A DNA stretch of 64,000 nucleotides, taken from Anatilimnocola aggregata (GTDB lineage: Bacteria; Planctomycetota; Planctomycetia; Pirellulales; Pirellulaceae). The stretch lies in contig NZ_CP036274.1 in the NCBI RefSeq assembly GCF_007747655.1, positions 558,001 through 622,000 of the forward strand. The letters are read 5' to 3'. The notes under the pieces were generated by a model, which was not told the origin of the DNA, did no database searches, and saw nothing but the letters and a program-made list of their open reading frames with translations. The position numbers and the translations under genes were made by a program. Positions within the stretch are counted from its first letter, which is position 1. Each line of letters begins with the position of its first letter. Of this stretch, positions 1 to 64,000 are shown piece after piece.

Positions 1-693
1 TTGATATTGCCACACACGCCGCCGAATAAGGCGACCGGAGCGGAAAGCTTCGCGCTGTTGCGGGCTCTCAAATTGCTGGCAACACCCGCGATTTTGGTGC
101 TGTTCATTGCCACGTTCATCGACTCGACGATTCACAACGGCTATTTCGTAATGACGGGCAATTTCCTAGCTCGCGCCGGGATTGAGCCAGCTTGGATCAT
201 GGTGGTGATGAGCCTGGGCCAGGTTGCCGAAATTCTGACCATGATGTTCCTCGGCCTCGTACTCTCGAAGTTGGGCTGGCGCTGGACGATGATCATTGGC
301 ATCTTGGGGCATGCCGCTCGGTTCTCCGTCTTCGCCCTGTTCCCGGAGAGTACGACGCTGCTGGTGGCGGTCCAGTTCCTGCACGGCATTTGCTATGCGT
401 TCTTCTTTGCGACGGTTTACATCTATATCGATAAGGTCTTTCCGAAGGACATTCGCACCAGTGCTCAGGGGTTGTTCAATTTTTTGATCCTCGGCGTCGG
501 CGACCTCGCGGCCAAGTGGCTCTTTATTCCGTTGCAGACCCATTTTGTCGGGCCCACGGGTCTGACCGGCTATCGCGAACTGTTCATGATTCCCACCGCA
601 ATGGCCATTGGTGCCGCGCTGCTATTGCTCTTCTTCTTCCATCCCCCGCGCGATGCCGAAGAACCTGTTGCCATTAAAGCGCCGTCGCATTAA
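1..693 (+). CDS. MFS transporter, nucleoside:H+ symporter type (3' part)
   Basis: This is the C-terminal half of a major facilitator superfamily permease of the inner membrane. The readable 230 residues hold about six hydrophobic helices, which fits the second six-helix bundle of a 12-helix carrier. Basic turns such as LSKLGWRW and the segment GYFVMTGNFL resemble the NupG/XapB nucleoside:proton symporter group. The TTG at position 1 is only where the window begins; the true start probably lies upstream. The substrate cannot be told from this half alone, so the nucleoside assignment is an inference. The downstream gap carries a REP-like element, so it is not obviously co-transcribed with what follows. 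Confidence 0.75.
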   Translation: MILPHTPPNKATGAESFALLRALKLLATPAILVLFIATFIDSTIHNGYFVMTGNFLARAGIEPAWIMVVMSLGQVAEILTMMFLGLVLSKLGWRWTMIIGILGHAARFSVFALFPESTTLLVAVQFLHGICYAFFFATVYIYIDKVFPKDIRTSAQGLFNFLILGVGDLAAKWLFIPLQTHFVGPTGLTGYRELFMIPTAMAIGAALLLLFFFHPPRDAEEPVAIKAPSH

Positions 694-712
694 GCGTTTT
701 GAATCATCACAG

Positions 713-743
713 GTAGGGTGGGCCGAGTGAAACGAGGCCCACC
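713..743. repeat. REP-like element, left copy beside the RAYT gene
   Basis: A 31-base sequence starting GTAGGGTGGGCC and ending GAGGCCCACC. Its own ends pair (GGTGGGCC with GGCCCACC, 8 bp), so it can form a hairpin. It is the exact reverse complement of 1385-1415 on the other side of the transposase gene. Confidence 0.85.
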
Positions 744-790
744 AGGATCGACTATATCTATCGAAGAATGGCAACCAAAGGGCGACTGCC

Positions 791-1342
791 ATGCCGAACT
801 ATCGCAGGAACTACGTGCCGGGAGGTACCTATTTCTTTACGGTGGTTACCTACAAGCGACGACCGCTCTTTCACGATGAAGTAATCAGAGGGCTCTTTCG
901 CGAGGCCATTCAACACGTCCAAGCGAAGCTGCCTTTTGAAATGTTTGCTTCGGTTCTGTTGCCCGAGCATTTCCACTGCATCTGGACGTTGCCGCACGAG
1001 GACGCGAACTATTCACGCCGGTGGCGACAGATCAAGGAAAAGTTCACCTACCTGTTTCTTCGATCTGGCCACCGAGGCTTGGAACGGTCGGCGTCTCAGA
1101 AAAGGCATCGGGAACAGGCAATTTGGCAACGTCGTTTTTGGGAACATACGGTTCGAGATGTTGACGATCTCGAGCGATGCACGAACTACATCCACTGGAA
1201 TCCGGTGAAGCACAACCTGGCTCAACGCGTGAAAGATTGGCAGTGGTCATCCTTTCATCGCTTTGTGCAAGCAGGTGACTATCCGTTGGATTGGGGAAGT
1301 GCAGATCCTTGTCCCGGTTATCATTCGCCCGAGTGGGAGTAG
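791..1342 (+). CDS. REP-associated tyrosine transposase (RAYT, Y1_Tnp family)
   Basis: A 183-residue single-domain protein of the IS200/IS605-like Y1 transposase superfamily, in its chromosomal RAYT branch. These HUH enzymes nick single-stranded hairpin DNA through a tyrosine. The HxH metal motif is H60-F-H62 in LPEHFHCIW, and the likely nucleophile is Y133 in CTNYIHWNPVKH, followed by the typical WQWSSFH stretch. The N-terminus YRRNYVPGGTYFFTVVTYKR is characteristic of the family. The ATG at 791 begins directly at the conserved domain. A perfect 31-bp inverted repeat (713-743 and 1385-1415) brackets it, which is the expected layout of a RAYT with its REP hairpins. No frameshift is seen, so it is probably intact. 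Confidence 0.92.
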   Translation: MPNYRRNYVPGGTYFFTVVTYKRRPLFHDEVIRGLFREAIQHVQAKLPFEMFASVLLPEHFHCIWTLPHEDANYSRRWRQIKEKFTYLFLRSGHRGLERSASQKRHREQAIWQRRFWEHTVRDVDDLERCTNYIHWNPVKHNLAQRVKDWQWSSFHRFVQAGDYPLDWGSADPCPGYHSPEWE

Positions 1343-1384
1343 TTTCTCGTGGGGACGCGTGCAATGCTTTCCTGCGTCAAACTT

Positions 1385-1415
1385 GGTGGGCCTCGTTTCA
1401 CTCGGCCCACCCTAC
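1385..1415. repeat. REP-like element, right copy beside the RAYT gene
   Basis: Exact inverted copy of 713-743, 42 bases after the transposase stop codon. It begins GGTGGGCCTCG and ends GGCCCACCCTAC. The two copies enclose a unit of about 700 bp. The rest of the gap up to hemB shows no gene. Confidence 0.85.
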
Positions 1416-1528
1416 GTTGGCAAGTCAATACCGCCATGCATTGTGGCCGTTGTGAACAGTGGAGGTCAAAGTTAGAGTGAACGATTCGTGTTTTTAGGAT
1501 CGTTCTTGCTTCGGCCTTGTTATTCCCC

Positions 1529-2542
1529 ATGAACCAACGTTCGGCTGCCGATTCGGGTTTTCCCACTACACGCATGCGGCGCTTGCGCTACAACGCGGGC
1601 GTGCGCGCACTGATTCGCGAGACGACCCTTGCGCCAGCGAACCTGATTTTGCCGCTGTTTGTGCGGCCGGGAAAAAACATCAAGCAGCCAATTGGTTCGA
1701 TGCCAGGGCAGTTTCAACTGTCGCTCGATCAACTGGCGAAGGAAGCGAAAGAAGCGGAGCAGCTCGGCATCGCCGGCGTGATTCTGTTCGGCATTCCAGC
1801 CGAAAAAGATCTGCAGGGAAGCGACTCGTATTGCGATCAAGGGATTGTGCAGCAGGCGGTGCGGACGGTGAAGGAAGCAGCACCCAAGTTGCTGGTGCTG
1901 ACTGATGTTTGCTTTTGTGAATACACGAGTCACGGTCACTGTGGTTTGCTCGAAGAGCGGAATGGGCAGCAGGATGTTGCCAACGATCCGACGCTGGCGC
2001 TGCTAGGCAAGCAAGCGGTCAGTCACGCCCAAGCCGGAGCCGACATGGTCGCACCCAGTGGCATGATGGACGGCATGGTCGGTGCTATTCGTTATGCGCT
2101 CGATCATGCGGGCTTCAGTCACTTGCCGCTGATGAGTTACGCCGCTAAATATTCCAGTGCTTTCTATGGTCCGTTTCGCGATGCAGCTGAAAGCGCCCCG
2201 CAGTTTGGCGATCGGCGGACCTATCAAATGGACCCCGCGGCTGCCGCGGGCCAGGCCCTGCGCGAAGTCGAACTCGACCTGCGCGAAGGGGCCGACATGA
2301 TCATGGTCAAGCCGGCGCTTGCCTATCTCGATATCATTCGCGACGTGCGCGAGAACTTTCCCGGCGTGCCGCTTGCGGCATACAACGTGTCAGGCGAGTA
2401 CAGTCTGGTGAAGGCTGCAGCTGCCAATGGCTGGGTCGACGAACGAACGCTTGCGCTCGAAATGTTGACCGCAATCAAGCGGGCCGGCGCGAGCATCATT
2501 CTCACTTACTGGGCCAAAGACGTCGCCCGCTGGCTGAGTTAG
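1529..2542 (+). CDS. hemB: porphobilinogen synthase (delta-aminolevulinic acid dehydratase)
   Basis: Cytosolic enzyme that condenses two 5-aminolevulinate molecules to porphobilinogen in haem and tetrapyrrole synthesis. The 337-residue length is normal. The cysteine-rich zinc motif [14 protein letters not shown] starts near residue 126. The two Schiff-base lysines are K207 in MSYAAKYSS and K261 in MIMVKPAL, spaced as in the family. Other signatures are [12 protein letters not shown] and AYNVSGEYS. The start is the ATG at 1529; a TTG four codons upstream would add only MLFP. nadC follows after 26 bases, so the two are probably one transcript. No shine-dalgarno sequence is evident. Confidence 0.97.
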
Positions 2543-2568
2543 CAATCGCACACGGTTAGAGATCGATC

Positions 2569-3501
2569 ATGGCCAAGGAATATCGTCAGCTAACGTGGGA
2601 TGCCGATGTCGAGCACGACTGCCGCCAGCTCGTGCGGCTGGCGATTCTCGAAGACCTGGAGCGCGGCCACGATTGGACGACCGTCGCTCTCGCCAGCGAG
2701 GAAGCGCGATCGGTGGCGAATCTCGTGGCCCGCCAAAGTGGAGTGATTGCTGGCATTGAAGCTGCCCGCATCACGCTCGAAGAAATGGAGATCGCCGCTT
2801 CGTGGGAGCCGCAAGTTGCGGATGGCGCGAAGGTCGAGCGAGGTGCACTCGTTGCCCGTCTGCGCGGACCAGCCCGCGGCCTCCTTACTGCCGAGCGAAC
2901 ATTGCTGAACCTGATGGGACGCATGTCGGGCATTGCGACGTTAACCAGTGAATATGTCGCTGCTGTTGCTGGCACCGGAGCTCGCGTTTATGACACGCGC
3001 AAGACAACTCCCGGTTGGCGCAGGCTGGAGAAATATTCCGTCCGCTGCGGCGGTGGACATAACCATCGGCTCGGCCTCTTCGATGGCGTGCTCATCAAAG
3101 ACAATCACCTGGCACTCGGTCGCGAAGGGTCAGCTGCTACCCGCTATACGCCGGCTCAAGCAGTGCAACGGGCGAAGGCCTTCTTGTACGAACATGGGGC
3201 CGGCCAAGAGCGCTTTGCCGAGATGATGGTCGAAGTGGAAGTTGATTCCCTGGCTCAGCTACGCGAGGTTCTACCCGCGGGGCCCGATATCGTCCTGCTC
3301 GATAACATGCCGCCCGACGTGCTTCGCCAAGCCGTGGCCATTCGCAACGAACTGGCCCCACACATTGAACTTGAAGCTTCCGGCGGCATCACGCTGAAGA
3401 CGATTCGCAGCGTGGCCGAGACAGGCGTCGAGCGAATCAGCTCCGGAGCTCTCACCCATTCCGCGATCGTGCTCGACGTCGCGCTCGATTGGCAGGAATG
3501 A
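2569..3501 (+). CDS. nadC: nicotinate-nucleotide diphosphorylase (carboxylating)
   Basis: Quinolinate phosphoribosyltransferase: turns quinolinate and PRPP into nicotinate mononucleotide, CO2 and pyrophosphate in de novo NAD synthesis. The 310-residue protein has the N-terminal open sandwich and then the barrel with YDTRKTTPG (from residue 141), GGGHNHRLGLFDGVLIKDNH and the phosphate-binding EASGGITL/SSGALTHS strands. The N-terminal part contains LLTAERTLLNLMGRMSGIAT, another family signature. It follows hemB by 26 bases on the same strand. nadA and nadB are not in this window. Confidence 0.97.
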   Translation: MAKEYRQLTWDADVEHDCRQLVRLAILEDLERGHDWTTVALASEEARSVANLVARQSGVIAGIEAARITLEEMEIAASWEPQVADGAKVERGALVARLRGPARGLLTAERTLLNLMGRMSGIATLTSEYVAAVAGTGARVYDTRKTTPGWRRLEKYSVRCGGGHNHRLGLFDGVLIKDNHLALGREGSAATRYTPAQAVQRAKAFLYEHGAGQERFAEMMVEVEVDSLAQLREVLPAGPDIVLLDNMPPDVLRQAVAIRNELAPHIELEASGGITLKTIRSVAETGVERISSGALTHSAIVLDVALDWQE

Positions 3502-3528
3502 AATAGCTCTCGGTTCCAAGCCGTCTTA

Positions 3529-4518
3529 CTATAGGCGGTAGTACTTCACCGCGTTCTCGCTGAAGAGCTTTTTCTGCTCTGCTTCGGATCGGGCGGCGAC
3601 GATTTGCCGCAGCGCTTCGGTCCAGGCTTTAAGTGGGGCACCGAGGAGGCAGACGGGCCAATCGCTGCCGAAGATGACGCGGTCGGGACCGAAGCTATCG
3701 AGGCAGTGATTGACGATGGGTGCTAGGTCGTCAGCTGACCACTCCTTCGTGACGCGGGCAATGATGCCGCTGATCTTGCAAAGGGTGTTCTTGCGCTTGG
3801 CAATTTCTGCGATCTCTTTTTTCCAGGGCTCCACGGTATGGTCTGGTTTTTGATCACCGCGACGGGTGGCCGAGAGCCAGGCCTTGGGATCGGCGTTGCC
3901 GCAGTGGTCGAGAATCAGTCGTGTGTCCGGGCACTTGTCGGCCAGCTGCGAAGCATCGGCCAGATCTCCAGGGCGCAGGCAAAGGTCGAAGCTCAGCCCC
4001 ATTTCGCCTAGCAATTGCACACTCTTCACATACGCGGGCGAAAGGCAGAAGCCGGCCGGGGTGCTATCGCCATGGAGCACTTGCCGCACACCTTTGATTT
4101 GCGGCGAGTCTTTGAACTGGGCGATGTACTTCTTAAATGCGGCTTCATCACCGGGGCGGCCAGAGATAACGGCACCCACTGTGGGCGCGGTGCCAGACTT
4201 GCAGATTGCGATCAAGTGCTCGGCCTCGGCAGTCTGTTGTTCCGGCGCGACATCGACCTCCATATAAACCGAGCGGTCGATGCCGGTTCCCACGATGGCC
4301 TGGCGGTAGTCGTCCAGCACGTAGCTGCGGGCGAGCACTCCGCTGGCGGGAAGCCAAGGCAACTTGAACTTGGTGACATCCCACAAGTGCTGATGACAAT
4401 CGATGAGCGGAAGCATTGGTTTTTCCTCGCGAGCGGTGGCCGTTGTTGCCAACAGACCAGCTGCGGCAGAACCGATGACCCAGTCACGTCGGGAGATTTC
4501 GCGTCGAGAGAGAGGCAT
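3529..4518 (-). CDS. amidohydrolase family protein with Tat signal
   Basis: A 329-residue metal-dependent hydrolase of the amidohydrolase-2 barrel family, near L-fuconolactonase and 2-pyrone-4,6-dicarboxylate hydrolases. The N-terminus SRREISRRDWVIGSAAAG has twin arginines followed by a hydrophobic stretch and an alanine-rich end, so export by Tat is likely. The metal-site motif LIDCHQHLWD follows at about residue 38; later come LILDHCGNADP and the closing FGSDWPV. This points to a lactone or related hydrolase outside the cytoplasm, but the substrate is not clear. It ends 27 bases from nadC in convergent orientation; no clear terminator is seen between them. Confidence 0.85.
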   Translation of the reverse strand: MPLSRREISRRDWVIGSAAAGLLATTATAREEKPMLPLIDCHQHLWDVTKFKLPWLPASGVLARSYVLDDYRQAIVGTGIDRSVYMEVDVAPEQQTAEAEHLIAICKSGTAPTVGAVISGRPGDEAAFKKYIAQFKDSPQIKGVRQVLHGDSTPAGFCLSPAYVKSVQLLGEMGLSFDLCLRPGDLADASQLADKCPDTRLILDHCGNADPKAWLSATRRGDQKPDHTVEPWKKEIAEIAKRKNTLCKISGIIARVTKEWSADDLAPIVNHCLDSFGPDRVIFGSDWPVCLLGAPLKAWTEALRQIVAARSEAEQKKLFSENAVKYYRL

Positions 4519-4641
4519 GGCCGGAACTCGATAAAAGTGGGTGAGGCAGGATTGTGTTTTGTTGCGACTGAGGAACCTACGAACGCTGGATTGTAGTCAC
4601 TTCGGCGCGACACCGAAATTATCCTGGGCGAAACCAGTTCA

Positions 4642-4902
4642 CTAAAACAGCAGGCCATACAGGGCCCACAGGAGCCAATCGAGCATAACAAACAGCAACA
4701 GCCCCACGGTCACATAGATCCACCAGGGCTTGCGAGTGGGAGGCGAGTCTTCGTCGGAGATGTAGCGTTCGCAATACGGGCAGCGCTGGGAGTCTTCGTG
4801 AATCTCGCGCCGGCAATAGGGGCAATCGATAGTTGGTTCGTCGTCGCTATTGTCGAACTCTTCGTCGTCCCAATCGTCGTCGTTTTGATTATGTCGTTTC
4901 AT
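4642..4902 (-). CDS. small zinc-ribbon membrane protein
   Basis: An 86-residue protein with an acidic N-terminus (DDDWDDEEFDNSDDE), a four-cysteine zinc ribbon made of CPYCRREI and CPYCERYI, and one C-terminal membrane segment (WWIYVTVGLLLFVMLDWLLW). Such short proteins with zinc-ribbon head and one membrane anchor are common in planctomycetes; the function is unknown. It lies 123 bases upstream of the amidohydrolase on the same strand, so the pair could share a transcript. The composition is strongly biased in the first 25 residues, but both CxxC knuckles make it a credible gene. Confidence 0.8.
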   Translation of the reverse strand: MKRHNQNDDDWDDEEFDNSDDEPTIDCPYCRREIHEDSQRCPYCERYISDEDSPPTRKPWWIYVTVGLLLFVMLDWLLWALYGLLF

Positions 4903-5053
4903 CGCGAATTAGATCTTTCCCTGACTGCCAAGAGGCCCAGCCGATGCCTGGAACCGCGGGACTTTTGACTTGTGACCGCCCCTTCGCTATGCCAGACTAG
5001 AGGCTCCCAGCAGCTACCAGTCTGCATCTTTCCCACCTGCAAGGTCGTGCGCG

Positions 5054-6850
5054 ATGAGCCTAGTTTCTTCGACCGTTTTGCACCGTAGTGGTGCCCAAGT
5101 CAGCGGTCTGCTGGTCGGTTTGATTCTACTGGCAACATGCCCTGCCGCAGAGCCTGCAGCGCCCAAACTAGCCACGCAACTGAGGCGGCCAATTGCTCTG
5201 GCCAATGATGCCCAAGGGGAATGGCTGTATGTGGCCAATCGCGAGAGTGGCAGCATTACCTCGCTGACCGCAGCTGGCAAAGTCACCAGCGAAACAGCGG
5301 TCGGCAAACAACTGTCTGACTTCATTCCGGTGCCCGGCAGCGATCTGTTTCTAGCTACCGACGAGCAAGCTCATCAACTGTTGGTCTTGCGAATGAAGGG
5401 TGACCAGATCACCGTTCTGCAACGGTTGGCAGTGAGTCCCTATCCGGTCGGTGTGACCGTGTGGGACGACGGCAAGCAAGCGGCGGTCACTTCCCTTTGG
5501 TCGCGCCGCGTATCATTCCTCGCACTGAACCGTAACGGTGATAAGAAACAGGAAATCGCACGCATCACGAAGGTGCTCGACCTTCCCTTCGCGCCGCGCA
5601 AACTCATCATGCTGCCGCAGCAGCAAAAGTTGATCGTCGCCGATTCGTTCAGCGGCAAGCTGGCGGTGATTGACCCGAAGAAGCAAACGCTGGAAGCTGT
5701 TCGTCAATTCCCAGGGCACAACATCCGCGGGTTGGGGATCAGCCCGAATGGCGAAATGTTGCTCGTCTCGCACCAAATGCTCAACGAACTGGCCCATACC
5801 ATTCGAAACGACGTTCACTGGGGCCTGCTGATGTCGAACGACCTGCGCTGGCTGAAGATCGAGTCGGTGCTGGCTGGCGGCAAGGAAACTTACTTCGGTT
5901 CGCACATGCACCCGCTGGGGGAAGCGGGCCAAGGTGGCGGCGATCCGGCGGGCTTCGATATCGCGACCGATGGAACGGTGGCGGTGACGATGTCTGGCGC
6001 GGGACAGATTGCCGTCGGCAAGGAAGAAGATTTTTCGCTCCAGCGGATCGAGGTCGGTCAGCGGCCCGTGGCGGTGAAGATCGCCGCCGATGGCAAAACG
6101 GCGCTGGTCGTCGATCAATATGCCGACTGCCTGGTGCGAGTCGACCTGGCGCTGCAAGAGGTGACCGAGCGGATTTCGCTGGGCCCCACGCCCGAGCTAA
6201 CCGAAGCACAGAAGGGAGAGGTTCTGTTTCACGACTCGCGGCTAGCTCACGACCGCTGGATGAGTTGCCATAGTTGTCACGCCGATGGTCATGCCAACGG
6301 CCAGATGAACGACAACTTCAGCGACAAGTCGTTCGGCGCGCCGAAGCGAGTTCTGTCGCTCCTCTCGCAGAAAGATACTGCCCCTTACGGCTGGAATGCC
6401 AAGGCCGAAGACCTGCTCGTGCAGATTCGCAACTCGCTAGAGAACACGATGCAGCGAGAGGATGAAATTCCCGCTGACGACGTGAAGGCCATCGCCGCTT
6501 ACGTGAGCACGCTCGAACTGCCGCCGCCGCTCGATGTGCTGCGCGGCACAACTGACTCAGCTGCCATCGCCCGCGGCAAACTCGTGTTCGAGAATCACGA
6601 CTGTGCCCGCTGCCACGCCGGACCCAACTTCACCACGCCCAAAGCTTACGACGTGGGTCTGACCGACAAGCAAGGGAACAAAGAGTTCAACCCACCCAGC
6701 CTCCGCGGACTCAGTCATCGCGGCCCCTTCTTCCACGACAACACCGCGGCGACGCTCGAAGACGTTTTTCTTAAGCACCAGCATCCGGCCAAGGCAGTAT
6801 ATAGTGCGGAAGAGATCAAAGACCTCGTGCATTACTTGCGGAGTTTGTAA
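5054..6850 (+). CDS. secreted beta-propeller protein with di-haem cytochrome c peroxidase-like domain
   Basis: A 598-residue exported protein. A hydrophobic stretch near residues 18-34 ending in CPAAEPA is a probable signal peptide. Residues 45-370 are YncE/lactonase-like propeller repeats (ANRESGSITSL, VADSFSGKLAVID). The C-terminal 200 residues resemble the MauG/cytochrome c peroxidase fold with two haem-binding motifs, CHSCH near residue 405 and CARCH near residue 517. The segment GLSHRGPFFHDNTAATLEDV is typical of that family. Such fusions are periplasmic electron carriers or peroxidases; the partner is not known. It is transcribed alone and meets the NADAR gene tail to tail. Confidence 0.87.
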   Translation: MSLVSSTVLHRSGAQVSGLLVGLILLATCPAAEPAAPKLATQLRRPIALANDAQGEWLYVANRESGSITSLTAAGKVTSETAVGKQLSDFIPVPGSDLFLATDEQAHQLLVLRMKGDQITVLQRLAVSPYPVGVTVWDDGKQAAVTSLWSRRVSFLALNRNGDKKQEIARITKVLDLPFAPRKLIMLPQQQKLIVADSFSGKLAVIDPKKQTLEAVRQFPGHNIRGLGISPNGEMLLVSHQMLNELAHTIRNDVHWGLLMSNDLRWLKIESVLAGGKETYFGSHMHPLGEAGQGGGDPAGFDIATDGTVAVTMSGAGQIAVGKEEDFSLQRIEVGQRPVAVKIAADGKTALVVDQYADCLVRVDLALQEVTERISLGPTPELTEAQKGEVLFHDSRLAHDRWMSCHSCHADGHANGQMNDNFSDKSFGAPKRVLSLLSQKDTAPYGWNAKAEDLLVQIRNSLENTMQREDEIPADDVKAIAAYVSTLELPPPLDVLRGTTDSAAIARGKLVFENHDCARCHAGPNFTTPKAYDVGLTDKQGNKEFNPPSLRGLSHRGPFFHDNTAATLEDVFLKHQHPAKAVYSAEEIKDLVHYLRSL

Positions 6851-6865
6851 ATCGAAGATTGAAGT

Positions 6866-7324
6866 TCAAGGTTGGGAAGCAGTAGCCTCCTCACGTAACT
6901 TCGTCCTGACTTCCATCAGTATCAGCCCCAGCATGTTCTTCCCACTGCCGCCGCCATCGCCCCAGTAGTTGTCGTTGGTGGTGTGCTCGACGATCGGGGC
7001 ATCGCCGGTGCTGAGGAGGATTTCGCGCAGGTTGGCATGCTGCGTGAACTTGGCGAGGACCGCCTCGCGCATGATCGAGTCTTTCACTGCTTCCCAATCG
7101 GTGCGGAAGGGGCGCTGGCGATCGCGGCCCATCCGGGCGGCGAGCAGCGGTGAGCTTGCCCGACGTATCTCTTCTTTATCCGGCTGGCCGGCAAACTTCT
7201 GCGCTTGAAAATAATGCTCCGACGTTGGCCAGGTCTTCCCTTTTAACTCGATCGGGTAAGCCGCGAAATTTGAGAATTCGCCGTACGCATCGGCTGTGGA
7301 ATAAAACTGAATCGGCTCGGTCAT
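6866..7324 (-). CDS. NADAR family protein (YbiA-like)
   Basis: A 152-residue single-domain protein of the NADAR family (PF08719). Family signatures are FSNFAAYPIELKGKTWPTSE, EHYFQAQKF and, near the end, NDNYWGDGGGSGKNMLG. Members are glycosidases linked to riboflavin-pathway intermediates (E. coli YbiA) or to removal of ADP-ribose, and some act in anti-phage ADP-ribosylation modules. No ADP-ribosyltransferase gene is adjacent here, so a housekeeping role is at least as likely. It is transcribed away from the methyltransferase gene at 7455 and convergent with the cytochrome gene, whose stop is 15 bases away. Confidence 0.92.
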   Translation of the reverse strand: MTEPIQFYSTADAYGEFSNFAAYPIELKGKTWPTSEHYFQAQKFAGQPDKEEIRRASSPLLAARMGRDRQRPFRTDWEAVKDSIMREAVLAKFTQHANLREILLSTGDAPIVEHTTNDNYWGDGGGSGKNMLGLILMEVRTKLREEATASQP

Positions 7325-7454
7325 CGTAAATCCCGCCTGCCCACCACGAAAGAAAACGCTAAATTAACAGTTCTCGGCTCGGCAGGATGCTCGCCCTCCC
7401 TCAATCGCTCCTGCCCTTCATCGCTTTATTCCTGCAACCCTTCCTCCCTTCCCC

Positions 7455-8252
7455 ATGCACGACCACAACCGACGCGCGTGGGACGAAATGGTTCGCGATA
7501 AGCAGCGGTTCACGCGGCCGGCGCGCGACGAGGACTTTGTCGATCCGCTGAAGACGGTCGATGCCCTGGGTTGGCTGGGGGGCGATATTCGCGGCCAGCG
7601 CGTCTTGTGCTTGGGTGCAGGGGGTGGCAAGCATGGCCCGCTCTATGCCGCAGCTGGTGCGCGGGTGACGGTGGTCGATATCAGTGCCGCGCAGCTGGAA
7701 CTCGATCGCGAAGTGGCCGCCGAGCGCCGGCTGGAAGTGCACACCGTCGAAGCATCGATGGACAACCTGCAGTGCTTCCAGGCTAGCGAGTTCGATCTCG
7801 TCGTGCAGCCCGTCAGCACTTGTTACGTGCCGCAGATTGGACCCGTGTATGCGGAGGTCGCGCGGATCACGCGCCCGGGCGGTCTATATGTCAGTCAGCA
7901 CAAGACGCCGCAAAGCTTGCAGGCCGACGTGCAGGCGAGTGCCAAGGGATACGAATTGACAGAGCCGTACTATCGAACCGGGCCGCTGCCACCTGTGGTT
8001 GGCAGTCGGCATCGCGAAGAAGGTACACACGAGTATTTGCATCGCTGGGACGAAATCCTCGGGCTGATGTGCCGTAGCGGGTTTGTGATTGAAGACCTCG
8101 TCGAGCCGCTGCATACCAAGCCCGACGCCATCCCCGGCAGCTGGGAACATCGCAGTAAGTTCGTGGCACCCTATGTGCGAATCAAAGCGCGGCGGACCGG
8201 CGAGAAAGCTGCTGCTTCGACGGCGACGTCGCGCCTGTGGCTGCCGAGTTAA
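7455..8252 (+). CDS. class I SAM-dependent methyltransferase
   Basis: A 265-residue cytosolic protein. The SAM-binding motif I is VLCLGAGGGKHGPLYAAAG near residue 50, followed by the acidic strand VTVVDIS and the motif FDLVVQPVSTCYVP. A conserved N-terminus (HNRRAWDEMVRDKQRFT) matches a family of uncharacterised bacterial methyltransferases. The substrate cannot be inferred. The C-terminus is alanine- and threonine-rich. It starts 130 bases from the divergent NADAR gene, and a pair of inverted REP-like repeats follows it. Confidence 0.85.
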   Translation: MHDHNRRAWDEMVRDKQRFTRPARDEDFVDPLKTVDALGWLGGDIRGQRVLCLGAGGGKHGPLYAAAGARVTVVDISAAQLELDREVAAERRLEVHTVEASMDNLQCFQASEFDLVVQPVSTCYVPQIGPVYAEVARITRPGGLYVSQHKTPQSLQADVQASAKGYELTEPYYRTGPLPPVVGSRHREEGTHEYLHRWDEILGLMCRSGFVIEDLVEPLHTKPDAIPGSWEHRSKFVAPYVRIKARRTGEKAAASTATSRLWLPS

Positions 8253-8272
8253 CGAACAGGATTGGTATCACA

Positions 8273-8411
8273 TAGCCCGACGCGTCAGCGAGGGAATGGC
8301 TCGAAGCGACTTTCATCTCCATTGAGTTCAGCCAAATCACCGTATCGGCAGTAAACCGTTGCGAAATCGCAGCCGTTGTTGAAGTGGCTCCCTTGCTCAC
8401 GCGTCGGGCTA
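8273..8411. repeat. inverted pair of REP-like elements (BIME-like)
   Basis: 8273-8295 reads TAGCCCGACGCGTCAGCGAG plus GGA; 8389-8411 is its reverse complement with two mismatches in 23. The two arms could pair over about 90 bases of loop. The loop carries no gene. The same repeat appears again at 9250-9325 and 28362-28382. The rest of the gap before the pirin gene shows nothing else beyond the ribosome binding site at 8521. Confidence 0.85.
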
Positions 8412-8532
8412 CATGGGAGAAAAATGGGCGGAAAACAGTGGGCAAGAAGCGTGTAAGGTTCGCCTCGCTGGGCGGTAGATCAGGTGTCCACACTCACCAA
8501 TGTTCTCACCAAGCTTCTCCGGAGGTCCCGCC

Positions 8533-9231
8533 ATGTTTGCCGTTCGCAAAGCAGCTGATCGAGGTCACGCAGACCACGGCTGGCTGAACACTTATCACAC
8601 CTTTTCGTTTTCCAGCTATCGCGATCCCCGGCACATGAATTTTCGTGCCCTGCGGGTGATGAACGAGGACTGGGTCGCAGCGGGTCAAGGGTTTGGCACC
8701 CATCCGCATCGCGATATGGAGATCGTTACCTACGTGCTTGAGGGAGCGCTGGAACATAAAGATTCGATGGGAAACGGCGAAGTGCTGCGGCCTGGTGAAT
8801 TCCAACGGATGACGGCTGGGACCGGCATCACGCATAGCGAATTCAATCCGTCCACCAGCGAACCCGTGCACCTATATCAGATCTGGTTGTTCCCGGAAGC
8901 CAACGGACTGACGCCCAGTTACGAGCAGAAGCGGTTCGCCGACGAAGAGCGGCACAATCGGTTGCGGCTCGTCGCTTCGCGAGATGCTGCCGAAGGCTCG
9001 CTGTTGATTCATCAAGATGCCAAGATCTACTTGGCTTCCCTTGATCAAGGGCAGAGCGTGACGCACTCGCTCGCAAGTGGCCGGCATGCCTGGCTACAGG
9101 TGCTGCGCGGCAGTGTGACGTTGAATGGTCAGGCCCTCGCCACCAGCGACGGCGCAGCCATCAGCGACGAAACCTCGCTCACGATCGAGGCCACCAACAA
9201 TGCCGAAGTGATGCTGTTCGACCTGGCCTAA
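8533..9231 (+). CDS. pirin family protein (YhhW-like cupin)
   Basis: A 232-residue two-domain cupin of the pirin family. Metal-ligand motifs are the HPHRDMEIVTYVLEG histidines near residue 57, and the GTGITHSEFNPS segment near residue 97. The first residues FAVRKAADRGHADHGWLNTY match the YhhW type, some of which oxidise quercetin while others act as redox-sensitive regulators; the role here is not known. The start is the ATG at 8533, which has GGAGG at 8521-8525. A start at 8500 would add 11 unconserved residues. REP-like inverted pairs sit on both sides of the gene. Confidence 0.93.
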   Translation: MFAVRKAADRGHADHGWLNTYHTFSFSSYRDPRHMNFRALRVMNEDWVAAGQGFGTHPHRDMEIVTYVLEGALEHKDSMGNGEVLRPGEFQRMTAGTGITHSEFNPSTSEPVHLYQIWLFPEANGLTPSYEQKRFADEERHNRLRLVASRDAAEGSLLIHQDAKIYLASLDQGQSVTHSLASGRHAWLQVLRGSVTLNGQALATSDGAAISDETSLTIEATNNAEVMLFDLA

Positions 9232-9249
9232 TAGTTTTCCGGTCTTTGG

Positions 9250-9325
9250 TAGCCCGACGCATCAGCGAGGGTGGTGCTGCAAACGACGCAAATTGGCGGT
9301 TCACGCTCGCTGACGCGTCGGGCTA
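9250..9325. repeat. second inverted pair of REP-like elements
   Basis: 9250-9271 (TAGCCCGACGCATCAGCGAG and GG) and its near-perfect reverse complement 9306-9325 are separated by about 34 bases. It is the same family as 8273-8411. It lies 19 bases after the pirin stop codon and could also act as a transcript-end hairpin. Confidence 0.85.
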
Positions 9326-9383
9326 CTTTCTTTTTGAGTCTTACTCCTCCGTTCCCAACCCTAGCTTTTAAGGAGACTTCCTC

Positions 9384-10055
9384 ATGGCCAACATTCTTCC
9401 GCACACCGATGGTGGCTTAATCACTGCCGACAACAGCGTGCTTGTTTTTATCGATCATCAACCACAGATGTCGTTCGGCGTCGGCAGCGGCATTGATCGT
9501 CAGTTGCTCATGAACAACGTGCTGATGCTGGCCCGCGGCGCGAAGGAATTCAAAGTTCCCACCATTCTTACCACGGTCGAAACCGAATCATTCAGCGGCC
9601 AGATGTGGCCGCAACTGCTTGATATTTTTCCAGATCAACAGCCCATCGAACGCACAGGCATGAATTCTTGGGATACCCCGGCGTTTCGCGAAGCGATCAA
9701 GCAAACCGGGCGGAAGAATATCCTGCTCTCCGGGCTGTGGACCGAAGTCTGTATCACTTGGCCCGCGTTAAACATGCTCGCGGAAGGCTATAACGTGTAT
9801 GTCGTCGAAGATGCCTCCGCAGGCACCTCGCCGGCGGCTCACGAAGCGGCTCTCTCCCGCATGGTGCAGGCCGGCGCGGTTCGTATGACCAGCGTCGCCA
9901 CCGTCCTCGAATTTCAGCGAGACTGGGCTCATCGCGATCATTACGACGCGTTGATGAATATCTTTCGCGAGCATGGTGGCGCGTACGGCGTGGGCATTGA
10001 ATACGCCTACACGATGGTTCACAAAGCACCTGCCGCGCGGAAGGTGCTCCAGTAA
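9384..10055 (+). CDS. isochorismatase-like cysteine hydrolase (YcaC type)
   Basis: A 223-residue member of the isochorismatase-like hydrolase family. The aspartate of the triad is in VFIDHQPQMSFG near residue 26, and the catalytic cysteine is in LWTEVCITWPAL near residue 123. The stretch VYVVEDASAGTSPAAHEAAL is typical of YcaC-type proteins, which are often annotated as hydrolases of unknown substrate. TAAGGAGA at 9369-9376 provides a good ribosome binding site for the ATG at 9384. A perfect palindrome and the next gene follow within 62 bases. Confidence 0.93.
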   Translation: MANILPHTDGGLITADNSVLVFIDHQPQMSFGVGSGIDRQLLMNNVLMLARGAKEFKVPTILTTVETESFSGQMWPQLLDIFPDQQPIERTGMNSWDTPAFREAIKQTGRKNILLSGLWTEVCITWPALNMLAEGYNVYVVEDASAGTSPAAHEAALSRMVQAGAVRMTSVATVLEFQRDWAHRDHYDALMNIFREHGGAYGVGIEYAYTMVHKAPAARKVLQ

Positions 10056-10078
10056 AATCGAATCTCGTCAATGCTCCA

Positions 10079-10100
10079 CTCCCGGCGCTAGCGCCGGGAG
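10079..10100. repeat. perfect 22-bp palindrome upstream of amidohydrolase start
   Basis: The sequence is fully self-complementary, with the centre GGCGCTAGCGCC, and lies 16 bases before the ATG at 10117. It could be another short palindromic repeat family or an mRNA hairpin near the ribosome binding site AAGGA at 10103-10107. It lacks a T-tract, so it is not a classical terminator. Confidence 0.75.
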
Positions 10101-10116
10101 ACAAGGAACGGAAACC

Positions 10117-11898
10117 ATGAATCCTGACATCATTCTCTATCATGGCAAAATCACGACACTCAATCCGGCGCAGCCTGAAGTCACGGCGATCGCGATCTCC
10201 GGAGGAGTAATCACAGCGCTCGGATCCGATGACGAGATCCTGAAACTGGCAGCAACGCAAACGAAGACCATCGACTTGCACAAGCGGCGCGTGATACCCG
10301 GCCTGAATGACTCTCACCTGCACGTGATTCGCGCGGGGCTTTTTTATAACCTGGAGCTGCGCTGGGATGGCGTACCCACACTGGGACTCGCGCTCGAACA
10401 ACTCAAGCAGCAGGCCGAACGGACCCCGCCGCCGCAATGGGTTCGCGTCATCGGCGGTTGGAACGAATTTCAATTCGCCGAAGGGCGCATGCCGACGCTC
10501 GCCGAGCTTAACGAAGCAGCACCGCACACGCCCGTGTTCCTGCTGCACTTGTACGACTCGGCACTGCTCAATCGTGCGGCCCTGGCAGCACTTGGTTTTG
10601 ACAAGAGTACGCCAAATCCGCCCGGCGGTCTCATCGCCCGCGATACCAAAGGGAATCCCACCGGTCTGCTGACCGCCGAGCCCAGCGCACTCATTCTCTA
10701 CTCCACGATTGCCAATGCTCCCAAGCTGTCGTTCGACGATCAACTGAACAGCACGCGACACTATCTGCGCGAGCTGAACCGCTTTGGGGTCACCAGCGTG
10801 GCTGATGCTGGCGGTGGCGGGCAGAACTATCCCGACGACTACGCCGTGGCGAAGAAGCTCGACCAGGATGGTCACCTGACGGTGCGCGTCGCTTACAGCC
10901 TGTTCGCGCAAAAGAGTGGCGAAGAGCAGGCCGACTACGCTCGCTGGCTGAAGATGACGCGCCCTGGCGAAGGGAGCGATCTGCTGCGCGTGAATGGTGC
11001 CGGTGAGAATCTTGTTTGGAGTGCTGCCGACTTCGAGAATTTTTTGCAGCCGCGACCGGATCTGAAGCCGACGATGGAGAGCGAACTCGAGCCAATTGTG
11101 CGGATGCTGGCCGAAGCGAAGTGGCCCTGGCGAATTCACGCGACTTATGACGAATCGATCGGTCGTTTTCTGGACATTTTCGAGCGGGTGCATCGCGATG
11201 TTCCCATCGATAAGCTGCGTTGGTTCATCGATCATGCCGAGACGATTTCCGATAAGAATCTCGAGCGGATTCAAAAGCTCGGCGGCGGCATCGCCATTCA
11301 ACATCGGATGGCCTATCAGGGCGAATACTACATTCGCCGCTTCGGGCTCGAATCGGCCAAGCGCAAACCGCCGCTGAAGAAGATGCTCGCCATGGGCTTG
11401 CCGATTGGCGCCGGCAGCGACGGCACGCGCGTGGCCAGTTATCATCCGTGGACCTGCCTCTGGTGGATGGTCACTTCGAAGACTGTCGGCGGCACCGTCC
11501 TCCACGAAGAGTCCGAGCGGCTCTCGCGCGAGCAAGCACTCCGGCTCTATACTCACGGCAGCGCCTGGTTCAGCAGCGAAGATGATTGGAAGGGAACACT
11601 GGCCGTCGGTCGGTTCGCCGATCTCGCGGTGCTAAGTGACGATTACTTTGCCATCGAAGACGATGCCATTCGCGGGCTCGAAAGTGTGCTCACGCTCGTG
11701 GGCGGCCGCATCGTGCACGGGGCCAGCGAGTTCGCCTCACATGCGCCGCCCCTGCCGCCAGTCAGTCCCGATTGGTCGCCGGTGAAGCATGTGGGTGGCT
11801 ACAACAATTCACTGCCTAGCCCGCCGATTCACCAGCACACACCCATCATGGCCGCTGATGGTCGCGTCTGGACTGCGGGCTGTGGTTGCAATCTGTAG
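10117..11898 (+). CDS. amidohydrolase family protein (YtcJ-like, amidohydrolase 3)
   Basis: A 593-residue metal-dependent hydrolase of the YtcJ/NfdA group, which cleave N-substituted formamides or similar amides. The barrel metal motif is IPGLNDSHLHVIRAG near residue 65; later motifs are WFIDHAETIS and GAGSDGTRVASYHPW, with the C-terminal composite-sandwich strand FADLAVLSDD. The frame is open from 9973, but the ATG at 10117 begins right at the domain (MNPDIILYHGKITTLNP) and has a ribosome binding site, so it is chosen. The end is convergent with dus, 17 bases away. The substrate is unknown. Confidence 0.9.
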   Translation: MNPDIILYHGKITTLNPAQPEVTAIAISGGVITALGSDDEILKLAATQTKTIDLHKRRVIPGLNDSHLHVIRAGLFYNLELRWDGVPTLGLALEQLKQQAERTPPPQWVRVIGGWNEFQFAEGRMPTLAELNEAAPHTPVFLLHLYDSALLNRAALAALGFDKSTPNPPGGLIARDTKGNPTGLLTAEPSALILYSTIANAPKLSFDDQLNSTRHYLRELNRFGVTSVADAGGGGQNYPDDYAVAKKLDQDGHLTVRVAYSLFAQKSGEEQADYARWLKMTRPGEGSDLLRVNGAGENLVWSAADFENFLQPRPDLKPTMESELEPIVRMLAEAKWPWRIHATYDESIGRFLDIFERVHRDVPIDKLRWFIDHAETISDKNLERIQKLGGGIAIQHRMAYQGEYYIRRFGLESAKRKPPLKKMLAMGLPIGAGSDGTRVASYHPWTCLWWMVTSKTVGGTVLHEESERLSREQALRLYTHGSAWFSSEDDWKGTLAVGRFADLAVLSDDYFAIEDDAIRGLESVLTLVGGRIVHGASEFASHAPPLPPVSPDWSPVKHVGGYNNSLPSPPIHQHTPIMAADGRVWTAGCGCNL

Positions 11899-11915
11899 CT
11901 GGACTGCCGTGAGTT

Positions 11916-13055
11916 TTAGCCGCACGTTTCTTCGCACGGCTCGGCGGCATCGTGCGGCTGAAAGAGTTGCGGGTTGTCTTGCTTAGGAAAATGATTAGCG
12001 ACGACGGCGAGAAATTCAAAGCGCGTGTTCACGTTCCCCACTGCGCCGCGAAAGTGCCTGGCCCCCGCTTTGCCCTGGGCATAGTTGCAGGCGAACTTCC
12101 GCATGAGCAGCGTGCCGCGCTCTTCGCCAAACCGTTCGCAGACGAGTTCGTAGTGCCGCAGCATCCAGTCGCGTTGTTCGTCGAGCGTCGGTTCGGGGGG
12201 AATCGGGTCGCCGCGCAGCGCTGCCGCACATTGAGCAAACAGCCAAGGGCGACCAAGCGACGCCCGGGCAATCATCACGCCGTCAACGTGATAACGTCGA
12301 AACGCTTCGACGACTTTCGCAGCTGAATCGAGATCGCCGTTGCCAATCAGCGGGATGTGCTTCAAGTGCTGTTTGATTTCGGAGATTTTCTCCCAATCGG
12401 CACTGCCGCGGAAAAAGTCCGAAGCGACGCGGCCATGTACGGTCAGGGCAGCCGCACCCGCGGCTTCGACAACGCGGGCAATCTCGCAGGCATTGATTGA
12501 CGCGTGCGAACATCCGAGGCGAATCTTGGCAGTCACCGGCGTCGGCGCGCAGGCTTTGACCACCCGCTCGATGATCGCGCCGACCCGATCGGGAAACTTT
12601 AGGAGGTACGAGCCGCTGTGCGCCTTTTCGGTGAGGTCTTTCACCGGGCAGCCGAAATTGAGATCGACGACGCTTACCTGATATTCATTGGCCAGTCGTT
12701 CGCCAACGCGGGCGAGCGTATCGGGATCGTTGTCCCACATTTGCACGGCCAGCGGGCGGGCTTCTTCTTTCACGCCCCACAGTCGTTCGGGGGATTCCGC
12801 TTCGTGCTCTGCGAGCCAGACAAAACTCCGCGCGCTGACCATTTCGGTGGCAAGCAAACCGGAGCCGCCAAACTGGCGCACGATCTGGCGATAAGCAAAG
12901 TTAGTGAAGCCCGCCATTGGCGCTTGGAGAATCGGGGGATCGACCTTCACGTTGCCGATGTAGAGCGGCTTCACCTGAGGCAGCGCCTGATCGGCGGCGG
13001 GTGGCAGCGAGCCAGTTTGCGGAGCGGTATTTGGTAAAGTATCGAGCGTGGTCAT
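11916..13055 (-). CDS. dus: tRNA-dihydrouridine synthase
   Basis: Flavin enzyme that reduces uridines in tRNA D-loops. The 379-residue protein has the barrel start APMAGFTNFAYRQIVRQFGG, the catalytic cysteine in DLNFGCPVKDL, IGNGDLDSA and MIARASLGRPWLF, followed by the small helical domain. The start chosen is the ATG at 13055 (MTTLDTLPN). The frame is open up to 13241, but that longer version would overlap the divergent cyclo-ligase gene and adds unconserved residues. A tail of about 35 residues ends HDAAEPCEETCG. The DusB subtype is likely but not provable here. Confidence 0.93.
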   Translation of the reverse strand: MTTLDTLPNTAPQTGSLPPAADQALPQVKPLYIGNVKVDPPILQAPMAGFTNFAYRQIVRQFGGSGLLATEMVSARSFVWLAEHEAESPERLWGVKEEARPLAVQMWDNDPDTLARVGERLANEYQVSVVDLNFGCPVKDLTEKAHSGSYLLKFPDRVGAIIERVVKACAPTPVTAKIRLGCSHASINACEIARVVEAAGAAALTVHGRVASDFFRGSADWEKISEIKQHLKHIPLIGNGDLDSAAKVVEAFRRYHVDGVMIARASLGRPWLFAQCAAALRGDPIPPEPTLDEQRDWMLRHYELVCERFGEERGTLLMRKFACNYAQGKAGARHFRGAVGNVNTRFEFLAVVANHFPKQDNPQLFQPHDAAEPCEETCG

Positions 13056-13123
13056 CTCTGCAGTTTGCCTTCTGCAGGCGTTTCGCGCCAAGGGCAAGCA
13101 GTCAGAAAGATAGAAAGGGTCGA

Positions 13124-13759
13124 ATGCCCCCCAGCGAGATTTCACCCAAGCAGCGATTTCGCCAGCAGGCCCGCGCGAGGCGCGCCGCCATCGATCGGCG
13201 CGCCGAAAGAAGCGCCGCGATCGCTGCACGATTGATGGCAATTCCGTTATGGGCTGCGGCTCAAGTGGTCTCGATCTACGTCAGTTTTCGGGATGAAGTC
13301 GAAACGCAGCTGCTCATCGAAGCAGCCCGCGCGAGCGGCAAACAAGTAGCAATTCCGCTCTGTTTGCCCGATAAGACGCTGGCGATGATCTCGCTGCTTC
13401 CTGGCGACGAATTAGTCCCCGGCAGCTTTGGGATTCTCGAACCGGCGCGCGCTGCTGGCACGAACGAGCGGCGGGTGACGGCGAGCCAGGCGCTCGATAT
13501 CATCGTCATTCCCGGGCTGGCCTTCGATCGATCTTGCCAGCGAATGGGCTACGGCATGGGGCACTACGACCGCTACCTGCCGCTGCTACGAGGGGACTGT
13601 GTGAAGGTTGGGCTGGCCTACGACGCCCAGATGGTCGACCAACTGCCGACCGAACCGCACGACTCCCCCATGGATGTGGTGGTAACGGAAAGTGAGCTCA
13701 TTCGTTCGTCCCTTTTCGACGGTTTGGCTGGTGATTCGCCGGGGAATGCGATAGGATGA
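13124..13759 (+). CDS. 5-formyltetrahydrofolate cyclo-ligase
   Basis: Converts 5-formyl-THF to 5,10-methenyl-THF with ATP in one-carbon metabolism. The 211-residue protein has the basic N-terminus KQRFRQQARARRAA for nucleotide binding, the FRDEVET strand, and the family signature GYGMGHYDRYLPLL near residue 144, preceded by VIPGLAFD. The ATG at 13124 (MPPSEIS) is used; the frame is open from 12917, inside dus, and that would be an antisense extension. It starts 69 bases from dus in divergent orientation, so the two probably share a promoter region. Confidence 0.94.
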   Translation: MPPSEISPKQRFRQQARARRAAIDRRAERSAAIAARLMAIPLWAAAQVVSIYVSFRDEVETQLLIEAARASGKQVAIPLCLPDKTLAMISLLPGDELVPGSFGILEPARAAGTNERRVTASQALDIIVIPGLAFDRSCQRMGYGMGHYDRYLPLLRGDCVKVGLAYDAQMVDQLPTEPHDSPMDVVVTESELIRSSLFDGLAGDSPGNAIG

Positions 13760-13861
13760 ACGAGGTCTGACGGGCTAAGCCGTGAGGCACTTGTCATTCC
13801 GTTCAGGGGCGATTCTTAGGCGATTTCTCAGGCAGGCCTTCACAGGCAAAGGGACAGTACG

Positions 13862-14461
13862 ATGGCGATGAAACGATTTCGTGGCCGAGCGACTTGGTTG
13901 CTGGCCGGTTTAGCGATGGGGTTGCTGTTCGGCCTGGGGACCACTGCCGGTCTGCTCTGGTCTACGCAGACAACCGCGAATCAAGCTTCGGCAAATGCGA
14001 TTCCCAGCCATCCCGCCTGGCCCAAGGGGTTGCCGCTGAATGCTTCGACCGCTTCAACGAGCGAGACGTTGGCGTTGTGTACCGGCCGCGTCGACGATCA
14101 AGTGGAAGGAATTTTCACGCTCGACTTCATTACAGGCGATTTGCAATGCTTTGTGATGAATCCCCGCGTGGGAAAGTTCGTGGGCTGGTTCAAGACTAAC
14201 GTCACCACTCAGTTGCCCGTCGAAAAAGGGAAGAAGCCTTCGTACGTAATGACGACCGGCGCTTGGGAGCCAGTTGGCGCTTCGACGAATGCCCGCCCTG
14301 CTGGTTGCGTGGTGTATGTGGCCGACGCCAACACGGGCATGTTCGCCGCCTATACTTTCCCCTGGGTGCGCGGTGCTGCTTCGTCGGGCGTGCTGCAATC
14401 GACGCCGATGACTCCGCTCGATGGGAACAAAGCCCGCAATATTGTGCTCCGTTCCGAGTAA
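13862..14461 (+). CDS. membrane-anchored hypothetical protein
   Basis: A 199-residue protein with a basic N-terminus (MAMKRFRGRATW), one membrane segment (LLAGLAMGLLFGLGTTAGLL) and a soluble domain outside. The domain contains LALCTGRVDDQVEGIFTLD and YVMTTGAWEPVGAS. I do not recognise the family; it looks like a single-domain beta-rich protein of planctomycetes. No cysteine box follows the hydrophobic segment, so it is anchored rather than lipidated. It precedes thiS by 36 bases on the same strand, which could place it in one transcript with the thiazole genes, but no functional link is visible. Confidence 0.75.
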   Translation: MAMKRFRGRATWLLAGLAMGLLFGLGTTAGLLWSTQTTANQASANAIPSHPAWPKGLPLNASTASTSETLALCTGRVDDQVEGIFTLDFITGDLQCFVMNPRVGKFVGWFKTNVTTQLPVEKGKKPSYVMTTGAWEPVGASTNARPAGCVVYVADANTGMFAAYTFPWVRGAASSGVLQSTPMTPLDGNKARNIVLRSE

Positions 14462-14497
14462 ATCCATTTCAAGACGCTTCTTTCGCCGATTGCTGCT

Positions 14498-14698
14498 GTG
14501 AATATTGTGCTTAATGGAAAGGTGGAGCAACTGCCCGGCCCGTTGACGGTCGCGCAGTTGCTGGCCAGCCTGAAGATGCCGCAGCGTGGTGTGGCGGTCG
14601 AAGTGAATCACGAGATTGTCCCTCGCTCGCTGCACGAAAAACACGAGTTGCAGGAAGGCGATCGGCTAGAAGTCGTGTCGCTAGTTGGGGGCGGGTAA
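14498..14698 (+). CDS. thiS: sulfur carrier protein ThiS
   Basis: A 66-residue ubiquitin-like sulfur carrier for thiazole synthesis. It has the strand MNIVLNGK, the helix TVAQLLASL and the C-terminal Gly-Gly tail (VSLVGGG), where ThiF adenylates and thiocarboxylates the protein. The start is a GTG at 14498. The stop is 4 bases before thiG, which confirms the pair. thiF, thiO/thiH and thiE are not nearby, so the remaining thiazole genes must lie elsewhere. Confidence 0.93.
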
Positions 14699-14702
14699 GC
14701 TG

Positions 14703-15569
14703 ATGAGCCTCGCTCCTCCCGTCTCGTTGCCCGCCGAACAGACCGGCGATGAATCGCTGGTCATCGGCACGCACACGCTGCGCAGCCGCCTGATTGTTGG
14801 CACGGGCAAATACGAAACGTTTCCGCAGATGCAGCAGGCCCTCGATCTGTCGGGTGCCGACTGCCTGACGGTTGCCGTCCGCCGCGAACGCTTGTACGAC
14901 GGCCAAGGGCAGAACATTCTCGACTTCATCGATCTTGCGCGCTACACGCTGCTGCCTAATACGGCCGGCTGTTACAACGCCGACGATGCCGTGCGCGTGG
15001 CGCGGATGGGGCGCGAGATTCTCCGCTCGCTCGAAAATGCCGGTGCCGATTGGGTGAAGCTCGAATGCCTGGGGGATCCCAAAACGCTCCTCCCCGATCC
15101 AATTGAAACGCTCCAGGCGACCGAGCGCCTGGTTGCCGACGGCTTTCAAGTTCTCGTGTACACCAGCGACGATCCAGTTCTCGCGCGTAAGCTCAAAGCT
15201 GCCGGCGCGACCGCGGTGATGCCCGCCGGCAGTCCCATCGGTTCGGGGCAAGGAGTGCTGAATGCCAATAACATTCGCATCATTCTTGAATATCTCAAAG
15301 CGGACGACCCGACCTACCCGGTAATCATCGACGCTGGTGTGGGTACCGCCAGCGACGTCGCGTTTGCCATGGAACTTGGTGTCGATGGGGTGCTACTCAA
15401 TACGGCCATCGCGCACGCCCGCGATCCGCTAGGGATGGCCCGCGCCATGCGAGCAGCCTGTGATGCCGGCCGCTGGGCCTTTCAAGCGGGGCGGATTCCC
15501 CGCCGGCTCTATGCTCAGGCCAGCAGCCCCGAAGAAGGGGTCATCAGCTTACGGCCGTACTCGTCGTAA
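14703..15569 (+). CDS. thiG: thiazole synthase
   Basis: Forms the thiazole phosphate of thiamine from deoxyxylulose phosphate, dehydroglycine and ThiS thiocarboxylate. The 288-residue barrel contains [11 protein letters not shown], the probable Schiff-base lysine in [24 protein letters not shown], and [19 protein letters not shown] followed by GVLLNTAIA. The N-terminal 25 residues before the domain are a short extension. The ATG at 14703 lies four bases after the thiS stop; the alternative TTG at 14685 would overlap thiS. It is co-transcribed with thiS. Confidence 0.96.
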
Positions 15570-15760
15570 CGATTATTCCTGCCCGGCACGCAACTGGACC
15601 GCGAGTTGACCATTCGCAGCCTGAGGTAAGCTCACATTCCACTCCATTTTGCCCGCTAAGGCTGGAAAACAACGCCGCCGCTGCGCACGATAGTGATTCT
15701 GCGCAACTGGTTCATTCGCAATCGAAGTAATCCTCTCGTTGTCACGCGCCTGATTCACTC

Positions 15761-17065
15761 ATGCCTGTCGAAGCCGCTTGCCCTAGTTGCGACGGAAAAT
15801 TTCGCCTGCCCGATACCGCGGCCGGGAAGAAAATCCGTTGCCCCAAGTGCAAAGGTCCGCTCGAAGTGCCACCGCTTTCCGCAGCTGAAGATGCTGCTGC
15901 GCCCACCTCGATCGAAACCAAGCCCGAGCCAGCCGCCCCTCAGCCCGCCGCGCTGGAACCAACGCCACCCGCAGCCTCCACCCCCGCGGGCAAGACCGTC
16001 GAAGCGAACTGCCCCAGTTGCTCCGGAAAGTTTCGCTTGCCCGAAGCTGCTGCGGGCAAGAAGATTCGCTGCCCCAAGTGCAAAGGTCCGCTCGAAGTTC
16101 CCCCGCTCGGCGCAACGTCATCCCCAACCGCGCCGGCCAGCACCGAAGGGCTGAAGTCTGCGTGGCGCGCCGCTTCGCAAGAACCGGCACCGACCGAGAT
16201 GCTCAAGGCGGCATCAACCAAGCCAGCGGCAGAACTTCCGGCGATTGAGAAACCACTCCCCGAAAAACCACCGGCGGAAAAAGTTCCGGCGGAAAAAACA
16301 CAACCCACCAAAGTGCCAGTTGTCGAAAAGCCCGTTGCCGAGAAAGAGAAAGTCGTCAGCAAGAAGCCCGTGGCGGAAAAGCCGCGAGCTGAAAAGCCTC
16401 AGCCGGAGAAAGCTCCACCGGCGAAGAAGCCCGCGCAGCCAACTGCCGAAGTGGTGACTACTGCTCCCGCCTCGAACAAACTCAAATTCATCGCCCCCGA
16501 GCCCACCGTACCGCAGTGGTTCTTTCGCGGCGAAGATGGCGAGGCCTTCGGCCCCGTCGATCGCCCGACGCTCGATGCCTGGAAAGAAGAAGGGCGAATC
16601 TCTGTCGATTGCCAGGTGCTGCAACAAGGGAGCGAGCAGTGGCAGTGGGCCAGCGATCTCTATCCCGAACTGGAAGAGGCCGAAGAGGAACCTGCGCCCA
16701 GCAGTCCAGCTGACAATTCCGAGGCTGACGAATCAGCTGACCTCGACGAAGAAGCGGCTTCGGCCGACACCAGTTTCGTCAGCAAGTCGAAGTCGCGCAG
16801 CGAAGTTGCGACCACTCGCCGCGCTGTTGACGAAGAGAGCGAACCCAACGAAGAGCGTCTCAGTCCGCACAGCAAACCGGTTGCCTTCCTGCTGGCGCTC
16901 ACGCTCGGCTGGCTCGGCATTCACCGCTTTTACTTGGGGCACGTCAGCATCGGCCTGGCGATGCTCTTCACCTGCGGCGGCCTCTTCATTTGGAGCATCA
17001 CTGATGCCCTCCGCATCCTCTTCGGCCATGTGACCGACTCCGAGGGGCTCAAGCTCCGCGATTGA
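15761..17065 (+). CDS. zinc-ribbon, GYF and TM2 domain membrane protein
   Basis: A 434-residue protein with three parts. Two zinc ribbons start near residues 7 and 86 (CPSCDGKFRLP...CPKCKGPLEV and CPSCSGKFRLP...CPKCKGPLEV), the second an obvious duplicate of the first. A linker rich in lysine, proline and glutamate (about residues 155-235) follows. A GYF_2-type domain lies near residues 250-305 (QWFFRGEDGEAFGPVDRPTL). After an acidic linker, the C-terminus is a TM2 domain (GWLGIHRFYLGHVSIGLAML). The head is probably cytoplasmic. The function is unknown; GYF domains bind proline-rich peptides. The upstream 190 bases show nothing but the start region. Confidence 0.88.
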   Translation: MPVEAACPSCDGKFRLPDTAAGKKIRCPKCKGPLEVPPLSAAEDAAAPTSIETKPEPAAPQPAALEPTPPAASTPAGKTVEANCPSCSGKFRLPEAAAGKKIRCPKCKGPLEVPPLGATSSPTAPASTEGLKSAWRAASQEPAPTEMLKAASTKPAAELPAIEKPLPEKPPAEKVPAEKTQPTKVPVVEKPVAEKEKVVSKKPVAEKPRAEKPQPEKAPPAKKPAQPTAEVVTTAPASNKLKFIAPEPTVPQWFFRGEDGEAFGPVDRPTLDAWKEEGRISVDCQVLQQGSEQWQWASDLYPELEEAEEEPAPSSPADNSEADESADLDEEAASADTSFVSKSKSRSEVATTRRAVDEESEPNEERLSPHSKPVAFLLALTLGWLGIHRFYLGHVSIGLAMLFTCGGLFIWSITDALRILFGHVTDSEGLKLRD

Positions 17066-17106
17066 GGTTTTTCACGTTAAGTGGAGCTAAACTGCCGTTA
17101 TACCTG

Positions 17107-17886
17107 CTACCCCGTCATCAGCACTCCACCATCGATGTTGATGGCCTGGCCGGTCATGCCGCTGGAACCGGCGCTGGCGAGATAGACAGCCAGGGGAGCA
17201 ATTTCGTCAGGCTCAAGTCGGCGGCCCATCGGCGTGGTACCTGCGACGATCTGCTCAACGCTGACGCCACGACGGGCCGCGTCGTAAGCGATTCGCTTGT
17301 CGTTCATCGCTGTGTGAACTGGGCCGGGGCAGATGGCGTTGACGGTGATGCCTTCCTGCACCACTTCCATCGCGAGAGTTCGCATCAATCCGAGGACACC
17401 ATGCTTACTGGCGGTATAGGCGGCACCGTGCAGCGCCCCGATCTTGCCATTGATCGAAGCGACCATGATGATCCGCCCCGCGCGGGCCCGCTGCATCTCG
17501 GGCAAAACCTGTTTACACAGGAGATAGGGTGCCGTGAGATTTATCCGCAGCGTCCGCTCCCAAAAGGCATCGTCAAAGCTGACCACGGGCTGCGGATCGG
17601 CACTGCTGCCGATCCCAGCGTTATTCACCAACACTTGCACCGGTCCCCAAGCCGCGCGTACTTGTTGCACGATCTTGGCTGGCGCGGTGGCGTCTTCCAA
17701 ATCAGCGGTGATACTAAGCGCGCTCGCGCCGAGCGACTTGATCTCCGCAGCGGTCTCGGCCAGTTCACCCGCCGAGCGCGCCGTGATGGCAACCTTCGCA
17801 CCCTCACGCGCAAACGACACCGCAATCGAGCGGCCAATTCCACGTCCCGCACCAGTCACGAGACAAACTTGATCTTTGAGCAGCAT
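17107..17886 (-). CDS. SDR family oxidoreductase (FabG-like)
   Basis: A 259-residue short-chain dehydrogenase/reductase. It has the nucleotide-binding TGAGRGIGRS near residue 12, NNAGIG near residue 88, the catalytic serine in MVASINGKIG and Y-x-x-x-K in YTASKHG, then NAICPGPVHTAM. The length is standard. It is a classical SDR and could be a 3-oxoacyl-ACP reductase or a sugar or alcohol dehydrogenase; the residues seen do not decide. It is a single gene between a convergent membrane protein gene and the co-directional esterase gene. Confidence 0.92.
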   Translation of the reverse strand: MLLKDQVCLVTGAGRGIGRSIAVSFAREGAKVAITARSAGELAETAAEIKSLGASALSITADLEDATAPAKIVQQVRAAWGPVQVLVNNAGIGSSADPQPVVSFDDAFWERTLRINLTAPYLLCKQVLPEMQRARAGRIIMVASINGKIGALHGAAYTASKHGVLGLMRTLAMEVVQEGITVNAICPGPVHTAMNDKRIAYDAARRGVSVEQIVAGTTPMGRRLEPDEIAPLAVYLASAGSSGMTGQAINIDGGVLMTG

Positions 17887-17945
17887 GCAGCAGTCGCCTT
17901 GGATACCGTTGAAGTGAGGGCTTGATGGATGACGAGTAACACAAA

Positions 17946-18848
17946 TCAGTCGAGCAACGCCAGCGACTTCAGGAACTGCTCCGTTCGCGAGAGGGTGTCG
18001 CGATAGAGCGTTTCTTCGAACATGAGGTAACCGTGCTTGCCATCTTTGGCGACCACCAGTTCGCTTCGATTGCCGGCCTTGCGCATGGCAGCGTCAAAGG
18101 CCAGAGCGCCGGCGAAAGGAGTAACGGTGTCGCTGGTGCCGTGAAAGGTGATTGTCGGCGGCAGATCTTTGCGAACTTGATGAACGGGTGAAATGGTTTC
18201 CCACTTCTCGCCGCACTTTGTGTTGCCATAGCCCGCTTTGGAAGTATCGATAACGGGATAGAGCAGGACGAGCGCGGCGGGAGTCGACGTGACGTTCGCG
18301 TCGTCGGACGATTCGTCGATGCCGGTGAACAGGGCTGTTGCTGCGGCCACGTGTCCACCTGCTGAGCCACCGCTGACGATGATCTTGTTCGGATCGATGC
18401 CAAGCTCCGCGGCGTGCGACTTCAAATAGCGAACCGCTGAGCGGCCATCTTTCACGCACTCGAACGGAGTGTTGCCGGCCTGCTTGTTGATCAGGCGATA
18501 CTCAAGGCTGACGCCCACCATCCCAAGCTTGGCGAAATGATCTGCGAAGGGGTACATCCGGCGCGGTTCACCACCGGCCCAACCGCCACCGTGAATCGTC
18601 AGGAAGCAGGGCCGCTTGTCACTGGCCTTCCAACCGGCTGGTTCGAAGACGTGCATCGACAATTTGCGATCGCCGACAGTCTTATAAACCAGCTTCTTGC
18701 TGGGCTCGAGGGTGGCCGCGATCTTGGCAACCGGATCAGGCGTTTTGGCTTTCGCCTCCGGCGCTTTTGTCGCGGGCGCTTGGGCGAAAGCCAGGGGTGC
18801 CATAAGCAACAGCGTTAGGCAGGCAAGCTGTGGTCGGGAAAGTTTCAT
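17946..18848 (-). CDS. secreted alpha/beta hydrolase (BD-FAE/esterase-like)
   Basis: A 300-residue exported esterase. The N-terminus MKLSRPQLACLTLLLMAP with a hydrophobic stretch ending LAFAQAPA is a signal peptide. The oxyanion motif is IHGGGWAGGEP near residue 93; the nucleophile elbow is VSGGSAGGHVAA, and the C-terminal histidine lies in KDGKHGYLMFEE. The family covers carbohydrate-ester and lipid esterases. The frame is open upstream to 19022, but that part lacks conservation and crosses the next divergent gene, so the ATG at 18848 is chosen. It is divergent from the PSD1 gene. Confidence 0.88.
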   Translation of the reverse strand: MKLSRPQLACLTLLLMAPLAFAQAPATKAPEAKAKTPDPVAKIAATLEPSKKLVYKTVGDRKLSMHVFEPAGWKASDKRPCFLTIHGGGWAGGEPRRMYPFADHFAKLGMVGVSLEYRLINKQAGNTPFECVKDGRSAVRYLKSHAAELGIDPNKIIVSGGSAGGHVAAATALFTGIDESSDDANVTSTPAALVLLYPVIDTSKAGYGNTKCGEKWETISPVHQVRKDLPPTITFHGTSDTVTPFAGALAFDAAMRKAGNRSELVVAKDGKHGYLMFEETLYRDTLSRTEQFLKSLALLD

Positions 18849-19007
18849 TGGCGGACCTTTCCAATTCTGAGCGGCGGGAGGTTGGAGATGGGTGGAATCG
18901 CCGTAGCTTAAACCAGGCTGCCGGAGTTCGCGAGAGTTGCAACCCACGCTGGGGTATGCAACAGTCACAGTTGATGTGATTCGCCGAGCCACCAGCGAAG
19001 GGCCGTG

Positions 19008-22000
19008 ATGAGAAAACTCCATTACCCGCCGGCCACTTGGGCCAGTCTGCTATTGCTGCTGATGACGCTAAGTCGCGGCGTGGCCGACGATGCCGGGCTG
19101 CATCTATTCGAAACCAGCGTGCGGCCCGTCCTGGTCGAGAAATGCCTCGAGTGCCACGGCCCGAAAGCACAGGAATCGAACCTGCGGCTCGACTCGCGCG
19201 AAGCAGCGCTGCGGGGCGGTGAATCGGGCCCAGCCATCGCGCTCGACAAGCCCGAGCAAAGCCTGCTGCTGAAGGCCATTCGCCACTCGGGCCAGTTGAA
19301 GATGCCTCCCGAAGCAAAGCTGAAGGACGCGCAAATCGCGGCCATTGAGCGGTGGATCAAGCTCGGCGCGCCGTGGCCGAAAGTCGACCTCGCGGTCAAT
19401 CCGCGGGCAGAAATTGCCCGCCAACATTGGGCATTCCAACCCGTGCGCGATCCACCGGTCCCCACGCAGTTCCCCGCCGCGAATCCTATCGACTCGTTCG
19501 TCCACGAGAAATTGTCCGCTGCCAAGTTGGTCGCTTCCCCACGTGCTGATCGCCGCACGCTCATTCGCCGCGCCACGTTCGATCTGCTCGGCATGCCCCC
19601 CACAGCCGACGAAGTTGATGCCTTCGTCTGCGACGACGATCCAAGCGCCTATGCCAGGCTCATCGAACGGCTCCTCGCCTCGCCCCACTACGGCGAACAA
19701 TGGGGCCGACATTGGCTCGACGTCGCCCGCTATTCAGACACCAAGGGCTATGTCTACGCACGCGAAAACCGGACCTGGGTGCATGCCTGGGCCTATCGCG
19801 ATTGGGTGACCAAGTCCCTCAATGACGACCTCCCTTACGATAAGTTTCTCCTTTATCAAATCGCCGCCGATCAGGCCGCTGGAGATGAAAAGCGTCACTT
19901 GGCCGCGATGGGGTTCCTCACGCTCGGCCGCCGCTTTCTGGGCGTGACGCACGACATCATTGACGACCGAATTGATGTCCTCACCCGCGGCACAATGGGT
20001 CTCACAGTCGCTTGCGCCCGCTGTCACGATCACAAGTACGACCCGATTCCCGCTGCCGACTATTACTCGCTCTACGGTGTGTTTCAAAACTGCATCGAAC
20101 GCTCGGTGCCTGCGGGTGAACCTCAGGAGCGCGATGCCGCTTATCAGGCCTTTGAACAAGAGTGGCAGAAGCGGCAAAAGAAGCTCGACGATCTATTGCT
20201 GCAGCGGCGCAATGAGTCCGCAGCTAGAGTGCGCGAACGTGTGGGCGACTATCTCATGGCCCAACTGGAATTGCACAAGTATCCCGAAGAAGGCTTCGAT
20301 CAACTGCTGACGAAGACCGATATCATCCCGGAGTTCGTCCGCCATTGGCAGAACTATCTGCGCGAAGCGGCGAAGAACGACGACCGCATTTTCAACACCT
20401 GGCTCGCCTTGGCAGCGGTTCCCGCAGAAGGATTCAAGGAACAGGCAGTCGCAGTGCTGGAAGCATTGCAGCGAAGATCGAATTGCGAAGTTCATCCCTT
20501 GGTAAAGGAACGTTTTCGCACACCCGTTCATTCCCACCTCGATGTGGCCACCCGTTACGGCCAGCTCTTCATCGAAATTGAAACCGAATGGCAAGCGGCC
20601 CGAGCAAAGGCAGCAGAAAACAATGAGCCCTTGCCCACGATGCTCGCGGACAAACCCCGCGAGCAATTGCGGCAAGTCCTGTATGGCGAGAATTCACCTT
20701 GCGAAACGCCGAATGCGGGGATCGTGAACATTGAGGGCTTTTTCGATAACGGTACTGTGACCGAATTGTGGAAAGCCCAGGGCGAAGTCGATGCCTGGCT
20801 GATTCAGTCTCCGCTCGCGCCGCCGCAAGGATTGATTTTGGAAGATCGCCCCATACCGCTGCCGGCTTATGTCTTCAAACGCGGCAAGGCCGCCAACAAA
20901 GGGGCGGAAGCGCCGCGGCAGTTCCTCGCGCACTTCGCCGGCCCCAATCGCAAGCCGTTCGAGCTGGGAAGTGGCCGGCTGGAACTCGCCAAAGCGATCA
21001 TCGATCCCAACAATCCACTCACGCCGCGCGTGTTGGTGAATCGAGTTTGGTTACACCATTTTGGGGCCGGGCTCGTACGGACGCCCAGCGATTTTGGGAC
21101 GCGCGCGGAGCAGCCCAGTCATCCGGAATTGCTCGATTGGCTGACGAGCCGCTTTCTCGCCGAAGGCTGGAGCCTGAAGCAGTTGCACCGTCGCATCATG
21201 CTCAGCGGAACGTATCAGCAGACTTCGCACGGACCGGAGAAAAAGGAACCACTGGCGACCGCACTGCAAATCGATCCCGAGAATCGGCTGCTGTGGCGGA
21301 TGAATCAGCGACGGCTGACATTTGAAGAACTGCGCGATGCAATGTTCGCCGCCACGAGCGAATTGAAACTCGAAATTGGTGGCAAGCCTGCTGATCTGTT
21401 TAATGCTGGTTTCAAACGGCGGTCGCTGTATGGTCAGATCGACCGGCAGTTCCTGCCCGGCACGTTGCGCGCCTTCGATTTCGCCAATCCTGATCTGCAC
21501 ATTCCGCAGCGAACCGAGACCACAGTCCCGCAGCAGGCTCTTTTCTTTCTCAATCATCAGTTGGTCCTGAGCCGCGCGCAATCACTGGCCAAGACCGTTC
21601 CTGCGACGCTCGCGCCAACCGAGCGTGTACAGCAGATGTTCCGGCATGTTTATCAGCGCGCCGCATCGCCCGAGCAAGTGACCGCAGCACTCGCGCTCGT
21701 TGCCGCGAAGAGCGATGAATCGGAGAACACGGCTCCGGCAACCGCCGTCGATTGGCAATACGGCTTCGCCGAGTTCGATGAACAGGCCCAGCGAAACAAA
21801 GCATTCACCAAGCTGCCGCTCTTCAACGGCACTGCCTGGCAAGGTGGCCCTGCGTGGCCCGATCCAAAGCTGGGCTGGGTGCAATTGACCGCTGACGGCG
21901 GGCATGCGGGAAACGACGTGCCGCACGCCGCCGTGCGCCGTTGGACAGCGCCGCGCGACATGCTGGTCAATATTTCGTCGGTCATTGTTCACGATACGGC

Positions 22001-22337
22001 CGCCGGCGATGGCGTGCGGGCACGCATCATCAGCAGTCGCCACGGCCTGCTTAAGGAAGCCCGTGTCCATAACAATCAGGCCGAAATGAAGGGAGAACAA
22101 GTCGAATTGAAAGCCGGTGATACCCTCGACTTCGCCGTCGACATCGGCGGTACGCTCAACAACGACCAGTTCACTTGGGAAGTTCGGATTACTCCTGCCG
22201 TCGCCACCACGGACATGCCGGTCGTTGCCTGGAACTCACGCACCGACTTCACCGGTCCCATTACCTCCCAGCTCGATTCCTGGGAACAACTGGCCCAAGT
22301 GTTGTTCTCGACGAATGAGTTCATGTTCATCGACTAG
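19008..22337 (+). CDS. PSCyt1-DUF1549-DUF1553 (PSD1) protein, first copy
   Basis: A 1109-residue exported protein of the planctomycete-type family. A hydrophobic N-terminus (WASLLLLLMTLSRGVADD) acts as signal. PSCyt1 with haem motif CLECHG lies near residue 45; DUF1549 begins near NPIDSFVHEKL and contains RHWLDVARYSDT; DUF1553 begins near PLTPRVLVNRVWLHHF and ends around FFLNHQLVLSRAQ. A beta-rich tail of about 200 residues follows (WQYGFAEFDEQ onward). Such proteins are always paired with DUF1501; the function is unproven, with an extracellular sulfatase- or glycan-linked role proposed. The GTG at 19005 is an alternative start. Confidence 0.9.
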   Translation: MRKLHYPPATWASLLLLLMTLSRGVADDAGLHLFETSVRPVLVEKCLECHGPKAQESNLRLDSREAALRGGESGPAIALDKPEQSLLLKAIRHSGQLKMPPEAKLKDAQIAAIERWIKLGAPWPKVDLAVNPRAEIARQHWAFQPVRDPPVPTQFPAANPIDSFVHEKLSAAKLVASPRADRRTLIRRATFDLLGMPPTADEVDAFVCDDDPSAYARLIERLLASPHYGEQWGRHWLDVARYSDTKGYVYARENRTWVHAWAYRDWVTKSLNDDLPYDKFLLYQIAADQAAGDEKRHLAAMGFLTLGRRFLGVTHDIIDDRIDVLTRGTMGLTVACARCHDHKYDPIPAADYYSLYGVFQNCIERSVPAGEPQERDAAYQAFEQEWQKRQKKLDDLLLQRRNESAARVRERVGDYLMAQLELHKYPEEGFDQLLTKTDIIPEFVRHWQNYLREAAKNDDRIFNTWLALAAVPAEGFKEQAVAVLEALQRRSNCEVHPLVKERFRTPVHSHLDVATRYGQLFIEIETEWQAARAKAAENNEPLPTMLADKPREQLRQVLYGENSPCETPNAGIVNIEGFFDNGTVTELWKAQGEVDAWLIQSPLAPPQGLILEDRPIPLPAYVFKRGKAANKGAEAPRQFLAHFAGPNRKPFELGSGRLELAKAIIDPNNPLTPRVLVNRVWLHHFGAGLVRTPSDFGTRAEQPSHPELLDWLTSRFLAEGWSLKQLHRRIMLSGTYQQTSHGPEKKEPLATALQIDPENRLLWRMNQRRLTFEELRDAMFAATSELKLEIGGKPADLFNAGFKRRSLYGQIDRQFLPGTLRAFDFANPDLHIPQRTETTVPQQALFFLNHQLVLSRAQSLAKTVPATLAPTERVQQMFRHVYQRAASPEQVTAALALVAAKSDESENTAPATAVDWQYGFAEFDEQAQRNKAFTKLPLFNGTAWQGGPAWPDPKLGWVQLTADGGHAGNDVPHAAVRRWTAPRDMLVNISSVIVHDTAAGDGVRARIISSRHGLLKEARVHNNQAEMKGEQVELKAGDTLDFAVDIGGTLNNDQFTWEVRITPAVATTDMPVVAWNSRTDFTGPITSQLDSWEQLAQVLFSTNEFMFID

Positions 22338-22339
22338 TC

Positions 22340-22376
22340 GTAGGGTGGGTCGAAGCTGTACTCAGCGAGGCCTACC
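22340..22376. repeat. diverged REP-like element between PSD1 and DUF1501 genes
   Basis: It starts GTAGGGTGGGTCGAAG and ends GCGAGGCCTACC, matching the outer parts of the RAYT-flanking repeats (713-743) with a longer, different centre. The arms can still partly pair. It begins three bases after the PSD1 stop codon. Confidence 0.7.
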
Positions 22377-22401
22377 AAATTCAACCGCTGCGAGCCCTCC
22401 C

Positions 22402-23814
22402 GTGAATCAAATCCTTCCCTGCTCACGCCGCGAACTGCTCCAACGGAGCGGCCTCGGTCTCGGCGCACTCGGACTGGCCAGTCTGCTGGGCGAAAGTGGC
22501 CACCAGGTGCAGGCCAAGGAAATCGCGGGGCCTCTTGCGCCGCGCGCGCCTCATTTTGCCGGCAAGGCCAAGCGGGTGATTCATTTCTTTCTGAACGGCG
22601 GCCCCTCGCACGTCGATACGTTCGATCCTAAGCCAGCGTTAGAAAAATATGCGGGGCAAACATTACCCCAGACCTTGCTCACCGAGCGCAAGACGGGCGC
22701 TGCTTTCCCCTCGCCATTCAAGTTCAAGAAGTACGGTCAGAGCGGCTTGGAAATCAGCGAGCTCTTTGCGCAAACGGCCCAACATGCGGATGACATCGCG
22801 GTCATTCGGTCGATGTATGCGCAGGTTCCCAACCACGAACCTTCGCTGATGCTGATGAACTGCGGCGACTCCGTGCAACCGCGGCCCAGTGTCGGAGCGT
22901 GGGTGCTGTACGGCTTGGGAACCGAGAATCAGAATCTGCCTGGCTTCTTGGCGATGTGCCCGGGCGGCCTGCCAATCAAGGACACTGAAAACTGGCAGTC
23001 GGCATTTCTGCCGGGCGCGTTCCAAGGAACCTTCATCGATTCCAAGCATCAGCAACTGGCCAAGCTGATTGAGAACATCGCGCACCCGCACGCTTCGACC
23101 GCCACTCAGCGGCGGCAACTCGACCTGCTCGCGCAGTTGAATGCCGAGCATCGAGCTGCGCGGATCGATACGAGACTCGATGCCCGAATCCAAACGTTCG
23201 AACTCGCCTTCCGCATGCAGACGGAAGCCGCGGACGCGTTCGACCTGGCTCGAGAGACGAAAGAAGTGCGCGAGGCCTATGGCGACGGCGTTCACGGGCG
23301 GCAAACTCTGATTGCGCGGCGACTTCTCGAACGCGGCGTTCGTTACGTGCAACTGTGGCACGGTGCCGGCCAACCTTGGGACAACCACGACAATATCGCG
23401 GGGGCTCACAGAAAGTTGGCTGGTGAGATCGATCGGCCCATTGCAGCCCTGATCGCCGATCTGAAACGGCTGGGGATGTTCGAAGACACACTCGTCGTCT
23501 GGGGAGGTGAGTTTGGTCGAACGCCAACGGTGGAACTTGGCGGCGATGGCAAAGCGAAGCTTGGCCGCGACCACAATCATTACGGCTTCAGCGTGTGGCT
23601 GGCCGGCGGCGGCATCAAGGGTGGCCAGGCGTATGGAGCCACCGACGAGTTCGGCTTCAAGGCCGTCGAGAACCCAACCAGCGCGCACGACTTGCACGCG
23701 ACGATTCTGCATCTGCTCGGTTTCGATCACGAGAGACTTACGTACCGCTATGCCGGCCGCGATTTCCGCCTGACCGATGTGGCCGGGCGTGTGATCAAAG
23801 AAATCGTCGCCTAG
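22402..23814 (+). CDS. DUF1501 protein, first copy
   Basis: A 470-residue exported protein of the DUF1501 family, related to the alkaline phosphatase/sulfatase fold. The N-terminus has SRRELLQRSGLGLGALGLAS, a Tat-like twin-arginine signal. Motifs are FFLNGGPSHVDTFDPKP near residue 57, [10 protein letters not shown], and the closing HDLHATILHLLGFDHERLT. The GTG at 22402 is chosen because the frame upstream (to 22117) runs inside the preceding gene and is not family sequence. It follows the PSD1 gene by 64 bases and is presumably translated from the same mRNA. Confidence 0.92.
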   Translation: MNQILPCSRRELLQRSGLGLGALGLASLLGESGHQVQAKEIAGPLAPRAPHFAGKAKRVIHFFLNGGPSHVDTFDPKPALEKYAGQTLPQTLLTERKTGAAFPSPFKFKKYGQSGLEISELFAQTAQHADDIAVIRSMYAQVPNHEPSLMLMNCGDSVQPRPSVGAWVLYGLGTENQNLPGFLAMCPGGLPIKDTENWQSAFLPGAFQGTFIDSKHQQLAKLIENIAHPHASTATQRRQLDLLAQLNAEHRAARIDTRLDARIQTFELAFRMQTEAADAFDLARETKEVREAYGDGVHGRQTLIARRLLERGVRYVQLWHGAGQPWDNHDNIAGAHRKLAGEIDRPIAALIADLKRLGMFEDTLVVWGGEFGRTPTVELGGDGKAKLGRDHNHYGFSVWLAGGGIKGGQAYGATDEFGFKAVENPTSAHDLHATILHLLGFDHERLTYRYAGRDFRLTDVAGRVIKEIVA

Positions 23815-23882
23815 TTCAGTATTTCAGTCACCCCGCGACTGAGTCATTCCAGCCTGCGAATTAGAGAATGACTCGCCTACGG

Positions 23883-24398
23883 CTACTTTTTGCCCAAGCG
23901 GCGCTGGGCCTGAAAGAACCGCGTGAGAATTTCGCCGCAGGGCCCCGCGTGTACGCCCGGGACAATCTGGCAACGGTGATTGAGTCGATTATCGTTCAAC
24001 AAATGAAAGAGAGTGTTCACGGCCCCTGCCTTGGGATCGGTGGCGCCATACACGACGATCGGCACGCGCGCCTGCAAGATCGCCCCGCTGCACATGATGC
24101 AGGGCTCCAGCGTCACGTATAGTGTACAACCTTCCAGCCGCCAGTCTCCGAGCGATTCCGCTGCCTGGGTAATGGCAATCATCTCTGCGTGCGCGGTCGG
24201 ATCCTTCAGTTGTTCGCGCTGATTGTGCGCCGACGCAATCACCCGCGAGCCCTGCACAATTACCGCGCCGACCGGCACTTCTTCTTCTTCCAGGGCCTGC
24301 TGCGCTTCGGCCAGCGCCATGCGCATGAACCGCTCATGGCTGATCGGCAAATCCGGCAGTCCTTCGCCCTCTTCGTCGTAATCCGGTAGGTGAATCAT
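23883..24398 (-). CDS. tadA: tRNA-specific adenosine deaminase (TadA-like)
   Basis: Zinc deaminase that converts A34 of tRNA-Arg to inosine. The 171-residue protein has the zinc motif TAHAEMIAI near residue 60, the PCxxC motif [10 protein letters not shown], and the family segment [20 protein letters not shown]. The first 25 residues are an acidic leader ([12 protein letters not shown]). The ATG at 24398 is used; the frame is open to 24482 but that part overlaps the region of a REP-like fragment and looks unconserved. Guanine deaminase is the main alternative, but the motifs favour TadA. Confidence 0.92.
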
Positions 24399-24496
24399 GC
24401 CATCCAAGGTAGCCCGAAGCGAGGCGCACAGGTAGTCCCGTTTTGATGACGGCAAATGACGCGATAGTTCTCGCGAATGCATAATGAACCAAAGCG

Positions 24497-25147
24497 ATGG
24501 AAACTTGTCTTTGTTTAGCAGACAATTGCGAAAAACCTGTAGGCAGGAGCCCGCGGTTGAATCGAGCGACCCGATTTGAACGACTTATCAAGCTTTTACG
24601 CGGTGACTCTCCCGCATCGACCATCGTCTATGCGCGAAGGTTCCTGGCTCGCTATCCACATCATGGCCCGGGCTGGATGACTTTCGGAATCGCACTCATC
24701 GAAACCGCGCATTATGCAGAGGCGAGAGCCGCTCTGGAGACAGCCCTCAAATTCTGTCCGCCCGCAAAACAACACCGAATTTTTTGCCAATTCGGACATC
24801 TGTGTCGGAGTGAAGGAGACTTGCACCAGGCTGCGGGATGGTTTCGCCGAGCCGTGAAACTATACCCACACGAAGCTGATACATACATTTTTCTCGGAGG
24901 TACGTTGGCACGGTTGGGCTATTTGCGATCAGCGGAGCTTATACATCGGCGGGGAACAGAGTGTGCCGAAGGCTGTGTCGATGAGGCTTACCTCAACCTG
25001 GGCCTCGTTCTTCGCGCTCAGGGTCGATACGCCGAAGCGGCCGAATGCTGCTATCAAGCAATTCGCATCGACCCTAACTATTGTGCAGCGAAGCAACTGC
25101 TCCGCGATGTGCAGCGTGCGGAGCGCTGGACCAGACCGAAGGATTGA
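24497..25147 (+). CDS. tetratricopeptide repeat protein
   Basis: A 216-residue protein with at least four TPR-like units: the stretch from about residue 52 ([20 protein letters not shown]), 86 ([20 protein letters not shown]), 120 ([20 protein letters not shown]) and 155 ([20 protein letters not shown]). No signal peptide or membrane helix is visible, so it is probably cytoplasmic and binds a partner through the groove. The ATG at 24497 is the first; a TTG at 24556 is possible. It is divergent from tadA and meets the DUF1080 gene tail to tail 9 bases away. Confidence 0.82.
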
Positions 25148-25156
25148 AGACGAAGG

Positions 25157-25843
25157 CTACTTCTTCTCTTCCACCTTCTCGGCTTCTTTCACCGTGCGCC
25201 ACTTGATGTCGCGAATGCCCGCCTTGGTGCGGTAGGCCGAGACGCCGAGGGGGCGGGTGATGTCGACTTCGAAGCGGGTGGAGATTTTGTGGTCGGCGAT
25301 TTTGACGTCGGCAAAGTTCTCTTTGTCGATGAAGGCTTGTAACTGTCCGCCGGCGACGCGCACGCGAATGCGGTACCACTTATTGCTCTCAAATTTTTTG
25401 TAACCCGTGGTGGTGTTTTCCGAAGCGTCCATGCCGTCGAGGCTGGAGATGCCCACTAGCCCGCCACCCCAACCGCCGCAGATGAAGCTGGCGTGCGAAT
25501 CGCCAACGGGAAACGTCAGCCCGCAGAAGAAGTCATCTCCCTCAAGCCGGTTGGCTTCGAGCGTAATCTCGTAATTGTCCTTGGGGAGCCCTTCGGCTTT
25601 TTCGATCACGATGCCGGTGAGGGGGTCGCCGGTGCCGAGAATGATTGAACCTTTTTCAACGGTGATTTCGCCTTCGCCGCCAAAGTTGATGCTCTTCCAA
25701 CCTTTGATCGACTTGCCGTCGAATAGCGGCTTCCATTCGACGGCAGCTGCGACTTTGGGGTCGACAGGTTTTTCTTGTCCCATGAGCGACGAAGTGGAGA
25801 ACAAGATGCCGAACAGGAGAGCAATGCGAATGCTGTGAGTCAT
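25157..25843 (-). CDS. secreted DUF1080 protein (3-keto-disaccharide hydrolase-like), first copy
   Basis: A 228-residue exported protein of the DUF1080 family (PF06439), a LamG-like jelly roll; some members hydrolyse 3-keto-glycosides. The signal peptide is MTHSIRIALLFGILFSTSSL followed by MGQ. The domain starts at WKPLFDGKSIKGWKS near residue 41 and runs to the end, with FFCGLTFPVGDSHASFICGG. The ATG at 25843 is preferred over an upstream start at 25897 because it opens the signal peptide. The C-terminus is lysine- and glutamate-rich. Confidence 0.87.
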   Translation of the reverse strand: MTHSIRIALLFGILFSTSSLMGQEKPVDPKVAAAVEWKPLFDGKSIKGWKSINFGGEGEITVEKGSIILGTGDPLTGIVIEKAEGLPKDNYEITLEANRLEGDDFFCGLTFPVGDSHASFICGGWGGGLVGISSLDGMDASENTTTGYKKFESNKWYRIRVRVAGGQLQAFIDKENFADVKIADHKISTRFEVDITRPLGVSAYRTKAGIRDIKWRTVKEAEKVEEKK

Positions 25844-25921
25844 GGTGTATTCCCTGGTTAAACCTACGCGGCAGCGCGGAAGTGAGCAATTCTTCAATAG
25901 CTAGGGCGGTGAGCAGTTCAG

Positions 25922-25966
25922 CCCCTCACCCCATCCCTCTCCCCGGAGTACCGAGGAGAGGGAGTG
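25922..25966. repeat. REP-like element, CCCTCACCCC family
   Basis: It contains the arms CCCTCTCC and GGAGAGGG, which pair around a GGAGTACCGA-type loop. Related sequences lie at 28257-28322 and 37712-37760. The gap 25844-26040 also holds a second repetitive stretch at about 25991-26022 (CTCGCCTCTCGCACCTCGCC) related to 56628-56757. No gene is seen in it. Confidence 0.75.
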
Positions 25967-26040
25967 AGCTTTTCGTAATCATACCCCGGTCTCTCGCCTC
26001 TCGCACCTCGCCTCCTTCTCAAGTCCCCGGCCCCTTCCTC

Positions 26041-28158
26041 TTACTCCTCTTCCTCTTCGTGCATGGTCGCCTTGCTCACCACTTCCTGCTGCACGCTGGT
26101 GGGCATGATGTCGTAGTGGCTGAACTCCATCGTGAAACTCCCCTGGCCGCCGGTCATGCTGGAGAGGGTGCGGGCGTAGGTGGTTACTTCGCGCAAGGGA
26201 ACTTCCGCAAAGATCGTTTGATAGCCGCCGCCAGCTGCGTCGGTTCCTTGCACGCGACCGCCGCGGCCAGACATATCGCTATAAAGGTCCCCGACGTGCG
26301 ATTCAGGCACGGTGATTTCCATTCGCACGATCGGTTCGAGCAGCGCGGGCTTGGCTTGCTGAAAGACGTTGCGAAACGCCATTGAGCCAGCGATTTTGAA
26401 GGCCGCTTCGCTTGAGTCCACATCGTGATGCTTGCCGTAGTGAACTTCGACAGCCACATCTTGCACCGTGTGCCCGGCAATCACACCTTTCTCGATTCGC
26501 TCTTTGAAGCCCTTCTCAATCGCCGGCAGAAAGTTGCCGGGAATCGAACCGCCCACCACGCTGTTGACCCACAAGAAACGGTGCGTGGGGTCGAAGTGAA
26601 AATCCTTCATCTGCGGGAACCGGTCTTTGGTGCAAAACCCCTCGGGAGTGATGTTGCGCGGCAAGGGATACATGCGAATGTGGACTTCGCCAAACTGCCC
26701 GCGGCCGCCCGATTGCTTCTTGTGGCGATAGCTCCCTTCGGCACTGGCCATAATCGTTTCGCGAAAGGGAATCTTCGGCGGCCGAGTATCGACATCGAGC
26801 TTATCGCGCCGGTGCAGCCGCTCACGCAGAATCTGCAAGTGCAGATCGCTCATGCCGGTCATCACCAGCTCTTTGGTCTGCGGGTCGCGATCGAGCTTAA
26901 GCGTTGAGTCTTCTTCCAGAATCTTGTGCAGCGATACCGAGAGTTTGGCTTCGTCGTTGTGACTCTTCGGCTTGACCGCCAGGCCAACCATAGGAACGGG
27001 AAACGGAATGCGGGGCATTTCGAATTCGCCGAGCGTGCTGCCCGTGTGCAGGTCTTCCATCTTGGCGATGGCGATGATCTCACCGGCCGAAGCACTTTCG
27101 ATGGGTTTCGTTTCGGCACCCTGCACATCGAGCAGTGGGCCGAGCTTCGCCCCCTTGCGCGAACCGCATACATGAACCTGATCATCCTTTTTCAGCGTGC
27201 CTGAATAAATCCGCAGATAGGTGAGCTTTTGCACGAAGGGATCGATGCGGGTTTTAAAAACCTGGGCTACGAGCGGAGCACCCGGATCGGACTTCAGTTT
27301 GATCTCGTCTCCTTCCTCCCCTTCCTTATGCCCCTCTTTGTAGGCCAATCGCTGAATGTGCCCAGGCGGCAGCGCCTCGTGAGCGAGGACGGTCAGCAGA
27401 TCTTTCAAGCCCACACCGGTTTTCGCCGAGCAGCAGACGATCGGAATCAGGGTGCCGCGAGCGATGGCTTGCTCGGTCAGTTCTTCGATCTTTTCGGGCG
27501 ACGGCTCTTCCCCTTCAAAATATTTTTCCATTAGCGCTTCGTCGACTTCAACAATCGACTCGATCAACTGCGTATGGACATCGGCCACAGGGAGCAGCGT
27601 CCCTTTCGCGCCGTGGTCTTTCTCCAGCGTGGTCACCACACCTTTGAAGTCGGGCCCAGTTCCAACCGGAATATTAAGCAGCGCGCAGGCATTGCCAAAG
27701 GTGTCGCGCAGCTGCTCGATGAGCTTGGGGAAGTCGATGTTCGGCTCATCCATGCGGTTGATGACGATCATCCGCCCGACACCCGCCTTACCCGCCTCTT
27801 GAAACACACGGCGCGTATTCACTTCGATACCGCTGTGGGCGTTGACAACAATGACCGCGGTTTCAACGGCACGCAGGGCACCGATGGTCTGGCCGATGAA
27901 GTCGGCATAGCCGGGCGTATCGATGGCGTTGATCCGTTTGCCATCGTGCATGAAATGAACGATGCTCGACTCGATTGTCCGTTTGTGAGCTTTTTCTTCC
28001 GGGTCGAAATCACAGATGCTGCTGCCGTTGTCGACGCTCGGTTCGCCAGAGACGGCACCGGTCAGGACCAGAAGTTTATCCAGCAGCGTCGTCTTGCCGC
28101 TGTTGCCGTGGCCGCAAAAAGCCACGTTACGAAGATCCGCCACATTGACCTTAGCCAT
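26041..28158 (-). CDS. elongation factor G paralogue
   Basis: A 705-residue translational GTPase of the EF-G family. The P-loop is GHGNSGKTTLLDKLL near residue 14, switch II is DTPGYADF and the base-recognition motif reads NRMD instead of the usual NKMD. Later segments include FRETIMASAEGSYRHKKQSG and GGSIPGNFLPAIEKGFKE, typical of domains IV and V. The C-terminus ends in HEEEEE. The P-loop and NRMD differ from canonical EF-G, so this is probably an EF-G2-type paralogue and a second canonical EF-G is expected elsewhere. The ATG at 28158 is used; 28173 adds MKETG. Confidence 0.9.
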   Translation of the reverse strand: MAKVNVADLRNVAFCGHGNSGKTTLLDKLLVLTGAVSGEPSVDNGSSICDFDPEEKAHKRTIESSIVHFMHDGKRINAIDTPGYADFIGQTIGALRAVETAVIVVNAHSGIEVNTRRVFQEAGKAGVGRMIVINRMDEPNIDFPKLIEQLRDTFGNACALLNIPVGTGPDFKGVVTTLEKDHGAKGTLLPVADVHTQLIESIVEVDEALMEKYFEGEEPSPEKIEELTEQAIARGTLIPIVCCSAKTGVGLKDLLTVLAHEALPPGHIQRLAYKEGHKEGEEGDEIKLKSDPGAPLVAQVFKTRIDPFVQKLTYLRIYSGTLKKDDQVHVCGSRKGAKLGPLLDVQGAETKPIESASAGEIIAIAKMEDLHTGSTLGEFEMPRIPFPVPMVGLAVKPKSHNDEAKLSVSLHKILEEDSTLKLDRDPQTKELVMTGMSDLHLQILRERLHRRDKLDVDTRPPKIPFRETIMASAEGSYRHKKQSGGRGQFGEVHIRMYPLPRNITPEGFCTKDRFPQMKDFHFDPTHRFLWVNSVVGGSIPGNFLPAIEKGFKERIEKGVIAGHTVQDVAVEVHYGKHHDVDSSEAAFKIAGSMAFRNVFQQAKPALLEPIVRMEITVPESHVGDLYSDMSGRGGRVQGTDAAGGGYQTIFAEVPLREVTTYARTLSSMTGGQGSFTMEFSHYDIMPTSVQQEVVSKATMHEEEEE

Positions 28159-28256
28159 ACCCGTTTCCTTCACAAAGAGATGGAGAGACGAGGGAGAGAG
28201 GCTCCGCGGTGCTAGTGCATCGGTGTTTGGTTTTCAGGTAGCCGGCGCCCTTAACT

Positions 28257-28322
28257 CCCTCTCCGCGGATACCCGTGGTACTCCACAAGATTGCAGGGAG
28301 AGGGTTGAGGTGAGGGGTTGAG
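28257..28322. repeat. REP-like element, CCCTCACCCC family
   Basis: Arms ACTCCCTCTCC and GGGAGAGGGTTGAGG flank a centre with a second short palindrome (CCGCGGATACCCGTGG). It is related to 25922-25966. It lies 98 bases upstream of the EF-G start. Confidence 0.75.
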
Positions 28323-28361
28323 GCTTCCAGAGACTACGATCCGAGTCTTCCGTCACCTCTT

Positions 28362-28382
28362 CCTCGCTAACGCGTCGGGCTA
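28362..28382. repeat. single REP-like element, TAGCCCGACGCGT family
   Basis: Reads CCTCGCTAACGCGTCGGGCT plus A, the reverse complement of the arms at 8273 and 9250 with one or two changes. It is a solitary copy about 25 bases downstream of the hisA stop. Confidence 0.8.
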
Positions 28383-28406
28383 CTTCATTCTTATCTGTGC
28401 GATTCC

Positions 28407-29123
28407 TTATTGTTTCGCTGCCATCAGTGCTGTTGGCAGTGTGAGCGTTTCTTCATAGAAGGCTGCGCCGATGATGGCCCCGGCCATCGGAACTTTGGCG
28501 AGCGCGACGACATCGTCAGCTGTCGTTACGCCGCCGGAAGCGATGACGGGAATGGTCATGGCATTTTTCATTTCGGCCATTGCGGGCAGGTTCGGTCCCT
28601 GTAGCATGCCGTCGCGGGCAATATCGGTATAGATGATGGCGCCGACCGCATCAGCGGAGAATTGCTTCGCGAAATCGATCGCGAGCGCGCTGCTCGTTTC
28701 GAGCCAGCCATCGGTGGCGACCTTGCCGTTGCGCGCATCAATGCCGAGCGCCAGCTTATGCGGATACTTCGCGCACATCTGCTTGAACCAGGCTGGCTCC
28801 TTCAGCGCTTTGGTGCCGACGACAAGCCGAGAGACTCCGAGCCCGAGCAACCGTTCGATGGTGGCTTCATCGCGAATGCCGCCACCCAGTTGGCAGGGAA
28901 TTTTGACTGCAGCCAGGATAGCGATAATTGCCGCCTGGTTAGCGCCAATGCCGTCGCGCGCTCCGTCCAGGTCCACCAGGTGCAGGCATGACGCGCCTTG
29001 CCGCACCCAGTGCCGAGCCATCTCCGCGGGATCTTCTCCGTAGACAGTTTCCCGCTGATAGTCGCCCTGCTTCAGGCGGACGCACTTGCCCCCGCGCAGG
29101 TCGATCGCCGGCCAAATTTGCAT
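28407..29123 (-). CDS. hisA: phosphoribosylformimino-AICAR-phosphate isomerase (HisA)
   Basis: Amadori isomerase of histidine synthesis, a small beta/alpha barrel. The 238-residue protein has the first-half catalytic aspartate in WPAIDLRGGKCVRLKQGDY and the second in IIYTDIARDGMLQGPN, as expected, plus VDLDGARDG and PVIASGGVTT. The ATG at 29123 is used (MQIWPAIDL); the frame is open to 29201 but upstream residues are not family sequence. No other his gene is adjacent, so hisA is a lone gene here. REP-like elements follow it on the 3' side. Confidence 0.95.
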   Translation of the reverse strand: MQIWPAIDLRGGKCVRLKQGDYQRETVYGEDPAEMARHWVRQGASCLHLVDLDGARDGIGANQAAIIAILAAVKIPCQLGGGIRDEATIERLLGLGVSRLVVGTKALKEPAWFKQMCAKYPHKLALGIDARNGKVATDGWLETSSALAIDFAKQFSADAVGAIIYTDIARDGMLQGPNLPAMAEMKNAMTIPVIASGGVTTADDVVALAKVPMAGAIIGAAFYEETLTLPTALMAAKQ

Positions 29124-29264
29124 CACAAAACCTAACTTTTCCTGACGTTTCTTCGAGTGTAATACCTCGCGCAATATGGCATAGCAGTGAACGGCATGCA
29201 AGCCGCGGAAAAGAGGGAGATTGCGAGTGTTTGATACCTAACGGCGGGGAGTTACAATTCAGCA

Positions 29265-29519
29265 ATGACTCCTCAATACCAAAAACTGCTCGACGAAGCG
29301 AAGCAACTCTCCGCAGAAGAGCGAATTGCCATCGTGGGTGAACTGCTGGAGATTACAAGCAGTGACCCCGCAGACGACAAGGTCGACGATGAGTTCGAAT
29401 ACTCAAGCCCCTTGGCTACCGAGATTCAGCGTCGAGAGTCGGAACTCGATTCTGGCAAGGAGCAAGCAATTCCTCATGCGGAGGCAATGAGGCTGATGTT
29501 CGGAAGCTCTGATGGCTAA
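29265..29519 (+). CDS. antitoxin-like protein of a type II toxin-antitoxin pair
   Basis: An 84-residue protein resembling the addiction-module component family (TIGR02574): the helical start MTPQYQKLLDEAKQLSAEER and the end RRESELDSGKEQAIPHAEAM. Such proteins neutralise a ParE/RelE toxin encoded just downstream. Its stop overlaps the next ORF by 8 bases, which supports co-translation. No DNA-binding motif is obvious in this short sequence. Confidence 0.82.
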   Translation: MTPQYQKLLDEAKQLSAEERIAIVGELLEITSSDPADDKVDDEFEYSSPLATEIQRRESELDSGKEQAIPHAEAMRLMFGSSDG

Positions 29520-29814
29520 TACTCAGCTTGAGTATCATCGGCTGGCGATTCAGGAAGCGCGAAACGCAAAGCAATGGTATGACCGAGCCAGTGAATCTGC
29601 CGGCCGTCGCTTTGAACAATCAGTCAGGCAAGCCCTCGATCAAATCGCCGAGGCACCTGAGCGATGGCCCGCGAATCCAGATGGTACTCAGTTTCGTCGA
29701 TTACCGCATTTTCCGTATTTGATCATCTATCGGCGGCTTGAAAATGACCGAGTGCGGGTCATTGCCATTTCCCATTCAAGAAGACGCCCAGGGTATTGGT
29801 CTCGCCGAAAATGA
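29512..29814 (+). CDS. ParE/RelE-superfamily toxin
   Basis: A 100-residue toxin-fold protein. The order of elements is typical: an N-terminal strand and helix (YHRLAIQEARNAKQWYD), a helix ending FEQSVRQALDQIAEAPERWP, and the beta-sheet FRRLPHFPYLIIYRRL then VRVIAISHSRRRPGYW. The RRLPHFPYLIIYR hairpin is a ParE/RelE hallmark. The ATG at 29512 overlaps the antitoxin stop by 8 bases. The target (gyrase or mRNA) cannot be told. Confidence 0.87.
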   Translation: MANTQLEYHRLAIQEARNAKQWYDRASESAGRRFEQSVRQALDQIAEAPERWPANPDGTQFRRLPHFPYLIIYRRLENDRVRVIAISHSRRRPGYWSRRK

Positions 29815-29836
29815 AGGTCGCCTCACTCCAAAGTAT

Positions 29837-29946
29837 CTAAGGCCACTTCAACTCCAGCAAGTTCACAACTCGGTCAGTCAAACCTTTCTCGTTGTCGCCG
29901 CCAAGGACGACTTTCAGCTGGCCAGCCGAGGCAATCTTTTCGAGCA
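29837..29946 (-). pseudogene. relic of the 3' end of a slipin gene
   Basis: On the minus strand this stretch reads KIASAGQLKVVLGGDNEKG and then LTDRVVNLL followed by five residues and a stop at 29837. It matches the last 30 codons of the intact slipin gene at 30868-31977. Bases 29855-29946 align with 30871-30962 without gaps; by eye about 80 of 92 bases match. The upstream frame is closed by TGA about ten codons before KIASAG. It is therefore a leftover fragment, not a gene. A small plus-strand frame at 29738-29950 merely overlaps it. Confidence 0.85.
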
Positions 29947-30057
29947 GTAGCGATCATGGGAACTTTCTGACTTTACCCTTGTCGCCACTCCTGCGATAAT
30001 CGTTGAGTAGTGACGGGCCAGGGCTAATGGGGCTAGCCGGGGCCGTGGAAAATTCTA

Positions 30058-30828
30058 ATGGTCCGCATCATCTTCGCGGTCGCGTGTTGCCTCATTCTTG
30101 GTGGTTGCGGTCGTTCGCCGGCAAAAAAGCTTACTCCTCGCGCTCGACTCCCGGCCCCAGCGCAAGCTCAGCAGGCGGAGAGTATGCCGCCGCGTATGGC
30201 TAACAAGAAGAAGCCAGTCCAGGAGGAAGTGCCAACGCCGTTTCTTTCACCAAGTCAGTTGCAAGCCATCGAAGCTATGTGGGTCAATCATGCGTCGGAA
30301 GCAGGCGACGCTGATGAATTGACCATTGTCGAAGAAACGGATGACGAACGCCTGTTGCGCATGCATCGCGAGGAAATGGAAGCCGCAAAGGCTGCGCGTG
30401 ATTACCCGGAAGATGTTGAGGATGTGATGGAGGCTGTGCTGCGGCATCGCTTCAAGCAGGAATTTGCGGGCGGGCAACCTTGCACCGAAGGTCTCAGTAT
30501 TCTGGACCGCTGCCCGAGTGAGAAGTTTCTCAAACGCTTTGCCGGTGAAGCAGTAGCATTTCAGTTCGGCTATCTCAAAGATCGCCGTATGTCCTACGAG
30601 ATATATCAGTGGAAAATGACGCCGCCAGACCGTGCCGTTTGTTGGCTCGCTCAACACGACTCCGGAAGCATGTGCATTGACGCCTATGTGCTCAGTCGTA
30701 AGGAAGAACATTGGCACGTGGCAACAGTCCAAACCGTTTTATACGCATGTGGAGTCGTGGTAGATGTTCCTCAAATCAACCCGAATTCGAAATTAAGGCC
30801 GGCGCTGCGGCTGCTACTACGAGAGTAA
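30058..30828 (+). CDS. hypothetical lipoprotein
   Basis: A 256-residue protein with a lipobox: MVRIIFAVACCLILGGCGRS, where the cysteine after LGG is the lipidation site. A proline/alanine/glutamine-rich linker (residues 25-60) leads to a mixed domain with LDRCPSEKFLKRFAGEA and YEIYQWKMTPPDRAVC. I do not recognise the family. It is a single gene, with no upstream partner, and its stop is followed by a strong hairpin. It sits between the slipin relic and the intact slipin gene. Confidence 0.75.
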   Translation: MVRIIFAVACCLILGGCGRSPAKKLTPRARLPAPAQAQQAESMPPRMANKKKPVQEEVPTPFLSPSQLQAIEAMWVNHASEAGDADELTIVEETDDERLLRMHREEMEAAKAARDYPEDVEDVMEAVLRHRFKQEFAGGQPCTEGLSILDRCPSEKFLKRFAGEAVAFQFGYLKDRRMSYEIYQWKMTPPDRAVCWLAQHDSGSMCIDAYVLSRKEEHWHVATVQTVLYACGVVVDVPQINPNSKLRPALRLLLRE

Positions 30829-30831
30829 AAA

Positions 30832-30859
30832 CAGCCCCGGACCTTTCGATCCGGGGCTG
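30832..30859. terminator. bidirectional hairpin between convergent genes
   Basis: A perfect 10-bp stem (CAGCCCCGGA with TCCGGGGCTG) with an eight-base loop sits between the lipoprotein stop and the slipin stop. On the minus-strand side an A-tract (GTAAAAA) precedes it, which becomes a T-tract when read from the slipin gene. Confidence 0.85.
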
Positions 30860-30867
30860 CGTGTTGG

Positions 30868-31977
30868 TTACAGCAAGTTCACGACTCGGTTCGCGAGTCC
30901 TTTCTCGCTGTCGCCGCCAAGGACGATCTTCAACTGGCCAGCCGAGGCGATCTTTTCGAGCACCTCGAGCTCGCGCAGCCGCATGAGCGTCGGCTGATCG
31001 GCGAGCAGCTTGGCCGTGTTGGCCTGGCTGCGGATTGCGGCCGTTTCTTCACGGCGAGCAATCAGGTTCGCTTCGGCAGCCTTCTTGGCTTCCGTTACGC
31101 GGTTCATCAGATCCTTCATTTCGCCCGGCAGGATTACATCGCGAATACCGACTGCGATGACCTCGATGCCGAGTTCCGCCGCGCGAACGCGGATCGCAGC
31201 GCTCAGTTCCTGAGCAACTTCGTCCTTGCCCGCGAGGAACGCGTCGAGTTCACGGCCGCCGATGATCGCCCGCAGAGCCAACTGTGCCTCGCGGTACAGC
31301 GCCTGCCGCGCGTCGTCGGCTGCGCTAACTGCCCGGCGAGCATCGACAATGCGATACGTCACTAGCGCGTTCACACGCAACGTCACCTTGTCAGCCGTCA
31401 TGATTTCCTGACCGCTGATGTCGGCTGCCGTTTCGCGCATGTCGACTTCCACCACGCGGGCCTCGGCCGCACCCTTCCAGAATGCGTACTGTCCCGGCGC
31501 CAGCGTTTCGATGTAGCGACCGTCGATGAACAGCACGCCCACTCGGTCGCGCTGAACCTCGCAAATGTCGAGCAACACCTTGGCCGCAGCCGTGCGAGCA
31601 ATGACCTTCAGGTCTTTATGCTCGAACCGCGCCTGGCGGATATCGATCATCTCGACGTTCACTCGCTTCTGACCGAGCCAATAGGCATACAGGCCCGCAC
31701 CCAGAATCTGGCTGAAGCGACCTTCGATCCACACGAGCGCGCGCTGCTGGTCCTGCACATCGAGCACTTCAGCCTGTCCGGCGAGCAGACCAGACTTCAC
31801 GATCAAGTCGAGCTTCTCGTGGGCAAGCCACGGTTCTCGGCGCGAAACGATCGTCACGCGCGACTGGCTCCAGGGATCAAACCGCCAGTGCGTACCTTCG
31901 CCGAGCAAGCCGACAAACTCACGGTCGCGGAAGACGAGACCCATCTCGTAACTAAGAATTTTGATGCGGTGGAACAT
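30868..31977 (-). CDS. slipin (SPFH/band-7 family protein)
   Basis: A 369-residue stomatin-like protein. The band-7 domain spans residues 100-310 with YREAQLALRAIIGGRELDAF near residue 230 and AELGIEVIAVGIRDVILPG. The final part holds an alanine-rich coiled helix (TEAKKAAEANLIARREETAA). It lacks a clear N-terminal membrane helix; residues 1-90 form a positively charged start and a beta-rich region. Slipins assemble on membranes and bind proteases; the partner is usually NfeD, which is not next to it. The ATG at 31977 is used. A relic of a second copy lies at 29837-29946. REP-like repeats follow upstream. Confidence 0.9.
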   Translation of the reverse strand: MFHRIKILSYEMGLVFRDREFVGLLGEGTHWRFDPWSQSRVTIVSRREPWLAHEKLDLIVKSGLLAGQAEVLDVQDQQRALVWIEGRFSQILGAGLYAYWLGQKRVNVEMIDIRQARFEHKDLKVIARTAAAKVLLDICEVQRDRVGVLFIDGRYIETLAPGQYAFWKGAAEARVVEVDMRETAADISGQEIMTADKVTLRVNALVTYRIVDARRAVSAADDARQALYREAQLALRAIIGGRELDAFLAGKDEVAQELSAAIRVRAAELGIEVIAVGIRDVILPGEMKDLMNRVTEAKKAAEANLIARREETAAIRSQANTAKLLADQPTLMRLRELEVLEKIASAGQLKIVLGGDSEKGLANRVVNLL

Positions 31978-31991
31978 GCGGAAACACCTCC

Positions 31992-32104
31992 GTAGGTCGC
32001 ATCCGCTAGATGCGACCAAGCGATCAGGACGATACAAATCGGCAGTTGAATGTGTTGGTTACGAATCGGAGATTCCAAGGTCACATCCGGCGGATGTGAC
32101 CTAC
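31992..32104. repeat. inverted pair of REP-like elements upstream of slipin
   Basis: 31992-32017 (GTAGGTCGCATCCGCTAGAT and GCGACC) and 32079-32104 (its diverged reverse complement, GGTCACATCCGGCGGATGTG and ACCTAC) each form their own hairpin (GGTCGCATC with GATGCGACC; GGTCACATCC with GGATGTGACC). About 60 bases lie between them. Confidence 0.85.
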
Positions 32105-32508
32105 TGAACTCGGGCAATTCAAAAAAAGGCCGCGGGGAGACGCGTCATCACGAAATCACAACGAGTAGTCGCGGAATGACGCTTGAGCTTGCCTCTGCTG
32201 GTCGGCAGCAGCGGATGGTGCAAAAGGGATGATGACAGGGGCAGGCCCGTGTCGCGCATCACACTTTCTTTCTCGTCCGAGATGGCCGAAAGCAGGAGCA
32301 GGCCGCGGCGCACTACAGAGCGGTACTCGATTGCTGCCCCGATTGCCGAAGTGAACTAAGTTCTAGCAATCGCAGTGGACAAGCCACCGCAATCGCTGCT
32401 GCACTTCATTTCGGGCCAATCGAGGCCGATTTCCTGGTTGCCACGTCTCCCGTTGGCTACTTGGCGAAAATGCTTCCGCATTTCCATGTTGTTGGTTTTT
32501 AGCCAACA
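32105..32508. other. gene-free stretch with one imperfect hairpin
   Basis: No coding frame here is convincing. At 32363-32397 a 14-bp stem with three A-C mismatches (AGCAATCGCAGTGG with CCACCGCAATCGCT, five-base loop) resembles yet another REP-like element. The rest shows nothing recognisable. Confidence 0.55.
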
Positions 32509-32581
32509 TGCGTTGGACGGGAGTCGAACCCGCTACCCACAGATTGAGTATCTGTTGCTCTACCCAGTGAGCTACCAAATC
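32509..32581 (-). tRNA. tRNA-like sequence, lysine-type body with CTC anticodon
   Basis: The 73-nt minus-strand sequence folds as a tRNA: D-stem GCTC/GAGC with D-loop ACTGGGTA, anticodon stem ACAGA/TCTGT, variable loop GGGTA, and T-arm with TTCGACT. It is closest to tRNA-Lys(CTT). Unusual features: the anticodon loop reads TACTCAA, so the anticodon would be CTC and position 33 is A instead of the near-universal T; acceptor pairs 2-71 and 3-70 do not match. No CCA is encoded. It may be a pseudo-tRNA or an altered tRNA. The flanks hold no gene. Confidence 0.55.
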
Positions 32582-32762
32582 GATGACGGAGGTTCAGAAT
32601 CCAGTAAGGAACACCAAGCTATGCGGATCACTCCGACGCTCGCTTGCCCCTGGCCTGCCGGCATCAACGCTTGCCTGGTCCTGCGTTTGTATTGTTCGAA
32701 ACAGTTCACTCTTTTTCTCCTGTCTCAGAACTCAAAACCTAGAACACTGAACTTCTTCGAAG
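32582..32762. other. gene-free spacer between two tRNA-like sequences
   Basis: About 180 bases without a convincing coding frame or repeat. It separates the two tRNA-like sequences on the same strand. A GGTTCAGAATCC motif at 32591-32602 resembles a T-arm B box on the plus strand, but no tRNA fold surrounds it. Confidence 0.4.
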
Positions 32763-32832
32763 CACGAGTGCGAGGATTTGAACCCCGTGCCGCAGTTTTG
32801 GAGGCTGCTTGCTCTCCCAGGAGCACGCTCGT
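32763..32832 (-). tRNA. degenerate tRNA-like sequence, tryptophan (CCA) type
   Basis: About 70 nt on the minus strand. The anticodon loop CTCCAAA carries CCA (Trp) with T33, in a stem GCAGC/ACTGC with one mismatch at the closing pair. The T-arm CGGGG-TTCAAAT-CCTCG is well kept. The acceptor arms ACGAGCG and CACTCGT pair with one mismatch. The D-arm lacks A9, its loop is only six bases, and an extra A follows. It is probably a tRNA pseudogene rather than the main tRNA-Trp. Bases 32833-33022 beyond it show only a leader for the next gene. Confidence 0.45.
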
Positions 32833-33022
32833 GTATGGTGAACTACTTGGATAAAGACGTTTGTCGGCACTGGAGGTTCGAGGTTGTGTTGGTAAATCTC
32901 CAACAATCCCCTCTCCGTTGCCAAAGCATTTGTAAATCCACTTCAACGTTGGTTTCGGCATTCCCAGTCGTTTACACTGCCGGCACTTCAGCGACCTGCT
33001 TAATTCCTGGCAAGACACCGAA

Positions 33023-34408
33023 ATGAAGATCTTTAGCGATCTTAAGGCTTACCGCCTCTTAGTCACAAGTGTTTGCCTGGCAAGTTGCTTCCTGTTGGCA
33101 GTCGACGTGCAGGCAGCAACGCCGCATGCGAACGACCCCGATATTTCGCGTCAACTGAAGGAACTAAAGCCCGGTGAATCGCTGCTTCTTCCGAAGGTCA
33201 AACACATGGCCGACGGCAAACCGATCGACGGCACGGGGCGGAACGGTCCGTACTCGCGCGACTACACGAACAAAATGGTTTACGCTCCCGAGCGGCAAAC
33301 CGCGTTGTATGCCGGCGGCAATCACGGTGCGGGAAGAATGAACGACGTCTGGGAATATCACCTCGGCAGCAACACCTGGCATCGTCTGCACATTGCCGAT
33401 GGCGGGGACCATGCCCGGTTCAAGTTCGCGCTGATGTTTTATCCGCGGATGATTCTAAAAAACCCCAATCCCGAACTGAACGACAAGCAGCAGGCGGAGA
33501 TAGCAACCTGTCAGCCCTGGTGGAATGAGAACGTCGTGCTGCGGGACGGTAACTTCGTCATGCGCAATACCGGCGCGCCGCTCCTTGTCGGCCATACCTG
33601 GGACACACTCATGTATGACCCAATCAACAAGCGGCTTGTGCATGGGACCGGAGCACACTGCGCGAATCTTCCTTGGCTCGAACATCGCTTTCGTGGCACA
33701 CCCCTGGCGGAGGTCGAAGCGGCCCATGGCAAGCGAGCCGATGGCACTCCGTGGCGACGTCCGTGGACGTTTGATCCAGCCACCGGCAAATGGAGCCCCT
33801 ACGCGCACTCCAGCCCGATTCCAGAACTGGATGGGATGGCTGGGTCGCTGCTTTACATTCCCGATCGGCAGCAAGCCGTTTGGTACTACGCCGCTCAGAA
33901 CACACCAGGCGCGCCGCACGTCATGGCACTGTGGGATCTGAAAAACGATACTTGGACTGACCTCAAACCCAACGACGGAGTCTCACTCGGCAAACTGAGC
34001 ACGCAGTTGAAGGTTGCCCCGATCAGCGAGCAGCAAATGGTGTATTACCCGCCGCGACAGCAGATAATTGCCGTGCTTGGCCAGTCGACATTCGGATACG
34101 ACTTCGCCAGCAATGCCTGGTCGAAACTGAATGACTCCGTTCCGTTCGATGCCCATGATGCAAAAACGGTGTTTGTTTACGACGAGCAGGCCCAAGTTTG
34201 CCTGCTCTGTGCTCCCAACAAGAATCAGGTAGCAGCTTTCGATCCCCACAAGAACGAATGGCGCGGCATAGAGCCCGACGGTCCTGGCATCCCCAAACCG
34301 GCCTATAACGTGGGAAAGGGTTATTACGATCCAACGCACCGGGTGTTCGTCGTCCACGCAGCAAACATGGACCGTATCTGGGTTTATCGTCATCCGCGCG
34401 CGGCATAG
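33023..34408 (+). CDS. secreted kelch-like beta-propeller protein
   Basis: A 461-residue exported protein. The signal peptide is about residues 1-31 (LLVTSVCLASCFLLAVDVQA). The body has repeated propeller-type blades: YAPERQTALYAGGNHGAGRM, NDVWEYHLGSNTWHRL, YDPINKRLVHGTGAH, YIPDRQQAVWYYAAQN, ALWDLKNDTWTDLKP and FVYDEQAQVCLLCAPNK, which look like kelch/galactose-oxidase strands. No copper ligand set for oxidase activity is obvious, so a structural or binding role is as likely. The gene stands alone, downstream of the tRNA-like region. Confidence 0.78.
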   Translation: MKIFSDLKAYRLLVTSVCLASCFLLAVDVQAATPHANDPDISRQLKELKPGESLLLPKVKHMADGKPIDGTGRNGPYSRDYTNKMVYAPERQTALYAGGNHGAGRMNDVWEYHLGSNTWHRLHIADGGDHARFKFALMFYPRMILKNPNPELNDKQQAEIATCQPWWNENVVLRDGNFVMRNTGAPLLVGHTWDTLMYDPINKRLVHGTGAHCANLPWLEHRFRGTPLAEVEAAHGKRADGTPWRRPWTFDPATGKWSPYAHSSPIPELDGMAGSLLYIPDRQQAVWYYAAQNTPGAPHVMALWDLKNDTWTDLKPNDGVSLGKLSTQLKVAPISEQQMVYYPPRQQIIAVLGQSTFGYDFASNAWSKLNDSVPFDAHDAKTVFVYDEQAQVCLLCAPNKNQVAAFDPHKNEWRGIEPDGPGIPKPAYNVGKGYYDPTHRVFVVHAANMDRIWVYRHPRAA

Positions 34409-34586
34409 TAGCGCCCACAGCAGTGCTCGATAACACACCCTTCGGTTCCTTCGTAAGACTTAGATCGCGCTAGACTCCGCCCGAAGCGTATGTTGTAATA
34501 GAAGGTGCTATTGGGACTGCCGATCCTCACCGACCGAGCTGGCTTGTCATGCCTACCCGCCTTCCTCCCACCTGCGGGACATTTCC

Positions 34587-37500
34587 ATGCTCAAATCCAT
34601 CCCGTGGATTTGTTTCGTTGCGACCGTTTTCGGCTTAACGCTGAGTGCCGTGAACCCGGCCAGGAGTGCCGATCCGCCTGTCGATTTCAACCGCGACATC
34701 CGGCCGATCATTTCCAACACTTGCTACAAGTGCCACGGCTTCGACGAGGCCAAGCGCGAGGCAGGCCTGCGACTCGATACGCATGAAGGTGCGATCGCTA
34801 AGCTCGACTCCGGTGCCGCGGCCGTTGTGCCGGGCAAATCAGCCGACAGCGAAATGCTGAAACGGCTCCTCTCGACCGATGCCAGCGAGCGAATGCCGCC
34901 GCCAGAATCGGGCAAGACGGTAACTCCCGAACAGATTGAATTGATTAAGCGCTGGATCGACCAAGGGGCCAAGTATCAAGGCCACTGGTCGTTCGTTACG
35001 CCAGTTCGCCCGGCGTTGCCGGAGGTGAAAGCCAAGGATCGCGTGCGCAACCCGATCGACAACTTCATTCTCGCCCGCTTGGAGAAAGAAGGGGTCGCCC
35101 CCTCGAACGCCACGGACAAGATCACCCTCATTCGCCGCGTTACGTTCGACCTGACTGGTTTGCCGCCCACAATTGCCGAAATTGAGGCGTTTGTGGCGGA
35201 CCAATCACCGCAAGCTTACGAAGTGCTGGTCGATCGTTTGCTCAAGTCGCCTCGCTACGGCGAACACATGGCCCGCTATTGGCTCGACGCTGCCCGCTAC
35301 GGCGATACGCACGGACTGCACTTCGATAACGAGCGGTCGCTGTGGCCCTATCGCGATTGGGTGATCAAGTCGTTCAACGACAACTTGCCCTACGACAAGT
35401 TCACCACCTGGCAAATTGCTGGCGACTTGTTGCCTCAGGCCACACTAGATCAGAAGGTCGCGTCGGGCTTTAACCGCTGCAACATCACCACCAGCGAAGG
35501 TGGCTCCATCGCCGACGAAGTGCTGGCCCGTTATGCCGTCGATCGGACCGAAACGATGTCGACCATCTTCCTTGGCCTGACGATGGGCTGTGCCGTTTGC
35601 CACGATCACAAGTTTGATCCCGTTTCGCAAAAAGAGTTCTATCAACTCTATGCCTACTTCAACTCCGCTGCCGATGCGGCCATGGACGGCAACGCGCTGT
35701 TGCCCGCTCCCATCGCCAAGGTCGCTCAGCCTGAGCAACTCGCCAAACTGGCGGAACTCGAAGCCAAGACTGCCGAGTTGAAGAAGCAGATGGACGAGAT
35801 GATCACGAAGATCGAATACACCGACCCCACTCCTGCTGGCGATGCGGCGAAACCGCTCGAGCCTGCCGAATTCGTGTGGATCGACGACGCCGCGCCCAAG
35901 GGTGCCAAATTGCAGGGGGATACGCCCTGGAAATTCGTTGGCAAAGACAACGGTGTCGTGAACAGCGGCGAAAAGGCCACCACGCGCAAAGCCGTTGCCG
36001 TCAGCCAGCATTATTTCACCGAAGCGAAGCCCGGGTTGATCATTGGCGAAGGGGACAAACTGTTCGCCTATGTCTATCTCGACCCGCTCGATCCTCCCAA
36101 GACAGTCATGCTGCAGTTCAACGACGGCGCGTGGGAGCATCGTGCATTCTGGGGTGAAGATCTCATCCCGTTCGGAGCTGGCGACCAGCCTGGCCATCGC
36201 CGCATTGGTGATCTACCAGCGATTGGCGAATGGGTCCGCCTGGAAGTCGAGGCCGACCGCGTCGGTCTCAAGCCCGGCGCTATTCTTAACGGCTGGGCAT
36301 TCAGCCAGTTTGGCGGCACGGTCCATTGGGATACTGCGGGCATCGTCACTCGCACGCCGCAAAATGGACAAGGCTTCGAATCGCTCGCAGCCTGGCAGGC
36401 GTATGAAAAGACGCAGAAGAAATCGACGGTGCCGAAAGAAGTTCAGGATGCGCTGAAGTTGGCAGAAGACAAACGCAACAACGGGCATAAGAAGACGATT
36501 CGTGACTACTTCCTGCGCAACGTCTACTCCAAGACGAAGGACATCCTCGCGCCGCTGCAAAACGAGTTGAACAAGGCTGAAGCCGATCAAAAGGCTGTGG
36601 ATACAGCAATTCCTGCCTCGCTGGTGATGGCCGATATGCCGAAGCCGCGCGACACGTTCATCCTCATTCGCGGTGCTTATGATAAGAAGGGGGAAAAGGT
36701 CACCCCGGGAACTCCCGCGGTTCTTCCTCCGCTACCGAAAGACGCACCCGCCAATCGTTTGGGCCTCGCTCAATGGTTGACCGACCCGCAGCATCCGCTG
36801 GTGGCGCGAGTCACCGTCAATCGCTTCTGGCAGCAGTATTTTGGCACGGGCCTGGTCAAGACATCGGAAGACTTCGGTTCGCAAGGGAATCTTCCTTCGC
36901 ACCCCGAGTTGCTCGACTGGCTATCGCGAGAATTCATCGAAAGTGGCTGGGATGTGAAAAAGCTGCAAAAGCTGATTGTCATGTCGGGCACTTATCAGCA
37001 GTCATCGAAGATCACGCCGGAACTCCTCAAGCGTGATGGCGCGAATGAACTGCTGGCCCGCGGACCTCGCTTCCGTCTCGATGCCGAAGTGATTCGCGAC
37101 TCAGCGGTCTTCTCCGCTGGTCTGCTCACCGAAAAGGCAGGTGGCCGCGGCGTGAAGACTTATCAGCCTGAAGGAATTTGGGAAGCCATTTCGTTCAAAG
37201 GGAGCAATACAGGAACGTACAAACAGGATGACGGGGACGCGCTCTATCGCCGGAGCATCTACATGTTCTGGAAGCGGACCGCCCCGCCATCCGCGCTGCA
37301 AACGCTCGATGCTCCCTCGCGCGAATCGTGCGTCGTGCGACGCACCCGCACGAATACCCCGCTGCAAGCGCTGCTGCTGATGAACGACCAGCAATACATC
37401 GAAGCCGCGCGCAAGCTGGCCGAACGGGCGATCAAAGAAGCTGGCGATAAGCCTGCTGACCGCCTTGGCTACATCTTCCGCATCGCGACCGGTCGCACTG

Positions 37501-37703
37501 CAGCCGCAGACGAACTAGCAGTGCTCTCGCGCATCTTCGACAAGCACTTGGAAGTCTACTCAGCCGACAAATCGGCTGCAGAAAAGCTACTCGGCAACGG
37601 CGCTGCCCCACGCGACAAAGAACTTCCTGTGGAGCAAGTCGCTGCCTACACCATGGCCTGCAACTTAATCCTGAACCTCGACGAAACGATGACGAAAGAA
37701 TAA
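34587..37703 (+). CDS. PSCyt1-DUF1549-DUF1553 (PSD1) protein, second copy
   Basis: A 1038-residue exported protein of the same family as 19008-22337. The signal is residues 1-30 ([20 protein letters not shown]). PSCyt1 has CYKCHG near residue 50; DUF1549 contains [18 protein letters not shown]; an insert of about 200 residues after it has a LamG-like run ([13 protein letters not shown] to WGEDLIPFG); DUF1553 starts near [18 protein letters not shown] and carries [20 protein letters not shown]. The insert is not present at that place in the first copy. It is followed at 38410 by its DUF1501 partner, separated by another gene. Confidence 0.9.
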
Positions 37704-37711
37704 TCCTCGTT

Positions 37712-37760
37712 CCCTACTCCTTCTTCTCGGTAATCCGGGGAGGGGGTTGGGGTGAGGGGC
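37712..37760. repeat. REP-like element, CCCTCACCCC family
   Basis: Contains the arms CCCTACTCCTTCTTC and GGGGAGGGGGTTGGGGTGAG with GGTAATCCGG between. It is the third member of the family at 25922 and 28257 in this window. It lies between the PSD1 gene and the following nucleotidyltransferase-like gene. Confidence 0.75.
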
Positions 37761-37812
37761 CGTCCCTCGATCGACTTTAAGCAAATAGAGCCAAACTCGG
37801 AGCTGATCAAGC

Positions 37813-38397
37813 GTGGTTGACCTGGGCGAATTTTCCCTCGACCGAATGGTGCGTGCTGTGGAAAAAGTACGTGAAAGGTTGCTGCGCGCGACGGCAGCTT
37901 TGAATTCTCATCAAATACCCTACGCCGTCGTTGAGGGGAATGCAGTGGCCGCTTGGGTTTCACGTGTCGATGAAGCGGCCGTGAGAAATACACAAGATGT
38001 TGACATTCTGATTCGTCGCGAAGACTTGCCAAGAGCGGAGGCGGCGCTCGCGACCGCAGGATTCTATTACAGGCATGCTGCCGGCATCGACATGTTTTTA
38101 GATGGCGAGAATGCCAAAGCCCGCGATGCAGTTCACGTCGTGTTTGCAACCGAACGAATTCGTCCTGAGTACTATTTGGACTCGCCAGATGTGAGCGAGA
38201 ACGACACAAGTGGCGCCTACTCAGTGCTAAAGCTGGAATCGTTGGTCAAGATGAAGTTGAATTCCTTTCGCGATAAAGATCGGACCCACTTACGAGATTT
38301 CATCGAAGTCGGGCTCATCGATCAACCTTGGGTCAATCGAGTTCCTTCTGAACTCGCGCCCCGTTTGCAACAATTGCTTGATACACCTCACGGTTAA
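37813..38397 (+). CDS. nucleotidyltransferase-like protein
   Basis: A 194-residue protein with the nucleotidyltransferase fold. The signature is the VVEGNAVAAWVSRVDEAAVR start and the NTQDVDILIRREDL aspartates near residue 60, with a later SVLKLESLVKMKLNSFRDKD stretch. This resembles the nucleotidyltransferases of the AbiEii/DUF6036 type, which appear both as housekeeping genes and in toxin-antitoxin systems. There is no obvious partner gene next to it. It starts with GTG at 37813; ATG at 37846 is possible. It sits unusually between the PSD1 and DUF1501 genes. Confidence 0.75.
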   Translation: MVDLGEFSLDRMVRAVEKVRERLLRATAALNSHQIPYAVVEGNAVAAWVSRVDEAAVRNTQDVDILIRREDLPRAEAALATAGFYYRHAAGIDMFLDGENAKARDAVHVVFATERIRPEYYLDSPDVSENDTSGAYSVLKLESLVKMKLNSFRDKDRTHLRDFIEVGLIDQPWVNRVPSELAPRLQQLLDTPHG

Positions 38398-38409
38398 CGA
38401 GATCCCACC

Positions 38410-39882
<1,473 letters not shown>

Positions 39883-40017
39883 TTGTGTAGTCATCTCGCT
39901 CCGCCGAGATGGCAGCAAGCCGGTACAGTACTCCGGCCGTGGGCCGCATGGGGGAGAATCTCGCAGCGCCTCATTCGGCTTTGTATACTCAAGGAGTGCC
40001 GCTTCGGGAGCTTACCA

Positions 40018-40290
40018 ATGGCAATGAATTCCACCTCCAATCTAACTAACGAGTTGCGAGATTTTCATTCATTCGTCGGCGCACAACTAGCTGCCAATCG
40101 CGACCAGTTAACTCCCGAAGAAATCGTTGAACTGTGGCGCGATCAACATCCAACGGATGGAGAAACGGCGGCGACCGTTGCTGCTGTGCAATCCGCGCTC
40201 GCCGATATGGCCGCTGGTGACACCGGCATTTCTCTCGCCGAGCATGATCGGCAATTTCGGGCGAAGCATGGACTGCCGCCGTCCGCATGA
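40018..40290 (+). CDS. antitoxin-like protein, second pair
   Basis: A 90-residue protein with an N-terminal half including QLTPEEIVELWRDQHPTDGE and an end AGDTGISLAEHDRQFRAKHG, which resembles antitoxins that neutralise ParE-type toxins. The frame is open upstream to 39883, but ATG at 40018 (MAMNSTSN) is the first plausible start; MNSTSN at 40024 is an alternative. The stop overlaps the toxin start by 4 bases (ATGA). Bases 39883-40017 show no gene. Confidence 0.82.
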   Translation: MAMNSTSNLTNELRDFHSFVGAQLAANRDQLTPEEIVELWRDQHPTDGETAATVAAVQSALADMAAGDTGISLAEHDRQFRAKHGLPPSA

Positions 40291-40610
40291 AACGTCATGT
40301 CACCCTTCTCGCTCGAGCGCGCAGTGACGCAGACAAGATCTTCGACTGGATCGCCACAAGATCTCTGCTCGGTGCCTTGAGTTGGCATGAAGCATTTCTA
40401 GCTGCAGCAGCGACGTTAAGCGAAGACGCCCAGCGTCATCCAATTGCCCCCGAACTGCGAGAGCTTGCCGAAGAAGTGCGTGAGCTGCATTTTCGCACGC
40501 GATACGGAAAACGCAATCGAATACTGTTCATGATCGTCGGCAATGAAGTCCGCATTCTCTGCATCCGCGGCCCAGGCCAGTCGCCAGTGACAAGTACGGA
40601 TTTGGCGTGA
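40287..40610 (+). CDS. RelE/ParE-superfamily toxin, second pair
   Basis: A 107-residue toxin-fold protein. The N-terminus VTLLARARSDADKIFDWIAT forms the strand and helix; the core sheet is VRELHFRTRYGKRNRILFMI followed by VRILCIRGPGQ. The pattern LHFRTRYGKRNRILF resembles the ParE/RelE beta-hairpin. It overlaps the antitoxin by ATGA. The antitoxin is unlike that at 29265, so the two pairs are not recent duplicates. Confidence 0.87.
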   Translation: MKRHVTLLARARSDADKIFDWIATRSLLGALSWHEAFLAAAATLSEDAQRHPIAPELRELAEEVRELHFRTRYGKRNRILFMIVGNEVRILCIRGPGQSPVTSTDLA

Positions 40611-40675
40611 TATAGTCCGATCGTCAGGCCGGAGTACCGGAACTGATCTATTTACTTTTGAAGTTGAGTCGGCGT

Positions 40676-41371
40676 ATGAACATCGCGGGGAAATCAGGAT
40701 TGTTGGTCCTTTGCTGTTTCGCTTGCACCTTCGGATGCGGGAAGCAAGATACGCCGCCAACTCAACCTAATAGTGCTTCCCAGCAGCCAGTTAGTCCAAC
40801 CACCGAGCGAATCTGCCAAATCGTGGCGGAGCAGATGGGCGTTAATCGCGCCAACTTGAACAGTCAGACGACACTGGGCGACCTCCGCGCGGATGACTTG
40901 GATTTCGTTGAACTGGTGATGGAGTTGGAAGAGGAATTCGATATCAGCATTTCGGATGAGGCTGCGGAGCGGATGCTGAGTTCGAAAAACTGGAAACAAG
41001 GAATGAATAACGTGACACTCGCAAAGCTCTCGTCGTTGGTCGACGAGCAGTGTAAGTTGCCGCGAGCGAAAAACGCTGACCTGCAACCGCCCTCAGTGGA
41101 TTCGGAGTTGCCGCAAGTGAAGGTGTACCTTAATCCCTTGCACACGGTACTGATTGCTGCAGAACAGAACAAAGGACAACCCTTAACGCAAGATGAGGTC
41201 CTGGACATTCGCGACAAGGCAGCGTTTGCCATGCTTTCGCCGGAGCAGGCAGAGAGATTTAATGCGGCCCTGGATTCTCAGGTTCGTGTCCCTAAGTTGG
41301 ACCCGCAACGTATTTGGGAAGACTGGCAGGAAATTCGCGGTCGGCCGTCACTAATGAAGCCCGTGAAGTGA
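40676..41371 (+). CDS. lipoprotein with acyl-carrier-protein-like domain lacking the serine
   Basis: A 231-residue protein. The N-terminus has a lipobox-like CFACTFGCGKQ, so it is probably lipidated and anchored. Residues 45-100 read like an acyl carrier protein (ICQIVAEQMGVNRANLNSQT, then LGDLRADDLDFVELVMELEE), but the conserved DSL is DDL: the serine that carries phosphopantetheine is replaced by aspartate. The C-terminal 130 residues are not recognised. It cannot carry an acyl chain in the usual way. The ATG at 40676 is chosen over the TTG at 40658. It stands alone after the toxin gene. Confidence 0.8.
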   Translation: MNIAGKSGLLVLCCFACTFGCGKQDTPPTQPNSASQQPVSPTTERICQIVAEQMGVNRANLNSQTTLGDLRADDLDFVELVMELEEEFDISISDEAAERMLSSKNWKQGMNNVTLAKLSSLVDEQCKLPRAKNADLQPPSVDSELPQVKVYLNPLHTVLIAAEQNKGQPLTQDEVLDIRDKAAFAMLSPEQAERFNAALDSQVRVPKLDPQRIWEDWQEIRGRPSLMKPVK

Positions 41372-41402
41372 CGCTTGCGCTAATGCCATAGTCAGGTTGT
41401 TC

Positions 41403-41807
41403 ATGAAAAGCACCAACTACTACGATACGTTCATCGAGGTCGCTGAGGATTGCCCGGTTGAGGCTGCGGAGGCGCCGGCGCAGTGTGGCGAGGGGAAGTC
41501 GGTGCCGCAGTTGCAGTACGAGATGATCTTCAAGCATCCGTATCAGTACACGCAGGACGACGTGCTGTTCGCAGTGCATGCCGAACGAAACGGCATCCGC
41601 AAAAACGATGCGCAGGAGCGAGAGAAGTTCTTCTGGAAGGGGCAGCCCTGCCTGCGTTGCTCGTCACTCGGCAAGCGTTACGGCTGGGGCATTCACAGCG
41701 ACAGCAATGGCAAAGTGGCCCTCTATCCGGTCGAGTCGAAAGAGTACAAGAAGCTGGCCAGCGATAAAAAGCTGAAGCGTGTGAAAGAAATGCGGACCAA
41801 GAAATGA
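41403..41807 (+). CDS. DUF6157 family protein
   Basis: A 134-residue protein of the DUF6157 family. Family-like segments are KSTNYYDTFIEVAEDCPVEA, GKSVPQLQYEMIFKHPYQYT and DDVLFAVHAERNGI, and the lysine-rich end SDKKLKRVKEM. No membrane segment or signal is seen, so it is cytoplasmic. The function of the family is unknown. The ATG at 41403 is used; 41397 is a TTG. It ends 53 bases before the convergent DUF1559 stop, without a clear terminator. Confidence 0.85.
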   Translation: MKSTNYYDTFIEVAEDCPVEAAEAPAQCGEGKSVPQLQYEMIFKHPYQYTQDDVLFAVHAERNGIRKNDAQEREKFFWKGQPCLRCSSLGKRYGWGIHSDSNGKVALYPVESKEYKKLASDKKLKRVKEMRTKK

Positions 41808-41860
41808 CGCTGCTTGTAAGACCTCTGCGCATGACAAGATCTCGTCGCCAGCGATAATCG

Positions 41861-42895
41861 CTACCAGTCGTTGCTCAAAGCGTTGCCATCGTTTGGCTGC
41901 AGGGCGTTGTCCCAAGTCGTTTGGCTGATCTCGCGAAAAACCGACCGGACGCTGCCGTCGGCCAGGGCAGCATTCATGGCGATATGCGGTGTTTGAGCGC
42001 GCCAGTTGTCGCAGCACTCGCGCCCCGGCGGGCACTGCAACTTGGTCTTGGCCGGTGGCGCGGTTTGAAACATCGTGGTGTTGGGCGTCTGATACCAGTC
42101 GAGGCCGAAGTTGTGGTAGTACCACGAATGCAGAGCAATTCGCGGAAATCCGTCGCAGTAGGCATAGCCTTCGGCGAACAGCAGGGTGTTCGACAGGCCG
42201 TCGGTGATTTGGCTGAAGCGGGAGGGGTTCGTCCACAGGGGCTGGTTAGCGGGAATTCGGACACCACTGTCGAAGGCGTTGTAATTGGCTAGGTAACTGG
42301 TGATTCCCCAGTTCGAAATCACCCCCTTTTGCGCCGTCGGGTCTGACGGGCAGCGGAGCAGCGCGAAAGGCGTCGTCCGGACAGACATCACCCAGATGCC
42401 GTGTTCTTCATACGTGCCCGGAGAGTCGCAGGAAGTGTAGCTGCGAGTATGGTTGCCGTTGTAATCACGGTCTGCCACCGTCCGGCAACCCGTCGGAGCC
42501 GACAGGGTGATCCGGGCATTGCGCGGGACGACTCGCACCTCGTCGGCGACGTTTTGGTGGAGGTTGTTCTGCTCGACGTACGGCAGGAGGTGCAGGAACC
42601 AGCCGCCGTAGGGGGCAGCCAAATTGCAGCCCGAGCGCACGCCGCAGTTACCCACAGGTGGGTAGATGCCGAAAAACGTGGGCAGGCTGCCGTTCGCCTC
42701 GTGGAATTCGTGTGTGCCCAAGGCCAGTTGCTTGAGGTTGTTCTGGCACTTCATCCGCCGTGCCGCTTCGCGGGCCGCCTGCACAGCCGGCAACAGCAGT
42801 GCCACGAGAACGCCAATAATCGCGATGGCAACCAGCAGTTCGACCAGTGTAAAACCAGCCGGGGTTCTGCGGAACTTGGCCCGAAGCACGTTCAT
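41861..42895 (-). CDS. DUF1559 prepilin-like protein, first copy
   Basis: A 344-residue protein with a type IV prepilin leader: the basic start FRRTPA then [20 protein letters not shown], where cleavage precedes F and the first residue is methylated. The conserved follow-up [20 protein letters not shown] and NNLKQLAL is the DUF1559 signature, and the tail [20 protein letters not shown] closes the domain. Planctomycetes carry dozens of these; they are probably secreted pseudopilin-like components, function unproven. The ATG at 42895 is a good start. It is transcribed away from a long gene-free region. Confidence 0.92.
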
Positions 42896-43722
42896 GACAG
42901 TTGCTCCTCAAAGGTGCGAGCAAAACTCGCAAAGAGCGCTCAGCGAACCGCTTTTAGAAGCCGCGATTCAGAATCGCCAGGCCCTTGATTCTGTCGAAGC
43001 AGCACGGTGTGTCAAGTATTTTTGCCACCATTTTGTAGGGGTGCAAAAATGGTCGCGTGCTCGTTCTGTTTTGCGACGCAAGCACAGGTGTTCGTTCCAT
43101 GCATTACCGGATCGAGATTGTCTCTTCGCCGCGATGCCACTGTTTTGGTCTTGCGACACCAATGTTTGTTGTGTGCGGCGTGGCACGCGCGCAAGGAGAG
43201 TTACGTCGCGAAACCGCAAAAGGGGGGTGTCCAACAATGAGGTCGATAGTTGGACAGTGGTGTGCGTAACTCTCGGGTTTGGCTGGGGATTGGTGTTCAA
43301 CAATTGGGTGCATTGTTGAACGTTTAGGATGGAAACAGAGGTACGGTTTCTTGCGTAAGTGCTTGTCTTTTAATCCGGTCATCAAGACGGTGCAGTTGCT
43401 CGGCGCGCCTGATCAGCAAATCTCCAACAGCTGACATTGACGCTTTTTAATCGTCCTTCTACGATCCCTGCCGGTAGATGGGCGGGGGGTGAAGGCCTCC
43501 GCCTGACGGGGCGGATTGCGCGGCAAACTTGCGGCAATTCGCGCTGCCGGTACCGGTTTGACTGGACTTTGCCGATCAGCAGGACCGAAATAATTATACG
43601 GATGATAGCAGCGGCCTCCCTCTCATGGATGATGACAGGCCGCTCACAACATACAAGTTCACACATCCCGGGTTCATGTTGCGGACCGGGCCGCTTGCGG
43701 GCTGAGAAAGGATTCTCCTCCC
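42896..43722. other. gene-free region with nested inverted repeats
   Basis: Between 43020 and 43330 lie five paired arms: ACCATTTTG 43027-43035 with CAAAAATGGT 43044-43053; TGCCAC 43135-43140 with GTGGCA 43180-43185 and TTGGT/ACCAA inside; GAGAGTTACG 43196-43205 with CGTAACTCTC 43265-43274; nested inside it TGTCCAAC 43228-43235 with GTTGGACA 43249-43256; and GTTCAACAAT 43295-43304 with ATTGTTGAAC 43312-43321. No coding frame is convincing. This could be a structured RNA, a regulatory region or the remains of a mobile element. Bases 43330-43722 show nothing clear. Confidence 0.65.
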
Positions 43723-44856
43723 ATGCGTAGGACGCGTTTTAGCGGTTTGAAAGTAGTCACCTGCCTCGTTGTAGGTTCGGCGCTCATCATGAGCACCGGT
43801 TGCAAGACAGCCAGCTGGGGCAGTGCGAGCAGCTACGTTTGGAATCCCATGAAGGCGTGGGGTTGGGGCAAAAGCGAAGCTCCGGCGGCCTCGTCGCTGG
43901 CTGCGTCGAGCAAGCCCAGCACCCAGATTCCAACGCCCAGCCCGACCAGCAGCGTGGCAGCCAAGAGCTCGGCAACTCCGGCGAGCAGCAGCTGGCCTAA
44001 CAGCAGCGCCACGGCTTATAGCTCGCCAGCTGTCCCCGCGGTTTCGACCGGCGGTTACGGCGGCACGACGACGCCGGGCAATGCCTACGCCGCGAACAGC
44101 TATCCAGCCACGCCTAACGCCAACGGCTATCCGACTCAACCGGCTGCCGCGTATGGCACACCAGGCCAACCGGGTCAGGTCGCTCCGACCGCTGGCTATT
44201 CGGCCGGTCCTTACGGTGCCACGGCGACTCCAGCTGGTGGTGCCGCCGGATATCAACCGACTTACACCGCTGCTGCTCCTGCACCTGCTGCAGGGGGCTA
44301 TCAGCCCCAGAACTATCAAACGAGCCCGTACCAAACTCCAGGCGCTGCCGGCTATCAAGCAGCTCCGACGTACGGGGCACCCACGTACAACCAGCCCGCG
44401 GCCCCAGCCGGTGCCTACAGCCCAGCTGCCCCTGCGGCCGGTGGTTATCAGGCTGCTCCGACGTACAGCGCTCCCCCGGCTCAGCCGGCGGGGAGCTTCA
44501 ACACGAATGGCTACATGCAAGGTGGTTACAACACCAGCAGCAGCAACCAGACGCCTGCACCGAATTGGCAAATGCCAGAATCGTCGGCTGCACCAGCCAG
44601 CAATGGCTACGCAGCTGCACCTGCTGTCCAGTACGAGGCGGCCCCGGTGTCGGCCACGTATGAGAACCAACCGGCTCCGCAGCCATACGTCGAAGTATCG
44701 AGCGTGAGCACCGCCAGCCCGCCTGCTGGCCCAGCGTTACCCGCTTCGTTGTCGGCTCCCGCGGGCTATCGCCCCGGTAGCACCGGCGTGCAGAACGCCG
44801 CCTATCAGCAACCAAGCACGGGTTACAGCAGCAGCGGCGGCACAATGTATCGCTAG
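43723..44856 (+). CDS. low-complexity proline/alanine/tyrosine-rich lipoprotein
   Basis: A 377-residue protein with a lipobox near the end of the signal (LIMSTGCKTAS). After residue 60 almost all sequence is Ala, Pro, Gly, Tyr, Gln, Ser and Thr. Repeated units include GYQAAPTYGAPTY and GGYQAAPTYSAPP, AAPAPAAGGYQ and similar. There is no recognisable domain. It is probably an envelope- or surface-anchored, disordered protein. Its GC content is typical for the window. A clear terminator follows. It is divergent from the DUF1559 gene across the gene-free region. Confidence 0.78.
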   Translation: MRRTRFSGLKVVTCLVVGSALIMSTGCKTASWGSASSYVWNPMKAWGWGKSEAPAASSLAASSKPSTQIPTPSPTSSVAAKSSATPASSSWPNSSATAYSSPAVPAVSTGGYGGTTTPGNAYAANSYPATPNANGYPTQPAAAYGTPGQPGQVAPTAGYSAGPYGATATPAGGAAGYQPTYTAAAPAPAAGGYQPQNYQTSPYQTPGAAGYQAAPTYGAPTYNQPAAPAGAYSPAAPAAGGYQAAPTYSAPPAQPAGSFNTNGYMQGGYNTSSSNQTPAPNWQMPESSAAPASNGYAAAPAVQYEAAPVSATYENQPAPQPYVEVSSVSTASPPAGPALPASLSAPAGYRPGSTGVQNAAYQQPSTGYSSSGGTMYR

Positions 44857-44886
44857 TTGCTACTGACTTGAAGAATGAAATACTAG

Positions 44887-44919
44887 AACCCTCTTTCGCT
44901 TACGGAAGAGGGTTTTTTT
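44887..44919 (+). terminator. Rho-independent terminator
   Basis: A 9-bp stem (AACCCTCTT with AAGAGGGTT) with a ten-base loop, followed by a run of T bases to 44919. It lies 31 bases after the stop of the lipoprotein gene at 43723-44856. Confidence 0.92.
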
Positions 44920-44953
44920 ATGCGCAGAGAGGGCGGCTGCGAGACGGCTAGCC

Positions 44954-45352
44954 TTACGGTTGCCGAGGGACATCGATATTGATTACGGTGTCCGCTTCTG
45001 GTAGCTCCTTGGGAATGAGGGCACCTGCAAACAACGCTTTGCCCATCGCCAATTCCGGTTGCGGAATCCCATCGTTGCCGTAAATACGCAGCACGCACTT
45101 ACCACCGACAGGTCCCAAGCCGTTTTCTTTGCGAGTATCGAACGTGCCATCTTTGATTATGGCGAAACCCTGCGGACCTGCACCACCGGAGGCGATATCC
45201 GGGTCAAAGTAAATGATGCCCGCAGGAATGGGCATGCCTTGGTATGTGATCTTGCCCGATACCTCGTACCGCTTAGGTCCTTTTTTCTCGCAGCCGGAAA
45301 ACGTCAACAAACCAACGAGTGACAACAACACCAAGATTCCGCTGCGCAGCAT
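44954..45352 (-). CDS. small lipoprotein, carboxypeptidase-regulatory-like
   Basis: A 132-residue protein with lipobox LLTFSGCEKK. The body looks like a transthyretin/carboxypeptidase-regulatory-like beta sandwich: YEVSGKITYQGMPIPAGIIY, FAIIKDGTFDTRKENGLG and VGGKCVLRIYG. Small lipoproteins of this kind are often found beside DUF1559 genes in planctomycetes, as here (45402-46400). The function is unknown. It probably shares a transcript with the DUF1559 gene, 49 bases apart. Confidence 0.83.
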   Translation of the reverse strand: MLRSGILVLLSLVGLLTFSGCEKKGPKRYEVSGKITYQGMPIPAGIIYFDPDIASGGAGPQGFAIIKDGTFDTRKENGLGPVGGKCVLRIYGNDGIPQPELAMGKALFAGALIPKELPEADTVINIDVPRQP

Positions 45353-45401
45353 TCACGATTCCTTACTTCCTCAACGCTAAGAACTTGACTCGAGTTCGTA
45401 G

Positions 45402-46400
45402 TTAGTCGACAGTCTTTGGCTCGCCGCCACCGCGGCTGGATGTGGACTTGTAGACACCTAAATCAATGTTCTCAGAAACCGAGCGGATCGAGCCATCGCA
45501 CATGCCGAAGTTGGTAACGCCCGGATGGTGGCTCGCCATGGCGATACTGTTGAACTGCGTGGAAACCGCGGGAGTGGGAACGTTAATGCCGTTCACGTAA
45601 TTACGGCAGCCGCACACTTCGTCGTTCAAAGTCGCACAGCCACGCACCCAACTGCGAAAACGCGAGCCGTACTTTTGATCGTGCCGCGAGTTTTCGCCCA
45701 GCATGAACGTGAACGCAGTTCCATCTTGAATATCGCGCAGCTTGTAGGGCGGAATGGTACTGTCGCTGGAGGCACAGACGCCTTCTTTACTGATATAGCC
45801 ATGTGTGGCAGTTCCCCGCTGTTCGTAAGTGCCACCGCCAACGCTCGCTCCCAGCGGCCCCATGTTGCCGAAATAGTGAATCGTATGGGGCGGATAATCT
45901 CCGGCCGGATAACCAGCAGGATTCGTAATCATGTCCGACGGGTTCACATTATTCGGGCTGCCGAGCATCATCTTTTGGGCGACCGAACTGGGACACAGGT
46001 AAAAGGCGACCTTGTTCATCGCCAAATGGTTTTTGGTGGCACTTGGGGAGTTGTAGTCGCCGGCACTAAAGGTGAACTTCTCGTAGAGCGGCTTCTGTTC
46101 CACAAAGGGCAGAATAAACACTGCCCAACTCAAGCCATTCCCGTGCAAACAGCCCGGCGGCAGGGTCTGAAAGGTGTCGTGATAATTATGCCAGGCCAGC
46201 GAAATCTGCTTGAGGTTGTTCTGGCACTTCATCCGCCGGGCGGCTTCTCGGGCTGCCTGAACCGCGGGGAGGAGCAAGGCGACGAGCACGCCAATGATGG
46301 CGATAACCACGAGCAGTTCGACGAGCGTGAATGCCCGCTGTTGATTAGCCCGGTGAAGGAAATGCGCCGAACGGCGATGTTCCCGGAGAGGGAGAAACAT
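45402..46400 (-). CDS. DUF1559 prepilin-like protein, second copy
   Basis: A 332-residue protein with prepilin leader [20 protein letters not shown] and the DUF1559 run [20 protein letters not shown], almost identical to the first copy in that part and different afterwards. The rest includes [20 protein letters not shown] and [20 protein letters not shown]. The start is the ATG at 46400; the frame is open to 46781, but that part has no prepilin features. It is followed on the same strand by the small lipoprotein at 44954. Confidence 0.9.
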
Positions 46401-46522
46401 CGGCAGCCTCCGAAAAATAGAACTTAACCTGTGAACCGCGAATTTTACCTTGACACATCCAACCGGGCCAGGGTTTCGTTGTTCCGTTAATGGGAGGATT
46501 GCGGCTAATACAGGCAAATAGT

Positions 46523-46574
46523 CCGCCCTTCCGGGCGGGTTCGGTTGCAAGGTGGGGCGATTTGTCGCCCCACC
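46523..46574 (-). terminator. two successive hairpins after the zinc-ribbon membrane gene
   Basis: CCGCCC 46523-46528 pairs with GGGCGG 46533-46538, and GGTGGGGCGA 46551-46560 pairs perfectly with TCGCCCCACC 46565-46574 (loop TTTG). In the minus direction they follow the stop at 46607 and precede the DUF1559 gene. They lack a long T-run, so termination is likely but not certain; the second hairpin also resembles a REP element. Confidence 0.55.
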
Positions 46575-46606
46575 CCATCCATTTGCTGAGATCGCCCCAC
46601 AGCTTA

Positions 46607-47785
46607 CTAAGTGTAGAGCTTCTGGGGCTGCTGCTGACCGAACTGCGGCTGGGTGGGCAGTTGGCCGGACATCATCAGGTAGGCAGTGGCCCAGAGCATA
46701 GAGAGCAGCGGCGCTGCAAACAACACCCCGATACCGCACGCCAGACAGCCCAGCATGATAATGCCGACGCCGAGCAGCCAAACCAAAAACGTCGTCAGGC
46801 GATTCCCCTCGGTAATGGTACCCGCCATTCCAAACGACTCTATCACGCCGGCTTTTTCTTCAACAATGAGATAGTAAGCCGGCCAGTAGAACAGCAGCAG
46901 AATGATGCCTGGGACCACGAGTAAGGCAAATCCCAAGAACAAGGCAAAGAACGCTATTACCATTACTCCCAGCATCGGCAGGAAGCGATCGCCCCCTTTG
47001 AACAGGTCGCCGAACTCGGCCGGTTGATAGCGGGCTAGTTGTAAGCAAATACGCGCTTGGCCAATGCCCAGGAAAATTTGCACAACGTTCTGCAAAATGA
47101 AAAAGACAACCGCGACACCAACCGATGCCTCTGGCATTTCGTTCGCTTGCAAGGCCACCTGAACTCCCTGGCCAATCCAGTTCACCGCGTTGGTGAGAAT
47201 ACCGGCTACAAACGTCGTTCCCACCAGCAGCCCCATGTTTTTCTGCCAAATCTCCAACGAGTGGTTCATGATCGGGCCGATGTCGACGATCTGATGGCTC
47301 ACCCCTTGCGAATTGATCGGCCGGGGTGGCTCGGTAAATCCTGTCGGCGAGGCATACGGATTGGGCGAGCCACTCGGCCCCTTGGGATCGGTCGCGAAAG
47401 GATTCGACCCGCCGCCACCGAACGGATTGCCGCCGCCTGGCGCACTGCCGAATGGTGAACCAGGTGGCGTACTGCCGAACGGCGAACTTGGCGGTGCGGC
47501 ACCAAACGGACTGCTGGGGGGAGGGGGGCCAAATGCGCCGCCCAACGGGGGCGTACCGAATGACGCTGACGCGGGCTGGGATTCTGGCGGGTTGCCAAAC
47601 GAGAAAGCGCCAGGACTGGCGGGTGTCGATGCCGGTGGAGACAGTGGCGAGATTGCGCCTGTCTCGGAAGTGGCCGGAACCGCCAGGACCGATGCACATT
47701 TGGGACACTTGGCATTCTTGCCCGCAGCTGTATCCGGAACACGCAACTGCTGGTCGCAACTGGGGCAACGGAACTCAATCGGCAT
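46607..47785 (-). CDS. zinc-ribbon membrane protein with glycine/proline-rich linker
   Basis: A 392-residue protein. The zinc ribbon at the N-terminus is [20 protein letters not shown] then [11 protein letters not shown], the same type as in 15761-17065. A linker rich in Pro, Gly, Ser and Phe follows to about residue 160 (repeats like [11 protein letters not shown]). The C-terminal 200 residues have about five membrane helices ([38 protein letters not shown]). Function unknown, inferred to be a membrane regulator. The ATG at 47785 ([10 protein letters not shown]) is used; the frame is open to 47842. Confidence 0.85.
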
Positions 47786-48033
47786 CGGAGCGATTCCTTC
47801 GAAGGTTGAACTAGGCTGATTCGCTGGCACGAATCGCAACAAAATCGTAATCGAAACGTCCGGAATATCCCACTCAGATTGTCAGTTAATCCGCTTCGCT
47901 GCCGGTCCTATTCGCCGGCCAGAGTAATCCCTTGGCTCGAATTGCTTGTTTCTAATCGACGCGCGCCCCATACTAGCGGCTTGCGACTCACCTTTGCCTC
48001 TCTCCGCAATCACACTGTCTGGAGTCCTCGGCC

Positions 48034-48744
48034 ATGCAGCACTGCTTTCGCTTCTTCTCGCTCCTCTCGCTGTTGATTGCTCCCGCCGTTGTGCTGGCAG
48101 CGGACGATTGGTCGACGTCGGTCACGTTCCCCGCCAGCGAGAAGCCGGTCCCGCTCTTTAATGGCAAAGACCTGACCGGCTGGCATGGCAATACTGGTGC
48201 CGATGGAACGAAGGAATACTTTAAGGTGAAAGACGGCGTGATCGTTGCTCGCAACGAGAAAGACGCTGCCCCCAAGGTGAGTAACTATCTTCTCACCGAC
48301 AAGAACTATCGCAATTTCCGCCTGATCTTTGAAGGGAAACTGGCCGAGTCGGGCATGCACTCCGGCATTGCCATCTGGGGCAAGCAGTTCACGAAAGATG
48401 CCGAGAAGAATTCCTATCAGGGGCACCTGGTCATGTTTCCTTCGGGCTGGGGCTTTTACGATTTGTTCCGCCGCAACTCGATCTATAAGGACGATGGCCG
48501 TGCGAAAAAGGCCGACAACAAGGATTGGAACCAGATGGAAATTCTGGCCATCGGCGATCGCATTCGCCTGGCCGTCAACGGCCAGGAAGTGGCCGATTGG
48601 CGCGACCCCAAACCCGAACTGTGCGAAGCAGGTCCGCTTGGCCTGCAGTTGCACAGTAACACCGTCGCGCAGGAAGTTCGCTTCCGCGGCCTAATCTTGT
48701 CCGAGAATCCTGAGGATCGACTCATCACGCTCAAGAGCGAATAG
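48034..48744 (+). CDS. secreted DUF1080 protein (3-keto-disaccharide hydrolase-like), second copy
   Basis: A 236-residue exported DUF1080 protein with signal RFFSLLSLLIAPAVVLAADD and domain start VPLFNGKDLTGWHGNTGADG. Later segments are ESGMHSGIAIWGKQFTKDA and FYDLFRRNSIYKDDGRAKK. It shares the fold with 25157-25843 but is clearly a different paralogue. The region from 47786 to 48033, between divergent genes, holds the promoters but no feature that I recognise. Confidence 0.88.
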   Translation: MQHCFRFFSLLSLLIAPAVVLAADDWSTSVTFPASEKPVPLFNGKDLTGWHGNTGADGTKEYFKVKDGVIVARNEKDAAPKVSNYLLTDKNYRNFRLIFEGKLAESGMHSGIAIWGKQFTKDAEKNSYQGHLVMFPSGWGFYDLFRRNSIYKDDGRAKKADNKDWNQMEILAIGDRIRLAVNGQEVADWRDPKPELCEAGPLGLQLHSNTVAQEVRFRGLILSENPEDRLITLKSE

Positions 48745-48799
48745 CTTGTCGCGTGCTGCCTAGTTTTCACGTTGTTGCCGCTTCTCTCCCAGGTGAGTT

Positions 48800-49807
48800 A
48801 TGTCACAGCGAAATTCAGCCCCCGGGTTATTCGTCCTCAGTTTGATCGCCTTAACGATCACCACTTCTGCAGCGCTGGCTCAGATGCCGCCACTCCCACC
48901 CGACCCGTCGGTGTGGGTGAATGGTGGCCCCATCACTGCCGAAATGCTGAAAGGGAAAGCTGCGTTTCTGTATTACTACGAAGAGGGCTGTCCTCGGTGC
49001 CGAGAGAGATGGCCGGGCCTGCTCGAAGTCGCCAAGAAGTTCGAGGACAAGCCGATTGTCTTCATCGCCGTCAACTCGGGAAATCAGCGCGACGATGTCG
49101 CTTCCTATGCCCGCGAAGTGAATCTCAGCTGGCCCGTTATTGTCGATGCGAACCGCCAGTTCGAAAAAGCGTCCGGCGTCCCCGAGATCAGTCTGCAGAA
49201 CATCTACCAGGCGCGAATCATTACTGCTGACGGCAAATTGGCGATGGCTAGCACCGCCAATCCCGAAGAGTCAGCGAACCGGGCCTTGCAAGGGGCCAAG
49301 TGGAACATCGATCCCACCGGCCTGCCCGCGGTGCTCGTCCCGCTTTGGCGATCGCTCGAGTTCGGCATTGCTTCGCCGGCCAACGGGCCAGCTCTCAAGT
49401 CGGCCCTGGTATCGAAAGATCCCAGCGTCAAAGCAGGGGCTGAAAAGTTGAATTCCGTTGTGCAGGAGAAAGTTGCCACCGAATTGAAAGCAGCCAAGGA
49501 ACTATACGGAGCAGGCGAAAAATGGAAGTCGTACAAAATGGTCGATGCTCTGACCGTGCAATACGTCGGCCTCGATTTGCCAGAAGGAGTCGCCAAAGCC
49601 AAGACCGCGCTGGCCGCCGATGAAGAAGTGAAGAAGCAATTGCAAGCGCACAAAGAACTCGACCTGCTGAAGAAGCGGGCGGCCAAGGCCTCGCCAGCTG
49701 CCATGCGAGGGCTAATCTTCAAGTTAAAGGAACTCGTCGAGAAGCATGCCGGAACCGAAGCTGCCACCGAAGCCCAGCAGTTGCTCGGTAGCACTCCATC
49801 CAACTAA
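48800..49807 (+). CDS. secreted thioredoxin-like protein
   Basis: A 335-residue exported protein. The signal is LFVLSLIALTITTSAALAQM. The thioredoxin domain is near residues 50-170, with the active site EEGCPRCRERWPG (CPRC) and the strand IVFIAVNSGNQRDDVASYAR and the cis-proline region SGVPEISLQNIYQAR. The C-terminal 140 residues are helical and lysine/alanine-rich (LKAAKELYGAGEKWKSYKMV). A CPRC active site fits a TlpA-like redox role. It lies 56 bases downstream of DUF1080 in the same direction. Confidence 0.83.
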   Translation: MSQRNSAPGLFVLSLIALTITTSAALAQMPPLPPDPSVWVNGGPITAEMLKGKAAFLYYYEEGCPRCRERWPGLLEVAKKFEDKPIVFIAVNSGNQRDDVASYAREVNLSWPVIVDANRQFEKASGVPEISLQNIYQARIITADGKLAMASTANPEESANRALQGAKWNIDPTGLPAVLVPLWRSLEFGIASPANGPALKSALVSKDPSVKAGAEKLNSVVQEKVATELKAAKELYGAGEKWKSYKMVDALTVQYVGLDLPEGVAKAKTALAADEEVKKQLQAHKELDLLKKRAAKASPAAMRGLIFKLKELVEKHAGTEAATEAQQLLGSTPSN

Positions 49808-49850
49808 CCGGTAGCAATCATTCTCCGTCCTTGTCGCCCCTCGTGGAGAG

Positions 49851-50834
49851 TTAGGGTTTCGGCTTCTTCTCGATGGCGGGGACATCGCCGATTTTGGCAA
49901 ACGCGACGAACTGCTCGTTGATTCGGTCAGCTGTGGGGGTGCCGCCGTGGACCCAATAGCCATAGCGGAGCTTGAGCGAGTCGCCAACGGCGATGGTGCG
50001 GGGGGCTTCGTAGCTAAGGCAGGCCCCCATCCAGCCGTCGTCGCGAACGTGAAAGTGAGAAGGATGGCTGGGGTTCATGGGATGGTCGAAAAGGGTGACG
50101 CCGCCTGATTCGGTCTTGGTGAGAGGCCCGCTATAGTCGACCCAGCGAGCCTGTTTCCAAAAGACGCCGGCTTCGTTCACTCCCCCTTCGCTATTGAGAA
50201 TGCGGCCGCCGCCATCGTGCACGCCGATCGTCTTGGCCAGGCGAATGCCAGTAATGCCGAAGGGAGTTTTGCCGAAGGTGACTCCCTCTTTGGCATCGGC
50301 ACCGGGGGTGAGATTGAGGTCGATGACGAGAAGCCATTCACCGGGAGTAGCCGAGGGGATGAAACGCATGGCGCGCGTTTCTTCGAGCAGCTTTTTGCCC
50401 GCTTCGTCGACCCAAGTATTTTCGACTTCGATGAGGGCTTCGGAATCGGCGTCTTCATAGCGACTGACGCGTTTGTGAACGATGCGGCCCTTGGTCTGAT
50501 CGTTCCAGAAGCCGACGCCGTTTACATCGTGGTGGCTGATCCAGAGGCTGTTGTGGTGGCTATGCCCGTTGGGATCGCGCGGGTGACCCATGCGGGTGTG
50601 CGACTTGCCGCTGGGGCCGATGAGAGGATAGACGAACGTGCGGCGATTGCCCGGGCCGAAGTAGTAGCGACTGATTTCGCGGCCATCGTGCTCGACCGCA
50701 GCTTGGCTATCGGGGAGCGGGAAGACCTGTACTGCCGGGACGGGCTTGGGAGCCGGAATGACTTTCTCGGCGGCTTTGGTTTCGGCAGTGACTTGGCCGA
50801 GTAAACTTGTGAGCAGGAAAACTTGAGTCAGCAT
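49851..50834 (-). CDS. PmoA-like secreted protein (DUF6807)
   Basis: A 327-residue exported protein of the PmoA-like family (PF14100), which has no demonstrated methane-oxidising role despite the name. The signal is MLTQVFLLTSLLGQVTA. The domain starts at VQVFPLPDSQAAVEHDGREI and contains YPLIGPSGKSHTRMGHPRDP, HSHHNSLWISHHDVNGVGFW and GVTLFDHPMNPSHPSHFHVR; the histidines fit the family. The ATG at 50834 is chosen; the frame is open to 50921. It ends 43 bases before the convergent thioredoxin-like gene. Confidence 0.87.
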   Translation of the reverse strand: MLTQVFLLTSLLGQVTAETKAAEKVIPAPKPVPAVQVFPLPDSQAAVEHDGREISRYYFGPGNRRTFVYPLIGPSGKSHTRMGHPRDPNGHSHHNSLWISHHDVNGVGFWNDQTKGRIVHKRVSRYEDADSEALIEVENTWVDEAGKKLLEETRAMRFIPSATPGEWLLVIDLNLTPGADAKEGVTFGKTPFGITGIRLAKTIGVHDGGGRILNSEGGVNEAGVFWKQARWVDYSGPLTKTESGGVTLFDHPMNPSHPSHFHVRDDGWMGACLSYEAPRTIAVGDSLKLRYGYWVHGGTPTADRINEQFVAFAKIGDVPAIEKKPKP

Positions 50835-50944
50835 GATGGGCACCAGTCGGCAGGATGAAAGGGCTCGATCAAGGAACGCTTCGGGCGCAAAACTCAAAAA
50901 ACCAAAGGACAAAACAAACAAAGCCGGCTTCAGAACGTTTAGCG

Positions 50945-51436
50945 TTAATCGGCATCGAGAAAACTGAAATCGATCTTGACGATTTCGAGTTCGTACGAGC
51001 CCTTGGGGGCGGGAATCTCGGCAGTCTCGCCAATCTTCTTGCCGAGCAAACCTTGGCCAAGCGGACTGGTGACGAGAATCTTGCCGGTGTCGTAGTCTTC
51101 TTCGCCAGAGCCGACGAGGGTGTAGACCTCTTCTTCATCCATGTCGACATCACGAACGGTGATGGTGGCACCAAAGCAGACCTGGTCGCGCGGCAAGGTG
51201 TTCGGGTCGATGATCTGCGCCCGGGAGAGTTCCCCCTTGATCTGGTTGATCTTGGCTTGCAAGAGACCCTGCGCCTCTCGCTGGGCGTGGTACTCGGCAT
51301 TTTCTTTAAGATCGCCTTCGGCCCGGGCAGCAGCGATCTTTTCGGCGATCAGCGGCATTTCAACATTGTCGAGCCGATCCAATTCAGCCTTCTTCTTGTT
51401 GAAGCCTTTTTTGGTCATCGGGACGTATTCGACCAT
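50945..51436 (-). CDS. greA: transcription elongation factor GreA
   Basis: A 163-residue GreA-type factor that rescues backtracked RNA polymerase. The N-terminal coiled coil carries [20 protein letters not shown], the tip acidic residues being D and E in [10 protein letters not shown]. The C-terminal FKBP-like part has [20 protein letters not shown] and [19 protein letters not shown]. The length is typical. The ATG at 51436 ([10 protein letters not shown]) is preferred over the TTG-like start at 51466. It is downstream of a strong terminator from arsR, so it has its own promoter. Confidence 0.95.
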
Positions 51437-51471
51437 GGGAGCAGTCTCGGTATCAGCAAGCGACAAGGGAC

Positions 51472-51501
51472 AAAAAAATCGCGACCTTCAGTGAAGGCCG
51501 C
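51472..51501 (-). terminator. Rho-independent terminator of the arsR-like gene
   Basis: In the minus direction GCGGCCTT pairs with AAGGTCGC around CACTG, followed after a few bases by seven T residues (an A-tract at 51472-51478 on the plus strand). It follows the stop at 51616 and precedes greA. Confidence 0.85.
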
Positions 51502-51615
51502 GTGGCAGTAAACGATTTGGCTGAAAGGTATTGTGTGCCGCGCAGCAGCGTCTGTAAAGGCGAAAGAGGGGCCGTGCAGGCTGGTGAGGCGATTCGCGAC
51601 CAGTGAGGCCGAGGA

Positions 51616-51945
51616 CTAAGTCTCGCGCGGTTCGAGCTTCAGATCCAAATGACAGCAGCCGAAATCGATCTTGGCAACATCGGTCGTGGGGAGTTCGGCG
51701 GGGATCACTTCGGGGTGAATGGAGTACTGGATAAATCGCCCCTGCCGCGTGGGCAGGACGATCTTACCGCGCCGAAGTATCGACAAGTGGTGAGAAACCT
51801 TGACAATATCCTCCGAGAGTCGCTCCGCGATTTCACCGACGGTACAGGGCCCGCCAAACAGCACTTGCAAGATGCGCAATCGTTCAGGATCGGCTAACGC
51901 TTTTAATCGTTCGGCGCAAGCTTGAAATTCAGCTTGATCTTTCAT
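51616..51945 (-). CDS. ArsR-family transcription regulator
   Basis: A 109-residue winged-helix regulator. The helix-turn-helix includes ALADPERLRILQVLFGGPCT, VGEIAERLSEDIVKVSHHLS and the wing RRGKIVLPTRQGRFIQYSI. A C-terminal CCHLDLKLE stretch contains adjacent cysteines and a histidine that might bind a metal, as is seen in some family members. The start is ATG at 51945. It is divergent from the tonB-like gene with 116 bases between, so it may regulate that gene; this is inference. A terminator follows. Confidence 0.88.
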   Translation of the reverse strand: MKDQAEFQACAERLKALADPERLRILQVLFGGPCTVGEIAERLSEDIVKVSHHLSILRRGKIVLPTRQGRFIQYSIHPEVIPAELPTTDVAKIDFGCCHLDLKLEPRET

Positions 51946-52061
51946 GCTCAATCTCTGGCAAATTAGCCGACAAAAGCAGTTAATGGTTGCTCCTAAATTG
52001 CACGGTCTTTAGAATGTAAGACCGATTCGCGAAGCAAGTTTTACAAGTCTAACCCACCGTG

Positions 52062-52901
52062 ATGTTTCCCTCTAGAGCGCGATATATAGCTCGGACCCTG
52101 CTAGTCGGCTGGGACGTTTCGATCATTGCGCACGTAGCAGTGGCGGCAGCAATTGGTGGAACGATGCTAGCATTTCCCTCGGTGCTAGAGTTTCAAGTTC
52201 GCCGCGGCGAAGCGATCTTGATTCACGCCCAGATGTCAGCGGTCGCGGCGACCCAGCCCGACCATACCCAGGAAGTGGAAGTGTCGGTCGAAGCGGTGTC
52301 GCTCGAACCGCCGCCGCAGGTAGCGGTCGAAAATGCCCCCATTCGCGATACGCTGGAACCGACCCCGGCGGTGCTGCCGGTGGTCAGGTCGGGCGATTAC
52401 GAACCGACGAATGTAATGCCTACGGATAAGCCGCCAGCAACTTCGGTGTCGATCGATGCACCGGCGAAAGTGCCACCCAGAGAGAAGGCGAAAGAATCAC
52501 CGCAGCAGAAAGTGGAAACAGCCGCCAAGCCACTCGACCGGCAAATTGCTGATCAGCTGCGGACTTCGCCCGGCAAAGTGAACGTCGCTGCCATTCGCCC
52601 TTCGGTCGCGGGCGCCAAGGTAGACGAGCTGCCTCGCAAATTGCCAGACAACCGCGAGCCACTGTACCCGCGCGATGCCCTGCTGGCGGGAGTGGAAGGG
52701 AAAGTAATGCTACGCGTGCAGATATCGGCTGCCGGTCGAGTACTGCGAGCGAGCGTCGAAAGGTCCAGCGGTATGACGAGCTTTGACGAATCGGCACTTG
52801 ATGCCGTCCGTGATTGGCGGTTCACACCGGCCAAGCGGCAAGGCTTCGCCGTAGCACACGAGGTGTTCATCCCGATCCGGTTTATGATTCGGCGGGGATA
52901 G
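52062..52901 (+). CDS. TonB-family energy transducer
   Basis: A 279-residue inner-membrane protein. The N-terminus has a membrane segment (VSIIAHVAVAAAIGGTMLAF) with a basic flank, a proline/valine/lysine-rich periplasmic linker (residues 85-165), and a TonB C-terminal domain (residues 195-279: REPLYPRDALLAGVEGKVML, DEST-like SALDAVRDWRFTPAKRQGFA). It drives TonB-dependent uptake across the outer membrane. No ExbB/ExbD or receptor is adjacent. The ATG at 52062 is used; a GTG at 52059 precedes it. A regulator of ArsR type is divergent. Confidence 0.88.
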   Translation: MFPSRARYIARTLLVGWDVSIIAHVAVAAAIGGTMLAFPSVLEFQVRRGEAILIHAQMSAVAATQPDHTQEVEVSVEAVSLEPPPQVAVENAPIRDTLEPTPAVLPVVRSGDYEPTNVMPTDKPPATSVSIDAPAKVPPREKAKESPQQKVETAAKPLDRQIADQLRTSPGKVNVAAIRPSVAGAKVDELPRKLPDNREPLYPRDALLAGVEGKVMLRVQISAAGRVLRASVERSSGMTSFDESALDAVRDWRFTPAKRQGFAVAHEVFIPIRFMIRRG

Positions 52902-52959
52902 CTAATCCCATTACGCGACTTGCAGTTTAGACGGCGAAGAGTTGCCTGCTTGCGAGTGC

Positions 52960-55900
52960 CTACCTCGCGCCAGCTTTCTGAAACTGCCGTCGTGGGGGCG
53001 GACGATCTGCAGATGGCTTGGGAGGATTCTTCAGCAGCCGAAGGTGACCGGGACCAAGTAAGTCGTGCAAGCGAGCTTCCAGTTCTTTAGTGATGTTTAG
53101 CCGAGCCTTGGCCACTTTCAATTCAACGATGGTGCGGTCTTCGGTGACGATCTGCATTTTCAATTGACCGGGTTTCTCACCTGTCGCTGGATAGCCACGA
53201 ACGATCTCGTACGCCTTTTTGATCGTCTCGGGACCGTGCTGCCGTTCGTCGAAACGAATCTCGATCCCGGAAGTGCTCCGCTCGTCGATATCGGCGAGCG
53301 TGCTTAGTTCGTTGACGATCAGGTTCGCTTCTTCGCCGCCGCGGCGATCGATACTGCCGCGAACCATCAGGATCGCGTCGGCTTGCACTAGATGACCGTA
53401 GTCGACAAAGCCATCGGGCCACAGGATGCAACGGATGTTGTTCGACTCGTCATCTTCGAGGTCGAACATTACATAGCGCGAAGGCTTACCGGGCTGCGGG
53501 TTCTTCGTGCTGCTGAACTTCAGGGCACCGAGCATGCCGCCCAAGATCACTTCCTGCCGTTCGGGCACGCTCTTCGCCCCGGTAACGGAATGTGAACGAT
53601 ACATGGCCAGTTTGTGCTTGTATTCGTCGAGCGGATGCGAAGATAAATAAAACCCGAGCACTTCTTTTTCGGCCTGAGCCATCTCCTTCGGCTGCTGCTC
53701 CGGCAGATCGGGCATGGTGACAACGGGCTTCGAGTCAGACTCTTCAGCGAATGCGCCGAACAGCGACTTCTGCCCGCTCTTGCGATCTGAGGCAACGCTC
53801 TGTCCCGCTTGAATCGCCCGCTCAATAATCGCATACAACTGTGAGCGCTTCACCTTAAAGCCATCGAAGGCACCAGCCTTGATCAGAGTTTCGATCACTC
53901 CCTTGCTTGAACCGGAAGAGTCGACTCGTTCGCAAAAATCGAACAAATCGCGGAATGGACCGCCTTTCTTGCGCGCGGTAACAATCGCTTCACCCGCACT
54001 ACCGCCGCAACCCCGGATTGCAGAAAGCCCAAAGTGAATCTTGTCGCCAGAAACAGCGAAATCGACGTCGCTGTGATTGACGCACGGAGGCACCACCTCA
54101 ATATTCATCCGCGCGCAATCTTCCAAGTGTTCGACGAGCGCGTCCTTCGTTTTAAAGTTACGCCCTTCGATATCACCACTGAGAAGTGCTGCCATGAACT
54201 CGACCGGATAGTGCGCCTTGAGATACGCCGTCATGTAGGCGATCAGCGCGTAAGCGGTCGAGTGGCTCTTATTGAAGCCGTAGCCCGCGAACTTGATGAT
54301 CATGTTCCAGAAGTCTTCGGCCTCGTTTTTCGAGAGGCCCTTCTCACCGCAGCCGATGAGGAACTGGTCTTTGTTCTTGGCAATCAGCTCTTCCTTCTTT
54401 TTGCTGATCGCCTTGATGCACGTGTACGAACTGGCGAGTTCAATGCCGCCCAGTTCGCTCAGGATCCGCATCACCTGCTCTTGATACACCATCACGCCGT
54501 GCGTTTCCGAGAGGATCTTCTCGCACACGGGATGGATGTAACTGGCAGCCTGACGGCCGTTCTTCACTTCGACGTAGTCGCGGACCATGCCCCCTTCGAG
54601 CGGACCAGGACGATAGAGCGCGTTCGTGGCGATGATGTCGCGGAAGTGATCGGGTTTCATCTTCTGCAGCAGGTCGCGAATACCGCCCGATTCCAGCTGG
54701 AAAATGCCCTTCGTTTCGCCGCGTTGCAGCAGGGCGAAGGTTTTCTTATCGTCGAGCGGAAACTTGTACGGGTTAATTCGCTTGCCCGTCGTCTGCAGAA
54801 TGATGTCTTCCGCTTTGCTGAGGATCGTCAAGTTGCGGAGGCCGAGAAAGTCCATCTTCAGCAGGCCAGCAGCTTCGACATCGCCCATCGACCACTGCGT
54901 GATGATGTCGTTCTTACCGCTCACCTTACCGAGCGGCACGTACTCGGTCAGCGGCTTGTCGGCGATCACGACTGCGGCCGCATGCGTGCCGATGTTCCGC
55001 GCGAGCCCTTCGATCTTGCGAGCCAAGTTCAACACTTCGCGAATTTCAGCATCGGTTTGATAGAGATGCTTCAGTTCTTCGGCCTGCTCAATCGCTTCGT
55101 CCAGCGAAATGTGCAATTGATCGGGTACGAGACTCGTGAGTTTATTCACGCGCTCGACCGGAATTCCCAGTACGCGGCCCACGTCCTTGATCGCCGCACG
55201 AGCTTGGAGCGTACCGAAGGTGCCGATTTGTGCGACGTTCGCCTCGCCGTACTTTTCCTTCACATAGTTGATGATGAGCCCGCGACGTTCCTTGCAGAAG
55301 TCGATGTCGATATCGGGCGCTTCCTTGCGATTCAGGTCGAGGAACCGCTCGAACAGCAGGTCATATTTGATCGGGCAAACGTGGCTCAAGTAGAGCGCGA
55401 AGCAGACGAGCGCGCCGACACCGCTACCTCTCGCCGTCGCGGGAATTCCCTTGTCGCGAGCTTCGCGTACGAAGTCCCAAACGATGAGAAAGTAGTTGGG
55501 AAAGCCCAGCTTGTTGATCACATCGAGTTCACGATCGAGCCGCGCGATCACCACGTCGGCCAGCACATCGTCCTTGAGCATCTCCGGATCGTCGGAGTAA
55601 CGATCTTTGAGGCCGGTGATGCACAGCTCGCGCAAATATTCAGATGTCGAGCGACCTTCGGGCAAGGCATACACGGGGAAGTGCCGCTTGCCGAGTTCCA
55701 GGTCGATGCAAACCGAATTCGCAATCTCCTGGCTCCGTGCCACCGCATCTTCGAGCCCAGGAAAATGCTGGTACATCTCTTCCGGCGAACGGAGGTAGAA
55801 CGAATCGTTCTCCATCTTCATCCGGTTAGTGTCGGTACGGAACCGACCGGTGTTCACGCACAGCATCACGTCTTGCGCTTCGGCATCTTCGCGATCGACG

Positions 55901-56547
55901 TAGTGCGCATCACTCGTGGCGACAAGCGGCAAGCCCATTCGCTTGGCAATGTCGACGGCCCCTTCCAGCTGAATGCGTTGGATGTCGACGCCGTTGTTCA
56001 TGATCTCGATGAAGTAGCGATCGCCAAACAGCTTGCTGAACCAGGCAGCGGTTTCCATGGCGGCTTTGAAGGCATCGTCGCCGTCGCCACCGCGCAAGAT
56101 CGCGTTGCTGAACTCGCTGGAAACACATCCGCTGAGGCAGATGATCCCTTCGCTATGTGCAGCGAGGATTTCTTTGTCGATGCGTGGCTTGTAATAAAAG
56201 CCTTCGAGCATCGCGGCCGAGGCAAGCTTGATCAGATTCTTGAAGCCGACTCGATTCTGCGCGAGCAGCGTCAGGTGATAACTGGCTTCCTTGCTGTTCG
56301 AAGCGTCCTTCTTATCGAAGCGACTGCCCGGCGCAATATAGGCTTCGTAACCGAGGATCGGGTTGATCCCCTTGGCCTTCGCCTTGTTATAAAACTCCAA
56401 CGCGCCGTGCAGATTGCCGTGATCGGTCAGCGCCAGGGAGTTCATCCCATGGTCCTTCGCCCGCTGAATCAGCTTGGGAATGGGCGAGGCACCATCGAGC
56501 AAGCTGTAATGCGAGTGGCAATGCAAATGCACGAAAGAACGAGACAT
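52960..56547 (-). CDS. dnaE: DNA polymerase III alpha subunit
   Basis: Replicative polymerase subunit, 1195 residues, the standard size. The PHP domain is at the N-terminus (FVHLHCHSHYSLLDG, then LALTDHGNLHGALEF); the polymerase catalytic aspartates lie in PDIDIDFCKERRG near residue 410; the palm and finger region holds VYQEQVMRILSELGG and KSHSTAYALIAYMTAYLKAH; the OB fold is near residue 1040 (VMFDLEDDESNNIRCILWPD). The C-terminus is proline/arginine-rich. The ATG at 56547 begins MSRSFVHLHCH. A long open frame runs antisense to it but is a shadow. Confidence 0.97.
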   Translation of the reverse strand: MSRSFVHLHCHSHYSLLDGASPIPKLIQRAKDHGMNSLALTDHGNLHGALEFYNKAKAKGINPILGYEAYIAPGSRFDKKDASNSKEASYHLTLLAQNRVGFKNLIKLASAAMLEGFYYKPRIDKEILAAHSEGIICLSGCVSSEFSNAILRGGDGDDAFKAAMETAAWFSKLFGDRYFIEIMNNGVDIQRIQLEGAVDIAKRMGLPLVATSDAHYVDREDAEAQDVMLCVNTGRFRTDTNRMKMENDSFYLRSPEEMYQHFPGLEDAVARSQEIANSVCIDLELGKRHFPVYALPEGRSTSEYLRELCITGLKDRYSDDPEMLKDDVLADVVIARLDRELDVINKLGFPNYFLIVWDFVREARDKGIPATARGSGVGALVCFALYLSHVCPIKYDLLFERFLDLNRKEAPDIDIDFCKERRGLIINYVKEKYGEANVAQIGTFGTLQARAAIKDVGRVLGIPVERVNKLTSLVPDQLHISLDEAIEQAEELKHLYQTDAEIREVLNLARKIEGLARNIGTHAAAVVIADKPLTEYVPLGKVSGKNDIITQWSMGDVEAAGLLKMDFLGLRNLTILSKAEDIILQTTGKRINPYKFPLDDKKTFALLQRGETKGIFQLESGGIRDLLQKMKPDHFRDIIATNALYRPGPLEGGMVRDYVEVKNGRQAASYIHPVCEKILSETHGVMVYQEQVMRILSELGGIELASSYTCIKAISKKKEELIAKNKDQFLIGCGEKGLSKNEAEDFWNMIIKFAGYGFNKSHSTAYALIAYMTAYLKAHYPVEFMAALLSGDIEGRNFKTKDALVEHLEDCARMNIEVVPPCVNHSDVDFAVSGDKIHFGLSAIRGCGGSAGEAIVTARKKGGPFRDLFDFCERVDSSGSSKGVIETLIKAGAFDGFKVKRSQLYAIIERAIQAGQSVASDRKSGQKSLFGAFAEESDSKPVVTMPDLPEQQPKEMAQAEKEVLGFYLSSHPLDEYKHKLAMYRSHSVTGAKSVPERQEVILGGMLGALKFSSTKNPQPGKPSRYVMFDLEDDESNNIRCILWPDGFVDYGHLVQADAILMVRGSIDRRGGEEANLIVNELSTLADIDERSTSGIEIRFDERQHGPETIKKAYEIVRGYPATGEKPGQLKMQIVTEDRTIVELKVAKARLNITKELEARLHDLLGPGHLRLLKNPPKPSADRPPPRRQFQKAGAR

Positions 56548-56627
56548 ACGGGACTTCCTTGCGGACGGAATGCAGCGAAGACTTTGGCGCGATTAGCAGC
56601 CGACGTTCATTCTAAGAAATCGGGGCC

Positions 56628-56757
56628 GAGAGGCGAGAGGCGAGATATGGGAGGCAGGCGAATACAGAGGACAGAATTCGGTAAGTGTCGAGGGACGTTG
56701 CAGTTGGAGCCGAGAGAATTATTTCTTCCCCTCGTCTCCCGCCTCTCGTCTCTCTCC
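56628..56757. repeat. GA-rich palindromic repeat overlapping the YaiI-like gene
   Basis: The arms GAGAGGCGAGAGGCGAGA (56628-56645) and CGTCTCCCGCCTCTCGTCTC (within 56729-56757) are partly complementary and flank about 85 bases. The right arm lies within the end of the coding region 56719-57222, so the last eleven codons of that gene come from the repeat. Related repeats occur at 62507-62651 and at about 25991-26022. Other bases between 56548 and 56718 show no gene. Confidence 0.7.
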
Positions 56758-57222
56758 CCCGGCCTTCTCTCGCTCCTTGATCGCCTTGGTAAGCCACCGA
56801 TCAAGCGTGTTAGCGAAAGCTTGCCGATCGTTCGCGTTGTAACCCCGCGGGCCGCGGATCACGTCGCCGCTGCCGCGCATCTGGTCGAGCATGTTCCGCA
56901 CGGCAAGTCGCTCGCCGATGGAAGCCTCCGTATGAAGTTGCCCGCGCGGGTCAAGCGCTTCGCCACCTTTGGCGATGACATCGGCGGCCAGCGGAATATC
57001 GGCGGTCACCACCAGATCGCCGGGAGTCAGTAGTTCCACGATCTTGCGGTCGGCGATATTCGCGCCGTCAGTGACCAGTAGCGACGAGATGTAATCGGAT
57101 CGCGGAATGCGAATCGACTGATTCGCGACCACGGTCATCTTCACTTGCCGCCGGTCTGCCGTGCGAAACAGCAGTTCCTTCACATCGACCGGGCAAGCAT
57201 CGCCATCAATCCAAATTTGCAT
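56719..57222 (-). CDS. YaiI/YqxD family protein (DUF188)
   Basis: A 167-residue protein of the DUF188 family (PF02639), a PIN-like fold of unknown role. Signatures are MQIWIDGDACPVDVKELLFR, VTADIPLAADVIAKGGEALD and DQMRGSGDVIRGPRGYNAND. The final 15 residues (AGGERREAGDEGKK) depart from the family and are encoded by a GA-rich repeat arm, so the original C-terminus has been replaced or extended. The ATG at 57222 is used. It is followed on the same strand by dnaE with about 170 bases between. Confidence 0.92.
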   Translation of the reverse strand: MQIWIDGDACPVDVKELLFRTADRRQVKMTVVANQSIRIPRSDYISSLLVTDGANIADRKIVELLTPGDLVVTADIPLAADVIAKGGEALDPRGQLHTEASIGERLAVRNMLDQMRGSGDVIRGPRGYNANDRQAFANTLDRWLTKAIKEREKAGGERREAGDEGKK

Positions 57223-57227
57223 ACCAG

Positions 57228-57926
57228 CTATTTTATCACCTCTGCTGCTGCCTTGTTGAGTGCAGTCCGCAGTGGGCAGGTGTCAGGATTGACGGGGAAG
57301 TCGGAGCGATATTGGTTGAGTAGCTTGCGTGACTGCTCAGCCAGTTCGCGGCGGACTTCGCGGCGCTCTCCTTTGATGCGGGCGATCTTCATTTCGTCGT
57401 AAGCGGTGGTTTGATGCCGCAGCCAGGCAATCACGGCTGCTTCGGCCCGCTGTTCGATCGGAATTCGCTCGGTGCGGGCAACGGTGCCACTCCCTACAGG
57501 CGTCGCATGGGCAGTGACGGCAGTCGCTAACTTTTCTGCAAGCGCGGAGTAGTAAGAAGAGAAGCCTAAGAACTGTAGCACCGCGCCGCGGAAGTCTTCG
57601 ACGTACTCGCCATGCTTCTTCTCGCGCCGCGCAGCATCCGCTGCTTTCTTTTTGGCATGCGCCGGATCAGCCCGCTCAGCCGCCAGATCGGCGCGAATCT
57701 GCTCCACGGTGGCAGCAGGGCACCACATGCCGCGGGAGAATATTTTGCGGCCCCTTTTCTCTTGCACGCTCCATGTTGGACCAGCCAACTTCACCCGTCG
57801 CGTAAGGGCTGCATCGCCAGGCGGCAGGAGTATCCAATCGGCAGGTGCAGTCAGTATTTTTCCTTCGGCGGTGACGACGGTCCGCTCACTAGGACCGACG
57901 GCGACGGTGAGATTTTGATTGGGCAT
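57228..57926 (-). CDS. DUF2293 family protein
   Basis: A 232-residue cytoplasmic protein of the DUF2293 family. The C-terminal half is the family part: RAEAAVIAWLRHQTTAYDEM near residue 160, then KIARIKGERREVRRELAEQS and RKLLNQYR. The N-terminal part has a charged helix (ADPAHAKKKAADAARREKKH). The function is unknown. The ATG at 57926 (MPNQNLTVAV) is used; the frame is open to 58025 but that stretch is not family sequence. The stop is 5 bases from the YaiI-like gene start, so both are likely co-transcribed. Confidence 0.85.
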   Translation of the reverse strand: MPNQNLTVAVGPSERTVVTAEGKILTAPADWILLPPGDAALTRRVKLAGPTWSVQEKRGRKIFSRGMWCPAATVEQIRADLAAERADPAHAKKKAADAARREKKHGEYVEDFRGAVLQFLGFSSYYSALAEKLATAVTAHATPVGSGTVARTERIPIEQRAEAAVIAWLRHQTTAYDEMKIARIKGERREVRRELAEQSRKLLNQYRSDFPVNPDTCPLRTALNKAAAEVIK

Positions 57927-58045
57927 GAAGTGGCTGAAATGAATTCGGGTGAAGTGAATTTCCGGCGCAACAACCTGATTACAGCGGAAAGCCCGCGCGT
58001 CGGCTAGACTGTGGAACTTGCCCACACCTCTCGGGGAGAAATCAG

Positions 58046-58969
58046 ATGCTGGTTCGCTGCAGTCGTTTGTTCTGTCTCGTTCTGCTGCTGGCTGCGGCCT
58101 TGCCCGTTCGCGGCGAAGAGCTGATCAAGCATTCGTTCTTTACTGCCGGCCCCACCTTCACGGGAATCATCGGCGAAGACGATGCCGAAGTCTGGAACGC
58201 CGGACGACCAGCTGCCCGCGATGGCTACGTCCTCGAGAACGGGAACGTGCTCGTCGCCTGGGCCGATGAAGTGGTCGAGTTCACCCGCGACAAGAAGGAA
58301 GTTGTCTTCCGTTACAAGCGGGCCGCCGAGAACAAAGAGATTGGCACTGCTGAACGACTGGCCGATGGCAAGACACTGATCACCGAGCTGGGTCCTAAGC
58401 CGCGGTTGCTGGAAGTTGATGGCGACGGCAAGATCAAGCTCGAGTTTCCCTTGCAGCCTGAAACCGACAACGCCCACATGCAAACGCGCATGGCTCGCAA
58501 GTTACCGAGCGGCAATTATCTGGTGCCGCATCTGCTCGCGTTCAAGGTGAAGGAATACACGCCGGAAGGAAAGATCGTCCGCGAACTGAAGACCGATCTC
58601 GATTCGCTCGGCGGCCGCGCGGCGAAAAACTGGCCCTTCACGGCGATTCAACTCGACAGCGGCAAGCTACTCGTCAATCTCACCAACGGCAACAAGACGG
58701 TCGAGCTCGACACCGAGGGGAACGTCGTCTGGCAGATCAGCAACGCCGACTTCCCGAAAGAACAGCCTTTTGCTGACCCTTGCGGCGGCCAGCGCTTGCC
58801 CAACGGCAACACCATCATCGCCAGCTACGGCTCCAAGGGCCCGATCAAAGCGTTCGAAGTCACTCCCAGCAAGAAGCTCGTCTGGACCTACACCGGCAAA
58901 CATCGGATTCACGAGTTGCAGATTCTCACCACCAATGGCAAACCCATCGAAGGAAAACCGCTGAAGTAG
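58046..58969 (+). CDS. secreted beta-propeller protein
   Basis: A 307-residue exported protein with signal SRLFCLVLLLAAALPVRGEE. The body is a series of PQQ/arylsulfotransferase-like blades: DGYVLENGNVLVAWADEVVE, ERLADGKTLITELGPKPRLL, ARKLPSGNYLVPHLLAFKVK, RLPNGNTIIASYGSKGPIKA. Each blade ends with a glycine-asparagine turn. The function is unknown; catalytic histidines of arylsulfotransferases are not evident. It starts 120 bases from the divergent DUF2293 gene. Confidence 0.82.
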   Translation: MLVRCSRLFCLVLLLAAALPVRGEELIKHSFFTAGPTFTGIIGEDDAEVWNAGRPAARDGYVLENGNVLVAWADEVVEFTRDKKEVVFRYKRAAENKEIGTAERLADGKTLITELGPKPRLLEVDGDGKIKLEFPLQPETDNAHMQTRMARKLPSGNYLVPHLLAFKVKEYTPEGKIVRELKTDLDSLGGRAAKNWPFTAIQLDSGKLLVNLTNGNKTVELDTEGNVVWQISNADFPKEQPFADPCGGQRLPNGNTIIASYGSKGPIKAFEVTPSKKLVWTYTGKHRIHELQILTTNGKPIEGKPLK

Positions 58970-59008
58970 CTTTCTTGTGTCGCCAGGGAACCAGCGCGAG
59001 TTTGATCG

Positions 59009-60052
59009 ATGTCAGTAGTTGGCGAAACCTCTGAGTCCAGCAAAGTCGCCGGAAAACCTTTGCGACTTCGATTTTCGCTTCGCGCTTTGCTGGTGGCCAC
59101 CACGCTATTTGCCTTCGCCCTGGGTTGGTTCGTGCGTGAGTATCGCCGATACGAGCGAGAGCGAGTGGCCGCGGCATTCTTTGCTGGCCACCCCAGCGTC
59201 AGCTTGTTTAATAGTCTGAGCCCACTTGGCGAGACTAATAATCAGCCGGTGATTGCGATTGGAGAAGTCCGTCACGGAAGAATCTATCGACCGATTGAGA
59301 CGTTGTTTTGCGAAGGGAGAATCGAAGAAGAGTTCTCCAGCCATATGCAGCTTTTCACGAACCTCAAGAACATAGAGATTTATCAAGGGGAGTTCAGTTC
59401 CGAGAGCAACACCTTCGATCACCTTCCGGCGCTGCGGGAACTCTCGATCAAGCACAGCGACCTTCGCGACCGTCACCTCGGAAGCATTGCGACATTACCG
59501 AGCCTACGGAGTCTGCAGCTTCTGAAGTGTTCAATCTCGCCAGAAGGTGCGGAGAAACTCTCAACTCTTCAGAATCTCCACAACCTGATCCTCACGGATG
59601 CTCCAATTTCTGATGTTGCAATGGAGCGACTTTCAACATTTGCTCGGCTGGAAACTTTGGATCTACGGAACTGTACCTTTACTAGCGACTCAGCCGTGCA
59701 TTTGGGGAAACTCTCGCGACTAAAGGTATTGGTGCTCAATTCGACGACGGCCGACGACCGCCTTCTCGAGTCGGCAGACTTTTCGCGTTTGGAGGTGCTC
59801 TCCCTCAATGACTGTCAAATCTCAGATCGCGGCCTCAAACAAGTAATCGCCGGCAGTCTTCGGCTGAAGTATCTCCTGTTGCGAAACACACGAGTTACTG
59901 ATGAAGGTGTGGAGCAACTTCTGGATCTACCATGGTTGACGCACCTCGATCTGCGAGGAACAAGGATAACTCGGCAAGCACTTGCTACAGTAGAATCCCT
60001 CAAAGGCCGGGGCGTAGTTACTCTTGCCAACGTATTTCAAGTCCCGCCATAG
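59009..60052 (+). CDS. membrane-anchored leucine-rich-repeat-like protein
   Basis: A 347-residue protein. The N-terminus has a basic flank and membrane segment (LRALLVATTLFAFALGWFVR). From about residue 135 the sequence has LRR-like units with hydrophobic positions and N turns: LPALRELSIKHSDLRDRHLG, LPSLRSLQLLKCSISPEGAE, LQNLHNLILTDAPISDVAME, LARLETLDLRNCTFTSDSAV, LSRLKVLVLNSTT and LLRNTRVTDEGVEQLLDLPW. The units are about 24 residues, as in ribonuclease-inhibitor-like LRRs. It probably binds a protein or peptide on one face. It follows the propeller gene by 40 bases on the same strand. Confidence 0.85.
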   Translation: MSVVGETSESSKVAGKPLRLRFSLRALLVATTLFAFALGWFVREYRRYERERVAAAFFAGHPSVSLFNSLSPLGETNNQPVIAIGEVRHGRIYRPIETLFCEGRIEEEFSSHMQLFTNLKNIEIYQGEFSSESNTFDHLPALRELSIKHSDLRDRHLGSIATLPSLRSLQLLKCSISPEGAEKLSTLQNLHNLILTDAPISDVAMERLSTFARLETLDLRNCTFTSDSAVHLGKLSRLKVLVLNSTTADDRLLESADFSRLEVLSLNDCQISDRGLKQVIAGSLRLKYLLLRNTRVTDEGVEQLLDLPWLTHLDLRGTRITRQALATVESLKGRGVVTLANVFQVPP

Positions 60053-60086
60053 CGCAACGATTCATGTCCATCATCAAGTGATCCCC

Positions 60087-62501
60087 ATGAAACACCTCTC
60101 CGCGACATTAGTCCTCTTTCTCTCGATTACCTGCGCACCAATTGCCGCCGTCCCCGCGGCCGACGACCTCGCGCTACAGCCGCCATTGATCAATAAGTCC
60201 CCCGGCGCGGAGTACTCGCACGAGCAGCGAGACTATGCGATGACGATTGGCATCGAGCGGACGCCGAAGGGGCGGCTGTGGTCGTGCTGGGTTGCAGGGG
60301 GCGATAGTCACCTGGGTTACTTTGTGCTCGCGACGAGCGACGATAGCGGCAAGACTTGGACGCAGCCTCGCCTGGTGATCGACCCGACTGATGCGCCGAA
60401 TGGTACGCCGCGGCGGACGCTGGTTGGCAACTTGTGGACCGATCCGACCGGCAAGTTGTGGTTGTTTTTTGATCAATCACTTGGGTATTACGACGGCCGC
60501 GCGGGAGCCTGGGCCATCACATGCGACAATCCCGATGCCGATCAGCCGACCTGGTCGGAACCGCGCCGCATCTGGCACGGCTGCACACTCAACAAGCCCA
60601 CGGTGCTGAAGGACGGCACCTGGCTGATGCCCATTTCGCTCTGGCAACGGAGCCGGATCAGAACGCCCATCGCGGCGCTCAAGGGTGAAGCCGATCCGCA
60701 GGCGTTTGTGAAGACATTCACGGACGGTTTTCATGAACTGGACGAAGATCGCAAGGCTTGGCTCTTTGCTTCGAACGACGAAGGCAAGACCTGGACCAAG
60801 CGCGGCGGCACCGTGTTTCCCAAGTTCGATTTCGACGAACACATGACCGTCGAACTCAAGGACGGCAAGCTGTGGATGCTCGCGCGGACCGTCGATGGCA
60901 TCGCTGAAACCTACTCCAGCGATCAGGGGCGAACCTGGACTGAACCCAAGGTGCGGTTTCCCAATATCAACGCCCGATTCTTTCTCCGACGGCTTTCGTC
61001 TGGAAATCTCCTGCTGGTGAAGCACGGCAACATGGATGAACGGACCGCCAAGCGGTCGCACTTACGGGCTTTCATCTCGAAAGACGATGGCCAGTCGTGG
61101 CAGGGTGGCCTTCTGCTCGAAGAGCGGACAGGCGTTTCCTATCCCGATGGCTTTCAAGCACCCGATGGCCGCATCTTTATTCAATACGATCGCGAGCGGG
61201 CCAAGGAGCGCGAGATCCTCTTTGCCGACTTCACCGAAGCCGATGTGCTCGCAGGCAAGCTGGTGAATGACAAGTCGCGGCTGCAGCGAATGGTCAGCAA
61301 GGCGACGGGCAATCTCAAAAAGGAAGAGCCGAAAGCACCAGCCAAGACTGAAGCAAAGCCCGAGACCAAACCGGCCGCGCCATCTTCGACCTTCGTACCG
61401 CCGCGCGGCACAGAAGGAAGTTCGGACAAGTGGGCGAAGCAAGCAGCGGAAGACGCCAAGCAGGATCGCAGTTCGATTCCCTACGACGGCATCACGCCGA
61501 ACAAAATGGTCTGCGACACCACGCTGCGGCAACTGCCGGATGGCTCGTGGATTCTGTTCTTCCTCGCCGGCGGCGATACCGAACCATCGCCCAAGAACTA
61601 CACCGCGATCAGTCGCAGCAATGACCAAGGGAAGACCTGGACCAAGGCCGAAGCGTTCGACACCACCTTCCCCCGCGAAGGAAAGACGATTGGCCAGGGC
61701 CCAACGGAACTGATGATTCGCGGCAACGAATGCACGCTCTTCTTTTCCACGCATTCCAAGCACTGGAACAGCGACTGGCAAAGCTGGATCATGCGCAGCA
61801 GCGATAACTGCAAAACCTGGACAAAGCCCGAAGCGGTGCCCGGTCGACTCGCCAAGCGGACCTTCATTCGCAACCACATCGTCGCCCGCGATGGCCGCAT
61901 CATTGCCCCGTTTCAGCACTACATCGGCCCGAACGATCAGCAGGAGATGCCAATCCACGAACGCAAGTTCACCAATCCGCGCAACGGTGTGATCATTAGC
62001 AATGACGGCGGCCAGACGTGGAGCGAGCACGGCAACGTGGCTCTCACCGACAACGATCAATACTTTGGCTGGGCCGAAGCAAACATCGCGGAACTGAGCG
62101 ATGGCCGGATCGCGATGATCATTCGCGCCGACAAGCTAGGCGGGGTGCTCTACTACGCCGAGTCGACCGATGGTGGCAAGACCTGGCCGACAATGGCCCG
62201 CAAGACCGACATTCCCAATCCGGGCTCGAAGGCCACGCTCTATCCGCTCGGTGGCGATAAGGTCGCCATGCTGCACAACCCGAATCCCGGCCACCGCAGC
62301 CCGCTGTCGCTCTGGATCACGTTCGACGGTTTGAAGACCTGGCCCTATCGCCGCGTGCTGGTGCCCGAATCGAGCGACGGGCCCAAGGGGCGGATTAACT
62401 ACCCCGACGGCTTTGTTTCCGCCGACGAAGAGTGGCTCCACTTTGCCTACGACGACAACCGGCATCGCGCAGTCCATTACAGTGCGAAGTTGCCGCGGTA
62501 G
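60087..62501 (+). CDS. double sialidase-fold protein (exo-alpha-sialidase-like)
   Basis: An 804-residue exported protein with signal residues 1-28 (HLSATLVLFLSITCAPIAAV). It is a tandem repeat of a sialidase-type six-bladed propeller. I count Asp-box motifs: SDDSGKTW, SNDEGKTW, SSDQGRTW, SKDDGQSW, SNDQGKTW, SSDNCKTW, SNDGGQTW and STDGGKTW. The two halves are separated by a Pro/Ala/Lys-rich linker (about residues 435-465). Whether the catalytic arginine triad is complete cannot be shown from motifs alone, so activity is uncertain. The ATG at 60087 is used. Confidence 0.87.
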   Translation: MKHLSATLVLFLSITCAPIAAVPAADDLALQPPLINKSPGAEYSHEQRDYAMTIGIERTPKGRLWSCWVAGGDSHLGYFVLATSDDSGKTWTQPRLVIDPTDAPNGTPRRTLVGNLWTDPTGKLWLFFDQSLGYYDGRAGAWAITCDNPDADQPTWSEPRRIWHGCTLNKPTVLKDGTWLMPISLWQRSRIRTPIAALKGEADPQAFVKTFTDGFHELDEDRKAWLFASNDEGKTWTKRGGTVFPKFDFDEHMTVELKDGKLWMLARTVDGIAETYSSDQGRTWTEPKVRFPNINARFFLRRLSSGNLLLVKHGNMDERTAKRSHLRAFISKDDGQSWQGGLLLEERTGVSYPDGFQAPDGRIFIQYDRERAKEREILFADFTEADVLAGKLVNDKSRLQRMVSKATGNLKKEEPKAPAKTEAKPETKPAAPSSTFVPPRGTEGSSDKWAKQAAEDAKQDRSSIPYDGITPNKMVCDTTLRQLPDGSWILFFLAGGDTEPSPKNYTAISRSNDQGKTWTKAEAFDTTFPREGKTIGQGPTELMIRGNECTLFFSTHSKHWNSDWQSWIMRSSDNCKTWTKPEAVPGRLAKRTFIRNHIVARDGRIIAPFQHYIGPNDQQEMPIHERKFTNPRNGVIISNDGGQTWSEHGNVALTDNDQYFGWAEANIAELSDGRIAMIIRADKLGGVLYYAESTDGGKTWPTMARKTDIPNPGSKATLYPLGGDKVAMLHNPNPGHRSPLSLWITFDGLKTWPYRRVLVPESSDGPKGRINYPDGFVSADEEWLHFAYDDNRHRAVHYSAKLPR

Positions 62502-62506
62502 GAGAG

Positions 62507-62651
62507 GGGGCGGGAGACGAGGGGCGAGGGCCGGGAGATTAGGAAAAGGTATCCGGACCTGAGGACTGGGGTCTTGCGCAATAAATCTGTATCTAGATTC
62601 TTCTGCCTTCTGCCTTCTGCCTTCTGCCTTCTGCGCCTCGTCTCCCGCCCC
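62507..62651. repeat. short element bounded by 16-bp perfect inverted repeats, with (CTTCTGC)5
   Basis: GGGGCGGGAGACGAGG at 62507-62522 and its exact reverse complement at 62636-62651 bracket about 113 bases. Inside, 62600-62634 is five exact tandem copies of the 7-mer CTTCTGC. The arms resemble the GA-rich repeat at 56628-56757, so this looks like another copy of that family. It follows the sialidase-like gene stop by 5 bases. Confidence 0.82.
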
Positions 62652-63400
62652 TTCCGGTTGCAGCATGCGAAGACTGTGTTAATATGCTACTCGTGCCAGG
62701 GGGCGGCATTGGTTTCGCCCCTTGCTCAGTTCATTCATGAACTGGCAACTGGTGCGGAGCTTGCTTCGGCCTGAAGGCGAAGTGGGCAGGCGTTTTGACG
62801 TTCGTAATCGATTTTGCACGCCGTGGGGCGATGGATAGCCACGCGGATTGATGGTGCGTTGCCTTGTGATCTTGCGGGTGGCGTTCTGCTGCTCGACTGT
62901 ATTTCACGAGCAGAATTTCATGAGCTTCGGTTCATGGAACGGGATGAGTGGTATGGAGTTTCTCGCAATCGTGTGGTACTGGCTATGCGCTGCCTGCCGC
63001 TTGCTGAAGAGCAAGTCTGCGGCAGAGCGCGCTCGTCGCCACATCTCGACTGGCAATCGTGCCGCCGACGTTCGCCCGGTGCGAACGGGTTCGCTAGGCG
63101 GTGCCGTCGGCCGATTGGAGTGGTCAGAAATTCGGATCGCACTTCATCGTTGGCTTTCCCCGCCATTGGTCCCCTCGCTTGCGGCTCGTGCCTTGGCACA
63201 GGTTGCCACGCGAATCGCTGACCCTGCTCGTGTGCTCGATCGAAGTTGGTAGCAAACTCGTCAAGTTGGTTCTCGTCAAACACGTTTGTTCGTTCGCCGT
63301 CAGAGTTGACGCCGCGCGGGTAGTGCTCATCACTTCCCCGTGACGCGTTAACATGCGAAGCAGGTCCGCACTCTCGCTGCCAGAAAATAGCGGAGGCGTT
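62652..63400. other. long non-coding leader or spacer before rny
   Basis: Frames here are short, unconserved and of unlikely composition on both strands, so I call no gene. Near 62690-62790 there are several small hairpins (GGGGCG with CGCCCC, AGTTCA with TGAACT, GCC with GGC around TGAA), suggesting a structured RNA or an mRNA leader. The 5' end of rny could have a long leader; a promoter could not be assigned. Confidence 0.45.
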
Positions 63401-64000
63401 GTGGACAATCCTGTAGTAGTCGGTGCGATTGCGGCAGCAGTTGCAGCCGTGTTGACGTTTGGCGTAGTAAAGTTTCTCGATCGACTGCGCAAGGTCGATG
63501 CCGAAAACCAGGCCAAAGAAATTCTCGACCGCGCCGCGCGCGATGCTGCTTCCAAGGTGAAGGAAGCTGAGCTGGCCATTAAAGAGCGGGAGTTAGCTTC
63601 CAAGGCTGAAACCGAGAAGCAGTTGACCAAGAGCCGCGACGAATTGCGCGAACGCGAACGGGCCGTTGAAAAGCGATCCGAGCAAGTGCAGCAATCGAGT
63701 GACGACCTCCGCAAGCAAGAGCGGATTGTCGAGACCACCCAGCGCCGCCTGGCCGAACGACTGGAAGACTCCAGCCGTCGCAACGAAGAACTGGCAAAAC
63801 TGATCGAAGCTCAACGCACCACGCTCCACAACCTCAGCGGACTTTCGCCCGGCGAGGCTTCCAAGCGACTCCTCGATACGCTCGAACAAGAGTTGCAGCA
63901 AGAGATGGGTTCCATCATCCTGCGGCACGAACGCCGCGTGCAGGAGCAGGTCGAGCAGAAGTCGCGAGACATCCTGCTCACCGCAATTCAGCGCTATGCT
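63401..64000 (+). CDS. rny: ribonuclease Y (5' part)
   Basis: The 200 residues visible match the N-terminal half of RNase Y, the membrane-bound endonuclease that starts mRNA decay. They begin with a single membrane helix (VVGAIAAAVAAVLTFGVVKF), followed by a long charged coiled coil (AENQAKEILDRAARDAASKV, then KEAELAIKERELASKAETEK) and the start of the ordered part (LSGLSPGEASKRLLDTLEQE, RHERRVQEQVEQKSRDILLT). The KH and HD domains lie beyond the window. The start is GTG at 63401, with GGAGG at 63392-63396. No in-frame ATG is a better choice. Confidence 0.92.
   Translation, partial: MDNPVVVGAIAAAVAAVLTFGVVKFLDRLRKVDAENQAKEILDRAARDAASKVKEAELAIKERELASKAETEKQLTKSRDELRERERAVEKRSEQVQQSSDDLRKQERIVETTQRRLAERLEDSSRRNEELAKLIEAQRTTLHNLSGLSPGEASKRLLDTLEQELQQEMGSIILRHERRVQEQVEQKSRDILLTAIQRYA

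Follow-up and report, generated by a model that had tools for sequence, protein, structure and literature searches.

The window, i.e., the 64 kb stretch of Anatilimnocola aggregata DNA analysed here, comes from a single-contig genome of 9.0 Mb with 69 tRNA matches (E up to 0.001), and ARAGORN run over its whole length calls exactly two tRNA genes in it, both on the minus strand. Both lie in the intergenic stretch between a minus-strand gene coding for a Band_7/SPFH protein of the slipin family (30868-31977; PF01145, 107.9 bits) and, on the other flank, a plus-strand kelch-type gene (33023-34408). The one closer to the slipin gene, termed module X (32509-32581), is called as Glu-CTC by ARAGORN and recovers the tRNA family as the sole Rfam model at its cut-off (45.1 bits vs a cut-off of 29; E 2.3e-6 in the window). 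The other, a supernumerary tRNA-Trp(CCA) (32762-32832), is called as Trp-CCA and scores 24.0 bits, i.e., under the same cut-off (E 0.022 in a 1 kb stretch). The earlier note's proposal of two real tRNA-like sequences at these sites is upheld, as are its structural details: X has the anticodon loop TACTCAA, viz., A33 followed by CTC, and two unpaired acceptor positions, and the Trp gene has a shortened D-arm and a C31-A39 mismatch. Its assignment of a lysine-type body to X is weaker, in that tRNA-Lys(UUU) is indeed the best match in the same genome but tRNA-Phe and tRNA-Trp score almost equally.

That note missed the position of X 5' of the co-oriented slipin gene. The slipin ORF lacks internal stops and codes for approximately 369 amino acids from an ATG at 31977, 531 nt downstream of X. 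X itself forms the core of an extended slipin-leader RNA on the minus strand (32483-32613, delineated by a match to the R1 model described below) comprised of a GTTCC motif (32608-32612) 5' of X, X, and a 3' hairpin. When the ORFs of 22 stretches were compared, the window slipin clustered with genes found 3' of X (eight loci in total), all of the Band_7/SPFH family. A promoter/terminator scan recognised neither a sigma-70-like promoter nor an intrinsic terminator at the locus.

Several further features were observed in the vicinity. Two similar palindromes (GGTCGCATC.../GGTCACATC...) occur just upstream of the slipin gene at 31995-32017 and 32079-32101, and are probably the palindromic repeats mentioned in the earlier note. 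The 3' end of the slipin gene is present in a second minus-strand copy, recovered as a tblastn fragment, forming a 92-nt direct repeat (29855-29946 vs 30871-30962; 87% identity; approximately 0.9 kb apart), with an ORF lacking a Pfam match (30058-30828, plus strand) between the two copies, as if an insertion had occurred at the 3' end of the gene. Directly 3' of the tRNA-Trp gene (32713-32758), about 40 nt correspond to a dispersed repeat with 12 other matches in a genome of the same genus (G001) and one in the A. aggregata genome. Families such as PSD1/PSCyt, like the closest named relatives, indicate that the genome is planctomycetal.

A second tRNA set and the long tRNA arrays

A DNA search of 60 genomes, including that of A. 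aggregata, recovered the Trp segment from 16 others (77-88% identity), in each of which ARAGORN calls Trp-CCA, placing the gene beyond a chance resemblance; a 17th orthologue (G040) was recovered by ARAGORN alone, bringing the total to 17 of 59 relatives. The raw tally for this region, 54 of the 60 genomes, consists mostly of cross-matches of other tRNAs and of the dispersed repeat. Across the 18 orthologues, 96.8% of the cells in paired columns are paired (99.2% in the acceptor stem), the CTCCAAA loop is invariant, and two-sided changes are seen in 10 of the 21 pairs against a mean of 4.7 in shuffled alignments, none of the 500 shuffles reaching as high a value. Ten of the 18 lack a pair at position 31:39 and the other pairs covary, and so the mismatched stem is a trait of the family; the short D-arm is likewise common to nearly all the orthologues. 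In its well-paired acceptor, unvarying CCA anticodon, and U33, the family thus agrees with a canonical decoding tRNA, even though the window copy has one unpaired acceptor pair and falls below the Rfam cut-off.

The orthologues are usually embedded in long tRNA arrays. At least seven tRNAs were found in the fetched stretch in 14 of the 17 relatives, with 42, 40, 37, 32, 29, and 26 in the six richest, where they are closely spaced and on the same strand, and 7-19 in eight more; the remaining relatives have four (G028) or the Trp gene alone (G030 and G001, the latter with its Trp gene at a contig end). Gene order in these arrays is largely preserved: relative to the 42-tRNA array, 33/39, 36/37, 29/30, 28/28, and 26/26 shared tRNAs are collinear in five genomes. 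Two of the arrays, with 30 tRNAs in Adhaeretor mobilis and 28 in Lacipirellula limnantheis, are chromosomal according to the titles of their records. The A. aggregata genome has comparable pieces in the form of clusters of divergent tRNAs at 6.93 Mb (eight genes), 7.02 Mb (10), and 4.07 Mb (seven) besides the lone Trp gene. The 25 clustered tRNAs and the window Trp gene amount to 26 genes with 26 different anticodons at four loci, among which no Thr tRNA was found; two Ser tRNAs (L004, L044) first grouped with the array were counted as ordinary ones. Ordinary tRNAs for all 20 amino acids, including Trp-CCA, Glu-CTC, Lys-TTT, and Lys-CTT, are also present and mostly scattered, making the set with the window Trp gene supernumerary to a full housekeeping complement. 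All seven acceptor pairs are formed in 23 of the 25 clustered tRNAs (taking the 3' end as the best of five offsets); the two exceptions are a Met tRNA unpaired at 1:72, as expected of an initiator, and a His tRNA at one pair. The 10- and seven-gene clusters share no anticodon despite corresponding to the same stretch of the ancestral order, which may point to complementary retention.

Compared across genomes, the second tRNA set of A. aggregata is best understood as a dispersed derivative of a long tRNA array, and its Trp gene at 32762-32832 as a conserved reserve tRNA-Trp from a near-complete second set rather than debris. The suggestion of a decayed tRNA array is hence borne out as regards the array, the Trp gene belonging to arrays of up to 42 tRNAs and relatives of X occurring at the array 3' end in several genomes, and not as regards the decay.

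The protein genes identified with the arrays code for an HNH endonuclease and for a family with no match in Pfam, NCBIfam, or PADLOC. Members of the latter, proteins of approximately 265 amino acids, are encoded within, or close to, tRNA arrays or slipin loci (L084:362-1156, L080:8873-9661, L085, L102, L105, L113, L144, L147, L149), the L084 copy being the one that was searched against the three collections. PADLOC returned 17 weak matches for the array HNH and nothing for two slipins, a nucleotidyltransferase, and the second array protein. The planctomycete array HNH shows 36.7% identity to an HNH protein whose gene abuts 24 ARAGORN tRNAs on a Nostoc plasmid, and relatives of it occur in 61 phage records. 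A mobile carrier for the locus was considered and rejected, as plasmid and phage searches gave little: the Trp gene had no plasmid match at E 0.01, X had partial tRNA-level matches alone (14 plasmid records), and a search of the phage collection with the slipin (E 1e-10) was negative.

Candidate further array remnants at 0.55, 1.18, 1.68, 2.95, and 6.83 Mb (two at the last) were also rejected, since by eye they look like tRNA halves. These six sequences (L045 near 5660-5714; L182, L183, L184, L004) resemble halves of tRNA-Cys, Val, Phe, and Ser when compared with the tRNAs of the same genome, and are probably attachment-site scars of integrated elements. Separately, a 98-nt class II tRNA-like gene was noticed on the minus strand at 8620153-8620250 (G000:C1; L043:454-551), which scores 49.3 bits with the Rfam tRNA model, is not called by ARAGORN, and seemingly has the anticodon loop TTTGGAA.

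The tRNA-like RNA upstream of slipin genes

We extracted 54 X modules by means of D-arm and T-arm motifs and aligned 46 of them, leaving out eight that were divergent, shortened, near-duplicates, or possibly ordinary tRNAs (L090, L144, L146, L149, L171, L177, L178, L180). While the conservation of the D- and T-arms in this alignment (A3) is partly by construction, those motifs having picked the modules, the anticodon stem played no part in the selection and is nevertheless 97.8% paired, with two-sided changes in all five of its pairs; sliding the alignment as a control lowers the paired cells from 88% to 29-40%. In the acceptor stem, pairs 4-7 are formed in 35, 38, 42, and 46 of the 46 modules, whereas pairs 1-3 are unpaired in 28, 33, and 25. 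The anticodon columns approach the maximal entropy of 2 bits (1.97, 1.84, and 1.91), and the predicted anticodons of the relatives include His-ATG, Leu-CAG, Ile-GAT, Stop-TTA, Pro-AGG, and others. A GTTCC motif occurs within 90 nt upstream in 33 of the 46 modules and downstream in one. The open outer acceptor pairs and the free anticodon thus recur as traits of a family and are not defects of one copy.

Taken together, these 46 modules do not show the 7-bp acceptor stem, conserved anticodon, and U33 of a canonical decoding tRNA, and the window copy with its A33 and two unpaired acceptor pairs conforms to this pattern. From its conservation pattern, we interpret X as a mimic of tRNA whose acceptor end is cut back and which shows no sign of decoding constraint; decoding by it is unlikely, given the non-conserved anticodon and the shortened acceptor stem, and the mis-decoding CTC tRNA envisaged in the earlier note is improbable on the same grounds. 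That note had also regarded both genes as damaged. This does not agree with the 31:39 position being open in over half of the covarying Trp orthologues, with the intact acceptors of nearly all the clustered array tRNAs, or with the recurrence of the X traits in its relatives; neither family displays the uncompensated loss of pairing and absence of constraint by which tRNA pseudogenes are recognised.

To place X genome-wide, we built a covariance model, R1 (134 positions), from an alignment of 23 sequences (A5), ran it on 146 genomes of the order, and searched slipin separately in them (E up to 1e-60). The window match (G000:C1:590483-590613) scores 100.5 bits, the window sequence being itself one of the 23 in the model. 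All 146 genomes yield R1 matches, as ordinary tRNAs match too and are separated by score; four of the slipin-linked matches (G019, G113, G128, G132; 67.8-75.3 bits) fall within the ordinary-tRNA score range. Among the matches listed, R1 lies upstream of slipin on the same strand in 30 of the 32 genomes with slipin, at 383-503 nt in 28 of the 30 and at 1159 and 1601 nt in G083 and G159; the two genomes lacking an upstream match have both elements at contig ends (G050) or a partial slipin (G090). Read from the side of the RNA, the best 28 R1 matches (at least 84.5 bits) include 24 that precede a slipin gene, one beside a broken slipin (G040), the contig-end case of G050, and two (G081, G119) from genomes in which no slipin match was found. 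The next four comprise two that precede slipin (G042, G106), an ordinary tRNA-Lys (G048), and one with no slipin match (G052). In a further genome (G004), X lies at the end of an array and no slipin was found. This test is not fully independent for A. aggregata, G037, G044, G053, and G056, which gave training sequences, and the named training loci may duplicate other genomes; for the remaining genomes, where the R1 matches fall with respect to slipin is independent evidence.

The association extends well beyond the planctomycetes. Ten slipin sequences used as queries against a collection of 84,980 genomes yielded at least 576 confirmed relatives, of which the best 80 loci were kept; judged by record title, they span Planctomycetota, Acidobacteriota, Desulfobacterota, Bacteroidota, Paenibacillus, Gamma- and Alphaproteobacteria, Verrucomicrobiota, and others. 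Among the culturable relatives with both X and slipin are Blastopirellula marina DSM 3645, Rhodopirellula baltica, Adhaeretor mobilis, and Lacipirellula limnantheis, the last two of which have the array as well (loci L123, L115, L111, L113). T-arms were sought by a fixed loop pattern with at least four of five stem pairs within 800 nt on either side of slipin, with 78 of these 80 loci counted (L104 and L127, with less than 300 nt upstream, were left out). Upstream of slipin, 70 of the 78 have a T-arm on the coding strand and none of the 78 has one on the opposite strand; downstream, both strands together, a T-arm occurs in 12. Array tRNAs may add to this count, yet ARAGORN calls fewer than five tRNAs at 63 of the 80 loci. 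No upstream T-arm was detected in the other eight (L105, L107, L110, L131, L133, L136, L138, L143), and in three of these (L131, L133, L136) a gene for the RNA ligase RtcB directly precedes slipin, such that any leader would sit further up.

Certain leaders depart from the simple form. Several from Bacteroidota (among L161-L181) and Phycisphaerae have two or three tandem T-arms, and some of the Bacteroidota modules (again among L161-L181) lack the length for a complete anticodon arm. In an Escherichia coli locus (L097; CP061233.1, approximately 3730-3840), the slipin leader has T-arm-like hairpins and a GTTCC stretch, with no tRNA detected in it by ARAGORN or Rfam, and a nucleotidyltransferase gene follows the slipin there.

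Arrays, slipin, and RNA-repair neighbours

Across the 60 genomes, the Trp gene is present in 18 and slipin in 20, with both in eight against approximately six expected, i.e., no clear excess of co-occurrence over chance; a partial slipin match of 38% identity in G028 was not counted as an orthologue. Ten of the 18 Trp genomes, including that with the 42-tRNA array, lack slipin. Where both are present, however, the Trp gene or array end adjoins slipin and the tRNA-like RNA in seven of the eight genomes (that of A. aggregata included; the slipin of G040 is broken), and in the eighth (G001) each lies at a contig end. The tie between the array and slipin therefore comes from adjacency where both are present and not from co-occurrence. 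In other genomes with arrays, relatives of X follow the last tRNAs of the array (after tRNA-Cys in G004, G037, G040, G053, and G056), with different anticodons and a conserved 5' motif. Among the best 80 slipin loci (stretches of 4-15 kb), 17 contain an RtcB homolog, five the nucleotidyltransferase that comes after slipin in E. coli, six the array HNH, and six the second array protein; in A. aggregata, the RtcB match is at 4.21 Mb, away from slipin.

These elements have counterparts in systems that are known separately. A 2021 paper by Santamaria-Gomez in NAR is said to treat L-arrays, and a 2016 abstract by Burroughs and Aravind in the same journal reportedly describes SPFH/Band-7 modules with "a novel tRNA-like molecule". 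By that definition, X, with its tRNA-like fold and its position beside a Band-7 gene in the same orientation, belongs with such RNAs: its cognate protein is of the Band-7 type, and at some loci RtcB or a nucleotidyltransferase is encoded nearby. Here X is defined by covariation, with a cut-back acceptor, a free anticodon, and a 5' GTTCC, and can join a long tRNA array.

In Anabaena sp. PCC 7120, a 26-tRNA trn operon is described as shut off in ordinary culture and switched on by translational stress, when rtcB, the HNH gene all8564, and the slipin gene alr0740 rise along with it; the repressor TrcR is described as controlling the trn operon, rtcB, HNH genes, and alr0740 (PMC10272220). The term L-array for such a long tRNA array, and the adjacency of an HNH gene to it, are given in PMC9938897, and one SPFH gene of Pseudomonas aeruginosa is placed within its rtc locus (PMC13086221). 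As far as these descriptions go, the planctomycete arrays resemble the Anabaena L-array in their supernumerary, closely spaced tRNAs of one orientation next to an HNH endonuclease, the Anabaena array being additionally co-regulated with rtcB and slipin. They differ from it in reaching 42 tRNAs with their order largely kept and in being chromosomal in some cases, in the dispersal of the set into pieces in A. aggregata, and in the slipin and its tRNA-like RNA adjoining the Trp or array end in seven of eight genomes. Among the matches listed from the open-access literature, no paper was found that joins planctomycete arrays to slipin.

Predicted functions and competing readings

The most likely reading of the comparative evidence is that the locus combines an emergency tRNA set with an RNA-repair scaffold module, i.e., a reserve tRNA set beside the tRNA-like RNA of a slipin RNA-repair module (probability roughly 0.7). 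We are highly confident of the identities, viz., the Trp gene as part of a second tRNA set and X as tied to slipin and seemingly non-decoding; the mechanism as a whole is proposed with good but lesser confidence. Two different RNAs of one stress and repair theme would accordingly lie side by side. The tRNA-Trp is predicted to be functional and, by analogy to the Anabaena array, may stay off during normal growth and be switched on by impaired translation, with the reserve tRNAs replacing damaged or blocked housekeeping ones. X would be a non-decoding tRNA mimic that takes part in RNA repair together with slipin as the membrane scaffold, either as a docking RNA or bait for tRNA-handling enzymes such as the RtcB ligase and the nucleotidyltransferase, or by controlling slipin expression as a leader that is processed or cleaved. 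The scaffold-RNA role is slightly preferred over a pure leader role, and only slightly, because the near-constant spacing favours a shared transcript, whereas X-like RNAs without slipin oppose a purely cis role.

That X acts solely in cis, as a tRNA-shaped sensor in the 5' leader of the slipin mRNA that is cut by tRNA endonucleases or RNase P/Z, making slipin expression depend on tRNA damage or processing load, is a serious option that overlaps with the leader alternative above, though we consider it on balance doubtful. Its co-orientation with a downstream slipin gene at 70 of 78 loci, the 383-503 nt spacing in 28 of 30 genomes, the tandem T-arms of several Bacteroidota and Phycisphaerae loci, and an anticodon loop as unconstrained as a bait could be all favour it; the X-like RNAs of G004, G081, and G119, with no slipin found, and the distances in G083 and G159, which reach 1.2 and 1.6 kb, do not. 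A more elaborate variant of the preferred reserve-and-repair reading, speculative and rather unlikely, would make X a non-chargeable bait whose free anticodon loop serves as the target of tRNA-cleaving toxins or of anticodon nucleases triggered by phage, recruiting the slipin platform and RtcB while the reserve set refills the tRNA pool. If it held, the array, X, and slipin would constitute one heritable tRNA-damage emergency kit of Planctomycetes that has been misread as degenerate tRNA clusters.

Such a degenerate state is the substance of the improbable alternative in which both genes are decaying pseudogenes, remnants of a horizontally acquired, degenerate array with no function. The low tRNA-model scores and the broken-up array of A. 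aggregata are in keeping with it, and Kim et al. (2016; PMC4807772) describe planctomycete tRNA clusters as "degenerate", with partially degraded and perhaps dispensable tRNAs. By that description, their low-scoring clusters from several planctomycete genomes are like those reported here; however, the pairing, covariation, and order seen here argue for maintenance. Conservation and covariation reach across families of the order, the same supposed defects recur in many relatives, 23 of the 25 array tRNAs retain intact acceptor stems, and the array order is kept with no anticodon repeated. A charged tRNA that suppresses or mistranslates, with a CTC anticodon on a Lys-like body, is a still less probable identity for X: the ARAGORN call of Glu-CTC is in its favour, but the predicted anticodons differ between relatives, A33 and the mostly unpaired acceptor pairs 1-3 are ill-suited to it, and the genome has an ordinary Glu-CTC gene. 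A bacterial Y RNA (YrlA) for Ro60 resembles X, according to the description in PMC7790460, in carrying a tRNA-like domain and in its RNA-repair operon context. This identity was rejected as very improbable on a score of 14 bits with the YrlA model against a cut-off of 69 and the absence of a TROVE match in the A. aggregata genome; X thus differs from YrlA in having neither a Ro60/TROVE partner nor a match to the family model.

The preferred reading of a reserve set beside a slipin-linked RNA corrects a natural misreading, in that low-scoring planctomycete tRNAs resemble debris and yet keep their covariation, their order, and one gene per anticodon. The reserve tRNA array, the tRNA-like RNA, and slipin, each known separately, meet at one locus in some of these genomes, and with the three at one locus, culturable planctomycetes offer a way to test what the arrays and the slipin RNA do.
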